From an uncultured SAR86 cluster bacterium (lineage in GTDB: Bacteria; Pseudomonadota; Gammaproteobacteria; Magnimaribacterales; Magnimaribacteraceae), in the NCBI GenBank assembly GCA_902517565.1, contig CABYCU010000005.1:1-64000 (forward strand): a stretch of 64,000 bases of DNA. Direction: 5' to 3'. Below the pieces are notes generated by a model. The model was not told the DNA's origin. It saw nothing but the letters and a program-made list of their open reading frames with translations, and ran no database searches. The position numbers and the translations under genes were made by a program. Of this stretch, positions 1-64,000 are shown piece by piece. The stretch's first letter is position 1. Each line of letters starts with the position of its first letter.

Positions 1-2234
1 CTTTTCTCGCTTGCTTGAACTGCCTCTACTAAATAATTTTCTAAGTCTGTTTTCTTATAGACAACTTCCATTGCTCTCCCTCCCAGCACATAGGAGGGTC
101 TAACCACAAGAGGAAAACCAACTTCTTCAGAGACTTTCATTGCTTCTTCAACACTAGAAGCAATTCCATTGGGGGGTTGCTTTAATCTATGCTTATTAAC
201 AAAGTCCTGAAACCTACCTCTATCTTCGGCCAAATCTATTGAATCAGGTGAAGTGCCTAGTATTGGTACACCATTTTTTTCGAGTTCTTGAGCAATTTTT
301 AAAGGAGTTTGACCACCATACTGAACAATTACACCTACTGGATTTTCTAGCTCAGTTATGGAAAGCACATCCTCAACGGTGATTGGTTCAAAATACAATC
401 TATCTGATGTATCGAAATCAGTAGACACTGTCTCAGGATTACAATTTACCATTATCGTTTCATAGCCCTCTTCTCTTAATCCTAGAGAGGCATGAACACA
501 ACAATAGTCAAACTCTATGCCTTGGCCTATTCTATTAGGACCTCCTCCTAGAACCATTATTTTTTTATTTTGAGTAACGTTAGCTTCACATTCTTCTTCA
601 TAAGTGGAGTACATGTATGCAGTTGAGGACTCAAACTCAGCCGCACATGTATCAACCCTTTTATAAACAGGAGAGATATTTAACGCCTTCCTTAGATTAC
701 GAATTTCTTCTTCTGAGCTCTTTACTAATTTTGCTATTCTGGAATCAGAAAAACCTTTTCTTTTCAAACTGTATAAAAGGTCAAAATTTAATCCTGATAG
801 TGAGTAATTTTGTAGATTGAGCTCTTCTTCAACTAAGTCTTTTATTTGAACCAAAAACCAAGGGTCGATTTTAGAAAATTCAAAAACTTCTTCTACGGTC
901 AGGCCTTTTCTAAAGCCGTCAGCTACAAACCATAATCTATCAGGGCTTGGAATACTAATTCTCTGTTTGAGAGTTTCAAATTCATCTTCTTCACTAAAGA
1001 TTGGGTCAAGACCATCTCGACCTGTCTCTAGGCCTCTAATAGCTTTTTGAAGAGATTCTTGAAAAGTTCTTCCTATGGCCATAACTTCGCCTACAGATTT
1101 CATTTGAGTAGATAAGACTGGATCAGTTTGAATAAACTTTTCAAAGTTAAATCTAGGAATCTTTGTAACAACATAATCAATAGAAGGTTCAAAAGAAGCT
1201 GGAATAACTCCACCGGTTATATCATTACTCAATTCGTCTAATGTATAACCAACAGCTAGCTTTGCAGCTACTTTTGCGATTGGAAATCCAGTTGCTTTTG
1301 ATGCTAAAGCAGAAGACCGTGAGACTCTTGGATTCATTTCTATAATCAACATCTCACCATCTTCGGGATTTATCGTAAATTGGACATTGGATCCTCCCGT
1401 TTCAACACCGACCTCACGAAGAATATCTATAGAGGCATTTCTCATAATCTGATATTCCTTATCGGTAAGTGTCTGTGAAGGGGCTACTGTTATTGAATCA
1501 CCAGTATGAACGCCCATAGGATCTAGATTCTCAATGCTGCAAACAATAATACAGTTATCATTTTTATCCCTTACAACTTCCATTTCGTATTCCTTCCACC
1601 CGCCAAGAAACTTATCAATAAAGATCTCTGAAGTTGGAGAAAGTTCTAGCCCTCTTTTACAGATTTCATCAAATTCTTCTACATTGTAAGCAATGCCCCC
1701 ACCTGAACCACCCATAGTGAAGTTTGGTCTTAAAACACAAGGAAAACCTATTCTTTTAAGCAATTCATGAGCCTCATCAGGATTATGAGCTAAACCTGAC
1801 TCTGGAACTTTTAATCCAATCCTTTCCATAGATGCAGCAAATAATTCACGGTCTTCAGCTTTATCTATAGCCTCTTTAGTCGCTCCTATCATTTCTACAT
1901 TATGTTTTTCCAATATGCCTCTGCTATCTAAATCAAGTGCGGCATTTAAAGCAGTTTGACCACCCATTGTTGGTAATAAGGCATCTGGTTTTTCTTTTTC
2001 TATTATTTTTTCGATCGTTTCCCAATGAATTGGCTCAATGTATGTAGCATCAGCCATACTAGGATCTGTCATAATTGTTGCAGGGTTCGAATTAATCAAT
2101 ATTACCCTGTAACCATCTTCCATTAGAGCCTTACAAGCCTGAGCACCAGAGTAATCGAATTCGCATGCCTGACCAATGACAATAGGACCTGCTCCTATGA
2201 TCAATATGGAATCTATATCTTTCCTTCTAGGCAT
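1..2234 (-). CDS. carB: carbamoyl-phosphate synthase large subunit (3' end outside window)
   Basis: CarB makes carbamoyl phosphate from bicarbonate, ATP and the ammonia delivered by CarA, feeding pyrimidine and arginine synthesis in the cytoplasm. The frame is open from the ATG at 2234 to the window edge, giving 744 codons of a protein that is usually about 1070 residues. The N-terminus carries the family opening (RRKDI, then [17 protein letters not shown]). The visible part covers the first ATP-grasp (carboxyphosphate) domain, the oligomerisation domain and the start of the second ATP-grasp domain, where [15 protein letters not shown] is seen about residues 708-722. The rest of domain two and the allosteric MGS-like domain lie outside. 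The start overlaps the end of carA by 8 bp, so the two are translationally coupled in one operon with pyrF. Confidence 0.97.
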
Positions 2235-3342
2235 TATTAATTATATTGTCCTCGAATTTATCAAATAAATATTTCAAATCATGAGGTCCTGGGCTAGCTT
2301 CAGGATGGCCTTGAAAGCTAAAGAATGGCTTAGAAGTATGCTCTATGCCCTGAATAGTACCGTCAAATAATGACTTGTGAGTAACTTGAACTGTTCTTGG
2401 AAGAGAATTTTCATCTACAGTAAAACCATGGTTTTGTGAACTAACAGAAACTTTCATATTCTTTAAATCTTGAACAGGATGATTTGCCCCATGATGACCA
2501 AACTTCATCTTAGATGTTTTACCACCTAACGATATAGCTAAGAGTTGATGGCCTAAACAAATACCAAACAAAGGCATATCTATGTCTATTAATTTTGTGA
2601 TTGTGTCGATTGCATACTTACAAGGTTCAGGGTCTCCCGGGCCATTGGAAAGAAAGACGCCATCAGGATTGAATTTCATTATTTGTTCGAAAGTAGTTTT
2701 TGCAGGAAAAACTTTCAATGAATATCCTCGATCAGCAAGAATCCTTAAAATATTATTTTTTATTCCAAAATCCAACACAGCAATCTTAGAGGTTGATTCT
2801 TCCTTTATCCCTCGCCATGTTCCCTCGCACCATTCATAGCTTTCTGGAGTGGTTACTTCTCTAGCTAAATCCATTCCAGATAACCCTTCAAATGCTTTGG
2901 CTTTATTGATAGCACTATCCAGGTCTATCGAATCTCCTGCAAAAATAGATGCTGATTGAGCTCCTTTTGTTCTTATTATCCGGGTTAATTTTCTTGTATC
3001 GATATCAGAGATTCCTAATATATTATGTTTCTCTAGGTATTCCGATAAATTGTCTTCTTTCCTCCAGTTACTTTCTGTTTGGGAAACAGATCGTACAACT
3101 AATCCCGAACACCATATATGATTTGATTCAGTATCTTCATGATTTGTTCCGGTATTGCCAATGTGAGGATAAGTTAAAGTTACAATTTGTTTGGCATAAG
3201 AAGGGTCAGTCAAGATTTCTTGATAGCCAGTCATAGATGTATTAAATACTATTTCTCCGTTGATCTCACCTGAAGCACCTATGCTTTTGCCCTCAAAAAC
3301 TGTTCCATCAGCCAAGGCAAGAACTGCTTTTTTCTTATTCAT
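2227..3342 (-). CDS. carA: carbamoyl-phosphate synthase small subunit (glutaminase)
   Basis: CarA hydrolyses glutamine and channels ammonia to CarB. At 371 residues it has the usual family length. The N-terminal CPSase small-chain domain ([29 protein letters not shown]) is followed by a class I glutamine amidotransferase domain with the nucleophile elbow [11 protein letters not shown] and the His/Glu pair in GHPEASPGP near the C-terminus. The ATG overlaps the pyrF stop in an ATGA (4 bp), and its own end overlaps carB by 8 bp. In many gammaproteobacteria carA follows dapB; here dapB is elsewhere (48523-49263) and pyrF takes its place. Expression should follow the promoter and attenuator upstream of pyrF. 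Confidence 0.98.
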
Positions 3343-4022
3343 GAAATTTCTTCATATATTTTTTCAAGGGCATTCCTGGGATTATCTGAACCTGTAATTG
3401 GCCTTCCTATCACCAAGTAATCAGATCCATTTTTAATAGCATCATAAGGAGTTGAAACTCTACTTTGATCACCTACGTTAGTATTAATTGGTCTTATTCC
3501 TGGAGTTACTGTTAAGAATTCTCTGCCAAACTGCTGTTTTATGGAAGCAGTATCGGAGGCAGCACACACAACTCCATCTAATCCACTATCTTTTACCAAA
3601 ACTCCAAGTCTTGAAACTTGATCAGATATATTTTCAAGTCCTATTTCAGGAAGTGATTCGTTAGATAGGCTTGTAAGTACAGTAACTCCAATCAATAGAG
3701 GCGGTTTATCATATCCTTCTATACCCCTCTTCGCAGCTTCCAGCATCTTCGTGCCGCCTGAGGCATGAACATTTACCATCCAAACTCCCAGATCTGCTGC
3801 CGATTTTATAGCCTTATAGACAGTGTTTGGAATATCGTGAAATTTTAGATCGAGAAATACTTCAAAATTCAGATTTTCGAGTTCTTGAATTATTTTAGGG
3901 CCTATCGAAGTAAATAACTGACTCCCTACTTTTAACCTACAAATCTTTGGGTCAAGTACTCTAGCAATATTAATTGCTTCTGAATATTCAAGATCTAATG
4001 GGATAATAATCTTATTTTCCAT
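3339..4022 (-). CDS. pyrF: orotidine 5'-phosphate decarboxylase
   Basis: PyrF converts OMP to UMP, the last step of de novo pyrimidine synthesis. The 227-residue protein begins [12 protein letters not shown] (substrate strand one) and contains the active-site block [13 protein letters not shown] near residues 56-68 with the Lys/Asp charge network, plus TPGIRP and YLVIGRPIT for phosphate binding; all are standard for the short bacterial TIM-barrel form. It is the first gene of a pyrF-carA-carB operon. The leader between 4023 and about 4137 holds a strong terminator-like hairpin and a 35-codon reading frame, so regulation by transcription attenuation is likely (see separate entries). Confidence 0.97.
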
Positions 4023-4119
4023 TAGAAATCTTTAAAATTTTTATGAATTTAGATGAAAAAAAAGCGAACCAGAAATAAATCTGAAATTCGCTAAATTGTT
4101 TTTTAAGGCCTATAGGCAT
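4012..4119 (-). CDS. candidate leader peptide of the pyrF-carA-carB operon
   Basis: A 35-codon frame opens with ATG at 4119 and ends with TAA at 4014-4012, eleven bases inside pyrF in another frame. It begins MPIGLKKQFSEF and becomes rich in Phe and aromatic residues (YFWFAFF) exactly where the terminator-like hairpin and its U-tract are encoded. This is the arrangement of the E. coli pyrBI leader: a short peptide translated through the attenuator with its stop next to the first enzyme gene. No strong ribosome binding site is visible (GTGTGG lies 5 bases upstream of the ATG). The frame could be fortuitous, since T-rich DNA encodes Phe; conservation in relatives would decide. Confidence 0.5.
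   Translation of the reverse strand: MPIGLKKQFSEFQIYFWFAFFSSKFIKILKISNGK
4056..4092 (-). terminator. intrinsic terminator in the pyrF leader (putative attenuator)
   Basis: On the minus strand AGCGAA (4092-4087) pairs with TTCGCT (4068-4063), and an inner stem CAGA/TCTG closes an A/T-rich loop. The hairpin is followed directly by eight T residues (4063-4056), a textbook intrinsic terminator. The neighbouring gene on the other side, map, is transcribed away from it, so no upstream gene needs terminating; it sits between a promoter and pyrF. An attenuator controlling pyrF-carA-carB is the simplest reading. Confidence 0.75.
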
Positions 4120-4130
4120 TAAAACCACAC

Positions 4131-4136
4131 TATAAT
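4131..4136 (+). promoter_or_regulatory. possible -10 element for map-glnD
   Basis: TATAAT lies 48 bases before the map start on the plus strand and overlaps the -10 of the divergent pyrF promoter. No convincing -35 is seen 17 bases upstream, so this is a weak call based mainly on position. Confidence 0.35.
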
Positions 4137-4161
4137 AAATGAATTATATTGTGTCCATCAA
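4132..4161 (-). promoter_or_regulatory. putative sigma-70 promoter for pyrF-carA-carB
   Basis: TTGATG (4161-4156) and TATTAT (4137-4132) are separated by 18 bases on the minus strand. Initiation would fall near 4125, in GGTTTTAATG, so the early transcript contains a U-run just before the leader ATG. A second TATAAT (4148-4143) lacks a good -35 partner. Confidence 0.5.
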
Positions 4162-4184
4162 AACCTTAGGAAATTGAATAAAAA

Positions 4185-4952
4185 GTGATAAAAAATCAAG
4201 AAGAGCTGAACGGTATGAGAGAAGCAGGTAAACTTGCTGCAGGAGTCCTAGAGATGATAGAGGCTTATGTGAGACCAGGCGTATCAACTGGAGAGCTTGA
4301 TAAAATTTGTTATGACTACATTGTTAATATCCAAAAAGCTACTCCTGCAAATATAGGCTACCGAGGATTTGAAAAAACATTATGCACCAGTATAAATCAG
4401 GTGATATGTCATGGTATTCCAGATAATGATCGCATTCTAAAGAGTGGAGACATAATGAATATTGATGTAACTGTAATTAAAGATGGATGGCATGGAGACA
4501 CTTCTAAGATGTTTTCTGTAGGAAAGGTCCAAACTCATAATGAGAGATTGATACAAATAACCCAAGAATGTCTTTACAAGGCTATTGAAGTTGTAAAACC
4601 AGGTGCATCTTTAGGAGATATTGGTTACGCAATTCAGAGTCACGCTGAAAAAAACCATTATTCAGTTGTAGAGGAATATTGCGGTCATGGCATCGGCAAA
4701 GTTTATCATGACGAACCTCAAATACTTCATTATGGAGAAGCTAATACTGGGCAAGAGATAACCGAAGGTATGTGCTTCACCATAGAGCCTATGATTAACC
4801 TAGGATCAAAGTCTACAAAAGTACTTTCAGATGGGTGGACTGTTGAGACTAGAGATGGAAGAAATTCAGCTCAATGGGAACATACGATATATGTTAATAA
4901 AGATGGAGCTGAAGTACTCACACTTAGGAAAGAAGAAAGTTCATCATTCTAG
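4185..4952 (+). CDS. map: methionine aminopeptidase, type I
   Basis: Map removes the initiator methionine from new proteins, using two divalent metal ions. The 255-residue protein has all five expected ligands in context: IDVTVIKDGWHGDTSKMF (two Asp, about residues 97-108), CGHGIG (His), FTIEPMINLG (Glu) and QWEHTI (Glu). Translation starts at GTG 4185 and reads MIKNQEELNGMREAGKLAA, matching the family N-terminus. A weak AGG lies about 15 bases upstream. The stop codon is followed directly by the ATG of glnD, as in the E. coli map-glnD-dapD order, although E. coli rpsB, usually divergent from map, is 43 kb away here. Confidence 0.97.
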   Translation: MIKNQEELNGMREAGKLAAGVLEMIEAYVRPGVSTGELDKICYDYIVNIQKATPANIGYRGFEKTLCTSINQVICHGIPDNDRILKSGDIMNIDVTVIKDGWHGDTSKMFSVGKVQTHNERLIQITQECLYKAIEVVKPGASLGDIGYAIQSHAEKNHYSVVEEYCGHGIGKVYHDEPQILHYGEANTGQEITEGMCFTIEPMINLGSKSTKVLSDGWTVETRDGRNSAQWEHTIYVNKDGAEVLTLRKEESSSF

Positions 4953-7541
4953 ATGTTAGAAACATTTATCGAGCAAAAAGAACTAGATAATAAAAATTTA
5001 TCTAAACAATTTGATAATTGGCTTTATAGAGATAGAGGCAGGCAAATTAGAGGCATTGAGTTTTTCTTAAACAAAAGATCAGAGAATATAGATAATTTAA
5101 TAAGGGAAATAGCTATCCAGACAAGGCTAAACTCTATTAATGACTTTGGGATATTTTCTGTTGGTGGGTATGGTAGAGGGGAACTGCATCCCTATTCTGA
5201 TATAGATTTACTCCTTTTATCAAAGTCAAATTTATCTAAATCTGATCAGAAAAAAATAGAATTATTTATAAGCATTTTATGGGACCTAGACCTCGAAGTG
5301 GGGCATAGCGTGAGGACCATTGAACAGGCCAGAAATCAGGCAAGAGAAGATCTTTATACAATGACCAATATGCTTGAGTTCAGGATACTATTTGGTAATG
5401 AGACTCTTCATAAAGAATACCTCAAAATAATAGATACAAAAAATCTATGGAGAAATAAATCATTTATACAGGCAAAAATACAAGAACAAACTCAAAGGCA
5501 TGACAGCTTTAACAATACCTCATATAACCTTGAACCTGATATTAAATCTTCTCCGGGTGGATTAAGAGATATACATACTATTGACTGGTTAATTAAAAAT
5601 TCACAAAGAAATTTATCTGACAAAGAAAAACTGCCTGGGCTTCTTACTCTAGAGGAAAGGAAGGAGCTTAATAAATCTAAATATTGGTTATGGGTTATTA
5701 GATACCTTATGCACCTTGAAGCTAAAAGAGAGGAGGATAGATTATTGTTTGAGCACCAAATTACAGTAGCAATGAAACTTTTTCCTTCAGTCAAAACATC
5801 AAGCCAAGCAGCTGAAAAACTAATGCATAGATTTTATAGATCATCGCTCAATATCTCGGAAATAAACTCAACATTTATACAGGGCTTAAAGGAAAGTTAT
5901 AAGTTAACAAAGTATTCCAGAAAACAGAGCTTAGATAATAATTTTTTTGTCAGGAATAATTTGATACATCTTCATGATTTGGATGGCTTTAAAAAGAATC
6001 CCAGTCTTCTTTTAGATTTATTCATAAAATTAAGTGAAAACCCTAATGTTAAAGGTATCGGCGCACAGACATTGAGAACACTCAAGAGAGATAGAAACCT
6101 TATCGATGCTACCTTTAGATCTCAAAAAAAGAATATAAAGCTTTTTCTCAAGCTTCTTAAATCCAAAAGACTTCTTGTTACTCAACTTGAGAATATGAAA
6201 GATTTAGGAATTCTAGGAAGATACTTGCCGGAATTTGGAAGAATCACTGGACAAATGCAATACGACCTTTTCCATATTTATACAGTAGACGCTCATACCT
6301 TAGAAGTTTTAAGAAACATGAGATGGATGACCTTAGGCAAATCAAAAGAAAAATTTCCCTTGGCTTCTAAGGTAGTTAAAAAGCTTTCTAAATTAGAAAT
6401 ACTATATATAGCTGGTCTATACCATGATATTGGTAAAGGTAGAGGTTCTGATCATTCTAATCTAGGGAAATTAATCGTAAGAAAATTCTGCAATAAGCAC
6501 TTTTTTTCTAATGAAGATACCAAGCTTATCGAATGGCTTGTTGAAAACCATTTATTAATGTCGATAACATCGCAAAAGAAGGATCTTTCTGATAATAAAG
6601 TGATAAAAGATTTTGCAAAAAGAGTTAAAGATCTAGAGACGCTTAACTACCTTTATTGTCTAACTGCTGCTGATGTAAGTGCTACTAATCCAAATCTATG
6701 GAACTCTTGGAATGCATCTCTTTTAAGGCAACTGTATGATCGCACTAAGCTTTACTTAAAAGATGAGATCCTCCTGAGTAAATCTATAGAAGAACAAAAG
6801 ATTCAAGCTCTAAAGTTGATTGATAAGAATAAGAAATTGAAAACTCAAGATCTATGGAAAAGATTTTATCCAGACTATTTTGAAAGCTCTGATTACAGAG
6901 ATCTGTCTATTCATGCAAATAATATTATTGAATCAGACCATCAGACAACAATTAAGCTTATAGAAAAGGATAAAGAATCTTTATCTACAATTTTTATTTA
7001 TACCAAAGATAAAGAGAACTTATTTGCAACTATAATTGGCGTTCTTGATTCAGAGAATATTAATTTTGTTGATGCAAAACTCTTCGGCATGAAAGACGGC
7101 TTTTGTGTAGACCTAATTACAATAAGTGACAAAGAAGAAAAAATAAATCTTGATTCTGATAGAGGTCAAATCCTAATTAGTAAATTAGAAGAATCAATAA
7201 ATCAAAAGATACTAAAACCTAAAATAGTAAAAAGAAGATTACCGATGTATCTAAAGCATTTTAAAACTAATACAGAAATAAATTTCAATCACGATATGTT
7301 AAATAGGTGGACTGATATTGAAATTAGAACATCTGATTCTCCTGGGCTTTTGGCTTCTATATGTCAGGTATTCTTGAAGCATGGTGCGGTGATAAAAAAG
7401 GCAAGGATTGCAACATATGGAGAAAAAGCTGAAGATATGTTTAGTATTTCTTCTAAGCAAGACACTCCGTTTATCAAGAAGAATGACCTCAATAACCTAA
7501 TTGAAGATCTAGAAACTTCAATAAATGGGCTGAACAAATGA
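4953..7541 (+). CDS. glnD: bifunctional uridylyltransferase / uridylyl-removing enzyme
   Basis: GlnD senses glutamine and adds or removes UMP on PII proteins, setting nitrogen metabolism. At 862 residues it is near the usual length. Domains in order: nucleotidyltransferase with GGYGRGELHPYSDIDLLLL (about residues 71-89, the DxD metal site), the GlnD helical region, an HD hydrolase domain (YHDIGKGRGSDHS, about 489-501), and two C-terminal ACT domains starting near residues 679 (FIYTKDKENLFATIIGVL) and 788 (IEIRTSDSPGLLASI). It begins with no gap after map, and its TGA overlaps the next ATG (7538-7541). All domains look intact, so full PII control is expected although glnB is not in this window. 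Confidence 0.97.
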   Translation: MLETFIEQKELDNKNLSKQFDNWLYRDRGRQIRGIEFFLNKRSENIDNLIREIAIQTRLNSINDFGIFSVGGYGRGELHPYSDIDLLLLSKSNLSKSDQKKIELFISILWDLDLEVGHSVRTIEQARNQAREDLYTMTNMLEFRILFGNETLHKEYLKIIDTKNLWRNKSFIQAKIQEQTQRHDSFNNTSYNLEPDIKSSPGGLRDIHTIDWLIKNSQRNLSDKEKLPGLLTLEERKELNKSKYWLWVIRYLMHLEAKREEDRLLFEHQITVAMKLFPSVKTSSQAAEKLMHRFYRSSLNISEINSTFIQGLKESYKLTKYSRKQSLDNNFFVRNNLIHLHDLDGFKKNPSLLLDLFIKLSENPNVKGIGAQTLRTLKRDRNLIDATFRSQKKNIKLFLKLLKSKRLLVTQLENMKDLGILGRYLPEFGRITGQMQYDLFHIYTVDAHTLEVLRNMRWMTLGKSKEKFPLASKVVKKLSKLEILYIAGLYHDIGKGRGSDHSNLGKLIVRKFCNKHFFSNEDTKLIEWLVENHLLMSITSQKKDLSDNKVIKDFAKRVKDLETLNYLYCLTAADVSATNPNLWNSWNASLLRQLYDRTKLYLKDEILLSKSIEEQKIQALKLIDKNKKLKTQDLWKRFYPDYFESSDYRDLSIHANNIIESDHQTTIKLIEKDKESLSTIFIYTKDKENLFATIIGVLDSENINFVDAKLFGMKDGFCVDLITISDKEEKINLDSDRGQILISKLEESINQKILKPKIVKRRLPMYLKHFKTNTEINFNHDMLNRWTDIEIRTSDSPGLLASICQVFLKHGAVIKKARIATYGEKAEDMFSISSKQDTPFIKKNDLNNLIEDLETSINGLNK

Positions 7542-8725
7542 ATAATCAATTGAACTCTTTAACGGCATATCCCTTTCAATACTTAACAGATTTACTTAAA
7601 GAGATAAAAAAGGATCCCAAAGAAATAATTGGGCTTCATATTGGTGAGCCGAAGGGAAAGGCTCCCAAAGAAGCTATAGAGATCATTAACGCTAACTCTC
7701 TTTCTCTCTCGAAGTACCCAACCTCTTCGGGAGAAATAAAGCTTAGAGAGGCTTATTGCAATCAATTGATAGAAAGATTCGATATAAACAATATTGATCC
7801 TAATAAACATGTTTTACCTCTTTCAGGAACTCGAGAAGGTATCTTTGCTTTTATTCAATCAGCAATAGATGTTACAAAACAAAGTCCAAAAGTACTTCTG
7901 CCTAACCCTTTTTACAAAATATATGAAGGAGCGGCCATTATGGCTGGTGCAGAACCTTATTACGTAAATTCAATTGAGTCAGAAGGTTTCAGACCTGATC
8001 TTGAAAGCATACCAGAGAAAGTTTGGGAAGATTGCCAGATTTTTATAATCTGCTCACCTTCTAATCCAACGGGGTATTGTCTTAGCAGAGAAGAATATGA
8101 AATACTTTTAGAAAAAGCTGACCGATATAATTTTTTCTTATGCTCAGATGAGTGTTATGTAGATATTTATCCAAGTTTATCTAATCCGCCTTTAGGTCTA
8201 TTAGATTGCGAAGAAATCTCTAGAAAGAACTCTAAATCAGTTGTTTTCCATAGTCTTTCCAAAAGGTCAAATTTAGCAGGCCTTAGATCAGGTTTTATTT
8301 GTGCTGAAGAAGAGATTATTAAAAAAATTGCTCTATATAGAACTTACCACGGCGTGACTCTTTCATTGCCAACTCAAATGGCTAGCGCTTGGGCCTGGTC
8401 AGATACCAATCACGTAAAAGAAAATAGGATTGGGTACGATAAAAAATATCAAACTGCTATTTCTTGTTTAGATGCAACCGAACAAATCATAAGACCTGAT
8501 GGAGGTTTTTATATTTGGTTAAAGCTTCCGTGTGATGATCAAGAATTTGCTAAATCTCTTTATAAGAATGAATCAATATTAAGTTTACCAGGATCATACT
8601 TAGGTAAAGAAAACGAAGGCTCTAATCCTGGAAAAGGATTTTTAAGATTAGCGGTAGTCCACGATATTGCAACTATTCAAAAAGCTTTCACCGCAGTGAA
8701 TAAAACTTTATTAAATTTCAAATAA
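7538..8725 (+). CDS. dapC: succinyldiaminopimelate transaminase (class I/II aminotransferase)
   Basis: This is a PLP-dependent fold type I aminotransferase of 395 residues, with substrate motif LPLSGTREGIFA, LLPNPFYKIYEGAA, SPSNPTGYCLS, the aspartate in CSDECYVDIY and the PLP lysine in SLSKRSNLAGLRSGF (about residue 242). The N-terminal LTAYPFQYLTDLLKEI and its place between glnD and dapD-dapE point to the DapC-type enzyme, which aminates N-succinyl-2-amino-6-oxopimelate in lysine and peptidoglycan precursor synthesis. Sequence alone cannot exclude a related specificity such as N-acetylornithine, but the three-gene dap context makes the lysine role likely. It overlaps glnD by 4 bp. Confidence 0.85.
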   Translation: MNNQLNSLTAYPFQYLTDLLKEIKKDPKEIIGLHIGEPKGKAPKEAIEIINANSLSLSKYPTSSGEIKLREAYCNQLIERFDINNIDPNKHVLPLSGTREGIFAFIQSAIDVTKQSPKVLLPNPFYKIYEGAAIMAGAEPYYVNSIESEGFRPDLESIPEKVWEDCQIFIICSPSNPTGYCLSREEYEILLEKADRYNFFLCSDECYVDIYPSLSNPPLGLLDCEEISRKNSKSVVFHSLSKRSNLAGLRSGFICAEEEIIKKIALYRTYHGVTLSLPTQMASAWAWSDTNHVKENRIGYDKKYQTAISCLDATEQIIRPDGGFYIWLKLPCDDQEFAKSLYKNESILSLPGSYLGKENEGSNPGKGFLRLAVVHDIATIQKAFTAVNKTLLNFK

Positions 8726-8771
8726 AGCCTTAGACCTATCTCTTAAGAAACACAGAACTTATAATACATAT

Positions 8772-9761
8772 ATGAATATATTCCCCTTAATAGGAATTGG
8801 CATTTCTACTTTAAACTCCAAACATGAGGAATTAGATGTTAGATACCATCTAATATTAAACAAACATCAAGAGATTCTTAATACCCATCAAATGGAGCAT
8901 CCTGGTTACGAGAAACTAGAAAGCATGATAGTAACCCCTAATGAAAAAGACGATTTTAATAAAGAAATTTCCCAATTGTTGTCTGTAAAAGATAGACAAA
9001 AATTGGTTATGTATAAAATTGAGAAGGATGAAGATGTAGCTGATATTCATGATGCTTACCTCAAACTTTACCTATTATCGCTAAGAGCCTGTCAGCCTAA
9101 TCAACTAAATCTTACTAATATATTTGGAGCATTGCCGAATGTCGCCTGGACTAATCATGGGCCAGTCGATGTTCATGAGATAGATCTATTAAGATCTAAA
9201 GAGGGTGAAGTTACAGTTAGATCTGTTGATAAGTTTCCTTGCATGACTGACTATATAATTCCCTCTGGAGTTAGGGTTGCTGACGCCTCTCGGGTTAGGT
9301 TGGGTGCATATCTTTCTGAAGGCACGACTGTTATGCATGAGGGTTTCGTTAACTTTAATGCAGGAACTTTAGGTCCGGCGATGATAGAAGGTAGAATTTC
9401 TGCAGGGGTAATCATAGGTAAAAATTCGGATCTAGGAGGAGGATGCTCAACCATGGGTACTTTATCAGGTGGTAATGATATAAAAATATCTGTTGGAGAG
9501 GACTGTTTGCTAGGAGCGAATTCAGGTTTAGGAATACCTATCGGAGATAGATGCATCATCGAAGCAGGTTTATATCTTACTGGAGGTTCTAAAGTAGAAG
9601 TTCTGGACTCTGGCAACCAAGTAGTTGAAATTGTCAAAGCTTCTGCCCTGTCTGGCCAAAATGACCTGTTATTTATTAGAAATTCTATATCCGGTGCTAT
9701 TCAGTGTAAGCCTAATATTAAAAGTGTGATTTTAAACGAAACTCTTCACAAAAATGACTGA
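8772..9761 (+). CDS. dapD: tetrahydrodipicolinate N-succinyltransferase (long Pseudomonas/actinobacterial type)
   Basis: DapD transfers succinyl from succinyl-CoA to tetrahydrodipicolinate. The protein has 329 residues, clearly longer than the 274-residue E. coli form, and matches the other DapD family: an N-terminal mixed domain, then a left-handed beta-helix built from hexapeptide-like turns (GFVNFNAGTLGPAMIEG, SAGVIIGKNSDLGGGCSTMG, SVGEDCLLGANSGLGIPIG, about residues 190-270). It is followed 8 bases later by dapE. A TATAAT at 8760-8765 sits only 6 bases before the ATG, without a good -35; co-transcription from upstream is more probable. Confidence 0.92.
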   Translation: MNIFPLIGIGISTLNSKHEELDVRYHLILNKHQEILNTHQMEHPGYEKLESMIVTPNEKDDFNKEISQLLSVKDRQKLVMYKIEKDEDVADIHDAYLKLYLLSLRACQPNQLNLTNIFGALPNVAWTNHGPVDVHEIDLLRSKEGEVTVRSVDKFPCMTDYIIPSGVRVADASRVRLGAYLSEGTTVMHEGFVNFNAGTLGPAMIEGRISAGVIIGKNSDLGGGCSTMGTLSGGNDIKISVGEDCLLGANSGLGIPIGDRCIIEAGLYLTGGSKVEVLDSGNQVVEIVKASALSGQNDLLFIRNSISGAIQCKPNIKSVILNETLHKND

Positions 9762-9769
9762 CTATTAAT

Positions 9770-10897
9770 ATGAGTAAAACTATAGATCTGGCTAAGGAGC
9801 TCATTTCGAAAAAATCGATTACGCCCGACGATGCAGGCTGCCAGCAACTTATAGCTGAAAGATTAAATAAATTAGGCTTTAAGGTAGAACATTTAAGATA
9901 TGGTAATGTTGATAATTTATGGGCTACCCTAGGAGTGTCAGGACCTCTATTTGCCTTTCTTGGACATACAGATGTCGTGCCCACTGGCCCTATTGAAGAT
10001 TGGGACAGTGATCCTTTCATTGCAACAGACAAAGGTAACTTAATAGTTGGCAGAGGATCAGCGGACATGAAAGGTAGTGTTGCAGCTTTTATAACTTCGA
10101 TTGAAGATTTTTTGGGTGATCACCCCTCACTAACCGGAAGAATTGGTGTGCTTCTAACAAGTGACGAGGAAGGTCCTGCCGTTAATGGTGTGTGTAAAGT
10201 TGTTGAATATCTTGAACAAAAAGGAGAAAAGATAGACTGGTGTCTTGTGGGAGAGCCTACAGCGGATAATAAAGTTGGTGATGTTATCAAGATAGGTAGA
10301 AGAGGTTCTGTTTCGGCAAAAATTATTGTTAAAGGTACTCAAGGACATGTTGCGTATCCGGATAAAGCCAATAATCCCATTCATATGTTCTCATTGCCTC
10401 TTGCGGAGTTGTCTGAGTTAAGTTGGGAAGATCAAACAGGGAAATTTCAAGATAGTGTTTTACAAATTTCTAATTTAAATTCTGGAACTGGGGCAACAAA
10501 CGTTATTCCTGGCGAATTGGAGTTAGATTTAAATGTTCGACACTCACCATCAACTTCAGTAGAACAAATAAAACAAGATGTTGAATCTATAATTAGTAAG
10601 TATGAAATTGAATATGAGAGTACTTGGAAAATAGGTGGAAAACCTTTTCTGACAACTCAAGAAGTACTCATACAGGCTGTAAAAGATTCTATAAAGGAAG
10701 TTTCTGGAATCGATGCTTTATGTAGTACTGATGGAGGAACTTCAGATGGGAGATTTATTGCTCCGACAGGTTCTGAAGTTGTAGAGCTTGGGCCGGGAAA
10801 TGCTTCTATTCACAAAATTAATGAGAGTGTAAAAAAAGAAGATTTAGAGGAATTAAATAAAATTTACAAAACTTTACTAATTAAACTTGTTTCATAG
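9770..10897 (+). CDS. dapE: succinyl-diaminopimelate desuccinylase
   Basis: DapE is a di-zinc M20 hydrolase that releases LL-diaminopimelate from its N-succinyl form. The 375-residue protein shows the zinc and catalytic motifs: FLGHTDVVPTGP (His), GRGSADMKGSVAAF (bridging Asp), TSDEEGPA (catalytic Glu pair), GEPTA, and the late TDGGTSDGRF plus LGPGNASIHKINE (His ligand). The dimerisation domain lies between residues about 180 and 295. With the upstream aminotransferase and dapD it gives three consecutive steps of the succinylase branch; dapB is at 48523-49263. The 3' end faces the convergent peptide transporter. Confidence 0.96.
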   Translation: MSKTIDLAKELISKKSITPDDAGCQQLIAERLNKLGFKVEHLRYGNVDNLWATLGVSGPLFAFLGHTDVVPTGPIEDWDSDPFIATDKGNLIVGRGSADMKGSVAAFITSIEDFLGDHPSLTGRIGVLLTSDEEGPAVNGVCKVVEYLEQKGEKIDWCLVGEPTADNKVGDVIKIGRRGSVSAKIIVKGTQGHVAYPDKANNPIHMFSLPLAELSELSWEDQTGKFQDSVLQISNLNSGTGATNVIPGELELDLNVRHSPSTSVEQIKQDVESIISKYEIEYESTWKIGGKPFLTTQEVLIQAVKDSIKEVSGIDALCSTDGGTSDGRFIAPTGSEVVELGPGNASIHKINESVKKEDLEELNKIYKTLLIKLVS

Positions 10898-10905
10898 AAA
10901 TAGTA

Positions 10906-10928
10906 GAAACTTAGAAATTTTAAGTTTC
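10906..10928. terminator. weak inverted repeat between convergent dapE and peptide transporter genes
   Basis: GAAACTTA (10906-10913) and TAAGTTTC (10921-10928) form a perfect 8-bp, A/T-rich stem around a 7-base loop, overlapping the stop of the transporter gene. There is no T-run on either side, so it may slow or end transcription in both directions only weakly. Confidence 0.4.
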
Positions 10929-12407
10929 TTCATCTAACTCAGTTGCCTTAACAAATTTATTTGCAATCAAAAGAAAAATTCCTACAAAACATAATGCAAG
11001 AATGATTTGTTGAAAGAGATCAGGCATAGAAGATATTCCAGACTCAAATGATTTACTAGCGAGAAGCCCAGCCAAACCGGCTGCCAATGAAGAAGATAAG
11101 AACCAGATACCCATCATTTGACCTCGATATTTAATAGGAGAATATTTAGCAGTCGCTGATAGTCCGACAGGACTAAGGCAAAGTTCGCCTAATGTGTGAA
11201 ATAAATAAGTAATAAGAAGAAATTGTATACCTGCCTTTTCGTTCTGCATCGCGGCTTCAACTCCAAAAATAATTACAAAAAATCCTATTGCCATTAAAAA
11301 ACAGCCCAAAGCAAATTTCTGCGGAGTGTCTGGATCTAAGTTACGTTTTCCAAGCATAATCCAGAACGCCGCAAAGAAAGGAGCAAATATTACTACCATC
11401 AAAGGATTCGCAACTTGTAAGAATGTAGCTGGCATTTCCCACCCGAATACATATAAATCAGTATAGTCTTTAGCAAATAAATTTAATGAAGAACCACCCT
11501 GATCAAAGCCTGCCCAAAAAAGAACTGAACCAAAAAAGAGAAGAAGCAACATTTTCATATTGTTAGTTTCAATTTTGTTCAGACCTGCAAAGAAAAATAA
11601 ATAGACAAAGTAAGAAACTGCAACAACTAAAATTAGATATACTATTAATTGATTAAGAAGAGCGGGATTAATGCTCCAAAAACCCACTAAACCTGTAATA
11701 ACTATAAGTGCAATAATCGCAGAGGAATATTTAAATAGTGATAGGTATTTAGCTTGATCTTCTTCGGCTGACAATTTTGGAAACTTTCCAGCTTCGCCTA
11801 AAGAATTACTGGTAAAGATATATTGTAATACTCCAAAGGTCATTCCAACTCCTGCAGCTCCAAATCCCCAATGCCAGCCTACTTTTTCTCCTAAATAACC
11901 ACATACGAGGAAACCAAGCATACTTCCAATATTTATTGACATATAGAATATGGTATATCCAGAATCTATTCTTAAATCTCCTGGTTTGTATAACTGACCT
12001 ACAATAGTTGAGATATTTGGTTTCAATAATCCTGTGCCAATTGATACAAGGACTAGACCTAGAAAGAAAGTCTTATCGTAAGGAATTGCCAGAACATAAT
12101 GACCTAAAGTGATAATAATTGCTCCAAATAGGACAGTTCTCTGAGCGCCAAATATTTTGTCCGCTATCCAGCCGCCTGGAACGCAAAGAAAATAAACTGA
12201 GGCACCATAAACTCCATATATAGCCATTGCCTCCGGGGCGCTCAGATCCATTCCTCCATCAGTTATTTCTCGAGTCATGAAAAGGACAAGCAAACCTCTC
12301 ATACCATAAAACGACATCCTCTCCCACATCTCTGTCAAAAAGAGAGTAACTAAACCCTTAGGATGACCTAAAAAATAAGTATCACTAGACTTTGAAATTT
12401 CATTCAT
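10920..12407 (-). CDS. proton-dependent oligopeptide transporter (POT/PTR2 family)
   Basis: This 495-residue inner membrane protein of the major facilitator superfamily should import di- and tripeptides with protons. It has the family signature EMWERMSFYGMRG (the ExxER motif, residues 26-38), a loop motif GGWIADKIFGAQRTVLFG, the PTR2 signature YTIFYMSINIGSMLGFLVCGYLGE (read in part) and ELCLSPVGLSATAKYSP in the C-terminal half, with about 14 hydrophobic segments. A good ribosome binding site (AAGGATT) precedes the ATG. It stands alone, convergent with dapE and divergent from the RDD gene. Substrate range (peptide or a modified amino acid) cannot be told from sequence. Confidence 0.92.
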   Translation of the reverse strand: MNEISKSSDTYFLGHPKGLVTLFLTEMWERMSFYGMRGLLVLFMTREITDGGMDLSAPEAMAIYGVYGASVYFLCVPGGWIADKIFGAQRTVLFGAIIITLGHYVLAIPYDKTFFLGLVLVSIGTGLLKPNISTIVGQLYKPGDLRIDSGYTIFYMSINIGSMLGFLVCGYLGEKVGWHWGFGAAGVGMTFGVLQYIFTSNSLGEAGKFPKLSAEEDQAKYLSLFKYSSAIIALIVITGLVGFWSINPALLNQLIVYLILVVAVSYFVYLFFFAGLNKIETNNMKMLLLLFFGSVLFWAGFDQGGSSLNLFAKDYTDLYVFGWEMPATFLQVANPLMVVIFAPFFAAFWIMLGKRNLDPDTPQKFALGCFLMAIGFFVIIFGVEAAMQNEKAGIQFLLITYLFHTLGELCLSPVGLSATAKYSPIKYRGQMMGIWFLSSSLAAGLAGLLASKSFESGISSMPDLFQQIILALCFVGIFLLIANKFVKATELDEET

Positions 12408-12463
12408 AATAATCCTTTAATATTCATATAGAATAACTAAAAAAATACCTTATCTAAATAAAT

Positions 12464-12874
12464 ATGGCAAATGCTGGATTCTTTCGCAGAATTTTTTCTC
12501 TTGTTTATGACTCGCTCGTTATCATAGGTATTATTTTTTCACTTACCTTACTTTTAGTTTTTTTGAATGGTGGCTCGCCAAAAACAGGGGAAATTGCCGA
12601 TTATATTCAGCTGCTAATAACAGTTTTATCTGGTCCAATCTTTTATACATATTTTTGGTTAGTTAATGACGGCCAAACGATTGGGATGCAAGCGTGGAAA
12701 ATTAGATTAATTTCCGACCAAACACTTTCAGTAAGAATTTGTTTATTGAGATGCGCTTTTTCAACTTTCTCATTTCTGTTTTTAGGGATTGGGTATTTAT
12801 ATATATTGCTAAATAGTGAGAATAAGTCCTTATCAGATTTGGCAACAAATACTAGGGTATGCAAAATTAACTAG
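12464..12874 (+). CDS. RDD family membrane protein
   Basis: This small protein of 136 residues has three to four hydrophobic segments and begins FFRRIFSLVYDSLVI, with the Arg and Asp pattern that names the RDD domain; GQTIGMQAWKIRLI follows the second segment, as in the family. Function is unknown in most bacteria; some relatives have been linked to ion transport. RDD genes sit beside lptF/lptG in several gammaproteobacteria, and here its last 8 bp overlap the 3' end of lptG on the other strand. No clear ribosome binding site is visible before the ATG. Confidence 0.85.
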   Translation: MANAGFFRRIFSLVYDSLVIIGIIFSLTLLLVFLNGGSPKTGEIADYIQLLITVLSGPIFYTYFWLVNDGQTIGMQAWKIRLISDQTLSVRICLLRCAFSTFSFLFLGIGYLYILLNSENKSLSDLATNTRVCKIN

Positions 12875-13925
12875 GTTTCCATTTCCAGACAATAATAGTC
12901 ACAGCCAAGACAAATATCATAGGCAAAATAACCGCCGCAAGGGGTAACAAAAAAGATACAACAGCCATACTTTCAAAAAGGCTTTGAACGATATTAAGCG
13001 AAAATGCGAATACCAACCCTATCAGTAGACGTTGTCCTAGATTTTGATCTCGTACTTGTGTAAAGACGAAAGAAGAAGCCAATATTATTAATAATAAAGA
13101 TGAAATTGGATGAAAAATTTTTCTCCATAATTCTAAGGTTAAATTATTTTTTCTATACTCAGAGACCTCTTCATCAATAGCTCCTTTTAATTCACGAATT
13201 GAAAGATACTTAGGCGATAAGATTTTTCTCATGTCTTTTTGACTGGGTGCGCTTTCCCAGATCAATGTTTTTTCTGAAGTTTTAGAGCCGTCTCTAATGT
13301 TTATGATTTCTGAGTTGATTAAGTTCCAAATATCTCTTTCCTTCGTTGCAGAATCAGAATAAATGATTCTTCTAATACCCCACTCCTCATCTAGTTCATA
13401 AATTTTAATTTTCTTAATAGTTTGACGATTAGGGGAAGATTTGAAATATGTTATTGCAGAGTCAGAAGTAAACCAATGTCCGTCATCTGAGGAGATTTGA
13501 TTTTGTTTGATTAATCTATTTTCTTCATTAGATTGTAATAACGAAGGTAAAGTAGTTTCCTGAAGAAAGAATCCCAAAATTATCAATACCAAGGATGGTT
13601 TTAATGATGCGATTAATATCCTAAAATTAGATTTGCCTAGTATTCTTGTACCGATCATCTCACCTTCTTCCTTCAAACTCCCCAATCCAATTAGAACTCC
13701 TAATAAGCATATGTATGATAAATATTCATATAAAGAGCCTGGTATTAGTAAAAGGGAATAAAAAAAGGCGTCGTTAAAGTTATAAGAGATTGATATGTCG
13801 GAAATTTCAGATATGAAAGAAAATAAAAAATCTAAGATAATTATTGCAGTGCCTACAATGCAAATACCAAAAAATACTTTCTTTGAAATATTTCTTTCAA
13901 TTAAGTCTCCGACAAACCAATTCAT
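12867..13925 (-). CDS. lptG: LPS export ABC transporter permease LptG
   Basis: LptG is one of two inner membrane permeases of the LptB2FG complex that extracts lipopolysaccharide and passes it to the LptC-A bridge. The 352-residue protein has the YjgP/YjgQ architecture: hydrophobic segments near residues 18-37, 60-82 and 102-120, a periplasmic beta-jellyroll-like domain (about 135-265), then three more segments at the C-terminus. Assignment as G rather than F rests on it being the second gene of the pair and on its overall similarity. It overlaps lptF by an ATGA and ends across the RDD gene. Confidence 0.93.
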   Translation of the reverse strand: MNWFVGDLIERNISKKVFFGICIVGTAIIILDFLFSFISEISDISISYNFNDAFFYSLLLIPGSLYEYLSYICLLGVLIGLGSLKEEGEMIGTRILGKSNFRILIASLKPSLVLIILGFFLQETTLPSLLQSNEENRLIKQNQISSDDGHWFTSDSAITYFKSSPNRQTIKKIKIYELDEEWGIRRIIYSDSATKERDIWNLINSEIINIRDGSKTSEKTLIWESAPSQKDMRKILSPKYLSIRELKGAIDEEVSEYRKNNLTLELWRKIFHPISSLLLIILASSFVFTQVRDQNLGQRLLIGLVFAFSLNIVQSLFESMAVVSFLLPLAAVILPMIFVLAVTIIVWKWKPS

Positions 13926-14923
13926 CTCGACCTTCCATATGAATAAAAATTGAGGAACATTGCCAAAATTAAGAATATGAAATGCGTCGCAATAAGAGAT
14001 TCTATTTGTTCACTTACTTCTCCCTTTAAGCTCAATAAAAATCCTGAATAGATGGAAAATACTAAAAGGCCTGGAAATACTCTTGAGTACCTCCCTTTTC
14101 TTGGGGAAATCTTACTTAAGGGAACGGCTATAAAAACAGATACAGCCGTCATTATGCATAATGATATGGCCCAGAAAATGGGTTTTTGAGCATCTTTAGA
14201 CTCCATGAATTTATATGGGTCTTTTTGATTTAAATAATTATTCAACGAGAAACTTTGAAACTCTATAGAGGATAAATTATTTCCTTTATTATCTTGGTAA
14301 ATTAGCCCTTCCTGAAATACTAAAGTATCAGAAGAAGAATCATTCACTTTGAATGCCTTGGCAATCAACACACTATCTTTATTTGTTTGTTGATCTCTTA
14401 TACTCAAGAAGACTTGTTTTAAATCTTCTTGGTCTTTGCTCATTGCGTATAAACGTATTCCTTGTCCTAACTTATGAAATTCTCCCGGTGTGAGAGAACT
14501 ATAAGAATCCTCTAAAGTTTTGATATTTAATAAATCATTAACTTTTGATGTTAGATTTGGATTTAGAATCGACGAAAAATAGAATAACAAAATGCATATG
14601 AGGGCTGCTGGTATAGTTAATAGATAATAGACTGTGGTTGGATTAAATCCAGACTGCTCCATTATTATAAATTCACCTTCGGATCTAAATTTACCCAATG
14701 CTAAAATTATGGATAAGAAAAACCCTAAAGGTAATATTAGTTCTAAGAATTCAGGTAATCTGAGTAATATGATAGAAAAAACTATTTCAGCATTTATCTC
14801 TCCTCGTGCAGCTTGTTCTAAATATTGAATTGATCTTGACGAAACTATAATCAAAATAAATATTAAGCTTATGGCTAAAGTATATGAGAAAATACTCTTT
14901 AAGAAATAACGATTTAAAATCAT
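13922..14923 (-). CDS. lptF: LPS export ABC transporter permease LptF
   Basis: LptF pairs with LptG in the inner membrane LPS exporter. The 333-residue protein begins MILNRYFLKSIFSYTLAISL, typical of the family, and has three N-terminal membrane segments, a periplasmic domain (about residues 125-250) and three C-terminal segments. It is the first gene of the lptF-lptG pair and is divergent from pepA with 129 bases between them, the arrangement known in E. coli and Pseudomonas. The 4-bp overlap with lptG suggests coupled synthesis of the two permeases. Confidence 0.93.
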   Translation of the reverse strand: MILNRYFLKSIFSYTLAISLIFILIIVSSRSIQYLEQAARGEINAEIVFSIILLRLPEFLELILPLGFFLSIILALGKFRSEGEFIIMEQSGFNPTTVYYLLTIPAALICILLFYFSSILNPNLTSKVNDLLNIKTLEDSYSSLTPGEFHKLGQGIRLYAMSKDQEDLKQVFLSIRDQQTNKDSVLIAKAFKVNDSSSDTLVFQEGLIYQDNKGNNLSSIEFQSFSLNNYLNQKDPYKFMESKDAQKPIFWAISLCIMTAVSVFIAVPLSKISPRKGRYSRVFPGLLVFSIYSGFLLSLKGEVSEQIESLIATHFIFLILAMFLNFYSYGRSR

Positions 14924-15052
14924 AAAACTAATATTGGATACTCTCGATAGTTAATCCTACTCTTAATTAGACTAATATTCTCTAAAGAAGTTTACTTTTG
15001 TTAATTATTGGTAAAATATCGTTAGTATCAAACTTTTTAAAAAGGAAAAAAA

Positions 15053-16567
15053 ATGAAAAAAAGACTTGCGCTAGATATAAAACAAGAACTCTCTAAAAAT
15101 ATCTTAAAAATAAAAACCGATGTACTGGTTTTAGGGGTTCATGAAGGCAAGGTCTTAAATACCTCGGCTAAAGAAATTGATAATGCTACTAATGGTATTA
15201 TAAAAAAGCTAGCTAAAAGAGGAGAGTTTGAGGCAAAAATTGGACAAACGGCTTATGTAGCGACTAATGACGGCACCTCTTCCGACCGAATATTCCTGGT
15301 AGGTTTTGGTAAAGCATCGAAAAGTCTTAATAATGAAAACTTAGACAAGTTATCTCTAGCAATAACTGGATGTTTAACATCTAAGAAATCTAGTAGCGGT
15401 GTTGTTAATATACCTTCTATAAGATACGACTCTAAAGACCTTAGTGATTCTAGTTTTCTTCAAAAGTTGGGTACCTCTATTGAAGAAAAAGTTTATACAT
15501 ATGATGCTAAATTAAACAAAAAAAATAAAAAGACTAACAGTCTTAAAAAAGTATCATTTACGATAGATTCTGGAGAAAGTCTTGTAAAGTTAAGGAAAGG
15601 TTTAAGGACTGGACAAGCAATTGGCCAAGGAATGAATGTAGCAAAAGATTTAGCGAATCTTCCTGGAAATATCTGCACTCCCTCTTACTTAGCTAGCACC
15701 TCTAAATCAGCAGCTAACAAATATAGCAATCTGAGCTGTAGAATTTATGGCGAGAAAGAAATGAAAAAAATGGGAATGGATTGTTTGCTATCAGTCGGTA
15801 ACGGAAGTGCTCAAGAGTCTAAATTAATATCAATGAACTATCAGGGTGGAAAAAAAGGTGCTAAACCTTATGCAATTGTTGGAAAAGGAATAACCTTCGA
15901 TACAGGAGGAATTAGCTTGAAGCCACCAGCCACTATGGATGAAATGAAATTTGATATGTGTGGTGCTGCCAGTGTCATTGGAACTATGCAGGTAATTGCC
16001 GAACTTAAGCTCCCTATTAATCTTATCGGTGTGGTAGCTAGTGCTGAGAATATGCCAGGAAGTAAGGCGACTAAACCCGGAGACGTTGTGAAAACCATGT
16101 CAGGACAGACAGTTGAAATCTTAAATACGGATGCAGAAGGTAGATTAGTTCTAGCCGATGCTCTAACTTATGTAGAAAGATTTAAGCCTGTTTCGGTTGT
16201 TGATATTGCAACATTAACTGGAGCGGTAATTATGGCTCTTGGATATTCAACTTCGGGGCTAATGAGTAATAATGAAAAATTAGCTAAAGAATTATTAGAT
16301 GCAGGTGATAAAGCTTCAGATAGAGCCTGGCAATTACCAATCTGGGATAGTTATCAAAAAGATTTAGATAGTAATTTTGCTGATATAGCTAATATAGGTG
16401 GTCGTGCTGGCACAATTACTGCTGCATGCTTCTTATCAAGATTTGCTGAAAATTATCCCTGGGCTCATTTAGATGTTGCTGGAACAGCTAGTTATAAAGG
16501 AGCCGCTAAGGGTGGCTCAGGAAGACCAGTTCCTTTGCTAAGCCAATATTTAATAGATAAAGCTTAA
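15053..16567 (+). CDS. pepA: leucyl aminopeptidase (M17 family)
   Basis: PepA is a cytoplasmic di-zinc aminopeptidase that releases N-terminal residues from peptides; in E. coli it also binds DNA in carAB control and Xer recombination. The 504-residue protein has VGKGITFDTGGISLKP (metal-binding Lys/Asp, about residue 276) and the M17 signature NTDAEGRLVLADALTY (about 355-370). The ATG follows a clear AAAAGGAAAAAAA ribosome binding site. It heads the conserved pepA-holC-valS set, with 2 bases to holC, and is divergent from lptF. Whether it keeps the DNA-binding role cannot be seen from sequence. Confidence 0.96.
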   Translation: MKKRLALDIKQELSKNILKIKTDVLVLGVHEGKVLNTSAKEIDNATNGIIKKLAKRGEFEAKIGQTAYVATNDGTSSDRIFLVGFGKASKSLNNENLDKLSLAITGCLTSKKSSSGVVNIPSIRYDSKDLSDSSFLQKLGTSIEEKVYTYDAKLNKKNKKTNSLKKVSFTIDSGESLVKLRKGLRTGQAIGQGMNVAKDLANLPGNICTPSYLASTSKSAANKYSNLSCRIYGEKEMKKMGMDCLLSVGNGSAQESKLISMNYQGGKKGAKPYAIVGKGITFDTGGISLKPPATMDEMKFDMCGAASVIGTMQVIAELKLPINLIGVVASAENMPGSKATKPGDVVKTMSGQTVEILNTDAEGRLVLADALTYVERFKPVSVVDIATLTGAVIMALGYSTSGLMSNNEKLAKELLDAGDKASDRAWQLPIWDSYQKDLDSNFADIANIGGRAGTITAACFLSRFAENYPWAHLDVAGTASYKGAAKGGSGRPVPLLSQYLIDKA

Positions 16568-16569
16568 GG

Positions 16570-17013
16570 ATGGTAGAAGCTACTTTTATAGCTTCTGGTA
16601 AAACTATTAAGGAAGCGTTGGACTTTTCAGCTCATCTTACACATAAGATTTTGATTGGAGATGATATGGCAGAGGCTGCAAAAAAGGTAGATATCTTCTG
16701 CAATAATATTAAAGATGCAAACTTATTGGATGCAATCCTCTGGGAAAGACCAAAATACTCTATTATTTCGCATAATTTTGTAAATAATTGTTCTGATGAG
16801 ATTGTGAAAATTGGCTACCCAGGAACAAAATTCTCATTAGACTCTGATTCATTAATCAATATATCTCCCGACTTACCTCCTAACCTTGATAGTTATAAGA
16901 ATTATTTCCAGCTAGTAATTATGGACGGAAATGAACTTAGAAAGAGAGCAGCTACAACATGGACAAAATGCAAAGAGATGGGGATTGACATAAGATTTCT
17001 AGAGACAATATGA
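16570..17013 (+). CDS. holC: DNA polymerase III chi subunit
   Basis: HolC (chi) links the clamp loader to SSB through the psi subunit. The 147-residue protein has the family pattern: an N-terminal strand, AEAAKKVDIFCNN, then LLDAILWERPKYSIISHNF, where the chi family has its conserved W..P..F.PH-like segment. It sits between pepA and valS exactly as in E. coli and overlaps valS by an ATGA. The likely partner, a divergent psi subunit, is encoded at 24743-25144. Confidence 0.9.
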   Translation: MVEATFIASGKTIKEALDFSAHLTHKILIGDDMAEAAKKVDIFCNNIKDANLLDAILWERPKYSIISHNFVNNCSDEIVKIGYPGTKFSLDSDSLINISPDLPPNLDSYKNYFQLVIMDGNELRKRAATTWTKCKEMGIDIRFLETI

Positions 17014-19757
17014 AAAAAAACTACGAGCCTAGTTCATCTGAAATAGAAACCTATAAGAACTGGGAAGATTCTGATTTCTTTAAGGCCAAACCAGATGAGT
17101 CAAAGGAAGCCTTTTGTATAATGATCCCTCCTCCAAATGTCACTGGTACGCTTCATATGGGTCATGGTTTCCAAAATACTCTGATGGACTCACTAATTCG
17201 CTTCAAAAGAATGGCAGGATACGATGTGTTGTGGCAAGTCGGAGTTGATCATGCTGGTATCGCTACCCAAATGGTAGTTGAAAGACAACTTGAAGCGGAG
17301 GGTTTAGCAAGAGAGCAGATAGGAAGAGAAAAGTTTGAAGAGAGAGTATGGCAATGGAAGGAGCAATCAGGAAATAAAATAACTCAGCAATTAAGAAGGC
17401 TCGGCGCTTCGGTAGATTGGTCTAGAGAAGCCTTCACGATGAGTGAAGATTTAAGCCTAGCAGTAAAAGAAGTCTTTATAAAATTATATGAACAGGGTTT
17501 GATTTATCGAGGGGAAAGGCTAGTAAATTGGGATACTGAGCTTGGAACCGCCCTGTCAGATTTGGAAGTGTCTTCGGAAGAGGAAGATGGATATTTATGG
17601 TATATAAATTATTTTACTCCTGATAATGTAAAACTTACTGTTGCAACTACCAGGCCAGAAACATTACTTGGAGATACAGCTCTAGCAGTTAATCCAGAAG
17701 ACGAGAGATATAAAGAACTTATTGGTAAAAAAGTTATCTTACCAATTACTAACATACAAGTTCCTATAATTGGTGACGATTATGTTGAGTCTGGATTTGG
17801 AACTGGTTGCGTAAAAATCACTCCTGCTCATGACTTTAATGATTTCCAAATAGGCAAGAGACATAACCTGCCAACCATAAACATATTAAATATGGATGGT
17901 ACTTTGAACGAAAATGTACCTACAAAATATCAAGGCCTGTCTACAGAAGAAGCTAGAAAGAGTATTCTTGAAGAGTTAGAGGTGACAGGACATTTACATA
18001 AGACTGAACCTTATAAAGTACAAATCCCTAGGAGCGAAAGAAGTAATTCAATACTACAGCCTTTAGTGACGAATCAGTGGTTTGTTGATGTAGATAAACT
18101 CTCACAAGAAGCCATCAGAGTAGTAAAGGAGGATGAAACTAAGTTCATTCCAAAAAATTGGGAGAATACCTATTTTAATTGGATGAACGAAATTCAAGAC
18201 TGGTGCATTAGTAGACAGCTCTGGTGGGGTCATAGGATACCTGCTTGGTTTGACGATGAAGGTAATATATTTGTTGGAACCTCAGAAGATGAAGTCAGAA
18301 AAAAATATAAACTCAATAATAAGAATCTAAAACAAGAGGATGATGTTCTCGATACTTGGTTTTCATCAGCTTTATGGACTTTCTCAACTTTAGGATGGCC
18401 TAAAAAAGAAAATTTACTTTCGAGATATCACCCTACAAGCGTCTTAGTTACTGGATTTGACATTATCTTCTTTTGGGTCGCAAGAATGATCATGATGACA
18501 ACACATTTCATTAATGAAGTCCCCTTTAAAAAGATACTTATTCATGGGCTGATAAAGGACTCTGAGGGACAGAAAATGTCAAAGTCTAAAGGCAATACAC
18601 TAGATCCATTAGATATTATCGATGGTATAAATCTAGAAACTCTAATTGATAAAAGGACTGAAGGTCTGATGCAACCTCAAATGAAAGAACGCATTATTAA
18701 ACAAACAAAAAAGGAGTTCCCTGAAGGCATCCAGCCCTACGGAACTGATGCTTTAAGATTAACCTTCTGCTCTCTGGCTTCAGGAGGCAGAGATATAAAC
18801 TTTGATGTTAAACGCGTGGAAGGATACAGAAATTTTTGTAATAAATTATGGAATGCCGCGAGGTTCATAGACTTAAATATTGAAAACTTCGGAATTTCTA
18901 AGACTAGAAGCCAAACAACTGTTGATGCCTGGATAGACCATAAGTTTGATGAGACCTTAAAAAAAGTTCATAAATCTTTCGACGAATTCAGGTTTGATTT
19001 AGCAACTAAAGCAATTTATGAATTTATTTGGTATGAATTTTGTGATTGGTTCATAGAAATGCATAAAATAAGCCTTAATGATAAGAATATTAATAATGCT
19101 GAGATTGTTAGATCCATGGTTTATATTCTTGAGAAAACATTAAGGCTTGCTCATCCCATCATGCCTTTTATAACAGAAGAGATTTGGCAACAGTTAAAGC
19201 CTCATCTTGAATTACCTGAAGACAGCATAATGATTTGCTCCTATCCATTAGAATTAAAAAATAAATTTGAGGCTGATTTTGAAACAATTGAATGGCTTAA
19301 GATTATTGTCTCTGGCATCAGAAATATTAGGGGTGAATTACTAATCAAGCCATCAACTCAAATACCCATTATATTTAAAGGAGGCACAGCAAAAGACAAA
19401 GAAAATTTAGACAAAGTTACTAATTACATAAACAAGCTCTGTAGTCTTAGAGATATTAAATGGATTGGTGACGAATCTGAAGATCCTCCTTCATCAATAT
19501 TCATCTTTAATACCTTAAAAGTAATGATTCCTCTGGAAGGTCTAATAAATCCGAATGAAGAAACAGAAAGACTTACAAAAAAAATATCAAAAGTCTTGAA
19601 AGAAAAAGAAATGCTGGAAAGCAAGCTGAGTAATAAATCCTTTGTGGATAATGCTCCAAAAGATTTAGTGGCCGATCAACAAGAAAGATTTAATGTATTG
19701 TCTGAGGAATTAGAGAATTTAAATAACCAGCTTAACGAAATAAGGAAATTGGTATAG
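17010..19757 (+). CDS. valS: valyl-tRNA synthetase
   Basis: ValS charges tRNA-Val. At 915 residues it has the expected class I layout: the HIGH-like signature TLHMGHGF (about residues 46-53), QVGVDHAGIATQMV, an editing (CP1) domain starting near residue 190 (TTRPETLLGDTALAV), the KMSKS motif in QKMSKSKGNTLDP (about 520-532), an anticodon-binding helical domain and a C-terminal coiled coil (about 850-915) with repeated Leu/Lys/Glu heptads. It overlaps holC by 4 bp and ends the pepA-holC-valS operon. No terminator is visible after the stop. Confidence 0.98.
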   Translation: MKKNYEPSSSEIETYKNWEDSDFFKAKPDESKEAFCIMIPPPNVTGTLHMGHGFQNTLMDSLIRFKRMAGYDVLWQVGVDHAGIATQMVVERQLEAEGLAREQIGREKFEERVWQWKEQSGNKITQQLRRLGASVDWSREAFTMSEDLSLAVKEVFIKLYEQGLIYRGERLVNWDTELGTALSDLEVSSEEEDGYLWYINYFTPDNVKLTVATTRPETLLGDTALAVNPEDERYKELIGKKVILPITNIQVPIIGDDYVESGFGTGCVKITPAHDFNDFQIGKRHNLPTINILNMDGTLNENVPTKYQGLSTEEARKSILEELEVTGHLHKTEPYKVQIPRSERSNSILQPLVTNQWFVDVDKLSQEAIRVVKEDETKFIPKNWENTYFNWMNEIQDWCISRQLWWGHRIPAWFDDEGNIFVGTSEDEVRKKYKLNNKNLKQEDDVLDTWFSSALWTFSTLGWPKKENLLSRYHPTSVLVTGFDIIFFWVARMIMMTTHFINEVPFKKILIHGLIKDSEGQKMSKSKGNTLDPLDIIDGINLETLIDKRTEGLMQPQMKERIIKQTKKEFPEGIQPYGTDALRLTFCSLASGGRDINFDVKRVEGYRNFCNKLWNAARFIDLNIENFGISKTRSQTTVDAWIDHKFDETLKKVHKSFDEFRFDLATKAIYEFIWYEFCDWFIEMHKISLNDKNINNAEIVRSMVYILEKTLRLAHPIMPFITEEIWQQLKPHLELPEDSIMICSYPLELKNKFEADFETIEWLKIIVSGIRNIRGELLIKPSTQIPIIFKGGTAKDKENLDKVTNYINKLCSLRDIKWIGDESEDPPSSIFIFNTLKVMIPLEGLINPNEETERLTKKISKVLKEKEMLESKLSNKSFVDNAPKDLVADQQERFNVLSEELENLNNQLNEIRKLV

Positions 19758-19795
19758 GCCTTACCTTTCCAATGTGGTTATAATTTAAAATAAAA

Positions 19796-20188
19796 ATGTT
19801 TTTTAGATCTTTTATAACAAGTGGTTTCATTGCAGTAATTTATACGGCTCTTATCTCTATACTGTCAAATGGAGAGCTCCCTGTATGGAGTAATGAGATG
19901 TATGTAGTACTGGGAATCTTCTGGACTATGGGTTTCCTCTCAGTTCTAGGCTTTATTTATGGCAGAAAGATCAAAAAGAAATTTAGGGGTGAACTTGGAA
20001 CCATAAAATGGTTTGATCCTACAAAAGGATATGGATTTCTAATAAGAGATAAAGGAGGAGATTTATTTGTTCATCTAAGAGCCGTGCAACCTCAAGATAA
20101 AAGAAAACTAAAAGAAGATACTCGAGTCAGGTACACGGTAGAAAATACAGAAAAAGGTCCTCAAGCAGAAAATATTCGTATTATCTAA
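19796..20188 (+). CDS. membrane-anchored cold-shock-domain protein
   Basis: The 130-residue protein joins two N-terminal hydrophobic segments (about residues 7-25 and 36-57) to a complete C-terminal cold-shock domain (about 66-130). The domain has both RNA-binding motifs, KGYGFLI and DLFVHL, and the usual opening GTIKWFDPTKGYGF. A short basic stretch (GRKIKKKFRG) joins the two parts and would lie on the cytoplasmic side. The role would be binding RNA or single-stranded DNA at the inner membrane; this is inference. DUF1294 proteins carry the same parts in the reverse order. A TATAAT 11 bases before the ATG suggests its own promoter and a very short leader. It overlaps the convergent HupE-like gene by 4 bp. 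Confidence 0.85.
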   Translation: MFFRSFITSGFIAVIYTALISILSNGELPVWSNEMYVVLGIFWTMGFLSVLGFIYGRKIKKKFRGELGTIKWFDPTKGYGFLIRDKGGDLFVHLRAVQPQDKRKLKEDTRVRYTVENTEKGPQAENIRII

Positions 20189-21375
20189 AATATTCTCTCA
20201 AGAAACCAAAAAGTTCCTAGGCAGGCCAACCCTGAGCCCATAAAAACTCTGAGAGTATCAATCTGGCTCTTCATGAATTTATTTAAAAATAAGAACGAAA
20301 CGAGTAAAACAAAAATAATCATTACTTGTCCAAGTTCAACTCCTAAATTAAAGCCAAGAATCGCGGGTAGTAACCTTCCTTCCATCAAACCTAAAGAAGC
20401 AAGGTTTCCTGCAAAACCGAATCCGTGAATTAATCCGAACAAAGCGGTAACTAAGAAGGTTAAAGAGAAATCTTTATTTTCCGAATTTAAATTTAAATAG
20501 CAATATGAGAATAGACTTATCCCAGCAACGCCAATTAAATATTTTTGATAGCCAAGGATCATAAACAATACTAGCAATAATAAAGATAAATATAATAAGG
20601 ATCGACTGTATAACTTATGAAGGTTAGTTATCGAAGCTATACTTTCTATAGCAATAATTAATATTGAATAACCTATAAAAGCCTCAACTAGTTGTGACGA
20701 TGGTTTGAGCAAACCTAGGGCTCCGAGAGATAAAGTAATACTATGCCCTAAGGTGAAACCTGTGATAACTAGTATTAGTCTCTTTAAAGGCAGTTTGAGA
20801 ATAAGAAGAGCTAATAAGAAAGCTAAATGATCAAATCCAGAAAGAATATGCTTGAATCCCAAAGTAAAATAATCTGTAAAGGATTGAAATAAGGGAATTT
20901 CTTTTAATTGCGTGTCAGTTTCTTTCCATTTCCTGGCAGAACTTGTGAAAACCTTCTCAGGAACAGCCTCTGAATTAATTTCAAAGGTAGCTATATGGGT
21001 GTGAGTAGGATCATTATCAAAGAAAAGGTCAAAATTTATTTCAACTTCTTTGCTGCTACATTCCTCTGCCCAAAATAAAGTGATATAGCCGGTAGTAGAG
21101 GAATTCTTTAAAAAAGGTCTTTTATCAATCTCGCAATTTGGCCCTAAATTATAATTACTAGTAACTAATTCTTTTATTTCTTCTTCCCAATTTTGATTTA
21201 AATCTAGATTTAATCTCTGCAGAACAGATGTCTGAACACTAAACTCTACGTAAATACTTGTGAGTTCATCTTGATTATCTATCGTTAGTTTGGAATATGA
21301 TTCACTCCTTTGATGAGACGTCAACTGAGTGCTCAATAAAAAAATAGTTATCCAAAAAAAGAAATTTTTGTACAT
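20185..21375 (-). CDS. HupE/UreJ-like membrane protein with extracytoplasmic N-terminal domain
   Basis: This 396-residue protein has a signal-like start (FFFWITIFLLSTQLTS), an extracytoplasmic region (about residues 20-170) and about seven membrane helices with the histidine-rich HupE/UreJ_2 pattern: FKHILSGFDHLAFLLAL, GFTLGHSITLSLG and LIHGFGFAGNL. Related HupE and UreJ proteins are nickel or cobalt carriers, and the buried His/Asp residues suggest metal binding here too. No hydrogenase or urease genes are nearby, so the substrate is open. The gene directly follows the PpiC-type isomerase with no spacing, pointing to a functional pair. Confidence 0.8.
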   Translation of the reverse strand: MYKNFFFWITIFLLSTQLTSHQRSESYSKLTIDNQDELTSIYVEFSVQTSVLQRLNLDLNQNWEEEIKELVTSNYNLGPNCEIDKRPFLKNSSTTGYITLFWAEECSSKEVEINFDLFFDNDPTHTHIATFEINSEAVPEKVFTSSARKWKETDTQLKEIPLFQSFTDYFTLGFKHILSGFDHLAFLLALLILKLPLKRLILVITGFTLGHSITLSLGALGLLKPSSQLVEAFIGYSILIIAIESIASITNLHKLYSRSLLYLSLLLLVLFMILGYQKYLIGVAGISLFSYCYLNLNSENKDFSLTFLVTALFGLIHGFGFAGNLASLGLMEGRLLPAILGFNLGVELGQVMIIFVLLVSFLFLNKFMKSQIDTLRVFMGSGLACLGTFWFLERIF

Positions 21376-22233
21376 CTAATTAGGAATATTTCTTGAGACG
21401 TCGTACCAATTTTTTAAGTTCTCCAAGTACTCTCTTAAAGAATTGTCATCTCTTCTTTTGAGGTATTCTGCGGAAACTATATCTTTAATCTTTTCAAACT
21501 GAGGTGGAATAGATAATTCCTTCTCTAGTAAAATAATTATTTTATAGCCGCCTGCAACCTTTAAGGGCTCTGTGAAAGAATTGTTTCCTAAACTTCGAGC
21601 CTTGTTCATCAGGCTAGGTCCTACATATTCTCTAATTTTTGATAGAGTCATTAAACTATTAGGGATTTTCAATGCTGAATTGCTACCCGTAATTGCAACT
21701 TTTTCAAAACTCTCTCCATCTAAAAGCTTTTGATAAGCTTCATTTGCCTTGGTAAATGAAAGGTTATTGAATTCTTGGTCTGAAAAGTAAATTTGTTGAA
21801 TCCTTAATCTAGAAGATTTTGTAAAAAATCCAGTATTCCTTTTATAAAAATTTTCTAGTTCTATGTCAGAAACTTCATACCTAGAATTTTCAGCTATTAT
21901 AGTTTTAATCATTTGCTGAACGATTGTCCCTCTTGCTATAGGATTATTATCCAATATACCGAGATCTAGAGCTCTTTTGATAAGGAGTTCTTCTTCAATC
22001 ATTCTTTCTAAGACATATTCCTTATCTGATTTGGTAATAGGCGATCGTTTATCACTTGCAAGCCCTTCAAGTTGCAAAAGATATTTTTCCATAGGGATAG
22101 TTACTTCTTCGATCTTGGCGGCCCATTGATTATTTGAGATATTTGACTCTTCTATGATCGAAAGACCTGCCATTATGCATCCAAGGCAAAGCCCTAAAGA
22201 GAGAATAATTGTATTGAATTTATTTCTATCCAA
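21376..22233 (-). CDS. PpiC-type peptidyl-prolyl cis-trans isomerase, membrane-anchored
   Basis: The 285-residue protein has one N-terminal hydrophobic segment (about residues 9-28), a helical chaperone-like region and a parvulin/SurA-like rotamase domain (about 145-245, from LRIQQIYFSD to GGYKIIILLE). It should act in the periplasm on folding of exported proteins. It is neither SurA nor PpiD by length. It abuts the HupE-like gene and overlaps elaA by 8 bp. A link to maturation of the HupE-like protein's large extracytoplasmic domain is plausible but inferred only from adjacency. Confidence 0.82.
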   Translation of the reverse strand: MDRNKFNTIILSLGLCLGCIMAGLSIIEESNISNNQWAAKIEEVTIPMEKYLLQLEGLASDKRSPITKSDKEYVLERMIEEELLIKRALDLGILDNNPIARGTIVQQMIKTIIAENSRYEVSDIELENFYKRNTGFFTKSSRLRIQQIYFSDQEFNNLSFTKANEAYQKLLDGESFEKVAITGSNSALKIPNSLMTLSKIREYVGPSLMNKARSLGNNSFTEPLKVAGGYKIIILLEKELSIPPQFEKIKDIVSAEYLKRRDDNSLREYLENLKNWYDVSRNIPN

Positions 22234-22696
22234 CTTTGACCATCCTTACATGAGGAATGCCATCTTCATCATATGCTTCTCCTTGAGTGATAAATCCGTG
22301 ATTTTGATAGAATTGAGTCAAATAAGTTTGTGCAGATATTGTAAGTGAATTGGATAGATATATATCAGAGCTTTTTTGGACCCCTCTTTGAACTAACTCC
22401 GATCCAATTGAATTACCCCTGAGACTCTCTGAGATACAAATTCTACCAATAGAGGGAGTATCATATTTTTTTCCTGGAGGAATTAAACGAAGATATCCAA
22501 CTATCAGTTTATTTTTCTTGAGCAGTAAATGAAGACTGATGCTGTCTAAACCATCTGCGTCCAAGTACCAAGATTTCTGCTCTACAACAAATATAGACTG
22601 TCTAAAGCTTAAAATCTCATAAAGCTCGTTTTTTGTTAGTTGCTCAAAAGACTTCCAGGACCATAATAAATTCTGAATATTCAAATCTAAGGGCAA
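22226..22696 (-). CDS. elaA: ElaA-like GNAT N-acetyltransferase
   Basis: This 156-residue acetyltransferase resembles E. coli ElaA along its length: FRQSIFVVEQKSWYLDADGLD, IGRICISESLRGNSIGSELV (acetyl-CoA binding loop, a variant of the R/Q-x-x-G-x-G/A motif), AQTYLTQFYQNHGF and EDGIPHVRM at the end. The substrate of ElaA is not established. The gene overlaps its neighbours on both sides (10 bp with tas, 8 bp with the isomerase gene), so it is part of a tight four-gene run. Confidence 0.85.
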   Translation of the reverse strand: MPLDLNIQNLLWSWKSFEQLTKNELYEILSFRQSIFVVEQKSWYLDADGLDSISLHLLLKKNKLIVGYLRLIPPGKKYDTPSIGRICISESLRGNSIGSELVQRGVQKSSDIYLSNSLTISAQTYLTQFYQNHGFITQGEAYDEDGIPHVRMVKVG

Positions 22697-23727
22697 ATAT
22701 TGGGGTTATTCCTGTGTATAGCGGCGATCGTATTAATATCATCCTCTGAAAGCTTTACATCAATACTACTAATCGCTAGTTTCAGTTGTTCCATCGTAGT
22801 TGCTCCAATAATATTTGAAGTTACAAAATCTCTAGAATTTACAAAAGCATTAGCCATAACTGAAGGATCCATATCTATAGATTTAGCATAATTAACATAA
22901 GATTTTATGGCCTCATTGGCTCCAGGGACCTCATATCTATCTCCTCTTTCAAATAAAGTAGTGCGAGCTCCTTCTGGGCGGGCACCGTCGATGTACTTTC
23001 CTGATAAGTAACCTTGTGCAAGTGGAGAATAAGCCAACAATCCTACTTGAGATCTATAATGAAATTCAGACATACCTTGCTCATAAGTCCTATTAAGAAG
23101 GTTATAAGCATTTTGTACTGAAACAACCCTGGGTAGATTGAACATTTCTGCATATTTAAGAAATTCAGAAAGCCCCCACGCAGTCTCATTAGACAAACCT
23201 ACGTATCTTATTTTTCCAGCATCTGCTAAATCAGAGAGTACTTTTAGTGTTTCTAATATAGGTATAGTCTCAGCTTCACGATGTTTATAGCCTATTCCAT
23301 CGGATCCAAAGTTACCCATTCTTCTATCAGGCCAGTGAAGTTGATATACATCTATATAGTCGGTTTGAAGCCTTTCCAAACTAGAATCTATAGCACTTTC
23401 TATATTCTCGCGATCTAAAAGAGTTCCCTCACCTCTAAACCAGTTCATTGGAGCTCTTCCTGCTACTTTAGATGCAAGGATTATTTCATCTCTCTTACCT
23501 GTTTTCTTGAACCAATTCCCTATGCACTCCTCTGTACGTCCTTGAGTATCCGGTTTGGGCGGTATTGGGTAAAGTTCTGCCGTATCAAAAAAATTAACTC
23601 CATGATCAACTGCATAGTCCATCTGTTCATAACCTTCATCATATGTATTTTGCTCTCCCCATGTCATTGTACCCAAACATATAACGCTAACTTCTATGTC
23701 AGTATTTCCAAGCTTTCTATATTCCAA
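22687..23727 (-). CDS. tas: aldo/keto reductase, Tas-like
   Basis: This NADPH-dependent (beta/alpha)8 reductase of 346 residues is close to E. coli Tas: LGTMTWGEQNTYDEG, the extended insert AELYPIPPKPDTQGRTEE with the catalytic tyrosine, ILASKVAGR (Lys), DYIDVYQLHWPDRR (His) and IGATTMEQLK near the C-terminus for cofactor binding. Tas was found as a suppressor of tyrosine auxotrophy; the normal substrate is unclear. It is the first gene of the run tas-elaA-PpiC-HupE and is divergent from the glutathione peroxidase gene. Confidence 0.9.
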   Translation of the reverse strand: MEYRKLGNTDIEVSVICLGTMTWGEQNTYDEGYEQMDYAVDHGVNFFDTAELYPIPPKPDTQGRTEECIGNWFKKTGKRDEIILASKVAGRAPMNWFRGEGTLLDRENIESAIDSSLERLQTDYIDVYQLHWPDRRMGNFGSDGIGYKHREAETIPILETLKVLSDLADAGKIRYVGLSNETAWGLSEFLKYAEMFNLPRVVSVQNAYNLLNRTYEQGMSEFHYRSQVGLLAYSPLAQGYLSGKYIDGARPEGARTTLFERGDRYEVPGANEAIKSYVNYAKSIDMDPSVMANAFVNSRDFVTSNIIGATTMEQLKLAISSIDVKLSEDDINTIAAIHRNNPNICP

Positions 23728-23778
23728 CTCATTCTCCTATCTTGTTATAATTAGCATTATAAAAAAAATAGGTAAGAA

Positions 23779-24261
23779 ATGACTAAAAACATTTATCAAT
23801 TCTCTTGTGAAGACATCAAAGGTCAGAAAGTGGAACTTGCAGACTACCAAGGCAAAGTTCTTCTAATAGTCAATACTGCTAGTAAATGTGGTTTTACACC
23901 GCAGTATGAAGGTCTAGAGGAATTACAAAAGAAATATGGTTCAAAAAATTTCTCAGTACTGGCTTTCCCTTGTAATCAATTTGGAGGTCAAGAACCTGGG
24001 TCTAGTAATGAAATTATCGAGTTTTGTAGTTTAAATTACAAAAATACTTTTCCTATTTTTAGCAAAATAAATGTAAATGGAAGTGATGCTCATCCTTTAT
24101 TTAATTATTTAACTAAAGAAAAGAAGGGAATCTTGGGAACTGAAAAGATAAAGTGGAACTTTACTAAATTTCTTATAAATAATAATGGAGAACCCATAGC
24201 GCGATATGGTCCATCCACGCCTCCAGATGACATACAGTCTGATATTGAGGATCTACTTTAA
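23779..24261 (+). CDS. glutathione peroxidase family protein (cysteine type)
   Basis: The 160-residue thioredoxin-fold peroxidase reduces hydroperoxides with thiols; many bacterial members prefer thioredoxin to glutathione. The peroxidatic cysteine is Cys37 in NTASKCGFTPQY, and the Gln and Trp/Asn of the active site are in FPCNQFGGQEP and KWNFTKFL. It uses Cys, not selenocysteine. AGGTAAGAA precedes the ATG. It is divergent from tas and its TAA shares a TTAA with the stop of rimI on the other strand. Confidence 0.93.
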   Translation: MTKNIYQFSCEDIKGQKVELADYQGKVLLIVNTASKCGFTPQYEGLEELQKKYGSKNFSVLAFPCNQFGGQEPGSSNEIIEFCSLNYKNTFPIFSKINVNGSDAHPLFNYLTKEKKGILGTEKIKWNFTKFLINNNGEPIARYGPSTPPDDIQSDIEDLL

Positions 24262-24734
24262 TTCTTATTAAAAAATAGTTTGCTGCTTATGCCTTTCTTA
24301 AGAGATTTAGCCATTACATAGGCATCCTCCCTCCCTTCTGGCAACCTATAGTAATTTTTTCTTTTACCGATTTCTTCGAATCCTATCTTTTCATAGAGTC
24401 TGTAGGCAGATTGATTTGAAATTCTTACTTCTAGAATAATCTTTTTACTTCCCATCACCTCAGCAGCAATAATCATTTTCTTTAAAAGTCCTTCACCCAG
24501 CCCTAAACCTCTTTGCTCTTTTTTTATCCCTATATTCAATAAATGTGATTCTTCTGATGAAATTGCCATAATTGCAAATCCAACAAATAAATCATCTTTT
24601 TCTAAAGCTAGCGAGTAATATCCTTTCTCAAGGCAGTCTTTAAAGTTTAATTCTGTCCAAGGGTATGGGTTAGATTCTTCTTCTATTTCTAGAACAGAAG
24701 ATAAATGACTGTAATCTAGATATTTATATTCCAC
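24258..24734 (-). CDS. rimI: ribosomal protein S18 alanine N-acetyltransferase
   Basis: RimI acetylates the N-terminal alanine of ribosomal protein S18. The GNAT domain spans most of the 158 residues: LEIEEESNPYPWTELNFKDC at the start, LLNIGIKKEQRGLGLGEGLL (acetyl-CoA loop) and LEVRISNQSAYRLYEKIGF, a strongly RimI-like pattern, followed by KRKNYYRLPEGREDAYVM. Translation begins at GTG 24734. It follows the holD candidate by 8 bases, the holD-rimI order of E. coli. Confidence 0.92.
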   Translation of the reverse strand: MEYKYLDYSHLSSVLEIEEESNPYPWTELNFKDCLEKGYYSLALEKDDLFVGFAIMAISSEESHLLNIGIKKEQRGLGLGEGLLKKMIIAAEVMGSKKIILEVRISNQSAYRLYEKIGFEEIGKRKNYYRLPEGREDAYVMAKSLKKGISSKLFFNKN

Positions 24735-24742
24735 GCTTGCAG

Positions 24743-25144
24743 CTAAGAAATGACTTCTTTAATCGAATCTAGGAAATTAATTTTAGTATCTTTGGAAGCA
24801 CAAACCATTTCTATAGAAGGCATTTTATTAATGAGCGATTTATTAAGAAAATGAAGGTGTTTAGGTAATTCCTCATCTAAAAGAAATATATAAGAAATGT
24901 TATTGAGTTCATCAGAATTTATTATTTTATGAAGTTTAGGTTTTCCTAATGAGCAAGCAAGAGTTTTAAAAAAATTTTCTATTTCCTTTTCAGGCAATTT
25001 TTTTTCTTTTTCTCCATACAAAAAGAGACAATCATTATCGATTAAGTACATCTTTTTTGTTGTATGGGGCTCATCTTGAGCAGCTCTTTTCTTCCAAGAA
25101 CTGATACCTAGGTGATTTAACTTTTCTTCTAAATTCTCGTGCAT
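24743..25144 (-). CDS. holD: probable DNA polymerase III psi subunit
   Basis: The 133-residue protein has little obvious similarity except its N-terminus, LEEKLNHLGISSWKKR, which matches the start of E. coli psi (QLGITQW.LR), the part that contacts the clamp loader. The rest has an alpha/beta pattern of strand-like segments (KMYLIDNDCLFLYG, ISYIFLLDEEL) that fits the single-domain psi fold. Its place just upstream of rimI, as in E. coli, is the strongest support. Psi is fast evolving and often missed; a chi subunit is present at 16570-17013. If this is wrong, it is an unknown protein. Confidence 0.7.
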   Translation of the reverse strand: MHENLEEKLNHLGISSWKKRAAQDEPHTTKKMYLIDNDCLFLYGEKEKKLPEKEIENFFKTLACSLGKPKLHKIINSDELNNISYIFLLDEELPKHLHFLNKSLINKMPSIEMVCASKDTKINFLDSIKEVIS

Positions 25145-25216
25145 ATTGTAAATTCTACTCTTTAAGATAAAAGTCTCAACTTGACCTGAATTGATGGCAT
25201 ATATAAGCTAGCGACG

Positions 25217-25309
25217 ATGATTTTGGTCGACGTCCTATATAAGTCATTACGACTGATTTACCCGGTCTCTTTTTTTAAGAGTCAACCGGGCATAACTTTC
25301 GGCTTATAA
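25217..25309 (+). CDS. candidate leader peptide upstream of leuA
   Basis: A 30-codon frame starts at ATG 25217 and stops at TAA 25307-25309, ahead of leuA. Eleven codons are branched-chain (five Leu, three Ile, three Val), clustered at the start in MILVDVLYKSLRLIYPV, and the second half runs through the hairpin at 25261-25290. That suits attenuation of a leucine gene by ribosome stalling. Against it, the Leu codons are not consecutive, no clear ribosome binding site precedes the ATG, and the hairpin lacks a trailing U-tract. Confidence 0.4.
   Translation: MILVDVLYKSLRLIYPVSFFKSQPGITFGL
25261..25290 (+). promoter_or_regulatory. hairpin in the leuA leader
   Basis: CCCGGT (25261-25266) pairs with ACCGGG (25285-25290) and an inner CTCTT/AAGAG stem closes a T-only loop, with a 3-base bulge. 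The stem is unusually G+C-rich for this genome. A competing small stem AGTC/GACT lies just upstream (25242-25254). The base after the hairpin is not a T-run, so it is not a standard terminator; it may be part of an attenuation or pausing structure for leuA. Confidence 0.5.
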
Positions 25310-25315
25310 AGCTAA

Positions 25316-27031
<1,716 letters not shown>

Positions 27032-27077
27032 CTTAAAACTATACTATATCCTCTAAACAATTTTCTAGGGGAGTGTC

Positions 27078-28466
27078 ATGGCAACAGCAGTAAAGCGTAA
27101 TACAATACTTGCATATGGAGGACTAGCAACGCCTCTTGCAATGATAGGTTACCCAATAGCTATTTGGCTTATCCCCTTTTATTCTGAAGTTGTAGGAATT
27201 CCCCTTTATATAATTGCCAATTTACTCTTAATAGCGCGCTTCACAGATGTAATTACAGACCCTATTCTGGGGCAATTAGGTGACTCAACTAGGACATCTT
27301 TTGGAAGAAGAAAACCATGGATAATACTTGGTGTGCCGTTGATGATGTTAGCAATATATAAATTATTTATACCAGGCAGTGAGGTGTCTATAACCTATTT
27401 TGTTTTATGGATGATGCTCATGTACTTGGGATCAACAATTATTAGTATTCCTTATGGGGCATGGGGAGCAGAGATTTCTCCAGACTACCATCAAAGGTCA
27501 AGGGTAGTTGGAGGTAGAGAAGGATGGACTCTAATTGGCTTGCTAATTTCAGCTCTGATACCACTTGCAATTGAGGTTTCAGGGCAAGGAATAAGTTTTT
27601 CTGAATCTATCAAAAGGATGCTCGCTGCAGTTTTCGTGTTCCAAGATTTTTCAACTACTGGAAAAATGTCGGACATTCTTGCCAGTATGGGTATAGGTAT
27701 TATTTTGCTACTACCATTGTTCGCAGCATGGGCACTCTGGAAAGTTCCTGATCCAATGCCAGAAACAGAAAAAAAGATTCCCTTAATGGAAGGTCTCAAA
27801 TATGCTGCAGAGAATCCATTGCTTGTAAGAATATTATTAATAATTTTCTTGGTTATTGCTGGAGAGTCATTCAGAAATACTTTATCTCTATGGTTTGTTA
27901 GAGATGTCATCGGCATTGAAACTGTTGGAGCGTCTTACGCAAGATATTTTATTGCAGGTTTAATAGGAGTTCCTTTCTGGCTATGGCTAGGCAAAATACT
28001 AGGAAAACATAGAGCCTTTTGTATAACTCTTGTAGGTACAGGATCGGTAAGCTTTTTATGTTTCTTTTTAGAGAGAGGAGACTTTAATCAATTCCACATA
28101 CTTTTTCTTATGAAAGGTTTCTGTTTTGGAGGTCTTCAATTCCTTCCAGCTTCTATGCTGGCTGACGTTGTAGATTTAGATTCACTTAAAACAGGGGGAA
28201 GACGAGCAGGTACCTTCTTTGCTTTAAATGGAATGATTGCAAAAGTTTCAGCTATGATTGCCGTTTGGGCAGCTGCTATATTGGTAGATTTCTCCGGTTT
28301 TATTCCAGGCACTAACAATTCTGAAGATGCTATGCTGGCATTAAGGGTTTACTATTGTCTAGGTTGTGCAGCTTTCTTCTTGCCAGCTTTATTTTTAACT
28401 TGGTATTATCCGCTAACTAATGAAAAGCATCAGGAACTAAGAGCTGAATTAGAAAGCCAGAGTTGA
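27078..28466 (+). CDS. GPH-type (MelB-like) cation symporter
   Basis: This 462-residue inner membrane protein with 12 expected helices belongs to the glycoside-pentoside-hexuronide:cation symporter family: LLLIARFTDVITDPILGQLGD (the conserved Asp pair that binds the coupling cation in MelB), TSFGRRKPWIILG, YLGSTIISIPYGAWGAEIS and DVVDLDSLKTGGRRAGTFFA. Transport of a sugar or glycoside with sodium or protons is likely, but the substrate is unknown and no glycosidase gene is near. AGGGGAG lies 4 bases before the ATG. It follows leuA by 46 bases and is convergent with the crotonase gene 6 bases away. Confidence 0.88.
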   Translation: MATAVKRNTILAYGGLATPLAMIGYPIAIWLIPFYSEVVGIPLYIIANLLLIARFTDVITDPILGQLGDSTRTSFGRRKPWIILGVPLMMLAIYKLFIPGSEVSITYFVLWMMLMYLGSTIISIPYGAWGAEISPDYHQRSRVVGGREGWTLIGLLISALIPLAIEVSGQGISFSESIKRMLAAVFVFQDFSTTGKMSDILASMGIGIILLLPLFAAWALWKVPDPMPETEKKIPLMEGLKYAAENPLLVRILLIIFLVIAGESFRNTLSLWFVRDVIGIETVGASYARYFIAGLIGVPFWLWLGKILGKHRAFCITLVGTGSVSFLCFFLERGDFNQFHILFLMKGFCFGGLQFLPASMLADVVDLDSLKTGGRRAGTFFALNGMIAKVSAMIAVWAAAILVDFSGFIPGTNNSEDAMLALRVYYCLGCAAFFLPALFLTWYYPLTNEKHQELRAELESQS

Positions 28467-28472
28467 TAATCC

Positions 28473-29246
28473 TTATTTAAAGTTAGGTTGCCTCTTCTCC
28501 ATAAATGCAGTGACACCTTCGATGTTGTCCTTAGAGCCAATAAGAGTATTCTGGGTTTTTGCCTCTAGATCATAAATATCTTCATAAGAGCTATCTAGAG
28601 CCTTTCTCATTATCTGTTTAGTTAATTTTAACGATTGAGAAGAGCGTTCAGTTAACTTATCTGCCCATAAAATAGCTTCATTTAAGAGATCTTCCTTAGA
28701 AACTATCTTATTAATTAAGCCTAATTCTAAACATCTCTTAGAATCTATCCTCTCTCCTTCTATCGCAATTTGATATGCTAATTTATAACCAACTGTATTC
28801 GTTAAAAACCAATTCGCTCCTCCATCAGGTATTAGGCCAATATTGCTGAAGGCTTGAAGTATATAAGCATCTTCAGACATTATTGTTAGATCGCACGCCA
28901 TTGCGTAGGCGCTTCCGATTCCAGCTGCCGCACCATTCACAGCAGAAATAACTGGTTTAGGCATTGCCATTATCTCTTTAAGACTTGGCAGATAACCTTC
29001 TACAAGAGCTGCCTCTGTATCTACCCATTTATTATCTCTAGAAGATAAATCTGCTCCTGCTGAAAAACTCAATCCTTCACCTGCTAGTACAATGGCTCTT
29101 ACCTCTGGGTCATCCTTAGCCTGCACTAAGGCTTTTAAAATATCTTCCGTCATCTTTGCATTAAACGCATTCCTGACTTCAGGTCTATTGAAAGAAATGA
29201 GGGCAACTGCTTCTCGCTTCTCATACTTAACTGTTTCTAAATCCAT
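28473..29246 (-). CDS. enoyl-CoA hydratase/isomerase (crotonase) family protein
   Basis: The 257-residue crotonase-fold protein has the oxyanion-hole segments GLSFSAGADLS and NGAAAGIGSAYAMACD. At the second catalytic position it reads NIGLIPDGGANWFL, with Asp in the place used by PaaG-like isomerases (GLVPDSGG), whereas hydratases usually have two Glu. It may therefore isomerise a double bond instead of hydrating it. The end, TAFMEKRQPNF, is standard. A strong AGGAG precedes the ATG. It follows tilS by 10 bases on the same strand with no beta-oxidation partners nearby, so the pathway is uncertain. Confidence 0.88.
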   Translation of the reverse strand: MDLETVKYEKREAVALISFNRPEVRNAFNAKMTEDILKALVQAKDDPEVRAIVLAGEGLSFSAGADLSSRDNKWVDTEAALVEGYLPSLKEIMAMPKPVISAVNGAAAGIGSAYAMACDLTIMSEDAYILQAFSNIGLIPDGGANWFLTNTVGYKLAYQIAIEGERIDSKRCLELGLINKIVSKEDLLNEAILWADKLTERSSQSLKLTKQIMRKALDSSYEDIYDLEAKTQNTLIGSKDNIEGVTAFMEKRQPNFK

Positions 29247-29256
29247 CCCTATCTCC

Positions 29257-30573
29257 TTATTGACTTATCATTTGATTCCAAATTATGGAAACTCCTTTTT
29301 CGTGCAGTGAGGTGTGGAACTCTTCGCAAACCCATAAATCTCCAACTGCAGCAATCCTCTCATTTATATAGATTATAGGAATGCCGTCTCTCTTCCAATC
29401 AGGTACTTCAAATTCCTGAAAAAGGTTCTTAATCTTCTGGCTCTTATTTCTGCCAAAAGGTTTACACTTCTCTCCTCCAATTCTAGCCTTTATTATGGCC
29501 CCTTTTTCAATATATTGCTTATCTAAGCCTTTTCCTAAAGACTCCTTTACAGAAAGTTTACCTGAAGGGATATTGATAGGCTCTTTTAAATTCCAATTTA
29601 TGCATATGTTTTCGGGTAAAGGGTGAAACAAATCATTATTGATTACACTGATGTCTTTAGGTGAGACTAATACCTGATGAGCTGTTCCATAAGCTGAACT
29701 TACAAAAAACCTGGAAGTGCCTTCAGAAGGTTTTGAGATAGCAGATAGAATTTGAACCATCTGACCCGAAGATACATTCAAGTAATTCATGTGTGTTAGC
29801 CAATAGAAAATTAGATTTTCTTGTCTTTCACTAGAAAATAATTTCAATTTACTTATTTTAATTATTTCGTTCGAGCCTTTAATTTTTTTTAAGTCTTCAG
29901 AAGCTATTTCTAGAAGCAATTTTTGAGCTTTAGCTGCATTATTAGAAATCTTATTAATAGACTTATTAATAAATGGCCATCTCTCTTTTATCTTAGGAAT
30001 GAGATCATTTCTAATTAGATTTCTTGAAAAATTAGATTCTTTATTAGAGTCATCCTCTATCCAAATTAAATCATTTTTCCTTGCGTATTTTAATAACTCT
30101 TCTTTTTTATAATCTATTAAAGGCCTATAAAAATTTAAAGTACTAACATTAGAAAATTTCTCAATTCCCCTCACTCCCTTTAAACCTGTTCCTCTAAAGA
30201 TTCTAAACAAAACTGTTTCAACTTGATCATCCGAATGATGGCCGGTAATAATTAAATCATCTTTACTTGCCCATTCTTCGAAAGCTTTAAGCCTTCTATT
30301 TCTTAATGACTCTTCAGATATTTTATCTAAATCTTCTATTTTCCAAGATTTGAATTCTATACCTAATTCACGTGCCCTTTCTCTGCAAAAAATTTCCCAA
30401 TCATCACTTTCTGGATTGACGCCATGATTTATATGCAAAGCGATGAGTCTATTTTTAGGGTGAAGTTTTATAATGGAATTTAATAGAACAGTAGAATCTA
30501 ATCCACCGGAAAAAGCTATTCCGATCTTATCAAAGCCTTTTAAATAATCCGAATCTATATAGAAATGAGACAT
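29257..30573 (-). CDS. tilS: tRNA(Ile)-lysidine synthase
   Basis: TilS attaches lysine to C34 of the tRNA-Ile that reads AUA, an essential step for decoding a codon frequent in this A/T-rich genome. The 438-residue protein has the PP-loop SGGLDS at residues 22-27, the HINHGVNPESDDWE region, TGHHSDDQVETVLFRIFRG and FYRPLIDY, followed by substrate-binding and C-terminal domains as in E. coli. It overlaps accA by one base (TAATG), as part of the long minus-strand run. Confidence 0.95.
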   Translation of the reverse strand: MSHFYIDSDYLKGFDKIGIAFSGGLDSTVLLNSIIKLHPKNRLIALHINHGVNPESDDWEIFCRERARELGIEFKSWKIEDLDKISEESLRNRRLKAFEEWASKDDLIITGHHSDDQVETVLFRIFRGTGLKGVRGIEKFSNVSTLNFYRPLIDYKKEELLKYARKNDLIWIEDDSNKESNFSRNLIRNDLIPKIKERWPFINKSINKISNNAAKAQKLLLEIASEDLKKIKGSNEIIKISKLKLFSSERQENLIFYWLTHMNYLNVSSGQMVQILSAISKPSEGTSRFFVSSAYGTAHQVLVSPKDISVINNDLFHPLPENICINWNLKEPINIPSGKLSVKESLGKGLDKQYIEKGAIIKARIGGEKCKPFGRNKSQKIKNLFQEFEVPDWKRDGIPIIYINERIAAVGDLWVCEEFHTSLHEKGVSIIWNQMISQ

Positions 30574-31520
30574 TAAATGGAGCCGTAGCTCATCAATCTC
30601 TCGTACCTTTTTTCTATCAGAGAGTTGACTGGCATATTTGTAAGCGTATCTAAATTCTTTATCAAAACTCTAGATAGATTAGAAGACGCTTGATCGAAAC
30701 TTCTATGGGCTCCTCCTAAAGGTTCAGGAATAACCTCATCAATTAACCCAAGAGAAAGTATATTATTTGCGTTTAATCTCATTGCTTCAGCAGCAAGCTC
30801 TGCTTTAGTTGAATCGCGCCATACTATGCTCGCACAAGCTTCTGGAGAAGCAACAGAATAAGTTGAATGTTCAAGCATAGTTATATGATCCCCAACACCT
30901 AATGCAAGTGCTCCTCCAGAACCCCCTTCACCAACTACGTTAACAATAATTGGAGTCTTTAAAGAAGACATAACCCTTAAATTATTGGCAATAGCCTCAC
31001 TTTGGCCCCTTTCTTCGCTGTCAATTCCAGGATAAGCTCCTGGAGTATCCACAAGTGTGATTATGGGGAGAGAAAATCTCTCAGCTAACTGCATTAATCT
31101 GCATGCTTTTCTGTATCCCTCTGGTTGAGACATTCCAAAATTATGTAAGATCTTTTCATCAGTTGTTCTACCTTTTTCATGGCCAATAAACATTACTTTG
31201 TATTCACCTATTGATCCTATTCCTCCTATGACAGCCCTGTCATCAGAGAAATGCCTATCACCATGCAATTCATCAAAGCCTTCAGAGATTCTTTCAATAT
31301 AATCCAGAAAATGAGGTCTTTCCGGATGCCTAGCAACCTGTACATTTTGCCAAGGAGATAAATTTGAATAGATTTTCTCTGTGGTCTTCATAATAGATTC
31401 ATTAAGTCTAATGACTTCCTTTTGAACAGAGCTATCATCTAATCCAGAATCTTTTAAATCTAAGATTTGTTGCTCTAAATCCGCTATTGGTTGTTCAAAG
31501 TCTAGGTAACTCTTTAACAT
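30573..31520 (-). CDS. accA: acetyl-CoA carboxylase carboxyltransferase subunit alpha
   Basis: AccA forms the carboxyltransferase with AccD and moves CO2 from biotin to acetyl-CoA for fatty acid synthesis. At 315 residues it matches E. coli AccA: YLDFEQPIADLEQQI at the start, RPHFLDYIERISEGFDELHGDR, PIITLVDTPGAYPGIDSEERGQ and VVGEGGSGGALALGVGD (oxyanion and CoA site). It lies between dnaE (9 bases upstream) and tilS, the same order as in other gammaproteobacteria. accB, accC and accD are elsewhere. Confidence 0.98.
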   Translation of the reverse strand: MLKSYLDFEQPIADLEQQILDLKDSGLDDSSVQKEVIRLNESIMKTTEKIYSNLSPWQNVQVARHPERPHFLDYIERISEGFDELHGDRHFSDDRAVIGGIGSIGEYKVMFIGHEKGRTTDEKILHNFGMSQPEGYRKACRLMQLAERFSLPIITLVDTPGAYPGIDSEERGQSEAIANNLRVMSSLKTPIIVNVVGEGGSGGALALGVGDHITMLEHSTYSVASPEACASIVWRDSTKAELAAEAMRLNANNILSLGLIDEVIPEPLGGAHRSFDQASSNLSRVLIKNLDTLTNMPVNSLIEKRYERLMSYGSI

Positions 31521-31529
31521 TTCTATTAT

Positions 31530-34500
31530 CTAGTTTACGTGGATTTGAGTATGATAAACGAACTGTACATTTTCTGCTCCAAAACGTTTATTTAGAGATT
31601 TAATAGAAGAATCATCAATTTTAACTGAGAAGTTATCTGGAAGGACAATATCAGCTTTTGCTGAATTTCCTTTATATGATAATACGATTGAATTACCTTC
31701 ACTGCTATTAGCTACTTCTTTGAGAGAATTAATTAGTGTTTGATTGTCTTCTGTATTATCTTGAATATCAATTTTGATATTCTTAATATATTCATGGCGA
31801 GCTTGATCAAAAGTTAAAATCCTTTCAGCAATAATCTTGAATTTTACAGAGTCAGAATAATCATCTTTATCTACCATTCCCTCCACTACTAATATTTGTC
31901 CTTTCTTTAATAGGTTTCTATATTTTTCGAAGGTGTTAGCCCAAATAGATACTTCAATTTTGCCTGAGCCATCATCAAGAGTTGCAAATGCAAATCGTCC
32001 TCTCTTTCCTTGCCTGATATTAAACTGCATTAAGCATCCGGCAATCCTTTGATTATGTGTCTCTGATTGAAGCTCAGAAATAAAAAAACCGCACATATTT
32101 CTTACTTCTTTCTTTTTATTTTCTAAAGGATGAGAATCTAAATAAAACCCTAAAGCATTCCATTCTGCAGCTATTCTGTCGAATTCAATATCTTCATTGA
32201 TATTTTCATAATTTGGCTTAACTATTTCTTCCCCAAATAGATCTTTAATTTTACTTTTATTTCTTTCAGAGGCTTGTTCTGCATTCTTTAAACTAGAATC
32301 TATCCTTCTAAAAAGATCCACTCTGTCTCCCAAAGAATCTAATGCGCCTGAACCGATAAGTGTAGTAAGAATACGTTTATTTATTCTATTAAACCCAACC
32401 CTTAAAGAAAAATCATAGATGTCTTGAAACTCAGCCTTTTTTCGTTCAGAAACTATTTGTTCTACTAATGATTCTCCTATACCTTTTATAGCGCCCAGAC
32501 CATAAAGTATAGTTTTAGAATCAAGATCTTCAAATCTATAAGAACTTCTATTTACATCTGGACTAAGGACAGATAGCCCTATGTTTTTACAATCGTCTAC
32601 AAATAACTGAATATTGTCCGTATTTCCCAAATCACAAGATAAAACTGAAGCCATAAATTCAGCTGGAAAATGTGCTTTGAGCCATGCAGTCTGATAAGCA
32701 ATCAGCGCATAACCTACAGAATGGGATCTATTGAAACCATATCCAGCGAACTGCTCAATTTGATCAAAAAGATTAGCGGCGTATCGTTCATTTACATCTT
32801 TCCCAACTGCACCTTCGATAAAAGTTGATCGCAAGCTTTCCATTTCTTCTTTCTTTTTCTTACCCATTGCTCTTCTTAAGATATCTGCCTGCCCGAGAGT
32901 AAAACCAGAGAGTTCTTGAGCTATTTGCATTACCTGTTCTTGATAGACAATCACGCCATAGGTTGTGCTCAGTATTTTCTCAACAGCCTCATGTCCATAA
33001 GTAACTTCTTCCTTGCCATGTTTACGATTTATGTAAGAGTCCACCATATTCATACCTAAGGCGCCAGGACGATATAGGGCATTCATACTCACGATGTCTT
33101 CAAAATCATTAGGAATCAGTTGCTTTAAATAATCTCTCATACCTCTGGATTCAAGTTGAAATATCCCTGTAGTTTCTCCTCTTTGTAAGAGTTCAAAAGT
33201 CTGAGGATCTTGCAAAGATAAATTATCAATATTTATTTGTTCTTCTTTGTTAGTTATTTTTGTATTAATTCTTCTAACTGATTGATCAATAATCGTAAGA
33301 GTCTTTAATCCAAGGAAATCAAATTTCACTAGCCCAGCTGATTCTACATCTCCCATATCAAATTGAGATGCCACGGTACCCTTATCAGAATCTAAAAAAA
33401 GAGGAGTGAAATCAGTTAAGGCAGTAGGAGCTATGACCACACCAGCAGCATGAGTTCCTACACTTCTAGAAAGGCCCTCTAATTTTAAAGCCATATCAAA
33501 TACTTCTTTAGATTCTTCTGATTCATTTATTGTCTCTTTAAATTGCTTTTCTTGATAAGCTTCTTCAAGGCTTATGCCCAATACATCGGGTATAGCCTTT
33601 GCAAGACGATCTCCAAAGCCGTATGGCTTACCTAGCACTCTTACAACATCTCGTAAAACAGCTCTAGCTGCCATAGTCCCCCGAGTGCTGATCTGAGCTA
33701 CCGAATCTTTACCGTATTTATTAGTAACATACTCAAGAACTTTATCTCGTCCTTCTATACAAAAATCTATATCGAAATCGGGGTTACTAACTCTCTCAGG
33801 GTTTAGGAATCTCTCAAACAGAAGATCATATTTTATTGGATCTATAGCAGTTATGCCTAATGCATACGCAACTATAGAACCCGCCCCAGAACCCCTTCCA
33901 GGTCCAACAGGGATATCATTCTTTTGTGCCCAATTGACAAAATCTGCAACAATTAAGAAGTAACCGGCAAAATCTAGCTTACAAATCATATCTAGCTCAT
34001 ATTCTAATCTCTCAAAATAGCTGGGCTCATCGACGTCATATGAGTCCTTAGATCTATTAATAATATTTATTCTATTAAATAGTCCATCTTTAGAAATTTT
34101 TCTCAGGAAATCTTCTCTTGAATATGTATCTGGTACCTCAAAATCAGGTAAATAAAACTTACCTAATTCCAGATCGATATTACATTTTTTCGCGATTTTT
34201 ACTGTATTAATTAAAGCTTCAGGGATATCGGAAAATAGTTCTAACATTTCCTCTTTGCTTCTAAAAAATTGTTCTACAGTATATTTTTTGGGTCTTCTAG
34301 GGTCATCAAGAATATGACCACTTTGTATGCAGACTCTAGCCTCGTGAGCTTCAAAGTCAGAAGGAGAGACCTCAGGATCAACAGCATTTAAGAAACGTAC
34401 ATTATTTGTTGCAACTAATGGAACGCTCTTCTTAGATGCTAATTTTACAGCTGCATTGTTATATTCATTTTCGTTTTCTTTACCTGTCCTATGAATTTCA

Positions 34501-35009
34501 ATAAAAAAATTATCATTAAAGATTTGTTTAAAAAAATCTATTCTTGATTCAGATAATTGCTCGTTGCCAGCCAATATAGAGTTTCCAATATGTCCGTCCA
34601 TACCTCCAGATAATGCAATTATTCCGTCTGAAAACTCCTCTAACCAACTGAAAAATACTGTGGGCTCTCCGTCTATTTGGCCCTCTACATAAGCCTTGGA
34701 AACTAACTTAGTTAAATTAATATAACCTTGTTTATTAATTGCTAATAATACAAGAGGGGCGGAAATTGAATCTTTGTCTTTTGCTACATTTATTTCTGAA
34801 CCTACTATAGGTTTGATGCCTTTCTTTCTGGCTGATCTATAGAATTCTATTAACCCAAAAAGATTTGTAAGATCGGTTAAAGCAACTGAGTGATAACCTA
34901 GGTTCTCAGAATGTTCCACTAACTCATCTATTCTTATAATTCCATCAACTAAAGAGTACTCAGAATGCACATGAAGATGTACGAAATCTAATTTTTCAAC
35001 TTGATTCAT
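31530..35009 (-). CDS. dnaE: DNA polymerase III alpha subunit
   Basis: DnaE is the replicative polymerase. The 1159-residue protein is the size of E. coli alpha and has the full set: an N-terminal PHP domain (FVHLHVHSEYSLVDGI), palm with the catalytic pair in NPDFDIDFCIEGRDKV (about residues 406-412), the third acidic site region, GPGRGSGAGSIVAYALGIT, fingers and the little-finger helix-hairpin-helix (RINKRILTTLIGSGALDSLG), an OB-fold (GKRGRFAFATLDDGSGKIEV, about 1000) and the tau-binding end. It overlaps rnhB by 14 bp. Confidence 0.98.
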   Translation of the reverse strand: MNQVEKLDFVHLHVHSEYSLVDGIIRIDELVEHSENLGYHSVALTDLTNLFGLIEFYRSARKKGIKPIVGSEINVAKDKDSISAPLVLLAINKQGYINLTKLVSKAYVEGQIDGEPTVFFSWLEEFSDGIIALSGGMDGHIGNSILAGNEQLSESRIDFFKQIFNDNFFIEIHRTGKENENEYNNAAVKLASKKSVPLVATNNVRFLNAVDPEVSPSDFEAHEARVCIQSGHILDDPRRPKKYTVEQFFRSKEEMLELFSDIPEALINTVKIAKKCNIDLELGKFYLPDFEVPDTYSREDFLRKISKDGLFNRINIINRSKDSYDVDEPSYFERLEYELDMICKLDFAGYFLIVADFVNWAQKNDIPVGPGRGSGAGSIVAYALGITAIDPIKYDLLFERFLNPERVSNPDFDIDFCIEGRDKVLEYVTNKYGKDSVAQISTRGTMAARAVLRDVVRVLGKPYGFGDRLAKAIPDVLGISLEEAYQEKQFKETINESEESKEVFDMALKLEGLSRSVGTHAAGVVIAPTALTDFTPLFLDSDKGTVASQFDMGDVESAGLVKFDFLGLKTLTIIDQSVRRINTKITNKEEQINIDNLSLQDPQTFELLQRGETTGIFQLESRGMRDYLKQLIPNDFEDIVSMNALYRPGALGMNMVDSYINRKHGKEEVTYGHEAVEKILSTTYGVIVYQEQVMQIAQELSGFTLGQADILRRAMGKKKKEEMESLRSTFIEGAVGKDVNERYAANLFDQIEQFAGYGFNRSHSVGYALIAYQTAWLKAHFPAEFMASVLSCDLGNTDNIQLFVDDCKNIGLSVLSPDVNRSSYRFEDLDSKTILYGLGAIKGIGESLVEQIVSERKKAEFQDIYDFSLRVGFNRINKRILTTLIGSGALDSLGDRVDLFRRIDSSLKNAEQASERNKSKIKDLFGEEIVKPNYENINEDIEFDRIAAEWNALGFYLDSHPLENKKKEVRNMCGFFISELQSETHNQRIAGCLMQFNIRQGKRGRFAFATLDDGSGKIEVSIWANTFEKYRNLLKKGQILVVEGMVDKDDYSDSVKFKIIAERILTFDQARHEYIKNIKIDIQDNTEDNQTLINSLKEVANSSEGNSIVLSYKGNSAKADIVLPDNFSVKIDDSSIKSLNKRFGAENVQFVYHTQIHVN

Positions 35010-35562
35010 TGATTTCCTTTACTGGCTTAAAACTTAATCTATGTTCATTCATTATTCCATATGATTTTAATGCTTCTAAGTGCAACTTTGTAGGATAACC
35101 TTTATGTAATTTGAAGCCATAATCTGGGTATAGCTCATCAAGCTGAATCATATAATTATCTCTATATACCTTTGCAATTATAGAAGCAGCCATAATGCAC
35201 CTTTCTTTCTGATCACCCTTTATTATAGTTTTTACTTTAACGTCGGAATTTGGAGCTTGATTACCGTCTACTAATATTAGTTCGGGAATCTGAGTCAAGC
35301 CATCTATAGCTCTCTGCATAGCAAGCATAGTAGCTTGCAGTATATTAATAGAGTCAATTTCGGTGTTGTTGCTTAAGCCAATCGCCCAAGAAATAGAATG
35401 ATCTTTGATTTTACTGACGAGCATTGCTCTCTTCTCAGAAGAAATTTTTTTTGAGTCGTTTAGACCTTCAATGTCTTCGTCTTTTCTTAGTATTACTGCT
35501 GCGGCAACAACCGGTCCTGCCAAGGGTCCTCGTCCCGCCTCATCAACTCCTGCTACTATCAT
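34996..35562 (-). CDS. rnhB: ribonuclease HII
   Basis: RNase HII cuts RNA at ribonucleotides embedded in DNA. The 188-residue protein has the DEAGRGPLAGPV signature (residues about 7-18, first two catalytic acids), ILVDGNQAP (Asp) and AASIIAKVYRDNYM (Asp). It overlaps dnaE by 14 bp and lpxB by 20 bp, within the conserved lpxB-rnhB-dnaE order. Confidence 0.97.
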   Translation of the reverse strand: MIVAGVDEAGRGPLAGPVVAAAVILRKDEDIEGLNDSKKISSEKRAMLVSKIKDHSISWAIGLSNNTEIDSINILQATMLAMQRAIDGLTQIPELILVDGNQAPNSDVKVKTIIKGDQKERCIMAASIIAKVYRDNYMIQLDELYPDYGFKLHKGYPTKLHLEALKSYGIMNEHRLSFKPVKEINESS

Positions 35563-36676
35563 TTAAAAGTTTTATTATTTCTTGAGACGCTTTATGGGCA
35601 CCTCCAGCCTGTAAACTATCTTTAAGACTTCTAAACTCTTCAAGATAATACTCAAAACCTTTTCTGTGTATATCATCTAAAGAATTCTTTATATTCTCTG
35701 TTGTTAGTTCATCTTGCAATAATTCAGGTAGGAGTTTCTTACCAGATATTAAATTCGGTAAAGAAAAATACTCAATAGTTAGTAGGGGTTTTATTAATTT
35801 GTAAGAAAGCCAATTAGTTCTATATAAAGTCACACAAGGGGTAAAAGATAGTACTGACTCTAGAGTAGCAGTACCAGAAGTAATGATCGCTAATTTAGAC
35901 TTTTTTAATACTTCTTGAGAGTCTCCATAAGATATATTTATTATGTCATCTGTGCCCTCTTCTAAGAGAGCTAGATGGTGCCTAGAAGCTAGAGGCATAA
36001 AAAAAGTATACTCTGGATTCTCCTTTTTTAATTCTCTTGCAGCCTTCACCATAAGATTTCCTATTTGGGTTATCTCTGAATTTCTACTTCCTGGTAGGAG
36101 AGCAATACTTTTATCTATTTTTTTATTTAAATCCTTCTCATCCATCTTTATATAGTAAGAAAGTGGATGCCCTACATAAGAAACATTTATCATAGAATCC
36201 ATATATGAGACTTCTTCGAAGGGAAATAAAGTAAGAACAGAGTCTATAAATTTTTCCATAGACTTTACTCGACCTTTTCTCCAGGCCCATACTGAAGGAC
36301 TTACATATTGAACAGTCTTAGTTTTATTAGTTTTCTTTAGAAATTTAGCCAAAGGTAAGTTGAAGTCGGGTGAATCTATTCCAATAAAAATATCAGGTGC
36401 TTCTTTTAAGAGGAACGCTTTTAATTCTTTCCTTAGCCTTAAAAGCTTTCTTATATTCAGCAATGGTTCAATAATTCCCATAACCGAGATTTTGTTCATC
36501 TCAAAAAAAGAGTTTAGACCTTGGGAGGTCATCTTGTCACCGCCTATTCCAACAAAGCTAATATCGGGGTAACTTTCCTTTAAGGCCTCCATTAAAGGGC
36601 CTCCAAGTTCATCGCCTGATTTCTCCCCTGCTACTATGGCTATTTTAAAACTATTACTGGGAATAGTTTCAGACAT
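35543..36676 (-). CDS. lpxB: lipid-A-disaccharide synthase
   Basis: LpxB joins UDP-diacylglucosamine and lipid X to form the lipid A disaccharide at the inner membrane surface. The 377-residue GT-B protein has the N-terminal AGEKSGDELGGPLMEALK, GIGGDKMTSQGL, FIGIDSPDFNLPLAKFL, QYVSPSVWAWRKGRV, and the C-terminal LLPGSRNSEI and TSGTATLES sugar-nucleotide site. The ATG overlaps the lpxA stop by one base, and its end overlaps rnhB by 20 bp. Confidence 0.97.
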   Translation of the reverse strand: MSETIPSNSFKIAIVAGEKSGDELGGPLMEALKESYPDISFVGIGGDKMTSQGLNSFFEMNKISVMGIIEPLLNIRKLLRLRKELKAFLLKEAPDIFIGIDSPDFNLPLAKFLKKTNKTKTVQYVSPSVWAWRKGRVKSMEKFIDSVLTLFPFEEVSYMDSMINVSYVGHPLSYYIKMDEKDLNKKIDKSIALLPGSRNSEITQIGNLMVKAARELKKENPEYTFFMPLASRHHLALLEEGTDDIINISYGDSQEVLKKSKLAIITSGTATLESVLSFTPCVTLYRTNWLSYKLIKPLLTIEYFSLPNLISGKKLLPELLQDELTTENIKNSLDDIHRKGFEYYLEEFRSLKDSLQAGGAHKASQEIIKLLNDSSRS

Positions 36677-37446
36677 TAACGAGATATGCCTCTCGTGGAA
36701 TTCTGTACTGAGCTAATAAATAGATTAACTTCTTTGTATTCTTTCCTTAAATCTTTAGTTTCTTTTACAGCTTCTTCAACTGTTAGTTTTTTTCTATAAA
36801 CGCTTCTGTATGCTGATCTAAGGGCTTCAATACTTTCCTTAGAATACCCTGCCCTTTTAATACCTGTTGTATTGATCCCAAATGGCTTAGCCGGATTTCC
36901 TCTGACTTTTATATATGCAGGTACATCTTTATTAACTGAACTGCCCATAGCACAGAAGCTATAACTACCTATGGAACAGAATTGATGAACGATAGCATAG
37001 CCCCCCAGAATTGCGCCATCGCCCACATGCACTGAGCCTGCCAAAGCAGCTTGATTAGTCAATACGATATCATTTCCTAAAATACAATCATGAGCAATAT
37101 GAGAGTAAGCCATTATCAAATTTCTATCGCCTATTAGAGTTTCACTTCTATCTTGAACTGTTCCTCTATGAATAGTCACTCCTTCTCTAATTATATTGTC
37201 ATCACCGATTATGAGTGTTGTTGGTTCGTTCTTATATTTTTTATCAGGACTTCCGTCACCAACAGTAGAAAATTGAAATATATGATTACGTTTTCCTATC
37301 GTAGTTGGTCCTTTAATTATTACATGAGATTCAACCTTAGTGTCTGCGTCTATCTTAACCCCAGGTCCAATTAGGCTAAAAGGTCCTATTTCAACTGATT
37401 CGTGTATTAAAGCAGAAGGATCAATGATTGAAGATGGATGCTGCAT
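36676..37446 (-). CDS. lpxA: UDP-N-acetylglucosamine acyltransferase
   Basis: LpxA adds the first 3-hydroxyacyl chain to UDP-GlcNAc, starting lipid A synthesis. The 256-residue protein has a left-handed beta-helix of hexapeptide turns (IHESVEIGPFSLIGPGVKI onward) with the catalytic His in MAYSHIAHDCILGND (about residue 120) and GGYAIVHQFCSIG, then the C-terminal helical domain (KRAGYSKESIEALRSAYR). It is 2 bases after fabZ and overlaps lpxB by one. Confidence 0.98.
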   Translation of the reverse strand: MQHPSSIIDPSALIHESVEIGPFSLIGPGVKIDADTKVESHVIIKGPTTIGKRNHIFQFSTVGDGSPDKKYKNEPTTLIIGDDNIIREGVTIHRGTVQDRSETLIGDRNLIMAYSHIAHDCILGNDIVLTNQAALAGSVHVGDGAILGGYAIVHQFCSIGSYSFCAMGSSVNKDVPAYIKVRGNPAKPFGINTTGIKRAGYSKESIEALRSAYRSVYRKKLTVEEAVKETKDLRKEYKEVNLFISSVQNSTRGISR

Positions 37447-37448
37447 AT

Positions 37449-37895
37449 CTACTTGGGTCTATCAGCGCAAAGAATGGTGGCTTTAGCTACTATATCTTCT
37501 TCCACGGTAGCATAACATTCAAACTTCCAAATACCTTTCTTATTGGTTAGTACTTTAGAATTGAGGATTAATTGATCTCCTGGGATAGCAGGTCTTTTAA
37601 ATCTCAGATCATCTGCACCTACAAAATAATAAATAGAACCGTCCTCTGGTTTTTTATCCATCGTCTTAAATCCTAAGATACCGGAAGCTTGTGCCATAGC
37701 CTCAACGATTAGAACTCCAGGCATTACTTGTTTGCCTGGAAAATGACCCATAAAGAAAGGTTCGTTAGTAGTGATATTTTTATAAGCTTTAATTGAGTCT
37801 CCAAGAACCATCTCTGTGACTCGATCAACTAATAACATCGGATATCTGTGCGGTAAGAATTCTTGTATTTCTTCTATACTTATGTCAACTTTCAT
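37449..37895 (-). CDS. fabZ: 3-hydroxyacyl-[acyl-carrier-protein] dehydratase
   Basis: FabZ removes water from 3-hydroxyacyl-ACP in fatty acid elongation and so competes with LpxA and LpxD for substrate. The 148-residue hot-dog protein has [34 protein letters not shown] with the catalytic His and Glu, and [19 protein letters not shown] precedes the ATG. The placement between lpxD and lpxA is the standard one and keeps the dehydratase balanced with lipid A synthesis. Confidence 0.98.
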
Positions 37896-37900
37896 ATTTC

Positions 37901-38896
37901 CTATTTTTTAAATAATTCGTGCAATCGTTTAAAGCCTACAGCATTCTTTTTCCAGTCAGAATTTTTCATGATAGGAGTTCCAGATGAGTAGATGCCACTT
38001 TCTTTAATAGATTTAGTAACTAGTGATTTTGCTGTTATGTGAACTTCATCTACTATCTCAACATTATCTACAACTGCTGTACATCCTGCCAGGGTACAAT
38101 TTTTACCTACTTTAGTGCTACCTGCTATGGCACTATTAGCAGCTATTGCAGTTCCAGATCCGACTTCAACATTATGGGCAATATGGACTAAATTATCTAT
38201 TTTTACATTATTTCCAATGATTGTTTTGCCTACTGAGCCTCGATCAATAGTTGTATTTGACCCTAGTTCTACTTCTTCTCCTATTAAAACTTTCCCTATG
38301 TGTTGTATTTTGACCCACTCTCCATTATCTTGAGCGAAACCCAATCCGTCTGAACCAATTACCACGCCTGCGTGAATAATTGAGTTTTTTCCTACCTCTA
38401 CTTGGTCATATATAGAAACATTGGGGTAGACTATAGTTCCTTTTCCTATCTTTGAGCCTTTTCCAATAAATACACCGTGCATTATGACGACATCATCTTC
38501 AACTATTACATCTTCCTCGATAGTTACAAAGTTAGATATAGATGCTTTCGAGGAAACTGAGGAAGAACTTACTGATGCTAATGCGGATATACCAGAATTA
38601 ACTGAAAGTTCATCTTTGAATAAAGCAGAGCACCTTGCGTACAAAAGATAAGAATTATCTCCAATTAATTTATTTCCATCATAATTTTTGGATATCTCTC
38701 TATTACAGATAATTGCTGCAGCTTTGGTAGTGGCTAATTTAGGAATAAAGGAGTCTCGAGATATAAAAGAAATATCTCTTTCTGTTGACGAATCAAGTGA
38801 AGCTAGTCCAAATATTTCTTGATCTGGATCACCATCAAGATCAGCATCGATCAGATCAGCTATTTGTGAGAGTTTAAAACTTGTTACGGGAGACAC
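37901..38896 (-). CDS. lpxD: UDP-3-O-(3-hydroxyacyl)glucosamine N-acyltransferase
   Basis: LpxD adds the amide-linked acyl chain to lipid A precursor. The 331-residue protein has an N-terminal uridine-binding domain ([20 protein letters not shown] to about residue 100), then a beta-helix with hexapeptide turns, the catalytic His in [13 protein letters not shown] (about 235) and a C-terminal helix. The start is GTG 38896. It lies 6 bases after ompH and 5 bases before fabZ. Confidence 0.96.
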
Positions 38897-38902
38897 AAAA
38901 CA

Positions 38903-39433
38903 CTAATCTTCTTTTTCATTCATAGCGTCGATTACTTCTTGAGTTATATCGTAGCTTTGATCTGCATGAAGGAGAGTTCCTTGCTGGGCGCCACTATTTA
39001 TTAATAGGGTTATTCCTTTAGCTCTTATTAGCTCAGTAACGATAACTTGGAACTTCTCTGCCTGTTCTTGAGAAATTAGTTGTAATGTTTGATTCCTAAA
39101 TTGATTTGTCTTTTCTCTAAGAAAATTTATATCTTGTTGAAGAGATTGAAATTTCTGAGCCGCATCCTGTTTTTCTTCATCAGACATTGTAGGACCATCT
39201 TTTTGTGTTTTTTCTTGTATTTCTCTGGCTTCAGTAGCTTTTGCTTGCAGTTCTTCGACTACCTCTTTCCATTCCTCTGAATTCTCAAGCTCTTCTAACT
39301 CTTTTTTAGCTACATTTGTACTAAATAGAGCGGCTTGCGGATCTAGAGTAGCAATATTCAGGTCAGCTGAATAAATTCCTAAAGAAAGAAACAGAGTTGT
39401 AATTATTATTAAGATTGATTTAAAAAATTTCAT
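38903..39433 (-). CDS. skp: OmpH/Skp family periplasmic chaperone
   Basis: Skp (OmpH) escorts unfolded outer membrane proteins across the periplasm to BamA. The 176-residue protein has a signal peptide (ILIIITTLFLSLGIYSA, cleavage near residue 22), a small beta core (LNIATLDPQAALF) and a long charged coiled coil (about 45-130), the tentacle arms of the trimer. It sits between bamA and lpxD as in E. coli. The gap to bamA, 73 bases, shows no strong terminator. Confidence 0.93.
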   Translation of the reverse strand: MKFFKSILIIITTLFLSLGIYSADLNIATLDPQAALFSTNVAKKELEELENSEEWKEVVEELQAKATEAREIQEKTQKDGPTMSDEEKQDAAQKFQSLQQDINFLREKTNQFRNQTLQLISQEQAEKFQVIVTELIRAKGITLLINSGAQQGTLLHADQSYDITQEVIDAMNEKED

Positions 39434-39506
39434 TATTTTTTCCCATTAAGTACCCAGACGTAGAATTCTACAGTCTTGTGCATCAATTTAGTAGCTTTAA
39501 AATCAT

Positions 39507-41924
39507 TTAAAATTGGGTACCAATCTCAAATTGAAAGTTTTCTGTTTCATCAAATGGGCCTTCGTTAGAAGGTGCTGCTATGGCTAAAGACATTGGGCCT
39601 AGTTGCGTAATCCATGTCACTCCTACTCCATAAGAATATCTAAGCTCTCCAAAGTCCAATTCACTACAATTTGCATTTGTAAAATCAGACCCGCAGTCTT
39701 GTGAAAATACATTACCTATATCTATGAAGAATGAACTTCTCATAGAGCGCTGATCTTCGATGAAAGGCAGTTTAAAGATAAAGTCAAAGCCTCCTTCAAC
39801 TAAATAAGCTCCTCCAATAGACCTATCATCTCTATAGTTATTATATGGATTCATTATTGGATTTCCATCCTGTCCGATTATGGGATTTCCTTCATTATCA
39901 AGATAGTATTGGGAAGGGATTGCCCTTGGCCCCAGAGTATTTTGCTTAAATCCTCTTACCGAACTTATTCCACCTGAATAATAATGCTCAAAGAAAGGAG
40001 CTACTTCAGTATCTCCATATGGCTCCAAAAGGCCAATCTCTCCCCTAAAACCCAATACAAATCTTCCGCCATATATTGGTTTGAAGTATTTATGACGATA
40101 GGATGCTTTCGTGTAGGTTAAGGAACTTCCTGGTATCGCAACCTGTAGGGCTAAAGATTGAGATTGTCCAGCAGTGGGAAATAATCCTCTATTTAGAGTT
40201 ATTTTTGACCATATAAATTGAGTTTTATAGACTTCGAATTTTGTACCTTCAGATTGTGTAAAGGCTAAAATTTGAGATGCTGGTGTGGAACCTGCATCTA
40301 TACTTGTATTGTCATAATTTAGATTTATTCCTATTCTTTCAATGTCACTAATGGGTAATCCAAACTGGATCCCAGCACCAAAAGAATCGGATGTATAGCT
40401 GGCTATGTTGAATTGACCATAGTCAGATTCCCTAAAGTAAGCACTGTAGCCTCTACTTACTCCATCAATATTGAAATATGGCTCTCCATAGCTAAAGGAA
40501 TAACTTCTTTGCCAAGTACTGTCGTTAATGCCTATGCCTATCGCCCTTCCAGTGCCAAAGGCATTATTTTCATTATAATTTAAGCCAAGAACCAAGCCAT
40601 ATGCCCCATAACCTAAACTACCACCAATAGAACCTGAAAACTCCTCTTCAACTGTAAACTCTACGTCTATTTGATCATTCACTCCTGGGACAGGTATAGT
40701 CTCAGATTCTACTTCTTTAAAAAAGCCTAACCGTTCTAGACGAAGTTTAGAGTTCTCGATTAGATTATTAGAAGCCCATGAACCTTCCATCTGTCTCATC
40801 TCTCTTCTTAAAACAACATCATGAGTTCTTTTATTTCCCTTAAAAACTATCCTTCTGACATAAGTTCTTTGCTGAGGGTCGACATAAAAAGTTAAATCAA
40901 CGTCTCCTGAAGTTTCATTTATATCTGGTACACCTCTAACTTCTGCAAAGCTATAACCTTCATTTCCTAGGATATTCTTAAAAAGCTCTTCAGTTTCAGT
41001 AATCAAGAATTGATTAAATGTTTCCCCAGTTTGTATGAGTACAAGTGATTTGAGAACCTCTTCTTCTACAGGCAGATCCCCAACTATTTTGACCTCATTA
41101 ATTTTAAAAGTTTCGCCTTCAGAAACATTAAGAGTAACAAAAACAGAAGATTTATCTGATGAGATACTGACCTGTGAGCTTTCTAGCTTAAATTCAACAT
41201 AACCTTTATTTTTATAGTAGGATTCTAATGACTCAATGTCACCTTTAAGTTTCTCTCTAGAGTAGCGATTATCATTAGTGAAGAACGAGAACCAGCCACC
41301 TGTCTTTAACTCAAAATCTTTTAAAATATCTTCATCGGAAAAAGTATTATTTCCTATGATATTTATATTCTGAATTTCAGCTACTTCCCCTTCGTCTATT
41401 TCAATATCTAAAGATACTCTATTTCTTGGTTCATCCTTAGAGGAGACATCTACTTTTGCTCCATATCTTCCTTGTGATACGTATTGTCTCTGTATTTCTA
41501 AAGCCAAACTATTTACTACTGATCTCTTAAAAACTTGTCCTTGAGACAACCCAGCATCATTTAATCCTCTCATTAAGTCTTCAGTTTTTAGAGCTTTATT
41601 TCCATCTAACTCTATAGAAGCAATTGAAGGTCTTTCGACTAAACTAATAATTAAAGTATTAGCTTCTCTGCCTAACTGAATATCATCAAATTGACCTGTT
41701 TTAAAAATTTCTTTAACCGTTGTTTGTAAATCATATAAATTTACTGTGTCTCCAACAGCAATTGGCATTACATTGAATACACTTCCAGCAGAGACTCTTT
41801 GAAGTCCGCTAAGCCTAATATCATTAACAACCCAATCTTCTTGTGCCATTAAGTTATTGCCTAAAAACAGAACTGAGGAAAATACTAAAGAAGTTAGTAG
41901 AATCTTTAGATGTTTTTTAAACAT
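39507..41924 (-). CDS. bamA: outer membrane protein assembly factor BamA
   Basis: BamA is the essential Omp85 insertase of the BAM complex. The 805-residue protein has a signal peptide ending near NLMAQ (about residue 27), five POTRA domains to about residue 420 (for example VNDIRLSGLQRVS, SIELDGNKALKTEDL, IQNINIIGNNTFSDEDIL, KINEVKIVGDLPV, RRIVFKGNKRTHDVVLRREM), then a 16-strand barrel with the conserved VRGF loop (ISSVRGFKQNTLGPRA) and a C-terminal Phe. Its partner BamE is at 53518. It overlaps the rseP stop by one base. Confidence 0.98.
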   Translation of the reverse strand: MFKKHLKILLTSLVFSSVLFLGNNLMAQEDWVVNDIRLSGLQRVSAGSVFNVMPIAVGDTVNLYDLQTTVKEIFKTGQFDDIQLGREANTLIISLVERPSIASIELDGNKALKTEDLMRGLNDAGLSQGQVFKRSVVNSLALEIQRQYVSQGRYGAKVDVSSKDEPRNRVSLDIEIDEGEVAEIQNINIIGNNTFSDEDILKDFELKTGGWFSFFTNDNRYSREKLKGDIESLESYYKNKGYVEFKLESSQVSISSDKSSVFVTLNVSEGETFKINEVKIVGDLPVEEEVLKSLVLIQTGETFNQFLITETEELFKNILGNEGYSFAEVRGVPDINETSGDVDLTFYVDPQQRTYVRRIVFKGNKRTHDVVLRREMRQMEGSWASNNLIENSKLRLERLGFFKEVESETIPVPGVNDQIDVEFTVEEEFSGSIGGSLGYGAYGLVLGLNYNENNAFGTGRAIGIGINDSTWQRSYSFSYGEPYFNIDGVSRGYSAYFRESDYGQFNIASYTSDSFGAGIQFGLPISDIERIGINLNYDNTSIDAGSTPASQILAFTQSEGTKFEVYKTQFIWSKITLNRGLFPTAGQSQSLALQVAIPGSSLTYTKASYRHKYFKPIYGGRFVLGFRGEIGLLEPYGDTEVAPFFEHYYSGGISSVRGFKQNTLGPRAIPSQYYLDNEGNPIIGQDGNPIMNPYNNYRDDRSIGGAYLVEGGFDFIFKLPFIEDQRSMRSSFFIDIGNVFSQDCGSDFTNANCSELDFGELRYSYGVGVTWITQLGPMSLAIAAPSNEGPFDETENFQFEIGTQF

Positions 41925-43285
41925 TAAATTAACCTCGCTATATCATTCGCAAAAGCAAATACCATTAGACTTACAACTAATACAATTCCTATTCTCATAG
42001 AATACTCAACAGTCATATCAGAAACAGGAGAACCTTTAATTTTCTCCATAGCTATCATTAATAATTGCCCACCATCCAATATAGGAATTGGTAAAAGATT
42101 AAGAAGACCAAGATTAATGCTTAATAATGCTATCATCGATAAGAAGGTGACATACCCTGCTTTAGCTGCAGACCCAGCAAGAACAGAAATTTGGATAGGT
42201 CCGCCTAAGTTGTCTGCCGAGATAGATCCTCCCATCATCTTGCCAATTGAATGGATGATTAAAGTGGTATATTTATATGTGTCTACCAAGCCAGTGATAA
42301 AGGCATTAAACAAATTTTCTTTCCTCTCAACAACATATTCTGCAGGCCATTGTTTTAAATTATTAGAAGCAAGAATTCCTATTCTTCCTTTTTCAGTTCC
42401 ATCCTGAGAGGTGAAACTTGAGGTTTCAAGCATTATTGTTAACCTCTGCTGCTCTCTTATAATAATTAGCTCTAAGAGTTGATTAGGTAACTGACCGAGA
42501 ATATTGGAAAGGCCTTGCCAGGAACTAATCCTTTTTCCGTTTATAGATTCGATGAGGTCTCCTTCTTCTATTCCGTATCTGGATGCAGGGCCATCATCTT
42601 GCAAGCTACCTACTATTGGAGGAATATAAGGCTGTATACCTAATTCTAAGTTGGGAGCTTTTTGATCTGCCTCAGAAAGCCAATTATTTATAGAAATATA
42701 TTTTGTATTGTTTATACCTTCACTTGAATAAATAACTTCTATAGAACCTGTATCTCCAATTCTTTTAGATAGAATCAAATTTATATCATTGAATGTGCTT
42801 ACTTTTTGCTGATCTATTTTTAATATTTTATCTTTTATTTTAATACCGCTTTCTTCAGCAATGCTATTAGGTAAAACCTCACCTACGTATGAAGATAATT
42901 GCATTGTGCCAATAAAAGATAAGAAAGAATAAATGCATATGGCAAGAAAAAAATTTGCAACAGGGCCAGCAACTGTTACTGCTGCGCGCTCACCTGCAGA
43001 AGCTTCATTGTACGACTTTTTATTCTCCATAAAGTGTCCGTCTTCTTCATTATAGGTATTATTCTCACCCAGCATTTGCACATAACCGCCAAGCGGTAAT
43101 ATTCCAAAGGAATAAGTACAATTCTTTTTGTCTTTTAGAGTAAATAGCTCCTTGCCGAAACCAATTTTAAACTTCAAAACATGAATGCCAAAATATCTTG
43201 CTGTAAGGAAATGACCAAGCTCATGAATACCCACTATCAGACTTATCAATACGATAAAAGAGAATATAGTTTGAAATACGTCCAT
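41924..43285 (-). CDS. rseP: RIP metalloprotease RseP (site-2 protease)
   Basis: RseP cleaves anti-sigma factors inside the membrane in envelope stress signalling and clears signal peptides. The 453-residue protein has the zinc motif HELGH at residues 21-25 in the first membrane helix, two PDZ domains (about 115-200 and 205-290), and the third metal ligand in NLLPIPILDGGQLL near residue 400. It directly follows dxr and overlaps bamA by one base, so it is made with its main client pathway. Confidence 0.97.
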   Translation of the reverse strand: MDVFQTIFSFIVLISLIVGIHELGHFLTARYFGIHVLKFKIGFGKELFTLKDKKNCTYSFGILPLGGYVQMLGENNTYNEEDGHFMENKKSYNEASAGERAAVTVAGPVANFFLAICIYSFLSFIGTMQLSSYVGEVLPNSIAEESGIKIKDKILKIDQQKVSTFNDINLILSKRIGDTGSIEVIYSSEGINNTKYISINNWLSEADQKAPNLELGIQPYIPPIVGSLQDDGPASRYGIEEGDLIESINGKRISSWQGLSNILGQLPNQLLELIIIREQQRLTIMLETSSFTSQDGTEKGRIGILASNNLKQWPAEYVVERKENLFNAFITGLVDTYKYTTLIIHSIGKMMGGSISADNLGGPIQISVLAGSAAKAGYVTFLSMIALLSINLGLLNLLPIPILDGGQLLMIAMEKIKGSPVSDMTVEYSMRIGIVLVVSLMVFAFANDIARLI

Positions 43286-44443
43286 TTAATTCACTGCAAT
43301 AATTGCGTTTGTTTCATATCTAGATTTCTTATCAACCTCAAAAAATTCTTCTACTTCTTTGACATCAGTTATATGAGATTTATCCAAGACTTTAGAGATA
43401 ATTTTGTGTATATCCAAGTAACCTATTTTACCTTCTAAAAAAGCATCTACACACACTTCATTTGCTGCATTTAAAATTGTGAAGCTTGACCCTCCTTCTT
43501 TCAGACATTCCTCAGCGAGCCGAATCGCAGGAAATTTTTGCAAGTTTGGCTCCTCAAAAGAAAGATTGCCTATTTGAGCAAGATTAAGTTTTTCTACGCC
43601 TGATGTTATCTTTTCTGGAAAGCCAAGAGCGTGAGCTATAGGTATCTTCATATCAGGCATTGAAAGTTGAGCAATGACTGAATTGTCATTAAATTCAACT
43701 AAAGAATGAATGATTCCTTCAGGATGAATTATTACATCAATTTCTTTTATATCGAATAACCACCTAGCTTCGATTATTTCTAAACATTTATTCATCATTG
43801 TTGATGAGTCTACAGAAATCTTCTTTCCCATGCTCCAAACTGGATGGGCTATGGCCTCATCAGGGGTTATGGAGGCGAAATCTGCTATATCACGTCTAAG
43901 AAACGGACCTCCTGAGCCTGTTAAGATAAGTCTCGAAACAGATTCGTTACTTTCTATTCCCTGTAAACATTGATGAATAGCGCTATGTTCACTATCTATA
44001 GGAAAAATGGTTGAATTTGATTCTTTTGTTATTTTATTTAAAAACTCACCAGCAACGACATAAGACTCTTTGTTCGCTAGTAAAACTTGCTTACCATTTA
44101 ACAATGAATTGTATACAGGTTTTAATCCAGCAAATCCAACAATTGCAGCAATGACTATATCTACATCTTCAGAGCCTAGAATAGAAGTAATTTCATCTTC
44201 GCTTGATAAAACAGTAGTTGTTTTATCTAAATTTCTTACATTCTCCAAAAATGATTTTCTTGCTTCGTTATTAGCTAGATAAATAAAGCTAGGGCGAAAT
44301 TCTTCGTATTGATCTATCATTAATTGATAGTTTGTATTGGCAATCAAGGCTTCAACTTTAAAAAATTTTTTATTCTTCCTCACTACATCTAATGTTGAGA
44401 TTCCTATTGATCCAGTTGAACCTAAAACCACTAAGTTCTTCAT
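43286..44443 (-). CDS. dxr: 1-deoxy-D-xylulose 5-phosphate reductoisomerase
   Basis: Dxr makes 2-C-methyl-D-erythritol 4-phosphate, the committed step of the MEP isoprenoid pathway. The true start is taken as the ATG at 44443: it reads MKNLVVLGSTGSIGISTLDV, the family N-terminus with the NADPH loop, and forms an ATGA overlap with the cdsA stop. An upstream in-frame ATG (44476) would add 11 unlikely residues. Metal and substrate motifs IFPIDSEHSAIHQCLQG, LTGSGGPF and HPVWSMGKKISVDSSTMMNK are present; length is 385. It precedes rseP with no gap. Confidence 0.96.
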   Translation of the reverse strand: MKNLVVLGSTGSIGISTLDVVRKNKKFFKVEALIANTNYQLMIDQYEEFRPSFIYLANNEARKSFLENVRNLDKTTTVLSSEDEITSILGSEDVDIVIAAIVGFAGLKPVYNSLLNGKQVLLANKESYVVAGEFLNKITKESNSTIFPIDSEHSAIHQCLQGIESNESVSRLILTGSGGPFLRRDIADFASITPDEAIAHPVWSMGKKISVDSSTMMNKCLEIIEARWLFDIKEIDVIIHPEGIIHSLVEFNDNSVIAQLSMPDMKIPIAHALGFPEKITSGVEKLNLAQIGNLSFEEPNLQKFPAIRLAEECLKEGGSSFTILNAANEVCVDAFLEGKIGYLDIHKIISKVLDKSHITDVKEVEEFFEVDKKSRYETNAIIAVN

Positions 44444-45261
44444 AAAGTTATCAAATTTAGAAATAAGATGAAACATGGGAAAGCTGCAATATGACTATCA
44501 AGTCTATCAAATACCCCACCATGACCAGGAATCAAGCTTGAGTAATCTTTAATGCCAATAGTTCGTTTCATTAAACTAGCAAAACCATCGCCTACTACAG
44601 AAAAACAACACGCAATAAATATCAAAAGAAATAGAGATATTAGATTAATTGGAAATGCACTTATTGATGGAAGTATTAGCAATATGGGAGAAATAACAAT
44701 TGCAAAAAGGAAGCCTTCTAAAGTTTTATTTGGACTTACATTGGCGATAAAAGGCCTATTGCCAAATTTCTTACCAGCAAAAAATGCTATTGAGTCCATT
44801 AAAACGCTAATTAGAATTATAAATAAGATAAAAAATCGGTCATTGTTCGCTCCTGAAAAAAAAGATACTGAATGATCAATTGTTAGAATTTGAAATATTG
44901 CAGCGTAAAAACCCAAATGAATAAAGAATCCTAGAGAAATCCAAGTAAATCGGTTTTTAAGGAAAGTTTTATTAAGTGGAAAGCTTAATATAAGAATAGA
45001 GGCAGCAAGATAAGTAATAACGCTTAGAGCTATAAATAAGCTATTAAAAAAAGGAACCGTTGCAACACCTAATAAGAGACATAGAAATAATAACGAAACT
45101 ATTGTAAAAAAAGTGGAAAATCTAACCTTAAAAAACTCCCAAAAAGAAATGCAGGTTATTGTAGCCAGAAAGAATATTAAGAAATTTTGAGGAAGTAGAA
45201 ATATTATTGAAACAAATACCAAAGCTAAGATTAAAGCACTTGTTATCCTCTGACTAAGCAT
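44440..45261 (-). CDS. cdsA: phosphatidate cytidylyltransferase
   Basis: CdsA makes CDP-diacylglycerol for phospholipid synthesis in the inner membrane. The 273-residue protein has about seven hydrophobic segments and the C-terminal family signature SLMKRTIGIKDYSSLIPGHG followed by GVFDRLDS. It overlaps dxr by 4 bp and lies 2 bases after uppS, in the standard uppS-cdsA-dxr order. Confidence 0.97.
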   Translation of the reverse strand: MLSQRITSALILALVFVSIIFLLPQNFLIFFLATITCISFWEFFKVRFSTFFTIVSLLFLCLLLGVATVPFFNSLFIALSVITYLAASILILSFPLNKTFLKNRFTWISLGFFIHLGFYAAIFQILTIDHSVSFFSGANNDRFFILFIILISVLMDSIAFFAGKKFGNRPFIANVSPNKTLEGFLFAIVISPILLILPSISAFPINLISLFLLIFIACCFSVVGDGFASLMKRTIGIKDYSSLIPGHGGVFDRLDSHIAAFPCFILFLNLITL

Positions 45262-45263
45262 TC

Positions 45264-45986
45264 TTATAATTGAAAATTTGATTTATCACCATATCGTCTT
45301 GATCTACTTGAATACTCTTTCAGAGCTTTATCGAATTGAATATCATCAAAATCAGGCCAAAGAAGATTAGGAAAATATAACTCAGAATAAGCCAGCTGCC
45401 ATAGCAGGAAATTACTTACTCTAATCTCGTTACCAGTTCTTATACAAAGATCTGGATCTTCAAATCTTGCCGTAGAAAGATATGAATTGAATTCTTGTTC
45501 AGTAATATCAGTTTTATCAGAAGCCTGTATTTTATTAATCGCATTAACTATATCCCATCTTCCACCATAGCTGGCTGCCACAACCAAATCTAATTTTTTA
45601 CTCTTTTCATCACAATGAGTGAGTTCTTCAGATCTTTTCATTTGTCCGATCAAGTTATCATCAAAAAGCGTTAGATCTCCAATAAAGTTCAATTGAACTG
45701 AATTTTTTATTAGATTAGGAACTTCTTCTTCAAGGGCTGTATTTAGCAGTTTCATAAGAAGACTAACCTCTTCTTGAGACCTGCCCCAGTTCTCACTACT
45801 AAATGCGAACAGAGTTAGGGTAGATAGACCTCTTTTTACAGCAAACTCAACTGCCTCTCTTGCTCTTTCAACACCTTTTTGATGCCCTGCAACTCCTGGA
45901 AGGCTTCTGTCAGTTGCCCACCTATTATTGCCATCCATAATAATGGCAACATGCTTTGGCAGAGATTCATTTGCGTTGCCTTCCAT
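45264..45986 (-). CDS. uppS: undecaprenyl diphosphate synthase
   Basis: UppS makes the C55 lipid carrier for peptidoglycan and LPS by adding isopentenyl units in cis. The 240-residue protein has HVAIIMDGNNRWA with catalytic Asp18, GHQKGVERAREAV, FAFSSENWGR and the C-terminal DLCIRTGNEIRVSNFLLWQ plus LYFPNLLWPDF. It lies 9 bases after frr and 2 bases before cdsA. Confidence 0.97.
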   Translation of the reverse strand: MEGNANESLPKHVAIIMDGNNRWATDRSLPGVAGHQKGVERAREAVEFAVKRGLSTLTLFAFSSENWGRSQEEVSLLMKLLNTALEEEVPNLIKNSVQLNFIGDLTLFDDNLIGQMKRSEELTHCDEKSKKLDLVVAASYGGRWDIVNAINKIQASDKTDITEQEFNSYLSTARFEDPDLCIRTGNEIRVSNFLLWQLAYSELYFPNLLWPDFDDIQFDKALKEYSSRSRRYGDKSNFQL

Positions 45987-45995
45987 TGTAAGAAT

Positions 45996-46553
45996 CTAGA
46001 AGTCTAAAAGTTCTTTTTCTTTAACATTCAATGCCAAATCAACCTTCTCTACGTATAAGTCAGTAAGTTTCTGTATTTCCTCTTCACCTTGACGCTCTTC
46101 GTCTTCAGAAATTTCCTTTTCTTTAAGAAACTCCTTTAGTTGAGAATTTCCTTCGCGCCTGACGTTTCTTACAGAAACTTTTGCATTCTCTGCTTCAGCT
46201 TTAGCTTTTTTGATGAAGTCTCTTCGTGTCTCTTCTGTTAAATCTGGAAGTATAACTCTTATAGTATCTCCAGAAGTGGCTGGGTTTAGGCCAAGGTCAG
46301 ACTCAACTATGGATCTCTCTATTTGCTGAGCAACACCCTTTTCCCATGGAACAATGGCTAAAGTTTTTGCATCTTCTATTGAAATACTAGCAACTTGGTT
46401 TAGAGGCGTGGGTTTGTCGTAATAGTCAACTCTAATGCTATCTAGCAATGACGGAGTAGCTCTTCCAGTTCTAATCTTTTTAAAGACTGTTTCAAGGGCA
46501 CTTAAACTTTTTTCCATGCCTGACTTCGCATCTTCAAGTATCTCGTTTAACAT
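45996..46553 (-). CDS. frr: ribosome recycling factor
   Basis: RRF splits post-termination ribosomes with EF-G. The 185-residue protein shows the whole family pattern: KIRTGRATPSLLDSIRVDYY, PLNQVASISIEDAKTLAI, NPATSGDTIRVILPDLTEE and the C-terminal long helix KEFLKEKEISEDEERQGEEE. The ATG follows the tsf stop with no gap. In most bacteria pyrH lies between tsf and frr; it is not here. Confidence 0.97.
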   Translation of the reverse strand: MLNEILEDAKSGMEKSLSALETVFKKIRTGRATPSLLDSIRVDYYDKPTPLNQVASISIEDAKTLAIVPWEKGVAQQIERSIVESDLGLNPATSGDTIRVILPDLTEETRRDFIKKAKAEAENAKVSVRNVRREGNSQLKEFLKEKEISEDEERQGEEEIQKLTDLYVEKVDLALNVKEKELLDF

Positions 46554-47408
46554 CTAACCTTCTATTTGAGACATAACTTCAGTAGCAAAATCTACTTTTT
46601 CAACTTCTATGCCCTCACCAACTTCATATCTTGTAAAGCTTAAAATATTTGCACCATTATCATCAAGCAATTTACTAATCTTTTGATTTGGATCCCTAAC
46701 GAAATCTTGCTCTATCAGGCTCACTTCCGATAAAAATTTAGAAACCTTACCTTCAATCATTTTTTCAATGATTTCAGGGGGTTTTCCAGAACCTTCAGAC
46801 TGAGCTTTAGATATTTCTCTTTCCTTATCAACAATCTCCTGAGGTATATCAGAAGGAGAAACTGCCATAGGATCTGTTGCAGCGGCGTGCATGGCTATGT
46901 CATTTGCAAGAGATTCAGTTCCTCCATTTAATGAAACGATGCAGCCGATCTTATTATTGCTATGCAGATAAGAACCCGTCACAGCAGAATCTTCAGTTTT
47001 TGCGACTCTCCTCACTACAATATTTTCACCAAGCTTCTGAACTAATTTTTCTCTATTTACTTCAATACCTTCTTCTAATAACTGCTCTAAAGGCTTTTCA
47101 GAGTTATCTGCATAAGTTTTAAGGGTTTCTTCCGTAAAGTTAATATAAGATTCATCTCTTGCTACGAAATCTGTCTCGCAATTTACCTCTATCATAAAAG
47201 CGGTTTTACCATTATTTAATATACCTATAAGACCATCAGCAGCAGATCGTCCTGATTTTTTACTTGCTTTTACCCCGCTGGTTTTTCTGAGTTCTTCAAT
47301 AGCTAAATTTATATCGCCGTTTGCTTCTTCTAGAGCTTTCTTACAATCCATGAGGCCTAAGCCTGTTTTTTCTCTAAGTTCTTTTACTTGTGAAGCTGAA
47401 ATAGTCAT
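46554..47408 (-). CDS. tsf: elongation factor Ts
   Basis: EF-Ts exchanges GDP for GTP on EF-Tu. The 284-residue protein has the N-terminal UBA-like domain (VKELREKTGLGLMDCKKALE), the EF-Tu contact TDFVARDESYINF, and HAAATDPMAVSPSDIP. A GAGGAG ribosome binding site overlaps the end of rpsB, 2 bases before the ATG-coding stretch, so the two are coupled. Its stop codon abuts frr. Confidence 0.97.
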   Translation of the reverse strand: MTISASQVKELREKTGLGLMDCKKALEEANGDINLAIEELRKTSGVKASKKSGRSAADGLIGILNNGKTAFMIEVNCETDFVARDESYINFTEETLKTYADNSEKPLEQLLEEGIEVNREKLVQKLGENIVVRRVAKTEDSAVTGSYLHSNNKIGCIVSLNGGTESLANDIAMHAAATDPMAVSPSDIPQEIVDKEREISKAQSEGSGKPPEIIEKMIEGKVSKFLSEVSLIEQDFVRDPNQKISKLLDDNGANILSFTRYEVGEGIEVEKVDFATEVMSQIEG

Positions 47409-47410
47409 AT

Positions 47411-48355
47411 TTACTCCTCGGATTTATTATCTTTATTTTCTGCGGAAATAGGTGTTTTTTCTTCAAGATCAGGGACTTCTTCAGATTCACTTGTATCTTG
47501 GACAGGTTTATCTAAATCCGCTCCTTCAACATCCTTCGTTTGCGATTGCGAAGCTTGCGAAGTGCTCTCTTCGTCAACTGGAGTTTTTCCTTCTTCATCT
47601 GAAAAATCTTTTGTATCAACCTTTCTGACTATTGCTGGTCCAGATTGAGGTTCTTCCTGCTTCAGTCCTGTTGCCGCTTCTGAACCTTTAAGACATGCGT
47701 CTGCAACAGCCTCAGTAAATAGAGCTATAGATCTAATAGAGTCATCATTACCAGGAATAACATAATCTATTCCTTCAGGATTGCTATTTGAATCAACCAC
47801 TCCAACTATAGGTATGCCCATTTTACTAGCTTCAGAGACAGCTATAGACTCTCGATTCACATCTATAATGAATAACGCATCAGGGAGACCGCCCATTTCA
47901 GTTACTCCACCAATAGATTTTTCTAATCTGTCTATATCTCTTTGAATCTTTAAGCCTTCTTTTTTTGTAAGCTTACTGAAGGTTCCGTCTTCCTTCTGCC
48001 TTTGTAGGTTTTCTAATCGAGTAATAGAAGAACGAATAGTCTTGTAGTTAGTTAACATACCTCCAAGCCATCTTTCGTTGACATAAGGCATAGAACATCT
48101 GTTGGCTTCATTCTTAATAATTGCTGTTGCAGTTCTTTTGGTGCCAACAAAAAGTATTTTATTGTTCTTAGCAGCCACACCTTCAATAAACTTAAGAGCA
48201 GGTTTGATCATCTCAACCGTATGTTCTAAATTTAAAATGTGGATTTTATTCCGAACTCCAAAAATATGTTGCTCCATTTTTGGATTCCAGTATTTTGTTT
48301 GGTGCCCAAAGTGGACACCTGCTTGTAGCATTTGTTCTAGCGATATTTCAGCCAT
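47411..48355 (-). CDS. rpsB: ribosomal protein S2 with long acidic C-terminal tail
   Basis: S2 is a small-subunit protein needed for S1 binding and initiation. The start is taken at ATG 48355 because it reads [20 protein letters not shown], the family N-terminus, and has AGGAG 5 bases upstream; a more distal ATG (48421) would add 22 unrelated residues. The S2 core ([49 protein letters not shown]) ends near residue 228. About 85 further residues follow, dominated by Glu, Asp, Ser, Thr and Gln, giving 314 in total against 241 in E. coli. The tail is in frame, repeat-poor and probably disordered. The gene has a long structured leader. Confidence 0.96.
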
Positions 48356-48506
48356 TTGCTCTCCTGTTACGAAAAACATTACATTTTTCTGGTTATACTT
48401 CCACGCTTTTACAGAACCCACCGAAGATGAGCAATCTTTGGCACCTTAGATCTGAAACAATTACGTGTGTTTCGTTATAGACTAATAGTCTAGGGAAGGC
48501 TTTATA
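48356..48506 (-). promoter_or_regulatory. rpsB promoter and leader
   Basis: An extended -10, TGGTATAAA (TATAAA at 48506-48501), is followed by a G+C-richer discriminator (GCCTTCCC), with initiation near 48494. This leaves about 139 bases of untranslated leader, long for this genome. It can fold: AAGAT/ATCTT with a flanking CC/GG (within 48424-48444) and GAAAAA/TTTTTC just before the ribosome binding site. E. coli rpsB has an autoregulatory leader bound by S2, and a similar role is likely here, though I could not align it to that motif. Confidence 0.5.
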
Positions 48507-48522
48507 CCATAATTATCTCTAT

Positions 48523-49263
48523 TCAAGAAGAATAAATATCAACCATCGAATACAATCCTGGGGGTTGGGTGCTCAGCCATCTAGCCCCTAGCAACGCTCC
48601 ATTTACAAACAGAGATCTATCTAATGCCTTGTGAGTAATTTCTATTATTTCATTGTCTAAATTAAACGAGATAGTATGCTCACCGGGATTATCTCCTTTT
48701 CTATAGCTCTGTGTATTAATTTCGGCATCAGAGAAGGATTTAGAAATTACTTCTTTAATAGCTATGGCAGTTCCAGATGGGGAATCCTTTTTTTCTGTGT
48801 GGTGTGTTTCAGATATATTTATTGTAGATTCTGCAGGAAATAGATTTCCTAGATCAGATAATATTTTTTTAATAATTGCAATTCCTGCACTAGTGTTGGG
48901 AGCAAAAAGTATAGGCAGCTCTTGGCTAATTTTTTTTATAGTCGCTAACTGCGAATTATTAAAACCGGTGGTGCCAATAAGCACAGGAAGTTTTTTAGCT
49001 TGGTATTTATCTAAAAGATTTAAGGTTGATTCTGGAGAGGAAAAGTCAACTATGATGTCTATTAGAGGATTATCAGGATATTCACTATCTATATATGCAC
49101 CAATATTATCTCTACTTAATAAAAGTCCAATATCCTTACCTATATGAGCATTATCCTTATTAGAAATACCTCCTATAAGCTGGAAATAGTCATCTTCTAT
49201 CACTTTATTTGCAAGTAAAGTCCCTATGCGACCTGTAATCCCAGAAATATAAAGATTTTTCAT
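48523..49263 (-). CDS. dapB: 4-hydroxy-tetrahydrodipicolinate reductase
   Basis: DapB makes tetrahydrodipicolinate, the substrate of DapD (8772-9761). The 246-residue protein has the nucleotide loop ISGITGRIGTLLAN, TTGFNNSQL, APNTSAGIAI and the active-site block ETHHTEKKDSPSGTAIAIKE (about residues 150-169). It follows dnaJ by 9 bases, as in Pseudomonas, but it is not followed by carA here; rpsB comes next with its own promoter. Confidence 0.97.
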   Translation of the reverse strand: MKNLYISGITGRIGTLLANKVIEDDYFQLIGGISNKDNAHIGKDIGLLLSRDNIGAYIDSEYPDNPLIDIIVDFSSPESTLNLLDKYQAKKLPVLIGTTGFNNSQLATIKKISQELPILFAPNTSAGIAIIKKILSDLGNLFPAESTINISETHHTEKKDSPSGTAIAIKEVISKSFSDAEINTQSYRKGDNPGEHTISFNLDNEIIEITHKALDRSLFVNGALLGARWLSTQPPGLYSMVDIYSS

Positions 49264-49272
49264 TTATTTAGT

Positions 49273-50388
49273 TTAATTATCAAAGAATGATTTTACCTTA
49301 GAAAACCATTCATCTCTCAAGGGATTCTGCTTGGAATCTTGAGTTATAGATTCTTGGAACTGTTTTAGTATTTTTTTCTGCTCTTTCGATAGGTTTTGGG
49401 GAGTCTCAATTACAGCCCTACATAGTAAGTCGCCTGTTGAACCACCTCTGATAGGACTTATTCCTTTTCCTCTTAATCTAAATAACTTACCTGTCTGAGT
49501 TCCTTCAGGTATTTTAATTTTTACTTTGCCTTCTAAGGTAGGAATCTGAATTTCTCCTCCTATTGCTGCATCAATAAAGCTAATTGGTGCTTCACAATAA
49601 AGATGTTTACCATCTCTTTCAAAAACGTCATGTGATAAAACTTTTATTTGAACAAAAAGATCTCCAGATGGGCCACCGTTAATGCCAGCCTCTCCTTCTC
49701 CCGAGAGTCTTATTCTATCTCCCGTATCAACACCCGCAGGTATCTTAACCGACAGAGTTTTACTTCTTTCAGATCTTCCTTCTCCTCTACACGCCTGACA
49801 AGGATTGCTAATTATTTGACCAGAGCCTCGGCATCTTCTGCAAGTCTGTGCAACTGAGAAAAAGCCTTGCTGCATTCGTACTTGCCCTGTTCCAGAACAA
49901 GAATCGCAAGATATAGGTTTACTACCATCGCTAGCGCCAGATCCTCCACAAGAGCTACAGGTTTCAAGACAGGGAATTGCTATTTTTTCGGTGACTCCCC
50001 TTACGGCATCTTCTAGACTTATAGTCATTGAATATTGAAGATCTGAACCTTTATTAGATCTCTGTCTTCTTCCGAAAGGATCTCCTCCACCAAAGATATC
50101 ACCAAAAATATCACCAAAAATATCATTGAAGCCTTGCGAGCTTCCCCCGCCAAAACTTGAAGCTTCTACGCCATCATGACCAAACTGATCGTAAGCACTT
50201 CTTTTTGATGTATCAGATAATACTTCATAGGCTTCCGAAGCTTCTTTAAATTTTTCTGAGGCATTGGGATCATCAGAGTTCCTATCTGGATGATACTTCA
50301 TTGCCAGCTTACGGTAAGCCTTTTTTAAATCATCTTCAGTGGCGCCTTTTTGCACACCCAAGATTTCATAATAATCCCTCCTAGACAT
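49273..50388 (-). CDS. dnaJ: chaperone DnaJ
   Basis: DnaJ delivers substrates to DnaK and stimulates its ATPase. The 371-residue type I protein has a J domain with the HPD motif in [11 protein letters not shown], a Gly/Phe-rich linker (about residues 75-110), four CxxCxGxG zinc repeats ([32 protein letters not shown]) and C-terminal substrate domains. It follows dnaK by 34 bases, with no separate heat-shock promoter visible. Confidence 0.98.
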
Positions 50389-50422
50389 ATCTTTTACTTG
50401 GCCTAATGGGATTCCTTACAAA

Positions 50423-52342
50423 CTAAGAGTTTTGGTTTTCTTTCTCTTCAGTTACCTCTTCAAAATCAGCATCAACCACATCTGAATCATTTTGACCGTC
50501 TGAGGTTTCTGGATTTTCTTGATTTTTTGCCTCTTCTTCGTAGAGTCTTTGAGCAAGGGGTGCTGAAGCTTCAGATAGAATTTTTACTTTTTCATCTATC
50601 GTCTCTTTATCATCTCCTTTCAAAACCTCCTCTAGATCAGTTATAGCTAATTCGATGGCTTCTTTCTCAGAGTCTTCAACTTTATCTTTTGCTTCTTCTA
50701 GTGTCTTTTTGCAACTATGTACTAAGTTTTCACCTAAATTCTTAGCCTGAACAAGTTCTTCAAATTTCTTATCATCTTCTGCGTGAGCCTCGGCATCTTT
50801 GACCATTTGTTCTATTTCATCATCTGATAAACCGCTTGAAGCCTTGATTTCGATAGATTGCTCTTTATTAGTAGCCTTATCTTTTGCTGATACATTCAAA
50901 ATACCATTTGCATCTAAATCAAAAGAAACTTCTATTTGAGGCATGCCTCTAGGTGAAGCTGGTATATCAGTTAGATTGAACTGACCTAAGGTCTTATTCT
51001 CGGTAGCTTGTTTTCTTTCCCCTTGAAGCACATGCACTGTAACTGCAGTCTGATTATCTTCAGCTGTGGAGAAAACTTGTGATTTATTTGTAGGAATAGT
51101 TGTATTTTTGTCTATTAAAGGCGTCATTACACCGCCCATTGTTTCTATACCTAATGTCAATGGGGTTACATCTAACAATAAAACATCGGTTACATCTCCT
51201 GCCAGCACAGCACCTTGAATAGCAGCGCCCACGGAAACTGCTTCGTCTGGATTTACATCTTTTCTAGCTTCTTTTCCAAAAAAATCTTTTACTTTTTCCT
51301 GAACCATCGGCATTCTAGTTTGCCCACCAACTAAAATTACTTCGTCAACTTCTGACGCCTTTAATCCAGCATCATTTAATGCTATTTCAGTAGGTTTCAA
51401 TGTCCTATCAACTAAACTCTCTACGAGTGATTCTAATTTTGCTCTAGTGAGTTTATGCACAAAATGCTTAGCTCCTGATGAGTCTGCTGTTATGTAAGGG
51501 AGGTTAATTTCTGATTGTTGATTGCTTGATAGTTCAATCTTGGCCTTCTCGGCTGCTTCCTTCAATCTTTGTAATGCAGCTGAGTCATTATGTAAATCTA
51601 AACCTGATTCATTCTTAAATTCATCCGCTAGATAGTCAATTAAAGCTATATCAAAGTCTTCTCCTCCTAGAAAAGTATCTCCATTAGTAGAGAGTACTTC
51701 GAATTGATGTTCTCCATCAATTTCTGCTATTTCTATTATCGAAACATCAAAGGTTCCGCCGCCTAAGTCATAGACAGCTATTTTTTGGTCTCCTTTTCCT
51801 TTATCCAATCCATATGCAAGTGCAGCTGCAGTAGGTTCGTTAATGATTCTCTTGACCTCAAGACCAGCTATTTTTCCTGCATCTTTAGTAGCTTGCCTTT
51901 GTGAATCATTAAAATAAGCAGGTACTGTGATGACAGCCTCTTTGACTTCCTGTCCAAGGTAATCTTCTGCTGTTTTTTTCATTTTCTTTAGGATTTCAGC
52001 AGAAACTTGCTGAGGAGCCAACTTTTTGCCTTCTGCTTCTACCCAGGCATCACCATTATCTGCAGAGACAATTTTATAAGGAACCATATTACTATCTTTC
52101 TTCACGACATCATCACTATGCTTTCTGCCAATGAGTCTCTTTATTGCGTACAGTGTGTTTTCAGAGTTAGTAACAGCTTGGTTCTTAGCCGAGTCTCCAA
52201 CTTTAATTTCATCTCCATAAGCCACAACTGAAGGCGTTGTTCGTTTTCCTTCTGAATTTTCTATTACTTTAGCTTGATCCCCTTCCATAACAGAAACACA
52301 AGAATTTGTTGTTCCTAGGTCAATACCAATTACTTTTGCCAT
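50423..52342 (-). CDS. dnaK: chaperone DnaK (Hsp70)
   Basis: DnaK is the main Hsp70. The 639-residue protein has [60 protein letters not shown] and [10 protein letters not shown] in the ATPase domain, the [14 protein letters not shown] linker region, the substrate domain and an acidic C-terminal end with the EEVTEE motif. It has its own sigma-32 promoter downstream of grpE and is followed by dnaJ. Confidence 0.99.
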
Positions 52343-52375
52343 TATTTAACTCCACATTAAGTTCTAATACTTAAG

Positions 52376-52401
52376 ATGGGGCTTATATTTAGTATTTCAA
52401 G
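52376..52401 (-). promoter_or_regulatory. sigma-32 heat-shock promoter of dnaK
   Basis: CTTGAAA (52401-52395) and CCCCATCT (CCCCAT at 52381-52376) are separated by 13 bases on the minus strand, an essentially perfect match to the sigma-32 consensus. Initiation would be near 52368, about 25 bases before the dnaK ATG. Confidence 0.88.
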
Positions 52402-52417
52402 AGTTTTAAGGAAAATT

Positions 52418-52981
52418 TTATGATTTCTTTGAAACCACTACTTTTGCAGGTCTAAGTGTTCTGTCCATTATCATGTAGCCTTTCTGCACTATATCTATAA
52501 TTGTATTTGGTTCTACTGAATCGTCTTCAATCAAAGAAATGGCTTCATGCCTCTTAGGATCAAAAGATTTATCTTTGAGGTCAATTACTTCAATACCGGC
52601 AGCGCTAAGAGAATTTTCAAAACTTTTTAGTGTCAACTCTAGCCCTTCTTTTATGCCCTCAATTTCTTGAGAATCTTCACAATTAACTATGGCTCTTTCT
52701 AGATTATCGCCAACTGATAAAAATTCTCTGGCTAAAGATTCGACTCCATAAAGCCTAGCTTTTGTAACTTCTTGTGCTGCAATTCTTCTAACATTTTGTA
52801 CTTCTGCTTTCGCTCTAAGCAATTGATCTTCAAGATCTTTAATTAAATCTGCTTCAGAAGCTTCTACCTGATCAATATCTTCGTATTCAATTTCAATTTC
52901 TTCAGAAGTCTTATTATCATCTTCTGGGTTGATCTCAATTTCTTGATTTTCTTCTTCTTGATCTTTTTTATTCTCGGTCAA
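52418..52981 (-). CDS. grpE: nucleotide exchange factor GrpE
   Basis: GrpE releases ADP from DnaK. The 187-residue protein has an acidic, low-complexity N-terminus (about residues 1-45), a long coiled-coil helix (LEDQLLRAKAEVQNVRRIAA) and the beta-wing end with FDPKRHEAISLIED and VQKGYMIMDRTLRPAKVVVS. The start is TTG at 52981, supported by AAAGGAG 6 bases upstream; an ATG nearby is out of frame. It follows fur and is driven by a sigma-32 promoter located in the gap. Confidence 0.96.
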   Translation of the reverse strand: MTENKKDQEEENQEIEINPEDDNKTSEEIEIEYEDIDQVEASEADLIKDLEDQLLRAKAEVQNVRRIAAQEVTKARLYGVESLAREFLSVGDNLERAIVNCEDSQEIEGIKEGLELTLKSFENSLSAAGIEVIDLKDKSFDPKRHEAISLIEDDSVEPNTIIDIVQKGYMIMDRTLRPAKVVVSKKS

Positions 52982-53002
52982 AGCATACTCCTTTCAGTCT
53001 TT

Positions 53003-53028
53003 ATGGGGCTGAAAAAAATGTTTTCAAG
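53003..53028 (-). promoter_or_regulatory. sigma-32 heat-shock promoter of grpE
   Basis: CTTGAAA (53028-53022), a 13-base spacer and CCCCATAA (CCCCAT at 53008-53003) match the sigma-32 consensus. It begins 4 bases after the fur stop codon. Initiation near 52995 would give a leader of about 14 bases containing the AAAGGAG of grpE. Confidence 0.88.
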
Positions 53029-53031
53029 TAA

Positions 53032-53442
53032 TTAATCTTTGATGGGCTTAACATAAAGAACCATGCTGTGATCAATGATTTCATAGCCTTTCTCATTAGC
53101 AAGTTTCTTTTGTCTGTCTTCGATTAAAGTATCATTAAATTCAATTACATGACCAGTATCTAAACAGACCATATGGTCATGATGTTCTGATGGTGTGAGT
53201 TCATAAACTGCATGACCTTCTTGGAAATTATGACGAACACAAATTCCAGCTTGTTCGAACTGGGTTAAAACTCTATATACAGTTGCCAATCCAACTTCTT
53301 CGCCTGCGGCAAGAAGTTGTCTGTATATTTCTTCTGCACTAAAGTGATCTGATTCTTGACCATCTTCAAGAAGTTCTAAAATTCTAAGCCTTGGAAGAGT
53401 TACCTTTAAACCAGCTTTTTTTAATTCAGCATCATCTGTCAA
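53032..53442 (-). CDS. fur: ferric uptake regulator
   Basis: Fur represses iron uptake genes when loaded with Fe(II). The 136-residue protein has a winged-helix domain (KAGLKVTLPRLRILELLED, GLATVYRVLTQFEQAGI) and a metal-binding dimer domain with EHHDHMVCLDTGHVIEF. The second cysteine of the E. coli CxxC pair is Thr here, as I recall for Pseudomonas Fur, so the structural zinc site must differ. The start is TTG 53442 (reading MTDDAELKKAGLKVT), with GAGG upstream. It is divergent from bamE, a common arrangement. Confidence 0.96.
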   Translation of the reverse strand: MTDDAELKKAGLKVTLPRLRILELLEDGQESDHFSAEEIYRQLLAAGEEVGLATVYRVLTQFEQAGICVRHNFQEGHAVYELTPSEHHDHMVCLDTGHVIEFNDTLIEDRQKKLANEKGYEIIDHSMVLYVKPIKD

Positions 53443-53517
53443 TTTAATTTCCTCTAAATAAGTAATAATAATTTGTTCTAAACATTATAATATCCATTCA
53501 TTCTTAAAAAAATATAA
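53443..53517. promoter_or_regulatory. divergent fur / bamE promoter region
   Basis: The 75 bases between the two genes hold overlapping -10 elements, TATAAT on the plus strand (53486-53491) and TATAAT on the minus strand (53489-53484). Clear -35 boxes are not seen. AGTAATAATAATTTG (53461-53475) partly resembles a Fur box, which would fit autoregulation, but the match is weak. Confidence 0.4.
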
Positions 53518-53838
53518 ATGAAAATAAAAATCTTATTCATATTCGTTCTGATGATTAGTCTCATAACTACAGGATGCAGTATACCTAGAATGTACAAAGT
53601 TGTTGTTAGCCAAGGAAATCTAGTAGATCAAGAGATGTTAGATAAACTAGAAATTGGTATGACAGAGTCTCAGGTAAAGTTTGTTATGGGGACACCTCTT
53701 ATATCCGATACTTTTTACCCAAATAGATGGGATTATTTCACTACAGTTACCCAAGGAGACAGTGTCTATACCCAACAAAAAATAATACTCTTCTTTGATG
53801 AGAATAAACTCGTTAAGTGGGAAGGTGAAATAGATTAG
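53518..53838 (+). CDS. bamE: outer membrane assembly lipoprotein BamE
   Basis: BamE (OmlA/SmpA) is a lipoprotein of the BAM complex. The 106-residue protein has a lipoprotein signal with the lipobox ITTGC (Cys about residue 20), then the SmpA/OmlA domain: VDQEMLDKLEIGMTESQVKFVMGTPLISDTF (read in part), RWDYFTTV and the C-terminal strand IILFFDENKLVKWEGE. It is divergent from fur as in many gammaproteobacteria and convergent with the SNF transporter gene 10 bases away. Confidence 0.94.
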   Translation: MKIKILFIFVLMISLITTGCSIPRMYKVVVSQGNLVDQEMLDKLEIGMTESQVKFVMGTPLISDTFYPNRWDYFTTVTQGDSVYTQQKIILFFDENKLVKWEGEID

Positions 53839-53848
53839 GGCGATTTAG

Positions 53849-55192
53849 TTAAATAAAGAAATAAAGAAAAACACAACTTACCATAATCGGTGAAATATAT
53901 CTGATACTAAAATACCAAAACTTAAATATAAAATTTTCTTCTACATTAAGTTCATCAAGAACGTGCTCCTTTTTCATAATCCAACCAACAAAAATTGCTA
54001 TAAAAATACCTCCAAGAGGTAACATTATCTGATTAGTTAAGAAATCAGTAGCGTCAAAAAAATTCTTACCGAAGATAGTAAACTCAGAAAGCAGATTAAA
54101 AGAAAGAGCACTAAAAATTCCTAAAAACCATGCAACAAATCCTAAACCAGCAGTTGCAGTTATTCTTTTAATTTTTAAAGATTCTATCAGCCACGCTACT
54201 CCTGGTTCTATTAATGATATAGAAGAACTTAGGGCCGCTATGCTCAATAAGACAAAGAATAGAGTTCCAAAAAATACTCCTAGAGGCATGGAACTAAATG
54301 CTATAGGTAAAGTAACAAAAACAAGTCCAGGTCCCTCTGAAGCTGCAAGACCATTTGCAAAAACGATTGGAAAGATGGCTATACCGGCTAATAAAGCAAC
54401 TCCGGTATCTAGTGCGGCTACAGATATGGCTGTCTTACCAATATTTTGATTAGCCGGCATATAAGCTCCGTAAGCCATAATAGCTCCCATTCCTAGACTT
54501 AAAGTAAAAAATGCTTGGCCTAGTGCTTCCAACATCACTTCTGGAGTTATCTTGCTAAAATCTGGCTGAAATAAGTAGATTAGTCCTTCGATAAAAGCTC
54601 CAGATTGTGTTGCATATAAACAAAGAAGCAGAACTATAACAAACAGCATTGGCATCAATGTATTTATCCATTTTTCTAAGCCATCTAGAATTCCTCTAGC
54701 TACAACAAAAACTGTTATTGATAAAAATAAGGTATGCCAGAATATTAAAGAAGATGGACTAGAAAGTAAGGCATTAAAACTTACTGTAGAGCTTTCAGGA
54801 GTAATATCATGAAATCCATTAAAAACATAAGAAAGTGCCCAGCCTGCAGCAACACTATAGAAAGAAAGAATTAATAAACCTGCCAAGGCTCCGGTCGCAC
54901 CTAATAAGGTCCAGGCACTAGTTGTGTTAGCTTCTGCAGCTAAAGCCTTCATTGTATTTGCAGGACTGCTTCTGCCCCTTCTACCTATCATAATCTCGCC
55001 AAGCATGATGGGTAAGCCAATAACAGCTATACATGCCAAGTAAACAAGAACAAAAGCACCGCCACCGTTATCTCCAGCCATGTAAGGAAATTTCCATATA
55101 TTTCCTAAGCCCACAGCAGAGCCAGTTGCGGCTAGTATGAATGTCCAACGACTAGACCAAGTTCCATGTATAGACTTTCTTTCTTCAGACAT
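53849..55192 (-). CDS. sodium-dependent SNF family transporter
   Basis: This 447-residue protein belongs to the sodium:neurotransmitter symporter family, like the bacterial LeuT and MhsT amino-acid transporters. It has the first-helix sodium and substrate motif ATGSAVGLGNIWKFPYMAGD, GGGAFVLVYLACIAVIGLP, and ALGQAFFTLSLGMGAIMAYG in helix six, with 11 to 12 membrane segments. It should take up an amino acid or related compound with sodium, which fits a marine setting; substrate is unknown. It follows the small membrane protein gene after one base, so they may be co-expressed. Confidence 0.92.
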   Translation of the reverse strand: MSEERKSIHGTWSSRWTFILAATGSAVGLGNIWKFPYMAGDNGGGAFVLVYLACIAVIGLPIMLGEIMIGRRGRSSPANTMKALAAEANTTSAWTLLGATGALAGLLILSFYSVAAGWALSYVFNGFHDITPESSTVSFNALLSSPSSLIFWHTLFLSITVFVVARGILDGLEKWINTLMPMLFVIVLLLCLYATQSGAFIEGLIYLFQPDFSKITPEVMLEALGQAFFTLSLGMGAIMAYGAYMPANQNIGKTAISVAALDTGVALLAGIAIFPIVFANGLAASEGPGLVFVTLPIAFSSMPLGVFFGTLFFVLLSIAALSSSISLIEPGVAWLIESLKIKRITATAGLGFVAWFLGIFSALSFNLLSEFTIFGKNFFDATDFLTNQIMLPLGGIFIAIFVGWIMKKEHVLDELNVEENFIFKFWYFSIRYISPIMVSCVFLYFFI

Positions 55193-55193
55193 A

Positions 55194-55682
55194 TTAATTA
55201 TAGATTTCTATAGGGTACGTGTAGGGGTTTATCCAATAAGTAAAGATTAACATAAGACAAATACACAAGATAATGCTTATTTTGTTGATCAAATCTTTGT
55301 AAGAATAATCAAATTCATCAATTATTGAGTTTAGAAAATTTATATGTCTTGATAAATATACTGCTGCTAGCAAAAAGAGTATTCCGCTTACAGGGTTTAT
55401 AAAAATGGTTAAAAAGCCTCCTAAAATTGCAGAAATAAATGAAATTAAGGAAATTGAAGTTAGTTGCTGCTTTAACTTCTCATTATTATAAGATCTTATG
55501 GACCATATATTTCCCGAAAGAAAAAATAGTAAGACTGAAAAGTATATTTGGGCTAAGTGAGCTAGAAAATAAGCAACATTATCAGATGTAAACCAAAGTG
55601 AAGACGTAAGAACTATCAATGGTGAAATAGAAATAAAGGCAATTCCCTGAATTGATCTAAATAAAACATCTTCATCTTTCAT
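55194..55682 (-). CDS. small membrane protein, DUF3429-like
   Basis: The 162-residue protein has about five hydrophobic segments and no catalytic motif. The segment YFSVLLFFLSGNIWSI, after two N-terminal helices, resembles the LSFLGGIHWG-type motif of DUF3429 proteins, whose function is unknown. It is divergent from smpB (38 bases) and one base upstream of the SNF transporter gene on the same strand. The family call is a recollection of pattern, not a search. Confidence 0.6.
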   Translation of the reverse strand: MKDEDVLFRSIQGIAFISISPLIVLTSSLWFTSDNVAYFLAHLAQIYFSVLLFFLSGNIWSIRSYNNEKLKQQLTSISLISFISAILGGFLTIFINPVSGILFLLAAVYLSRHINFLNSIIDEFDYSYKDLINKISIILCICLMLIFTYWINPYTYPIEIYN

Positions 55683-55720
55683 GTCTGATACAATTTTATA
55701 ACAAAGTTGAGATTCAAGCT

Positions 55721-56194
55721 GTGGCTAAAAAAAATAAGAAAAGCGAAAATACGATTACTGAAAATAGAAAAGCTAGATTTGACTTTGAAATTTCTAAAAA
55801 GTTTGAAGCTGGTCTATCTCTTTTAGGTTGGGAAGCAAAAAGTATTAGAGTGAATAACGCGCAAATAGCAGAAGCGTATACTCTCCTTAAGGATAGCGAA
55901 GCTTATCTAATAGGAAGTTACATTGACCCTCTAAAGAATAGTAATCAAGAAATGGATCCAACGAGATCACGAAAATTGCTTCTGAATAGAAAGGAATTGA
56001 ATGAAATCATCAAATCTACCTCTCAAAAGGGAAATACCTGTATACCGACCAAACTATACTGGAAAAATGGACTCGTAAAATGCGAAATTGCCCTTGCAAT
56101 TGGAAAGAAATCCCAAGATAAGAGAAACACAATAAAATCCAGAGACTGGGAACGTCAAAAAGCTAAAGAATTAAGAGAAAGAAACAAAAATTAG
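55721..56194 (+). CDS. smpB: SsrA-binding protein
   Basis: SmpB binds tmRNA and positions it on stalled ribosomes. The 157-residue protein has the OB-fold core (FDFEISKKFEAGLSLLGWEAKS, read in part, IRVNNAQIAEAYTLL, LLLNRKELNEII) and the basic C-terminal tail DKRNTIKSRDWERQKAKE that enters the mRNA channel. The start is GTG 55721; no strong ribosome binding site is seen. The tmRNA gene follows 40 bases later, so partner protein and RNA are adjacent. Confidence 0.97.
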   Translation: MAKKNKKSENTITENRKARFDFEISKKFEAGLSLLGWEAKSIRVNNAQIAEAYTLLKDSEAYLIGSYIDPLKNSNQEMDPTRSRKLLLNRKELNEIIKSTSQKGNTCIPTKLYWKNGLVKCEIALAIGKKSQDKRNTIKSRDWERQKAKELRERNKN

Positions 56195-56214
56195 TTAAGT
56201 TTCATTAGGAAAGG

Positions 56215-56220
56215 TATAAT
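56215..56220 (+). promoter_or_regulatory. probable -10 of the tmRNA promoter
   Basis: TATAAT lies 14 bases before the mature 5' end of the tmRNA and is followed by a G+C-rich CGCTCGGC stretch, suited to a strongly expressed stable RNA. A weak -35 (TTAGTT, 56191-56196) is 18 bases upstream. A short 5' leader would be trimmed by RNase P. Confidence 0.6.
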
Positions 56221-56234
56221 CGCTCGGCTTTTTT

Positions 56235-56589
56235 GGGGGCGAACTGGCTTCGACAGTAGATATAAAACCTCAAGTGCATGTCGAGAAGGTAATAATTCTC
56301 GTTAAAAAATTATTGCAAACTTGTTAGTTGGCGAAAACGCAGACTACGCTCTAGCCGCTTAATTGGCTAGCTGTCCTTGGTAACGTGCTCGTGCGCCTCC
56401 AAAGACAGACGATCTCACGAGATGCTGAAGTTGCTCTTCTCATTAGTAATTTCTTAAGAATAAATTGAGATCGTCTTTTAATCCCTGTTTATCGGGTGTC
56501 AAAAGATTAAATTAATAGATAAAACTAAACATGTAGATCTTGTGGCAGAGTACTAGTGGACGCGGGTTCAATTCCCGCCGCCTCCACCA
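56235..56589 (+). ncRNA. ssrA: transfer-messenger RNA
   Basis: The 355-base RNA rescues stalled ribosomes with SmpB. The 5' GGGGGCG pairs with CGCCTCC before the encoded ACCA at 56586-56589, forming the tRNA-like acceptor; the T-arm is GCGGG/CCCGC with loop TTCAATT (56562-56578), and GGCTTCGACAG follows the 5' arm as in other tmRNAs. The tag frame runs from the resume GCA at 56315 to TAA at 56360-56362 and encodes ANLLVGENADYALAA, with the usual ALAA degron. At 15 residues it is five longer than the E. coli tag. No intrinsic terminator follows; a coding gene starts 19 bases later. Confidence 0.97.
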
Positions 56590-56608
56590 AAAGTGCTATC
56601 ATATTTTC

Positions 56609-57094
56609 ATGGTAGAACAACAAATTCTTATTACAATAGCAACGCTTGCCGTAACTCTAGCTGGATTTTCAGGTGTAGTGGGTATTTTTTCTAAAGAACT
56701 TTCTACTATTAAAAGTTATAAGCTAGAAACTTTATTATTTCAAAGTGGTGTGGCTTTATTTGCCTCTCTTACTACTCTAATTGCTTCTCAGATAGGTGGA
56801 GGTTTAAAGAATGAACTAGAGTTTAGAGAGTTTTGGGTTATCTCTAGTTGGGTTTACATAATCATTACAGTAATAGCCTTAATTTTTGCTACTATCGATA
56901 TAATCAAAACTAAGAGGTACAAGAAAATTAATTACGATATTCTGTTTTATTTTTCATTCTTCTTGGTGATAGCATTACTCGTTTTTAATGCGCTATATAT
57001 TCAAGATGCCTATTTGTTTCATATCGCATTAGAGTTAAATCTAGCTTTTGCTTTCATATCTTTTTACACACTAGTAATGCCTTCAAAAGAGTAA
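56609..57094 (+). CDS. small four-helix membrane protein of unknown function
   Basis: This 161-residue protein starts at ATG 56609, because any longer frame would run through the 3' end of the tmRNA. It has four hydrophobic segments (about residues 5-25, 42-62, 77-97 and 110-155 with a short break) and opens VEQQILITIATLAVTLAGFSG. I know of similar short LAGFSG-type proteins in marine bacteria but no function. No ribosome binding site is visible, and expression may depend on read-through from the tmRNA promoter. Confidence 0.75.
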   Translation: MVEQQILITIATLAVTLAGFSGVVGIFSKELSTIKSYKLETLLFQSGVALFASLTTLIASQIGGGLKNELEFREFWVISSWVYIIITVIALIFATIDIIKTKRYKKINYDILFYFSFFLVIALLVFNALYIQDAYLFHIALELNLAFAFISFYTLVMPSKE

Positions 57095-57124
57095 ACTAAC
57101 AAAATAACAAAAAGAGAGAAATTT

Positions 57125-58207
57125 ATGTCAGGAATAAAAAAACAAGATGGGCCTGTAGCAGTAACAGGTGCAAGTGGATACATTGGATCAAGAATAGTAG
57201 AAGATTTATTAGATCAGGGATATGAGGTTCATGCATGTGTAAGAGATGCTAGTAATAGCAAAAAAGTGAATCATCTAGTTGAATTAGGAAAAAATGCTTC
57301 TAAATCAGATGTGAATTTATTTGAAGGTGACCTTTTTGAAAAGGGAAGCTATGACGATGCCTTTTCAGGGTGTGCCGCTGTAATCCATGCAGGAGCAACC
57401 GTAGGATTCAATAGAGAGACTCCTCAAGAAGTATATGATGGTTGCTTCACCGAAAACGAACACGTAATTGAATCTGTAAAGAAATCTGGCAGTATCAAGC
57501 GCTTTGTATTTACTAGTTCTTTTGCCGCGGTAGCTCATCCAAGACCAGAAGGTTATATATTTGATGAAAAAGATTGGTGTGGAGATAATGTTGAAGCCTA
57601 TAAGGGTGCCTGGTCTAAAGAAAATATCTCAAAAAATAGAGATATTGCTTATGCAATGGCTAAAGCCAATACAGAGAAGATGATATATAAAATGGCGGAA
57701 GATGATGGAAGTTTTGAGGCTATATCAATCAATCCCTTACATGTCATAGGGCCCTTGATGACAGAAAATCACAACCAATTCTTTAGTTGGCAATTCTTCA
57801 TTTGGCAATTATTAAAAGGAAATAATTTTGGGGAGTGGGATGGTAAGCAAATACGCGGAGATAGGATGCTATGGAATATGGTAGATGTAAGAGATGTAGC
57901 TAAAGCACATCGACTAGCCACTGAGAGCGAAAATGCAAAAAATGGATCTAGATATATTCTTTCGGCTACCAATCAATCTGGTGAAAAGTTTACCTGGCAA
58001 CTACAAGCAAAACTAAAAGAATTATTTCCTGAAATAGATAATATCGGAGGGGAAGAGATGAATAATGGTAAGCCCATGAAAGATACCTATGACTCGCCAA
58101 GATCTTATTGTACAAAAGCTATAGAAGACTTAGGACTATCGACTTACTCTATTGAAGATACCTTAAAAGAGACTGGCAATTCTTATATTAAAATAGGTTT
58201 GTTATAA
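57125..58207 (+). CDS. NAD(P)-dependent extended SDR, dihydroflavonol-reductase-like
   Basis: The 360-residue protein is an extended short-chain dehydrogenase/reductase: cofactor loop VTGASGYIGSRIVEDLL (glycines at about residues 15-21), VIHAGATVGF, FTSSFAAVAHPRP, the catalytic YAMAK (Tyr and Lys about 178-182) and a substrate domain with VDVRDVAKAH. The layout resembles dihydroflavonol-4-reductase and cinnamoyl-CoA reductase relatives, which act on diverse aldehydes and ketones. The substrate is unknown. GAGAGAAATTT precedes the ATG. It is convergent with marC with one base between stops. Confidence 0.85.
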   Translation: MSGIKKQDGPVAVTGASGYIGSRIVEDLLDQGYEVHACVRDASNSKKVNHLVELGKNASKSDVNLFEGDLFEKGSYDDAFSGCAAVIHAGATVGFNRETPQEVYDGCFTENEHVIESVKKSGSIKRFVFTSSFAAVAHPRPEGYIFDEKDWCGDNVEAYKGAWSKENISKNRDIAYAMAKANTEKMIYKMAEDDGSFEAISINPLHVIGPLMTENHNQFFSWQFFIWQLLKGNNFGEWDGKQIRGDRMLWNMVDVRDVAKAHRLATESENAKNGSRYILSATNQSGEKFTWQLQAKLKELFPEIDNIGGEEMNNGKPMKDTYDSPRSYCTKAIEDLGLSTYSIEDTLKETGNSYIKIGLL

Positions 58208-58208
58208 A

Positions 58209-58835
58209 CTATATATCGAAGGTTAATCGAACACCTTCAATTACAAATTCAATTGCTAATGCACCGAGCAATAAACCAAAGGTTCTCTGCAAGGCAGATA
58301 GAGCAGATGTTGGTAATCTTTTAGCCATCTTTCCAGAAACCCATAAACTAATTGCATTTAGAATCAAAACTACAAATATGGGGCTGAATCCTATAATTTG
58401 ATTTTCAATTGATGATCCAGACTTTTCAGATAACAACATAACTAAAGTTATAGCACCCGGTCCTGCCATGAGAGGTATAGCTAATGGAAATGTTGCTAGT
58501 GATGAAAGCTCCTCATCATCCATAGCTTCCTCTGCCGTTTCTTCTCTTCTCTTTTGCCTCTGTTCAAACACCATTTGATATGCAATGACCATCAAAAACA
58601 TACCGCCAACAATCCTGAAAGAATTTATGGTTATTCCCATCATTTGAAGTAAAGCGCTTCCAAATAACCAAAATATAAGCAGAATCATGAAGGCTGTAAA
58701 AGTGCTCCTCAAACATAAAGTAACTAAATCTTTTTTGTTCAATCCTTGGGTGAAAGTGGCAAAGATCGGTAAAATTGTTATTGGGTCAATTGCTACAAAA
58801 ATTAAGACAAAATTTTCTAAAAAAAGATTTGTCAT
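58209..58835 (-). CDS. MarC family membrane protein
   Basis: The 208-residue protein has six hydrophobic segments and the MarC pattern: FVAIDPITILPIFATFTQG at the start, RIVGGMFLMVIAYQMVFEQR and LATFPLAIPLMAGPGAITLVM. Despite the name, multiple-antibiotic resistance is not supported for the family, and its function is unclear; one archaeal relative was reported to carry amino acids. It lies 4 bases after the SMP-30 gene on the same strand. Confidence 0.9.
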   Translation of the reverse strand: MTNLFLENFVLIFVAIDPITILPIFATFTQGLNKKDLVTLCLRSTFTAFMILLIFWLFGSALLQMMGITINSFRIVGGMFLMVIAYQMVFEQRQKRREETAEEAMDDEELSSLATFPLAIPLMAGPGAITLVMLLSEKSGSSIENQIIGFSPIFVVLILNAISLWVSGKMAKRLPTSALSALQRTFGLLLGALAIEFVIEGVRLTFDI

Positions 58836-58839
58836 TTTT

Positions 58840-59712
58840 CTAAGGCTTACCTACTCCTGGCACATCTACCTCTACTATTTCTATCTTTCCAGATTTTTCT
58901 CTTACTGCAGCATCTGGGTCCACACCTGAACCATTTGAAGTACAGATAAATAATGTTTTCTTATCCTCTCCTCCAAGCATGCAAGCAAATGCATTAGTCT
59001 CTACAGCAATTCGTTCAGAAATTTCTCCTCCTTCATGCACTCTTATGACTTCTGATGTAGATGGAGAAGCTACCCAAATTGCCCCCTCTTCATCGATGCA
59101 TATCCCATCAGGTAAGGGTACAGGGCCCTCTTCGGCATTCTCTTTTAAGTCTGCCCAAATCCTCCGATTGCTTAAGCTACCATCCTCCGCTTTATCGAAA
59201 GCGGTAAGTCTCGCTGCATAAGTCTCTCCAACGATAAGGGTTTCATTATCAGAAGTAATAACTGTCCCATTTGGGAATAGAAGATCATCAGCAGCTACTA
59301 TAGGGTCTTCCCCAGGCCTTACTAGTATGAGATTCGTTGGCTTTATCCCTTCGCCAGCATAGGTATTAAATCCAAAATTTCCAATATATGCATTACCTGC
59401 TTCATCCACAACCATATCATTACAGTGAAAACCAGCGAGTTCATGTAAATCAGCCCTTTCCTCTAGTGCATTATCTTTAAAGGCAAGTAATTTTCTGTCT
59501 TTCATAGACACAATAAGCATTGTGTCATCCGGCATCCAACCCAACCCAGATGGTTGATTTGGAACTTCTACAATAATTTCATAATTTCCTTCAAGATCTA
59601 AGGTGTAAACTCTATGGCTATAAAAATCAGAAAAATAGAATTTATTATTATGCCACCTTGGACCTTCACCAAAAGTCAGGCCATCCATTAATGTTTTAAG
59701 TTTTCTTTTCAT
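58840..59712 (-). CDS. SMP-30/gluconolactonase-like protein
   Basis: This 290-residue six-bladed beta-propeller is predicted to be a metal-dependent lactonase or sugar-acid hydrolase. Metal-binding positions are in LTFGEGPRWHNNKFYFSD (Glu), LFPNGTVITSDNETLIVGET (Asn) and PLPDGICIDEEGAIWVAS (Asp). No signal peptide is seen, so it should be cytoplasmic. A GGAGAATTTT ribosome binding site precedes the ATG. It sits between the glycosyltransferase and marC with short gaps. No sugar-acid operon is present to fix the substrate. Confidence 0.87.
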   Translation of the reverse strand: MKRKLKTLMDGLTFGEGPRWHNNKFYFSDFYSHRVYTLDLEGNYEIIVEVPNQPSGLGWMPDDTMLIVSMKDRKLLAFKDNALEERADLHELAGFHCNDMVVDEAGNAYIGNFGFNTYAGEGIKPTNLILVRPGEDPIVAADDLLFPNGTVITSDNETLIVGETYAARLTAFDKAEDGSLSNRRIWADLKENAEEGPVPLPDGICIDEEGAIWVASPSTSEVIRVHEGGEISERIAVETNAFACMLGGEDKKTLFICTSNGSGVDPDAAVREKSGKIEIVEVDVPGVGKP

Positions 59713-59726
59713 AAAATTCTCCGTCT

Positions 59727-60725
59727 TTATTTTATAACTATTTCTTCTATCAAATTTTTTACATCTTTAATTTCTATGCGGCTGAGGTCTTCTTTAACAA
59801 TAATTCGAGCTTTTTTAGACCAAGGCTTCCAGTTAACTGGGTTACTTGGTCCAAATAAAGTAATGGAATCCTTATCTACTGATGCAGCAATATGAGAAGC
59901 AACTGAGTCCAGACCAATAAAAAATTGAGAGTGTTTTATTAGAGCCGCCAAATCTAAAAGGCTTGTTTTGCCAGCAAGATTAAGAACTTGAGAATTGTAA
60001 CGGTCTACTTTTGTTAAAATTTCATCTACATAACCTATCTCATGTAAATCTGGACCAGACGTAACTACTACAGAAATACCTTTTTCTAACAAAAGATTAA
60101 TTAATTGCGCGAACTTTTCTTTATCCCATAATTTCTTATCTCGCCTTGAAGTGGGATGAACCAAACAATAAGATTTTTCTTCTATTAGGAACGGATAAAC
60201 CTTAGAAAGATTTTTATACTTGATATCTAAATAAGAAGAATCAAGGATTAAATCATCTTTAAATATTTTTAATCCTAAGCTTTCAAGAGCTGTAAGGTTC
60301 CTTTGAACAATATGATTTTCTTGAGCTTCAGGGAATATTGCAGAAAAAGATTTGGTCCATAATGCCTTTCTTCTTTTTTTATCATCTACTGCTGCTTTCT
60401 TAGCTTTACCCGCTGCCCAGCTAATAGGAACAACTCTCCATTGGGTGGTCAAAAAGAAGATGTAATCATAATCTTTAGAATTGATTTTTCTCCATAGATT
60501 CACTTCCTTCAGAATCCTAGAAAAAATATTATCTTTAGAAGAACTGTCTATTTCTATGATTTCTGAGACATTCTTCTCATGAGCTAAAATAGAACCCGTA
60601 CCCTTATACACAAGGAGGTCAATATCACTATTAGAATCATTTAATTTAATGTTATCTATCATGGGTTTTGTAAGCAGTACATCTCCATGAAATCGTAATA
60701 TTACAATTAAATACTTATTAGACAT
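59727..60725 (-). CDS. waaQ: family 9 glycosyltransferase, WaaQ-like (LPS core heptosyltransferase)
   Basis: The 332-residue protein is of the ADP-heptose:LPS heptosyltransferase fold. The N-terminus IVILRFHGDVLLTKPMIDNI is close to WaaQ (RfaQ), heptosyltransferase III, and the C-terminal half has the acceptor and ADP sites YCLVHPTSRRDKKLWDKEKF, LNLAGKTSLLDLAALI and GLDSVASHIAASVDKDSITL with FGPSNPVNWKPW. It should add heptose or a similar sugar to the inner LPS core at the inner membrane. It lies apart from other core genes and is divergent from rpsT. The exact linkage is uncertain. Confidence 0.8.
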   Translation of the reverse strand: MSNKYLIVILRFHGDVLLTKPMIDNIKLNDSNSDIDLLVYKGTGSILAHEKNVSEIIEIDSSSKDNIFSRILKEVNLWRKINSKDYDYIFFLTTQWRVVPISWAAGKAKKAAVDDKKRRKALWTKSFSAIFPEAQENHIVQRNLTALESLGLKIFKDDLILDSSYLDIKYKNLSKVYPFLIEEKSYCLVHPTSRRDKKLWDKEKFAQLINLLLEKGISVVVTSGPDLHEIGYVDEILTKVDRYNSQVLNLAGKTSLLDLAALIKHSQFFIGLDSVASHIAASVDKDSITLFGPSNPVNWKPWSKKARIIVKEDLSRIEIKDVKNLIEEIVIK

Positions 60726-60731
60726 TGTTAC

Positions 60732-60760
60732 TTGACACTTTGCTCTTCAGAATGCATTAT
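60732..60760 (+). promoter_or_regulatory. rpsT promoter
   Basis: A perfect -35 TTGACA (60732-60737) and CATTAT (60755-60760) are 17 bases apart. The next bases, GCGCGCC, form a G+C-rich discriminator, rare in this genome and typical of stringently controlled ribosomal promoters. Initiation near 60767 leaves a leader of about 22 bases. Confidence 0.75.
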
Positions 60761-60788
60761 GCGCGCCTCTCAGTGATATACAAGATTT

Positions 60789-61049
60789 ATGGCAAATATT
60801 AAATCAGCAATAAAAAGAGCACGACAAAATGTCAAAAGAAATGCTCTTAAAAGCTCTCAAAGAGCCTCTACACGTACGGCAGTTAAGTCTGTTTTAAATG
60901 CTATTGAGGAAAAAAATAAAGACTCTGCAAAACAAGCTCTAACCATCGCTGAAAAAACCTTAGATGCAATGGCAGGAAAAAAAGTTATTACAAAAAATAA
61001 GGCTTCAAGAACAAAATCAAGACTCTCTAAGAAAATCAAAAATCTTTAG
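60789..61049 (+). CDS. rpsT: ribosomal protein S20
   Basis: S20 binds 16S rRNA early in small-subunit assembly. The 86-residue, highly basic protein opens MANIKSAIKRARQNVKRNAL, the family start, with a later AGKKVITKNKASRTKSRLSK. It is monocistronic, with its own promoter, divergent from the glycosyltransferase gene and overlapping the end of proB by 4 bp on the other strand. Confidence 0.98.
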   Translation: MANIKSAIKRARQNVKRNALKSSQRASTRTAVKSVLNAIEEKNKDSAKQALTIAEKTLDAMAGKKVITKNKASRTKSRLSKKIKNL

Positions 61050-62158
61050 CTCAGAACTAAGTTGTTTCTGTGAATCACTTCTTCTTGAGAAAGATAACCT
61101 AACGAATCCCCTATCTCATCAGAATTAAGACCTTTAATCTTATCTACTTCTTGATTATTAAAATTTGTAAGTCCCCTAGCAACTTCTCTGCCATCAGGGC
61201 TCAAGCAGCTAACTAAATCACCTTTATTAAATGTACCCATTACCTCGATTATTCCGACAGAAAGCAAGCTCTTTCCTTTGGCCTGCAAAGCATCGCATGC
61301 GCCTGAATCCAACATAATTTGGCCAGAAACTGAACCAAAAGAGGCAATCCAAAGCTTTCTGGACTGTAAGGAAGATTTATCAGTGAAAAGCTGAGTACCT
61401 ACCTCCTCTTTATTATATATCTTTAATAAAGTATCTTTCTCCAAACCACTTGCAACCCATGTCATGGCTCCAGAGTTAAGAGAAGTTTTGGCCGCTTCAA
61501 TTTTAGTTCTCATGCCTCCTCTGCCTAGAAGTCCAGACGAGCTAGTTAGCTGTTGAGATAAATCTATTTTTTTATCATCTAGATTAATTCTTTCTAAAAG
61601 ATGAGCGTCTATATTTGTGCTTGGATCATCAGATAAAATCCCATCTTGATCGGTTAACATTATAAATTTATCAGCTCTTATTAGACCAGCTAGTGCAGCC
61701 CCTAACCTATCATTATCACCAAAAGAGATCTCTTCGGTAGCAACGCAATCGTTTTCGTTAACAATCGGAATAACACCTAATTCAAGCAGTGATTCCACGG
61801 TATTCTTGGCATTTAAATATCTAGTTCTATTGGCAATATCATCATGTGTAATCAATACTTGTCCTGTTGTATAACCAAAGTCCATAAATATCCTTTGATA
61901 TATATCTGAAATGCCTCTTTGGCCGACAGCAGCGCAAGCTTGTAATTTAGCTAGAGTTTCTGGTCTATTATCGAAACCCAAGTCACTCATTCCTTTAGCA
62001 ATAGCCCCAGAAGATATAATTATTACTTCTTGCTCATTCTTTTTTAAAAAGTCTATCTGCGAAGCCAGCTGACTAATAAAATTTTCATTTATTCCGTCTT
62101 GATTTCCAGAAACTAAACTGCTTCCAGCCTTGACTACCCATTTCTCACTCTTAGTCAT
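61046..62158 (-). CDS. proB: glutamate 5-kinase
   Basis: ProB phosphorylates glutamate in the first step of proline synthesis and is feedback-inhibited by proline in most bacteria. The 370-residue protein has the amino-acid kinase domain (WVVKAGSSLVSG, VIIISSGAIAKGM, NENDCVATEEISFGDNDRLGA, LTDQDGILSDDPSTN) and a C-terminal PUA domain (about residues 275-365). It overlaps obgE by 8 bp, the obgE-proB order of Pseudomonas and others; proA is not in this window. Confidence 0.97.
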   Translation of the reverse strand: MTKSEKWVVKAGSSLVSGNQDGINENFISQLASQIDFLKKNEQEVIIISSGAIAKGMSDLGFDNRPETLAKLQACAAVGQRGISDIYQRIFMDFGYTTGQVLITHDDIANRTRYLNAKNTVESLLELGVIPIVNENDCVATEEISFGDNDRLGAALAGLIRADKFIMLTDQDGILSDDPSTNIDAHLLERINLDDKKIDLSQQLTSSSGLLGRGGMRTKIEAAKTSLNSGAMTWVASGLEKDTLLKIYNKEEVGTQLFTDKSSLQSRKLWIASFGSVSGQIMLDSGACDALQAKGKSLLSVGIIEVMGTFNKGDLVSCLSPDGREVARGLTNFNNQEVDKIKGLNSDEIGDSLGYLSQEEVIHRNNLVLS

Positions 62159-63164
62159 TAGATGGCTCCATAAATTCTCCGATATCTCTCATTAACTGTT
62201 GCGTACCATTCTTTTTTGCTGCAGAGACACAGTATATATATAAATCTCCCTTAAACTGACTTTCCAATTCATTCCTTAAAGCTTCTAATTTCTCTGCATC
62301 AACAAGGTCGATCTTATTTAATGCAAGCCATTTTACTTTGTGTATTAATTCAGAATCAAAATCTTCTAACTCTAAAGTTAGTTCTTTTACTTCTTCGATA
62401 ATTTCTTTCGAGGTCTTGTTGTATATATCTACTATTTGAACAATGACTTTAGTTCTAGATAAGTGTTTTAAGAATTGAATACCTAGACCAACTCCTTTAG
62501 AAGCGCCTGCGATAAGCCCTGGAATGTCTGAAATAACAAAGCTAGAATTCTCTGAATAATCAACAACTCCTAAACTGGGATGAAGAGTTGTAAAAGCATA
62601 GTCAGCTACTTTTGGCTTAGCACTTGATACAGCTCTTACTAGTGAAGATTTTCCTGCATTCGGCTTCCCAAGCAGTCCTATATCAGCTAACAATCGTAGT
62701 TCCAAACCTATATTAAGACTTTCACCATTTTTACCTTCAGTAAATTTAGTTGGTGATCTATTAGTTGAACTCTTATACCTTAAATTGCCAAATCCTCCTC
62801 TACCTCCTTTACATATTAAAAGTTCGTCTTGGTCATTTACTAAATCTGCTATAGAGTTTTTAGTTTCTAAATCATACAAAATGGTTCCACAAGGTACTTC
62901 TATTATTAAGTCTTGGCCATCTGAGCCTGTCTTATTTTGACTACCTCCTCTTTTTCCATTTTGTGCATTGAATTTACGCTGAAATCTAAATTTAGAAAGA
63001 GTATTGAGATTGTTTACTGAACGAAAGATTATATTTCCTCCGTTGCCTCCATCCCCTCCATCAGGACCGCCCTTTGGAATATTCTTTAAGCGTCTGAAAC
63101 TTGAAAGGCCATTACCACCATCACCAGCTTTGACATCAATAGAGACTTCGTCAATGAATTTCAT
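62151..63164 (-). CDS. obgE: Obg family GTPase
   Basis: ObgE (CgtA) is an essential GTPase in large-subunit assembly and stress signalling. The 337-residue protein has the glycine-rich Obg fold (MKFIDEVSIDVKAGDGGNGL, GGPDGGDGGNGGNIIF) to about residue 158, then the G domain with GKPNAGKSSL (G1), TTLHPSLGVV (G2), DIPGLIAG (G3), NKIDLVD (G4) and CVSAAKK (G5). The acidic C-terminal tail of the E. coli protein is nearly absent. It follows rpmA by 42 bases. Confidence 0.97.
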   Translation of the reverse strand: MKFIDEVSIDVKAGDGGNGLSSFRRLKNIPKGGPDGGDGGNGGNIIFRSVNNLNTLSKFRFQRKFNAQNGKRGGSQNKTGSDGQDLIIEVPCGTILYDLETKNSIADLVNDQDELLICKGGRGGFGNLRYKSSTNRSPTKFTEGKNGESLNIGLELRLLADIGLLGKPNAGKSSLVRAVSSAKPKVADYAFTTLHPSLGVVDYSENSSFVISDIPGLIAGASKGVGLGIQFLKHLSRTKVIVQIVDIYNKTSKEIIEEVKELTLELEDFDSELIHKVKWLALNKIDLVDAEKLEALRNELESQFKGDLYIYCVSAAKKNGTQQLMRDIGEFMEPSND

Positions 63165-63206
63165 TGATATATTATATTTGAATTTATAGGAGAGGAGTTT
63201 CTTAAG

Positions 63207-63464
63207 CTAGATGGGTTCTACGTTTACGAATTGCCTTAGCTTAGGGCCTTTTTTTACAAATGAAACTTTGCCGTCAACTTTCGAAAAGAGAGTATGGTCT
63301 TTTCCGCATCCTACGTTCTTTCCTGGATGGAATTTTGTACCTCTTTGCCTGACAATGATGGAACCGGCAGTTATAGTCTCACCACCAAAACTCTTAACGC
63401 CTAACCTTTTTGACTGAGAATCTCTTCCGTTTCTGCTGCTTCCGCCTGCTTTCTTATGTGCCAT
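63207..63464 (-). CDS. rpmA: ribosomal protein L27
   Basis: L27 reaches into the peptidyl transferase centre. The 85-residue protein starts [20 protein letters not shown] and has [19 protein letters not shown] and KDHTLFSK, matching the proteobacterial form; there is no N-terminal prepeptide of the Firmicutes type. It follows rplU by 13 bases in the rplU-rpmA-obgE order. Confidence 0.98.
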
Positions 63465-63477
63465 CTTATTTTCTTAG

Positions 63478-63789
63478 TTATGAAGTAATAGACTCTATCT
63501 GTATTTCGCTAAAATTTTGCCTATGACCATAGGTTCTTCTATAGTCTTTCCTTCTTTTCATTTTGAATACACGAATTTTATCATGCTTACCATTAGAAAC
63601 TAATTTTGCAGTCACTTTTGCATTCTCAACATAAGGATTGCCTATCTTGGAGTTACTTCCATTGGAAATCATGAGCACTTTATCGAACTCTACGGTAGAA
63701 CCCTCTTCAACAGATAGAAGTTCTACTTTAAGACTTTCGCCTTCTGAAACTGTGTGTTGCTTTCCCCCGCTTTCTATTACGGCAAACAT
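63478..63789 (-). CDS. rplU: ribosomal protein L21
   Basis: L21 is a 23S rRNA-binding protein. The start is taken at ATG 63789, reading MFAVIESGGKQHTVSEGE, because TTGGAG lies 6 bases upstream as a ribosome binding site; using the TTG inside that site as a start would add four residues and consume it. The 103-residue protein ends in the basic RRKDYRRTYGHRQNFSEIQI typical of L21. It is the first gene of the ribosomal run and is divergent from ispB. Confidence 0.97.
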   Translation of the reverse strand: MFAVIESGGKQHTVSEGESLKVELLSVEEGSTVEFDKVLMISNGSNSKIGNPYVENAKVTAKLVSNGKHDKIRVFKMKRRKDYRRTYGHRQNFSEIQIESITS

Positions 63790-63821
63790 ATTTATCTCCA
63801 ATCAGGAATTAAAGGAGTTGC

Positions 63822-63850
63822 ACTATACGAAAAAGATCAAGTATTCGCAA
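63822..63850 (-). promoter_or_regulatory. rplU-rpmA promoter
   Basis: TTGCGA (63850-63845) and TATAGT (63827-63822) are 17 bases apart on the minus strand. Initiation near 63815 gives a short leader of about 26 bases, too short for a large regulatory structure. Confidence 0.7.
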
Positions 63851-63895
63851 TATAATTCCTTGATTTACCCAACTTAATTTAAAATAGCAGTATTA

Positions 63896-64000
63896 ATGGA
63901 ATTGATATACAAAAAGCTAATAGCAGGAGAATTAAAAGAATTAGAAAATAGTCTCAATGAGTCTATAAATTCAGACATTCAATTGGCCACAGAAGTATCC
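63896..64000 (+). CDS. ispB: polyprenyl (octaprenyl) diphosphate synthase, N-terminal fragment
   Basis: Only the first 35 codons are inside the window. They read MELIYKKLIAGELKELENSL and then NSDIQLATEVS, resembling the start of E. coli IspB (..LEQLNSDVQL..), which makes the side chain of ubiquinone. The catalytic Asp-rich motifs lie outside. The divergent placement from rplU is the usual one in gammaproteobacteria and supports the call. Confidence 0.8.
   Translation, partial: MELIYKKLIAGELKELENSLNESINSDIQLATEVS

Follow-up and report, generated by a model that had tools for sequence, protein, structure and literature searches.

The window analysed here, a stretch of 64,000 nucleotides on contig C5, raises the question of how a bacterium forms UDP when pyrH, the gene for UMP kinase, is missing from its usual place. 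On the minus strand the TAG stop codon of tsf (46556-46554) and the ATG start codon of frr (46553-46551) are zero bases apart, and these six nucleotides (46551..46556) mark the site which, judged from the sequence and from a comparison of relatives, is that of pyrH in most gammaproteobacteria. The first-pass annotation of this DNA had reported that the two codons are adjacent, that pyrH is missing and that the remaining neighbours stand in the standard order, and all of this is borne out, the last part by our reading of the open reading frames. The genes tsf (elongation factor Ts, 284 aa, 46554..47408) and frr (ribosome recycling factor, 185 aa, 45996..46553), both taken from the list of reading frames and identified by comparison with relatives (47 in the case of frr), lie between rpsB (ribosomal protein S2, 47411..48355, with its ATG at 48355; the list starts at an upstream GTG, 48421) and uppS (undecaprenyl diphosphate synthase, 45264..45986, next after frr), the latter two named by reading and all four on the minus strand. 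From rpsB-tsf-frr-uppS through the lpx genes to lpxB the order of the frames, as read, is otherwise standard. An AGAAGG motif within the end of tsf (46558..46563, minus strand) ends 4 nt ahead of the frr ATG and could serve as its Shine-Dalgarno sequence; similar motifs precede frr in 21 of the 43 rows of relatives compared, and many rows have none.

Absence of pyrH from the SAR86 family of the window

The genome containing the window (1.21 Mb in 37 contigs, 74.6% complete) has SAR86 cluster bacteria, which are free-living, as its nearest named relatives, and belongs to f1 of the genome family labels f1 to f4 used here. With the Frr protein of the window as query we obtained 47 loci of relatives, of which 28 are SAR86-type (72-94% protein identity); 27 of these contain both tsf and frr, and one (L114) begins within frr. 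The first-pass annotation had suggested comparing the junction in relatives, and it proved to be closed in all 27 of these loci (estimated tsf-frr gap of 0-8 nt, no PyrH match), which argues that it is not an accident of assembly. In 18 of the remaining 19 loci PyrH is matched and tsf and frr are separated by about 0.66-1.06 kb; L134 shows neither feature. In the order itself, each of the 20 PyrH-bearing loci contains all three genes, and the tsf-frr gap there is about 0.66-0.72 kb.

The annotation had also considered that pyrH might have moved elsewhere. A search of the window's own genome with a PyrH profile returned a single match, a 416-aa frame of 36.3 bits which was read as aspartokinase. 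As this genome is only 74.6% complete, the family-wide absence is the stronger evidence: PyrH was not found over the curated family cut-off in any of the 35 f1 genomes, most of which are 50-90% complete and which include the well-assembled G004 (one contig of 1,591,815 bases, 95% complete), G024 (96%), G019 (93%) and G015 (90%). At E ≤ 0.001 the same 35 genomes gave weak matches only, of up to about 40 bits, in frames which by their length and matched region would be aspartokinase and ProB; the window itself carries a ProB-like AA_kinase-PUA protein (61046-62158, profile match). The own-genome and family-wide searches speak against a moved pyrH: the SAR86 family of the window has lost the gene altogether.

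In the order as a whole (61 genomes searched, 26 of them at least 90% complete), PyrH scored over the cut-off in 20 genomes, all from f2, f3 or f4, and the 26 more complete genomes are divided into 17 with PyrH and nine without. Family f3 is itself split, with PyrH in four of its nine genomes and tsf and frr as neighbours, 9 to 100 nt apart, in the five that lack it. The junction was closed in all nine pyrH-less f1 and f3 genomes tested. The single f4 genome without PyrH (G052) is also without Frr, which makes an assembly gap likely.

Further afield, PyrH was found at E ≤ 1e-20 in 356 genomes of a class-wide sample of 370 gammaproteobacteria; the sample includes five genomes of the window's order, three of them with PyrH and two without, and outside the order the count is 353 of 365. 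The 12 pyrH-less outsiders comprise three genomes of 0.3-0.4 Mb (family f20) and nine others, some of which have pyrH-bearing congeners and may represent assembly gaps. Close relatives thus generally lack pyrH and distant ones seldom do, so that the significance claimed for the loss by the first-pass annotation stands. No title reporting the absence of pyrH in SAR86 was found among the matches listed in the literature searched, and the main text of a purine/pyrimidine paper covering SAR86, as far as it was available, contains neither pyrH nor UMP (PMC11698098). Locus L134 (JAPOOX010000107.1, 'APA_bin_45') comes from a gammaproteobacterium outside SAR86 and has tsf and frr about 61 nt apart; its genome (3.4 Mb) has no PyrH over the cut-off and a full-length Cmk, so that the closed tsf-frr junction occurs in a second lineage too, probably through an independent loss of pyrH. 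Two genomes of 1.0 Mb from one genus (G283 and G425, loci L257 and L259) likewise gave no PyrH match.

A UMP kinase should still be needed. The window encodes pyrF (OMP decarboxylase, 3339..4022, PF00215, 190.6 bits) directly before carA (small chain of carbamoyl-phosphate synthase, 2227..3342, PF00988 and PF00117), both on the minus strand (2227-4022) and with carA overlapping the end of pyrF by 4 bases. The presence of PyrF and CarA means that the cell synthesises UMP de novo, at least as far as the PyrF step is concerned, and must hence form UDP from it. The first-pass annotation had tied the arrangement of pyrF and the car genes to the missing pyrH; pyrF does stand directly before carA, while nothing linking this to the loss of pyrH was found.

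Remnants and altered survivors of pyrH in a second family

Traces of the gene are left at its old site in three (G048, G054 and G051) of the five f3 genomes without pyrH. In G048 the 48 nt between tsf and frr read MPAYKRKLLKLSL followed by a stop, and the spacer peptide MPAYKRKLLKLS matches the PyrH start of the congener G057 in nine of 12 residues. The 100-nt spacer of G054 encodes a PyrH N-terminus (10/16 residues) and, in another frame, a PyrH C-terminus (6/11), which points to an internal deletion of pyrH. In a first remnant test of 20 pairs, only G048 against G057 beat all 300 shuffles. A frame-aware shuffle test was run after this one, on G048 and G054 only: none of 20000 base shuffles reached the match of G048, of the G054 start or of the G054 end to G057 or to G042, and against G036, for which the first two stretches were tested, one of 20000 did so for G048 and none for the G054 start. 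G051 retains the terminal 13 nt of its congeners' pyrH, with a score equalled by 3 and 2 of 300 shuffles, and this stub would by itself be weak evidence of a remnant; the spacers of G039 and G060 contain no convincing trace of pyrH.

Well-sequenced genomes without an orthologue, relatives with the gene at the same site and traces of its deletion have all been found, which together mark true gene loss. The first-pass annotation had inferred that pyrimidine genes were reshuffled in this lineage; the remnants in related lineages indicate instead that pyrH was deleted in place, and repeatedly so in the second SAR86 family. Because congeners fall on both sides of the line between presence and absence of pyrH, we arrive at a minimum of four losses for SAR86 (f1; G051; the group of G039, G048 and G054; and G060), a number that depends on genus labels and on a tree with weak inner support. 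The sister relation of f1 and f3 is itself weakly supported (22/40), and a single ancestral event is therefore not claimed.

The four PyrH proteins that survive in f3 have a mean identity of 42% to those of f2 and f4, and of 38.5% to six other proteobacterial PyrHs, versus 57% and 59% to the same six for f2 and f4, respectively. Tsf and Frr of f3 are no more distant from the outgroup than those of the other families (51.5% identity versus 50.2% for f2 and 45.6% for f4), and the PyrH stem measures 2.10 substitutions per site in f3 versus 0.22 in f2 and 0.21 in f4. Nine of eleven tabulated PyrH positions are unchanged in f3. The two exceptions are Thr138, which all 23 other proteins retain but which is Leu or Ile in the four f3 proteins, and Phe142, for which all four have Leu. 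According to PMC12404492, the residue corresponding to Thr138 is strongly conserved and makes contact with the uracil. PyrH was thus already changing where it is still present: the f3 protein is strongly accelerated and, as we infer, under relaxed constraint. As the other tabulated residues remain and the frames are open, it may still be functional or act on a different substrate. An origin of f3 PyrH in another phylum was rejected, as IQ-TREE groups f3 with f2 and f4 (97/96). FastTree, run with partly truncated sequences, placed it outside (0.55), and its identity to records from a plasmid collection was at most 42.4% among the best 12 of 55. Vertical, accelerated descent is the preferred, though not certain, interpretation of these proteins.

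Candidates for the UMP kinase

Cytidylate kinase (Cmk) is the best candidate substitute for PyrH, because it is present at full length in the more complete pyrH-less genomes and, when plasmid-borne, allows pyrH to be deleted in E. coli. The Cmk of the window's own genome (G000:C1:6889-7524) matches PF02224 over the curated cut-off with 214.7 bits, covering positions 1-205 of 211, and has as its best solved relative 1kdo_A (E 1.8e-53), a cytidylate kinase from E. coli. The profile search of the order gave one strong Cmk match per genome, and in the two f1 loci inspected cmk lies beside genes read as aroA and rpsA. In genomes of the order that are at least 90% complete, full-length Cmk was found in 9/9 without and in 15/17 with pyrH, and its presence thus barely discriminates between them. 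Eight of the 35 f1 genomes (72-88% complete) had neither a full nor a partial Cmk. Six of the nine pyrH-less outsiders tested have Cmk, the three without it being the genomes of 0.3-0.4 Mb. In three relatives from the order that do have PyrH (G043, G047 and G058) no full-length Cmk was found, and G043 (one contig, 93% complete) and G047 are the two exceptions at 90% completeness or above; the reverse loss, with PyrH kept and Cmk lost, may also occur. PyrH counts as essential in E. coli, and the available part of PMC3386227 describes that pyrH can be deleted there in the presence of plasmid-borne cmk, which was recovered from a library of 4097 pooled E. coli clones, and that the resulting strain grew without added inducer, ascribed by the authors to leaky expression or carry-over. 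Overexpression of cmk suppresses the inactivation of PyrH, and Cmk has low UMP kinase activity (PMC3603445, available in part).

We aligned 37 Cmk sequences (18 from f1, eight from f3, four from f2 and none from f4, six from pyrH-less outsiders, and E. coli), the order being represented by those 30 of its 50 over-cut-off genomes that came with loci. Ten pocket positions were compared (14, 36, 40, 41, 101, 110, 131, 132, 185 and 188), with Ser101 presumably being a pocket residue. The other nine were taken from the accessible part of PMC3603445, which lists S36, Y40, R41, R110, R131, D132, D185 and R188 as contacting CMP or CDP; these eight are kept in 18/18 f1, 8/8 f3 and 4/4 f2 sequences. Nine of the ten positions are identical across all 37 sequences, that of E. 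coli among them and regardless of whether pyrH is present; the tenth, position 14, varies independently of the presence of pyrH. A residue switch towards UMP was thus looked for at ten pocket positions of 37 sequences and not found. The only f1-wide change beside a pocket position is A100T, which adjoins Ser101 and occurs in 18/18 f1 and 0/19 other sequences. In the Cmk sequences of L257 and L259, E. coli position 38 is occupied by Lys and ADGRDMG is replaced by ANGRDMG, beside base contacts. Bit scores of Cmk in f1 and f3 showed no greater rise than the scores of Adk and Tmk, and Cmk-specific conservation as the mark of a new duty was not seen. With its base contacts unchanged, we can only infer that Cmk acts as UMP kinase.

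The first-pass annotation had proposed that another nucleoside monophosphate kinase does the job, possibly one of the eukaryotic UMP/CMP type; the general proposal is supported, the specific one is not. PF00406 had exactly one match in 50 of the 61 genomes, none in 11 and never more than one, and the 30 of these 50 proteins that were aligned (25 from f1, five from f3) all carry G(F/Y)PRT(I/L)PQA, which we take to be the adenylate kinase pattern. A eukaryote-type UMP/CMP kinase was rejected on these grounds, with no second ADK-family match in any of the 61 genomes and no UMP/CMP-type motif in the aligned proteins. A second Cmk or Tmk was rejected as well: Tmk gave at most one strong match per genome in the search of the order, and those weak second matches that were read are shikimate-kinase-like (~163-200 aa) or dNK-like (~230 aa) proteins, relatives of which occur in pyrH-bearing families too, with two further short kinase-like frames (L176/L188 and L177) among them. 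In the window's family a second shikimate-kinase-like protein of 163-164 aa (L200:4059-4550, L199:4008-4502) is separate from an aroK-like gene that lies beside an aroB-like gene (names by reading). Searching the five pyrH-less f3 genomes with PF13207 at E ≤ 0.05 returned only Adk, Cmk, three frames of shikimate kinase size, two of which were read, and frames of at least 635 aa. Besides shikimate kinases and dNK-like proteins, the matches listed for the general P-loop models of these kinases, PF13238 included, comprised large ATPases and a few short kinases, and no extra nucleoside monophosphate kinase was detected among these with the models used. Two reading frames of the window (56540-57094, plus strand, 184 aa; 24743-25144, minus strand, 133 aa) had no Pfam match at E ≤ 0.001.

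Overall, the reading we favour, and consider reasonably probable, is that pyrH was lost in f1 and repeatedly deleted in the second family, and that Cmk most likely converts UMP to UDP. The weak UMP kinase side activity of Cmk would have become sufficient, through higher dosage or through changes outside the base-contact residues; with Cmk covering the UMP step the constraint on PyrH would have relaxed, and the relaxed gene would then have been deleted several times. An unrecognised enzyme outside the PyrH/amino-acid-kinase, ADK, Cmk, Tmk and general P-loop models could instead phosphorylate UMP in SAR86. This would fit a necessary step that has no PyrH to perform it and a Cmk without visible adaptation at its base contacts. 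Against it count the presence of Cmk, which is sufficient in E. coli, and the PF13207 matches described above for the pyrH-less f3 genomes; we regard such an enzyme as possible but rather unlikely. The broader statement that free-living SAR86 phosphorylates UMP without PyrH, either by a dual UMP/CMP Cmk with unchanged contacts or by an undescribed UMP kinase family, and that the second family presents the loss in stages (accelerated PyrH, remnants, nothing), can be made with considerable confidence.

It seems improbable that a known broad-range kinase (PPK2, the dNK-like protein of ~230 aa, Tmk or Adk) has taken over. Some PPK2 enzymes phosphorylate several nucleoside monophosphates, and PPK2 is present in 37 of the 61 genomes of the order and in 8/9 of f3, but in only 13 of 35 in f1 (two partial), where Tmk, Adk and Cmk were found in 25, 26 and 27, and in 0/3 of genus g5; with a distribution in f1 below that of housekeeping genes it was rejected as a universal substitute. 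In the window's family, where it is patchy, an example is G004:C1:711478-712149. The dNK-like kinase, recognised as such by reading the second PF02223 match, is missing from all nine f3 genomes, including the five without pyrH, and the 30 aligned Adk proteins look canonical. A PyrH that is present after all, either moved or too divergent for detection or missing from incomplete assemblies only, would agree with most f1 genomes being 50-90% complete, but is very hard to reconcile with assembled junctions without the gene in 27/27 loci, with its absence from the f1 genomes G004, G024, G019 and G015, with a model sensitive enough to pick up the accelerated PyrH of f3 at E 1.4e-79 or better, and with remnants at the old site in f3, and we give it hardly any credence.

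Comparison with known systems and significance

The same missing enzyme and the same proposed substitute are known from E. coli, where cmk (mssA) is a multicopy suppressor of pyrH (smbA), plasmid-borne cmk permits the complete deletion of pyrH, and the loss of PyrH is tolerated through the UMP kinase side activity of Cmk (PMC3386227, PMC3603445, parts of both). That case is engineered and plasmid-borne, whereas in SAR86 the loss is natural and family-wide, with a single strong Cmk match per genome. The eukaryotic UMP/CMP kinase of the ADK family is similar in that UMP and CMP would share a single enzyme, but the SAR86 candidate is a bacterial-type Cmk. The three f20 genomes of 0.3-0.4 Mb, presumably those of endosymbionts, likewise gave no PyrH at E ≤ 1e-20; endosymbionts with such tiny genomes live on host nucleotides, and the three are also without full-length Cmk, whereas the SAR86 window carries PyrF and CarA.

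PyrH is described as an antibacterial target without detectable eukaryotic homologues in the available part of PMC12847342. Its absence from an abundant marine lineage means that the requirement for it can be bypassed in nature, with Cmk as the candidate bypass, and that metabolic models of SAR86 should not demand the PyrH reaction, nor should pyrH be relied on as a universal marker. The accelerated PyrH and the deletion remnants of the second family are intermediates in which to study how an essential gene becomes dispensable, and the finding reaches beyond one junction: free-living bacteria have more than once deleted, in place, a gene that is normally essential.
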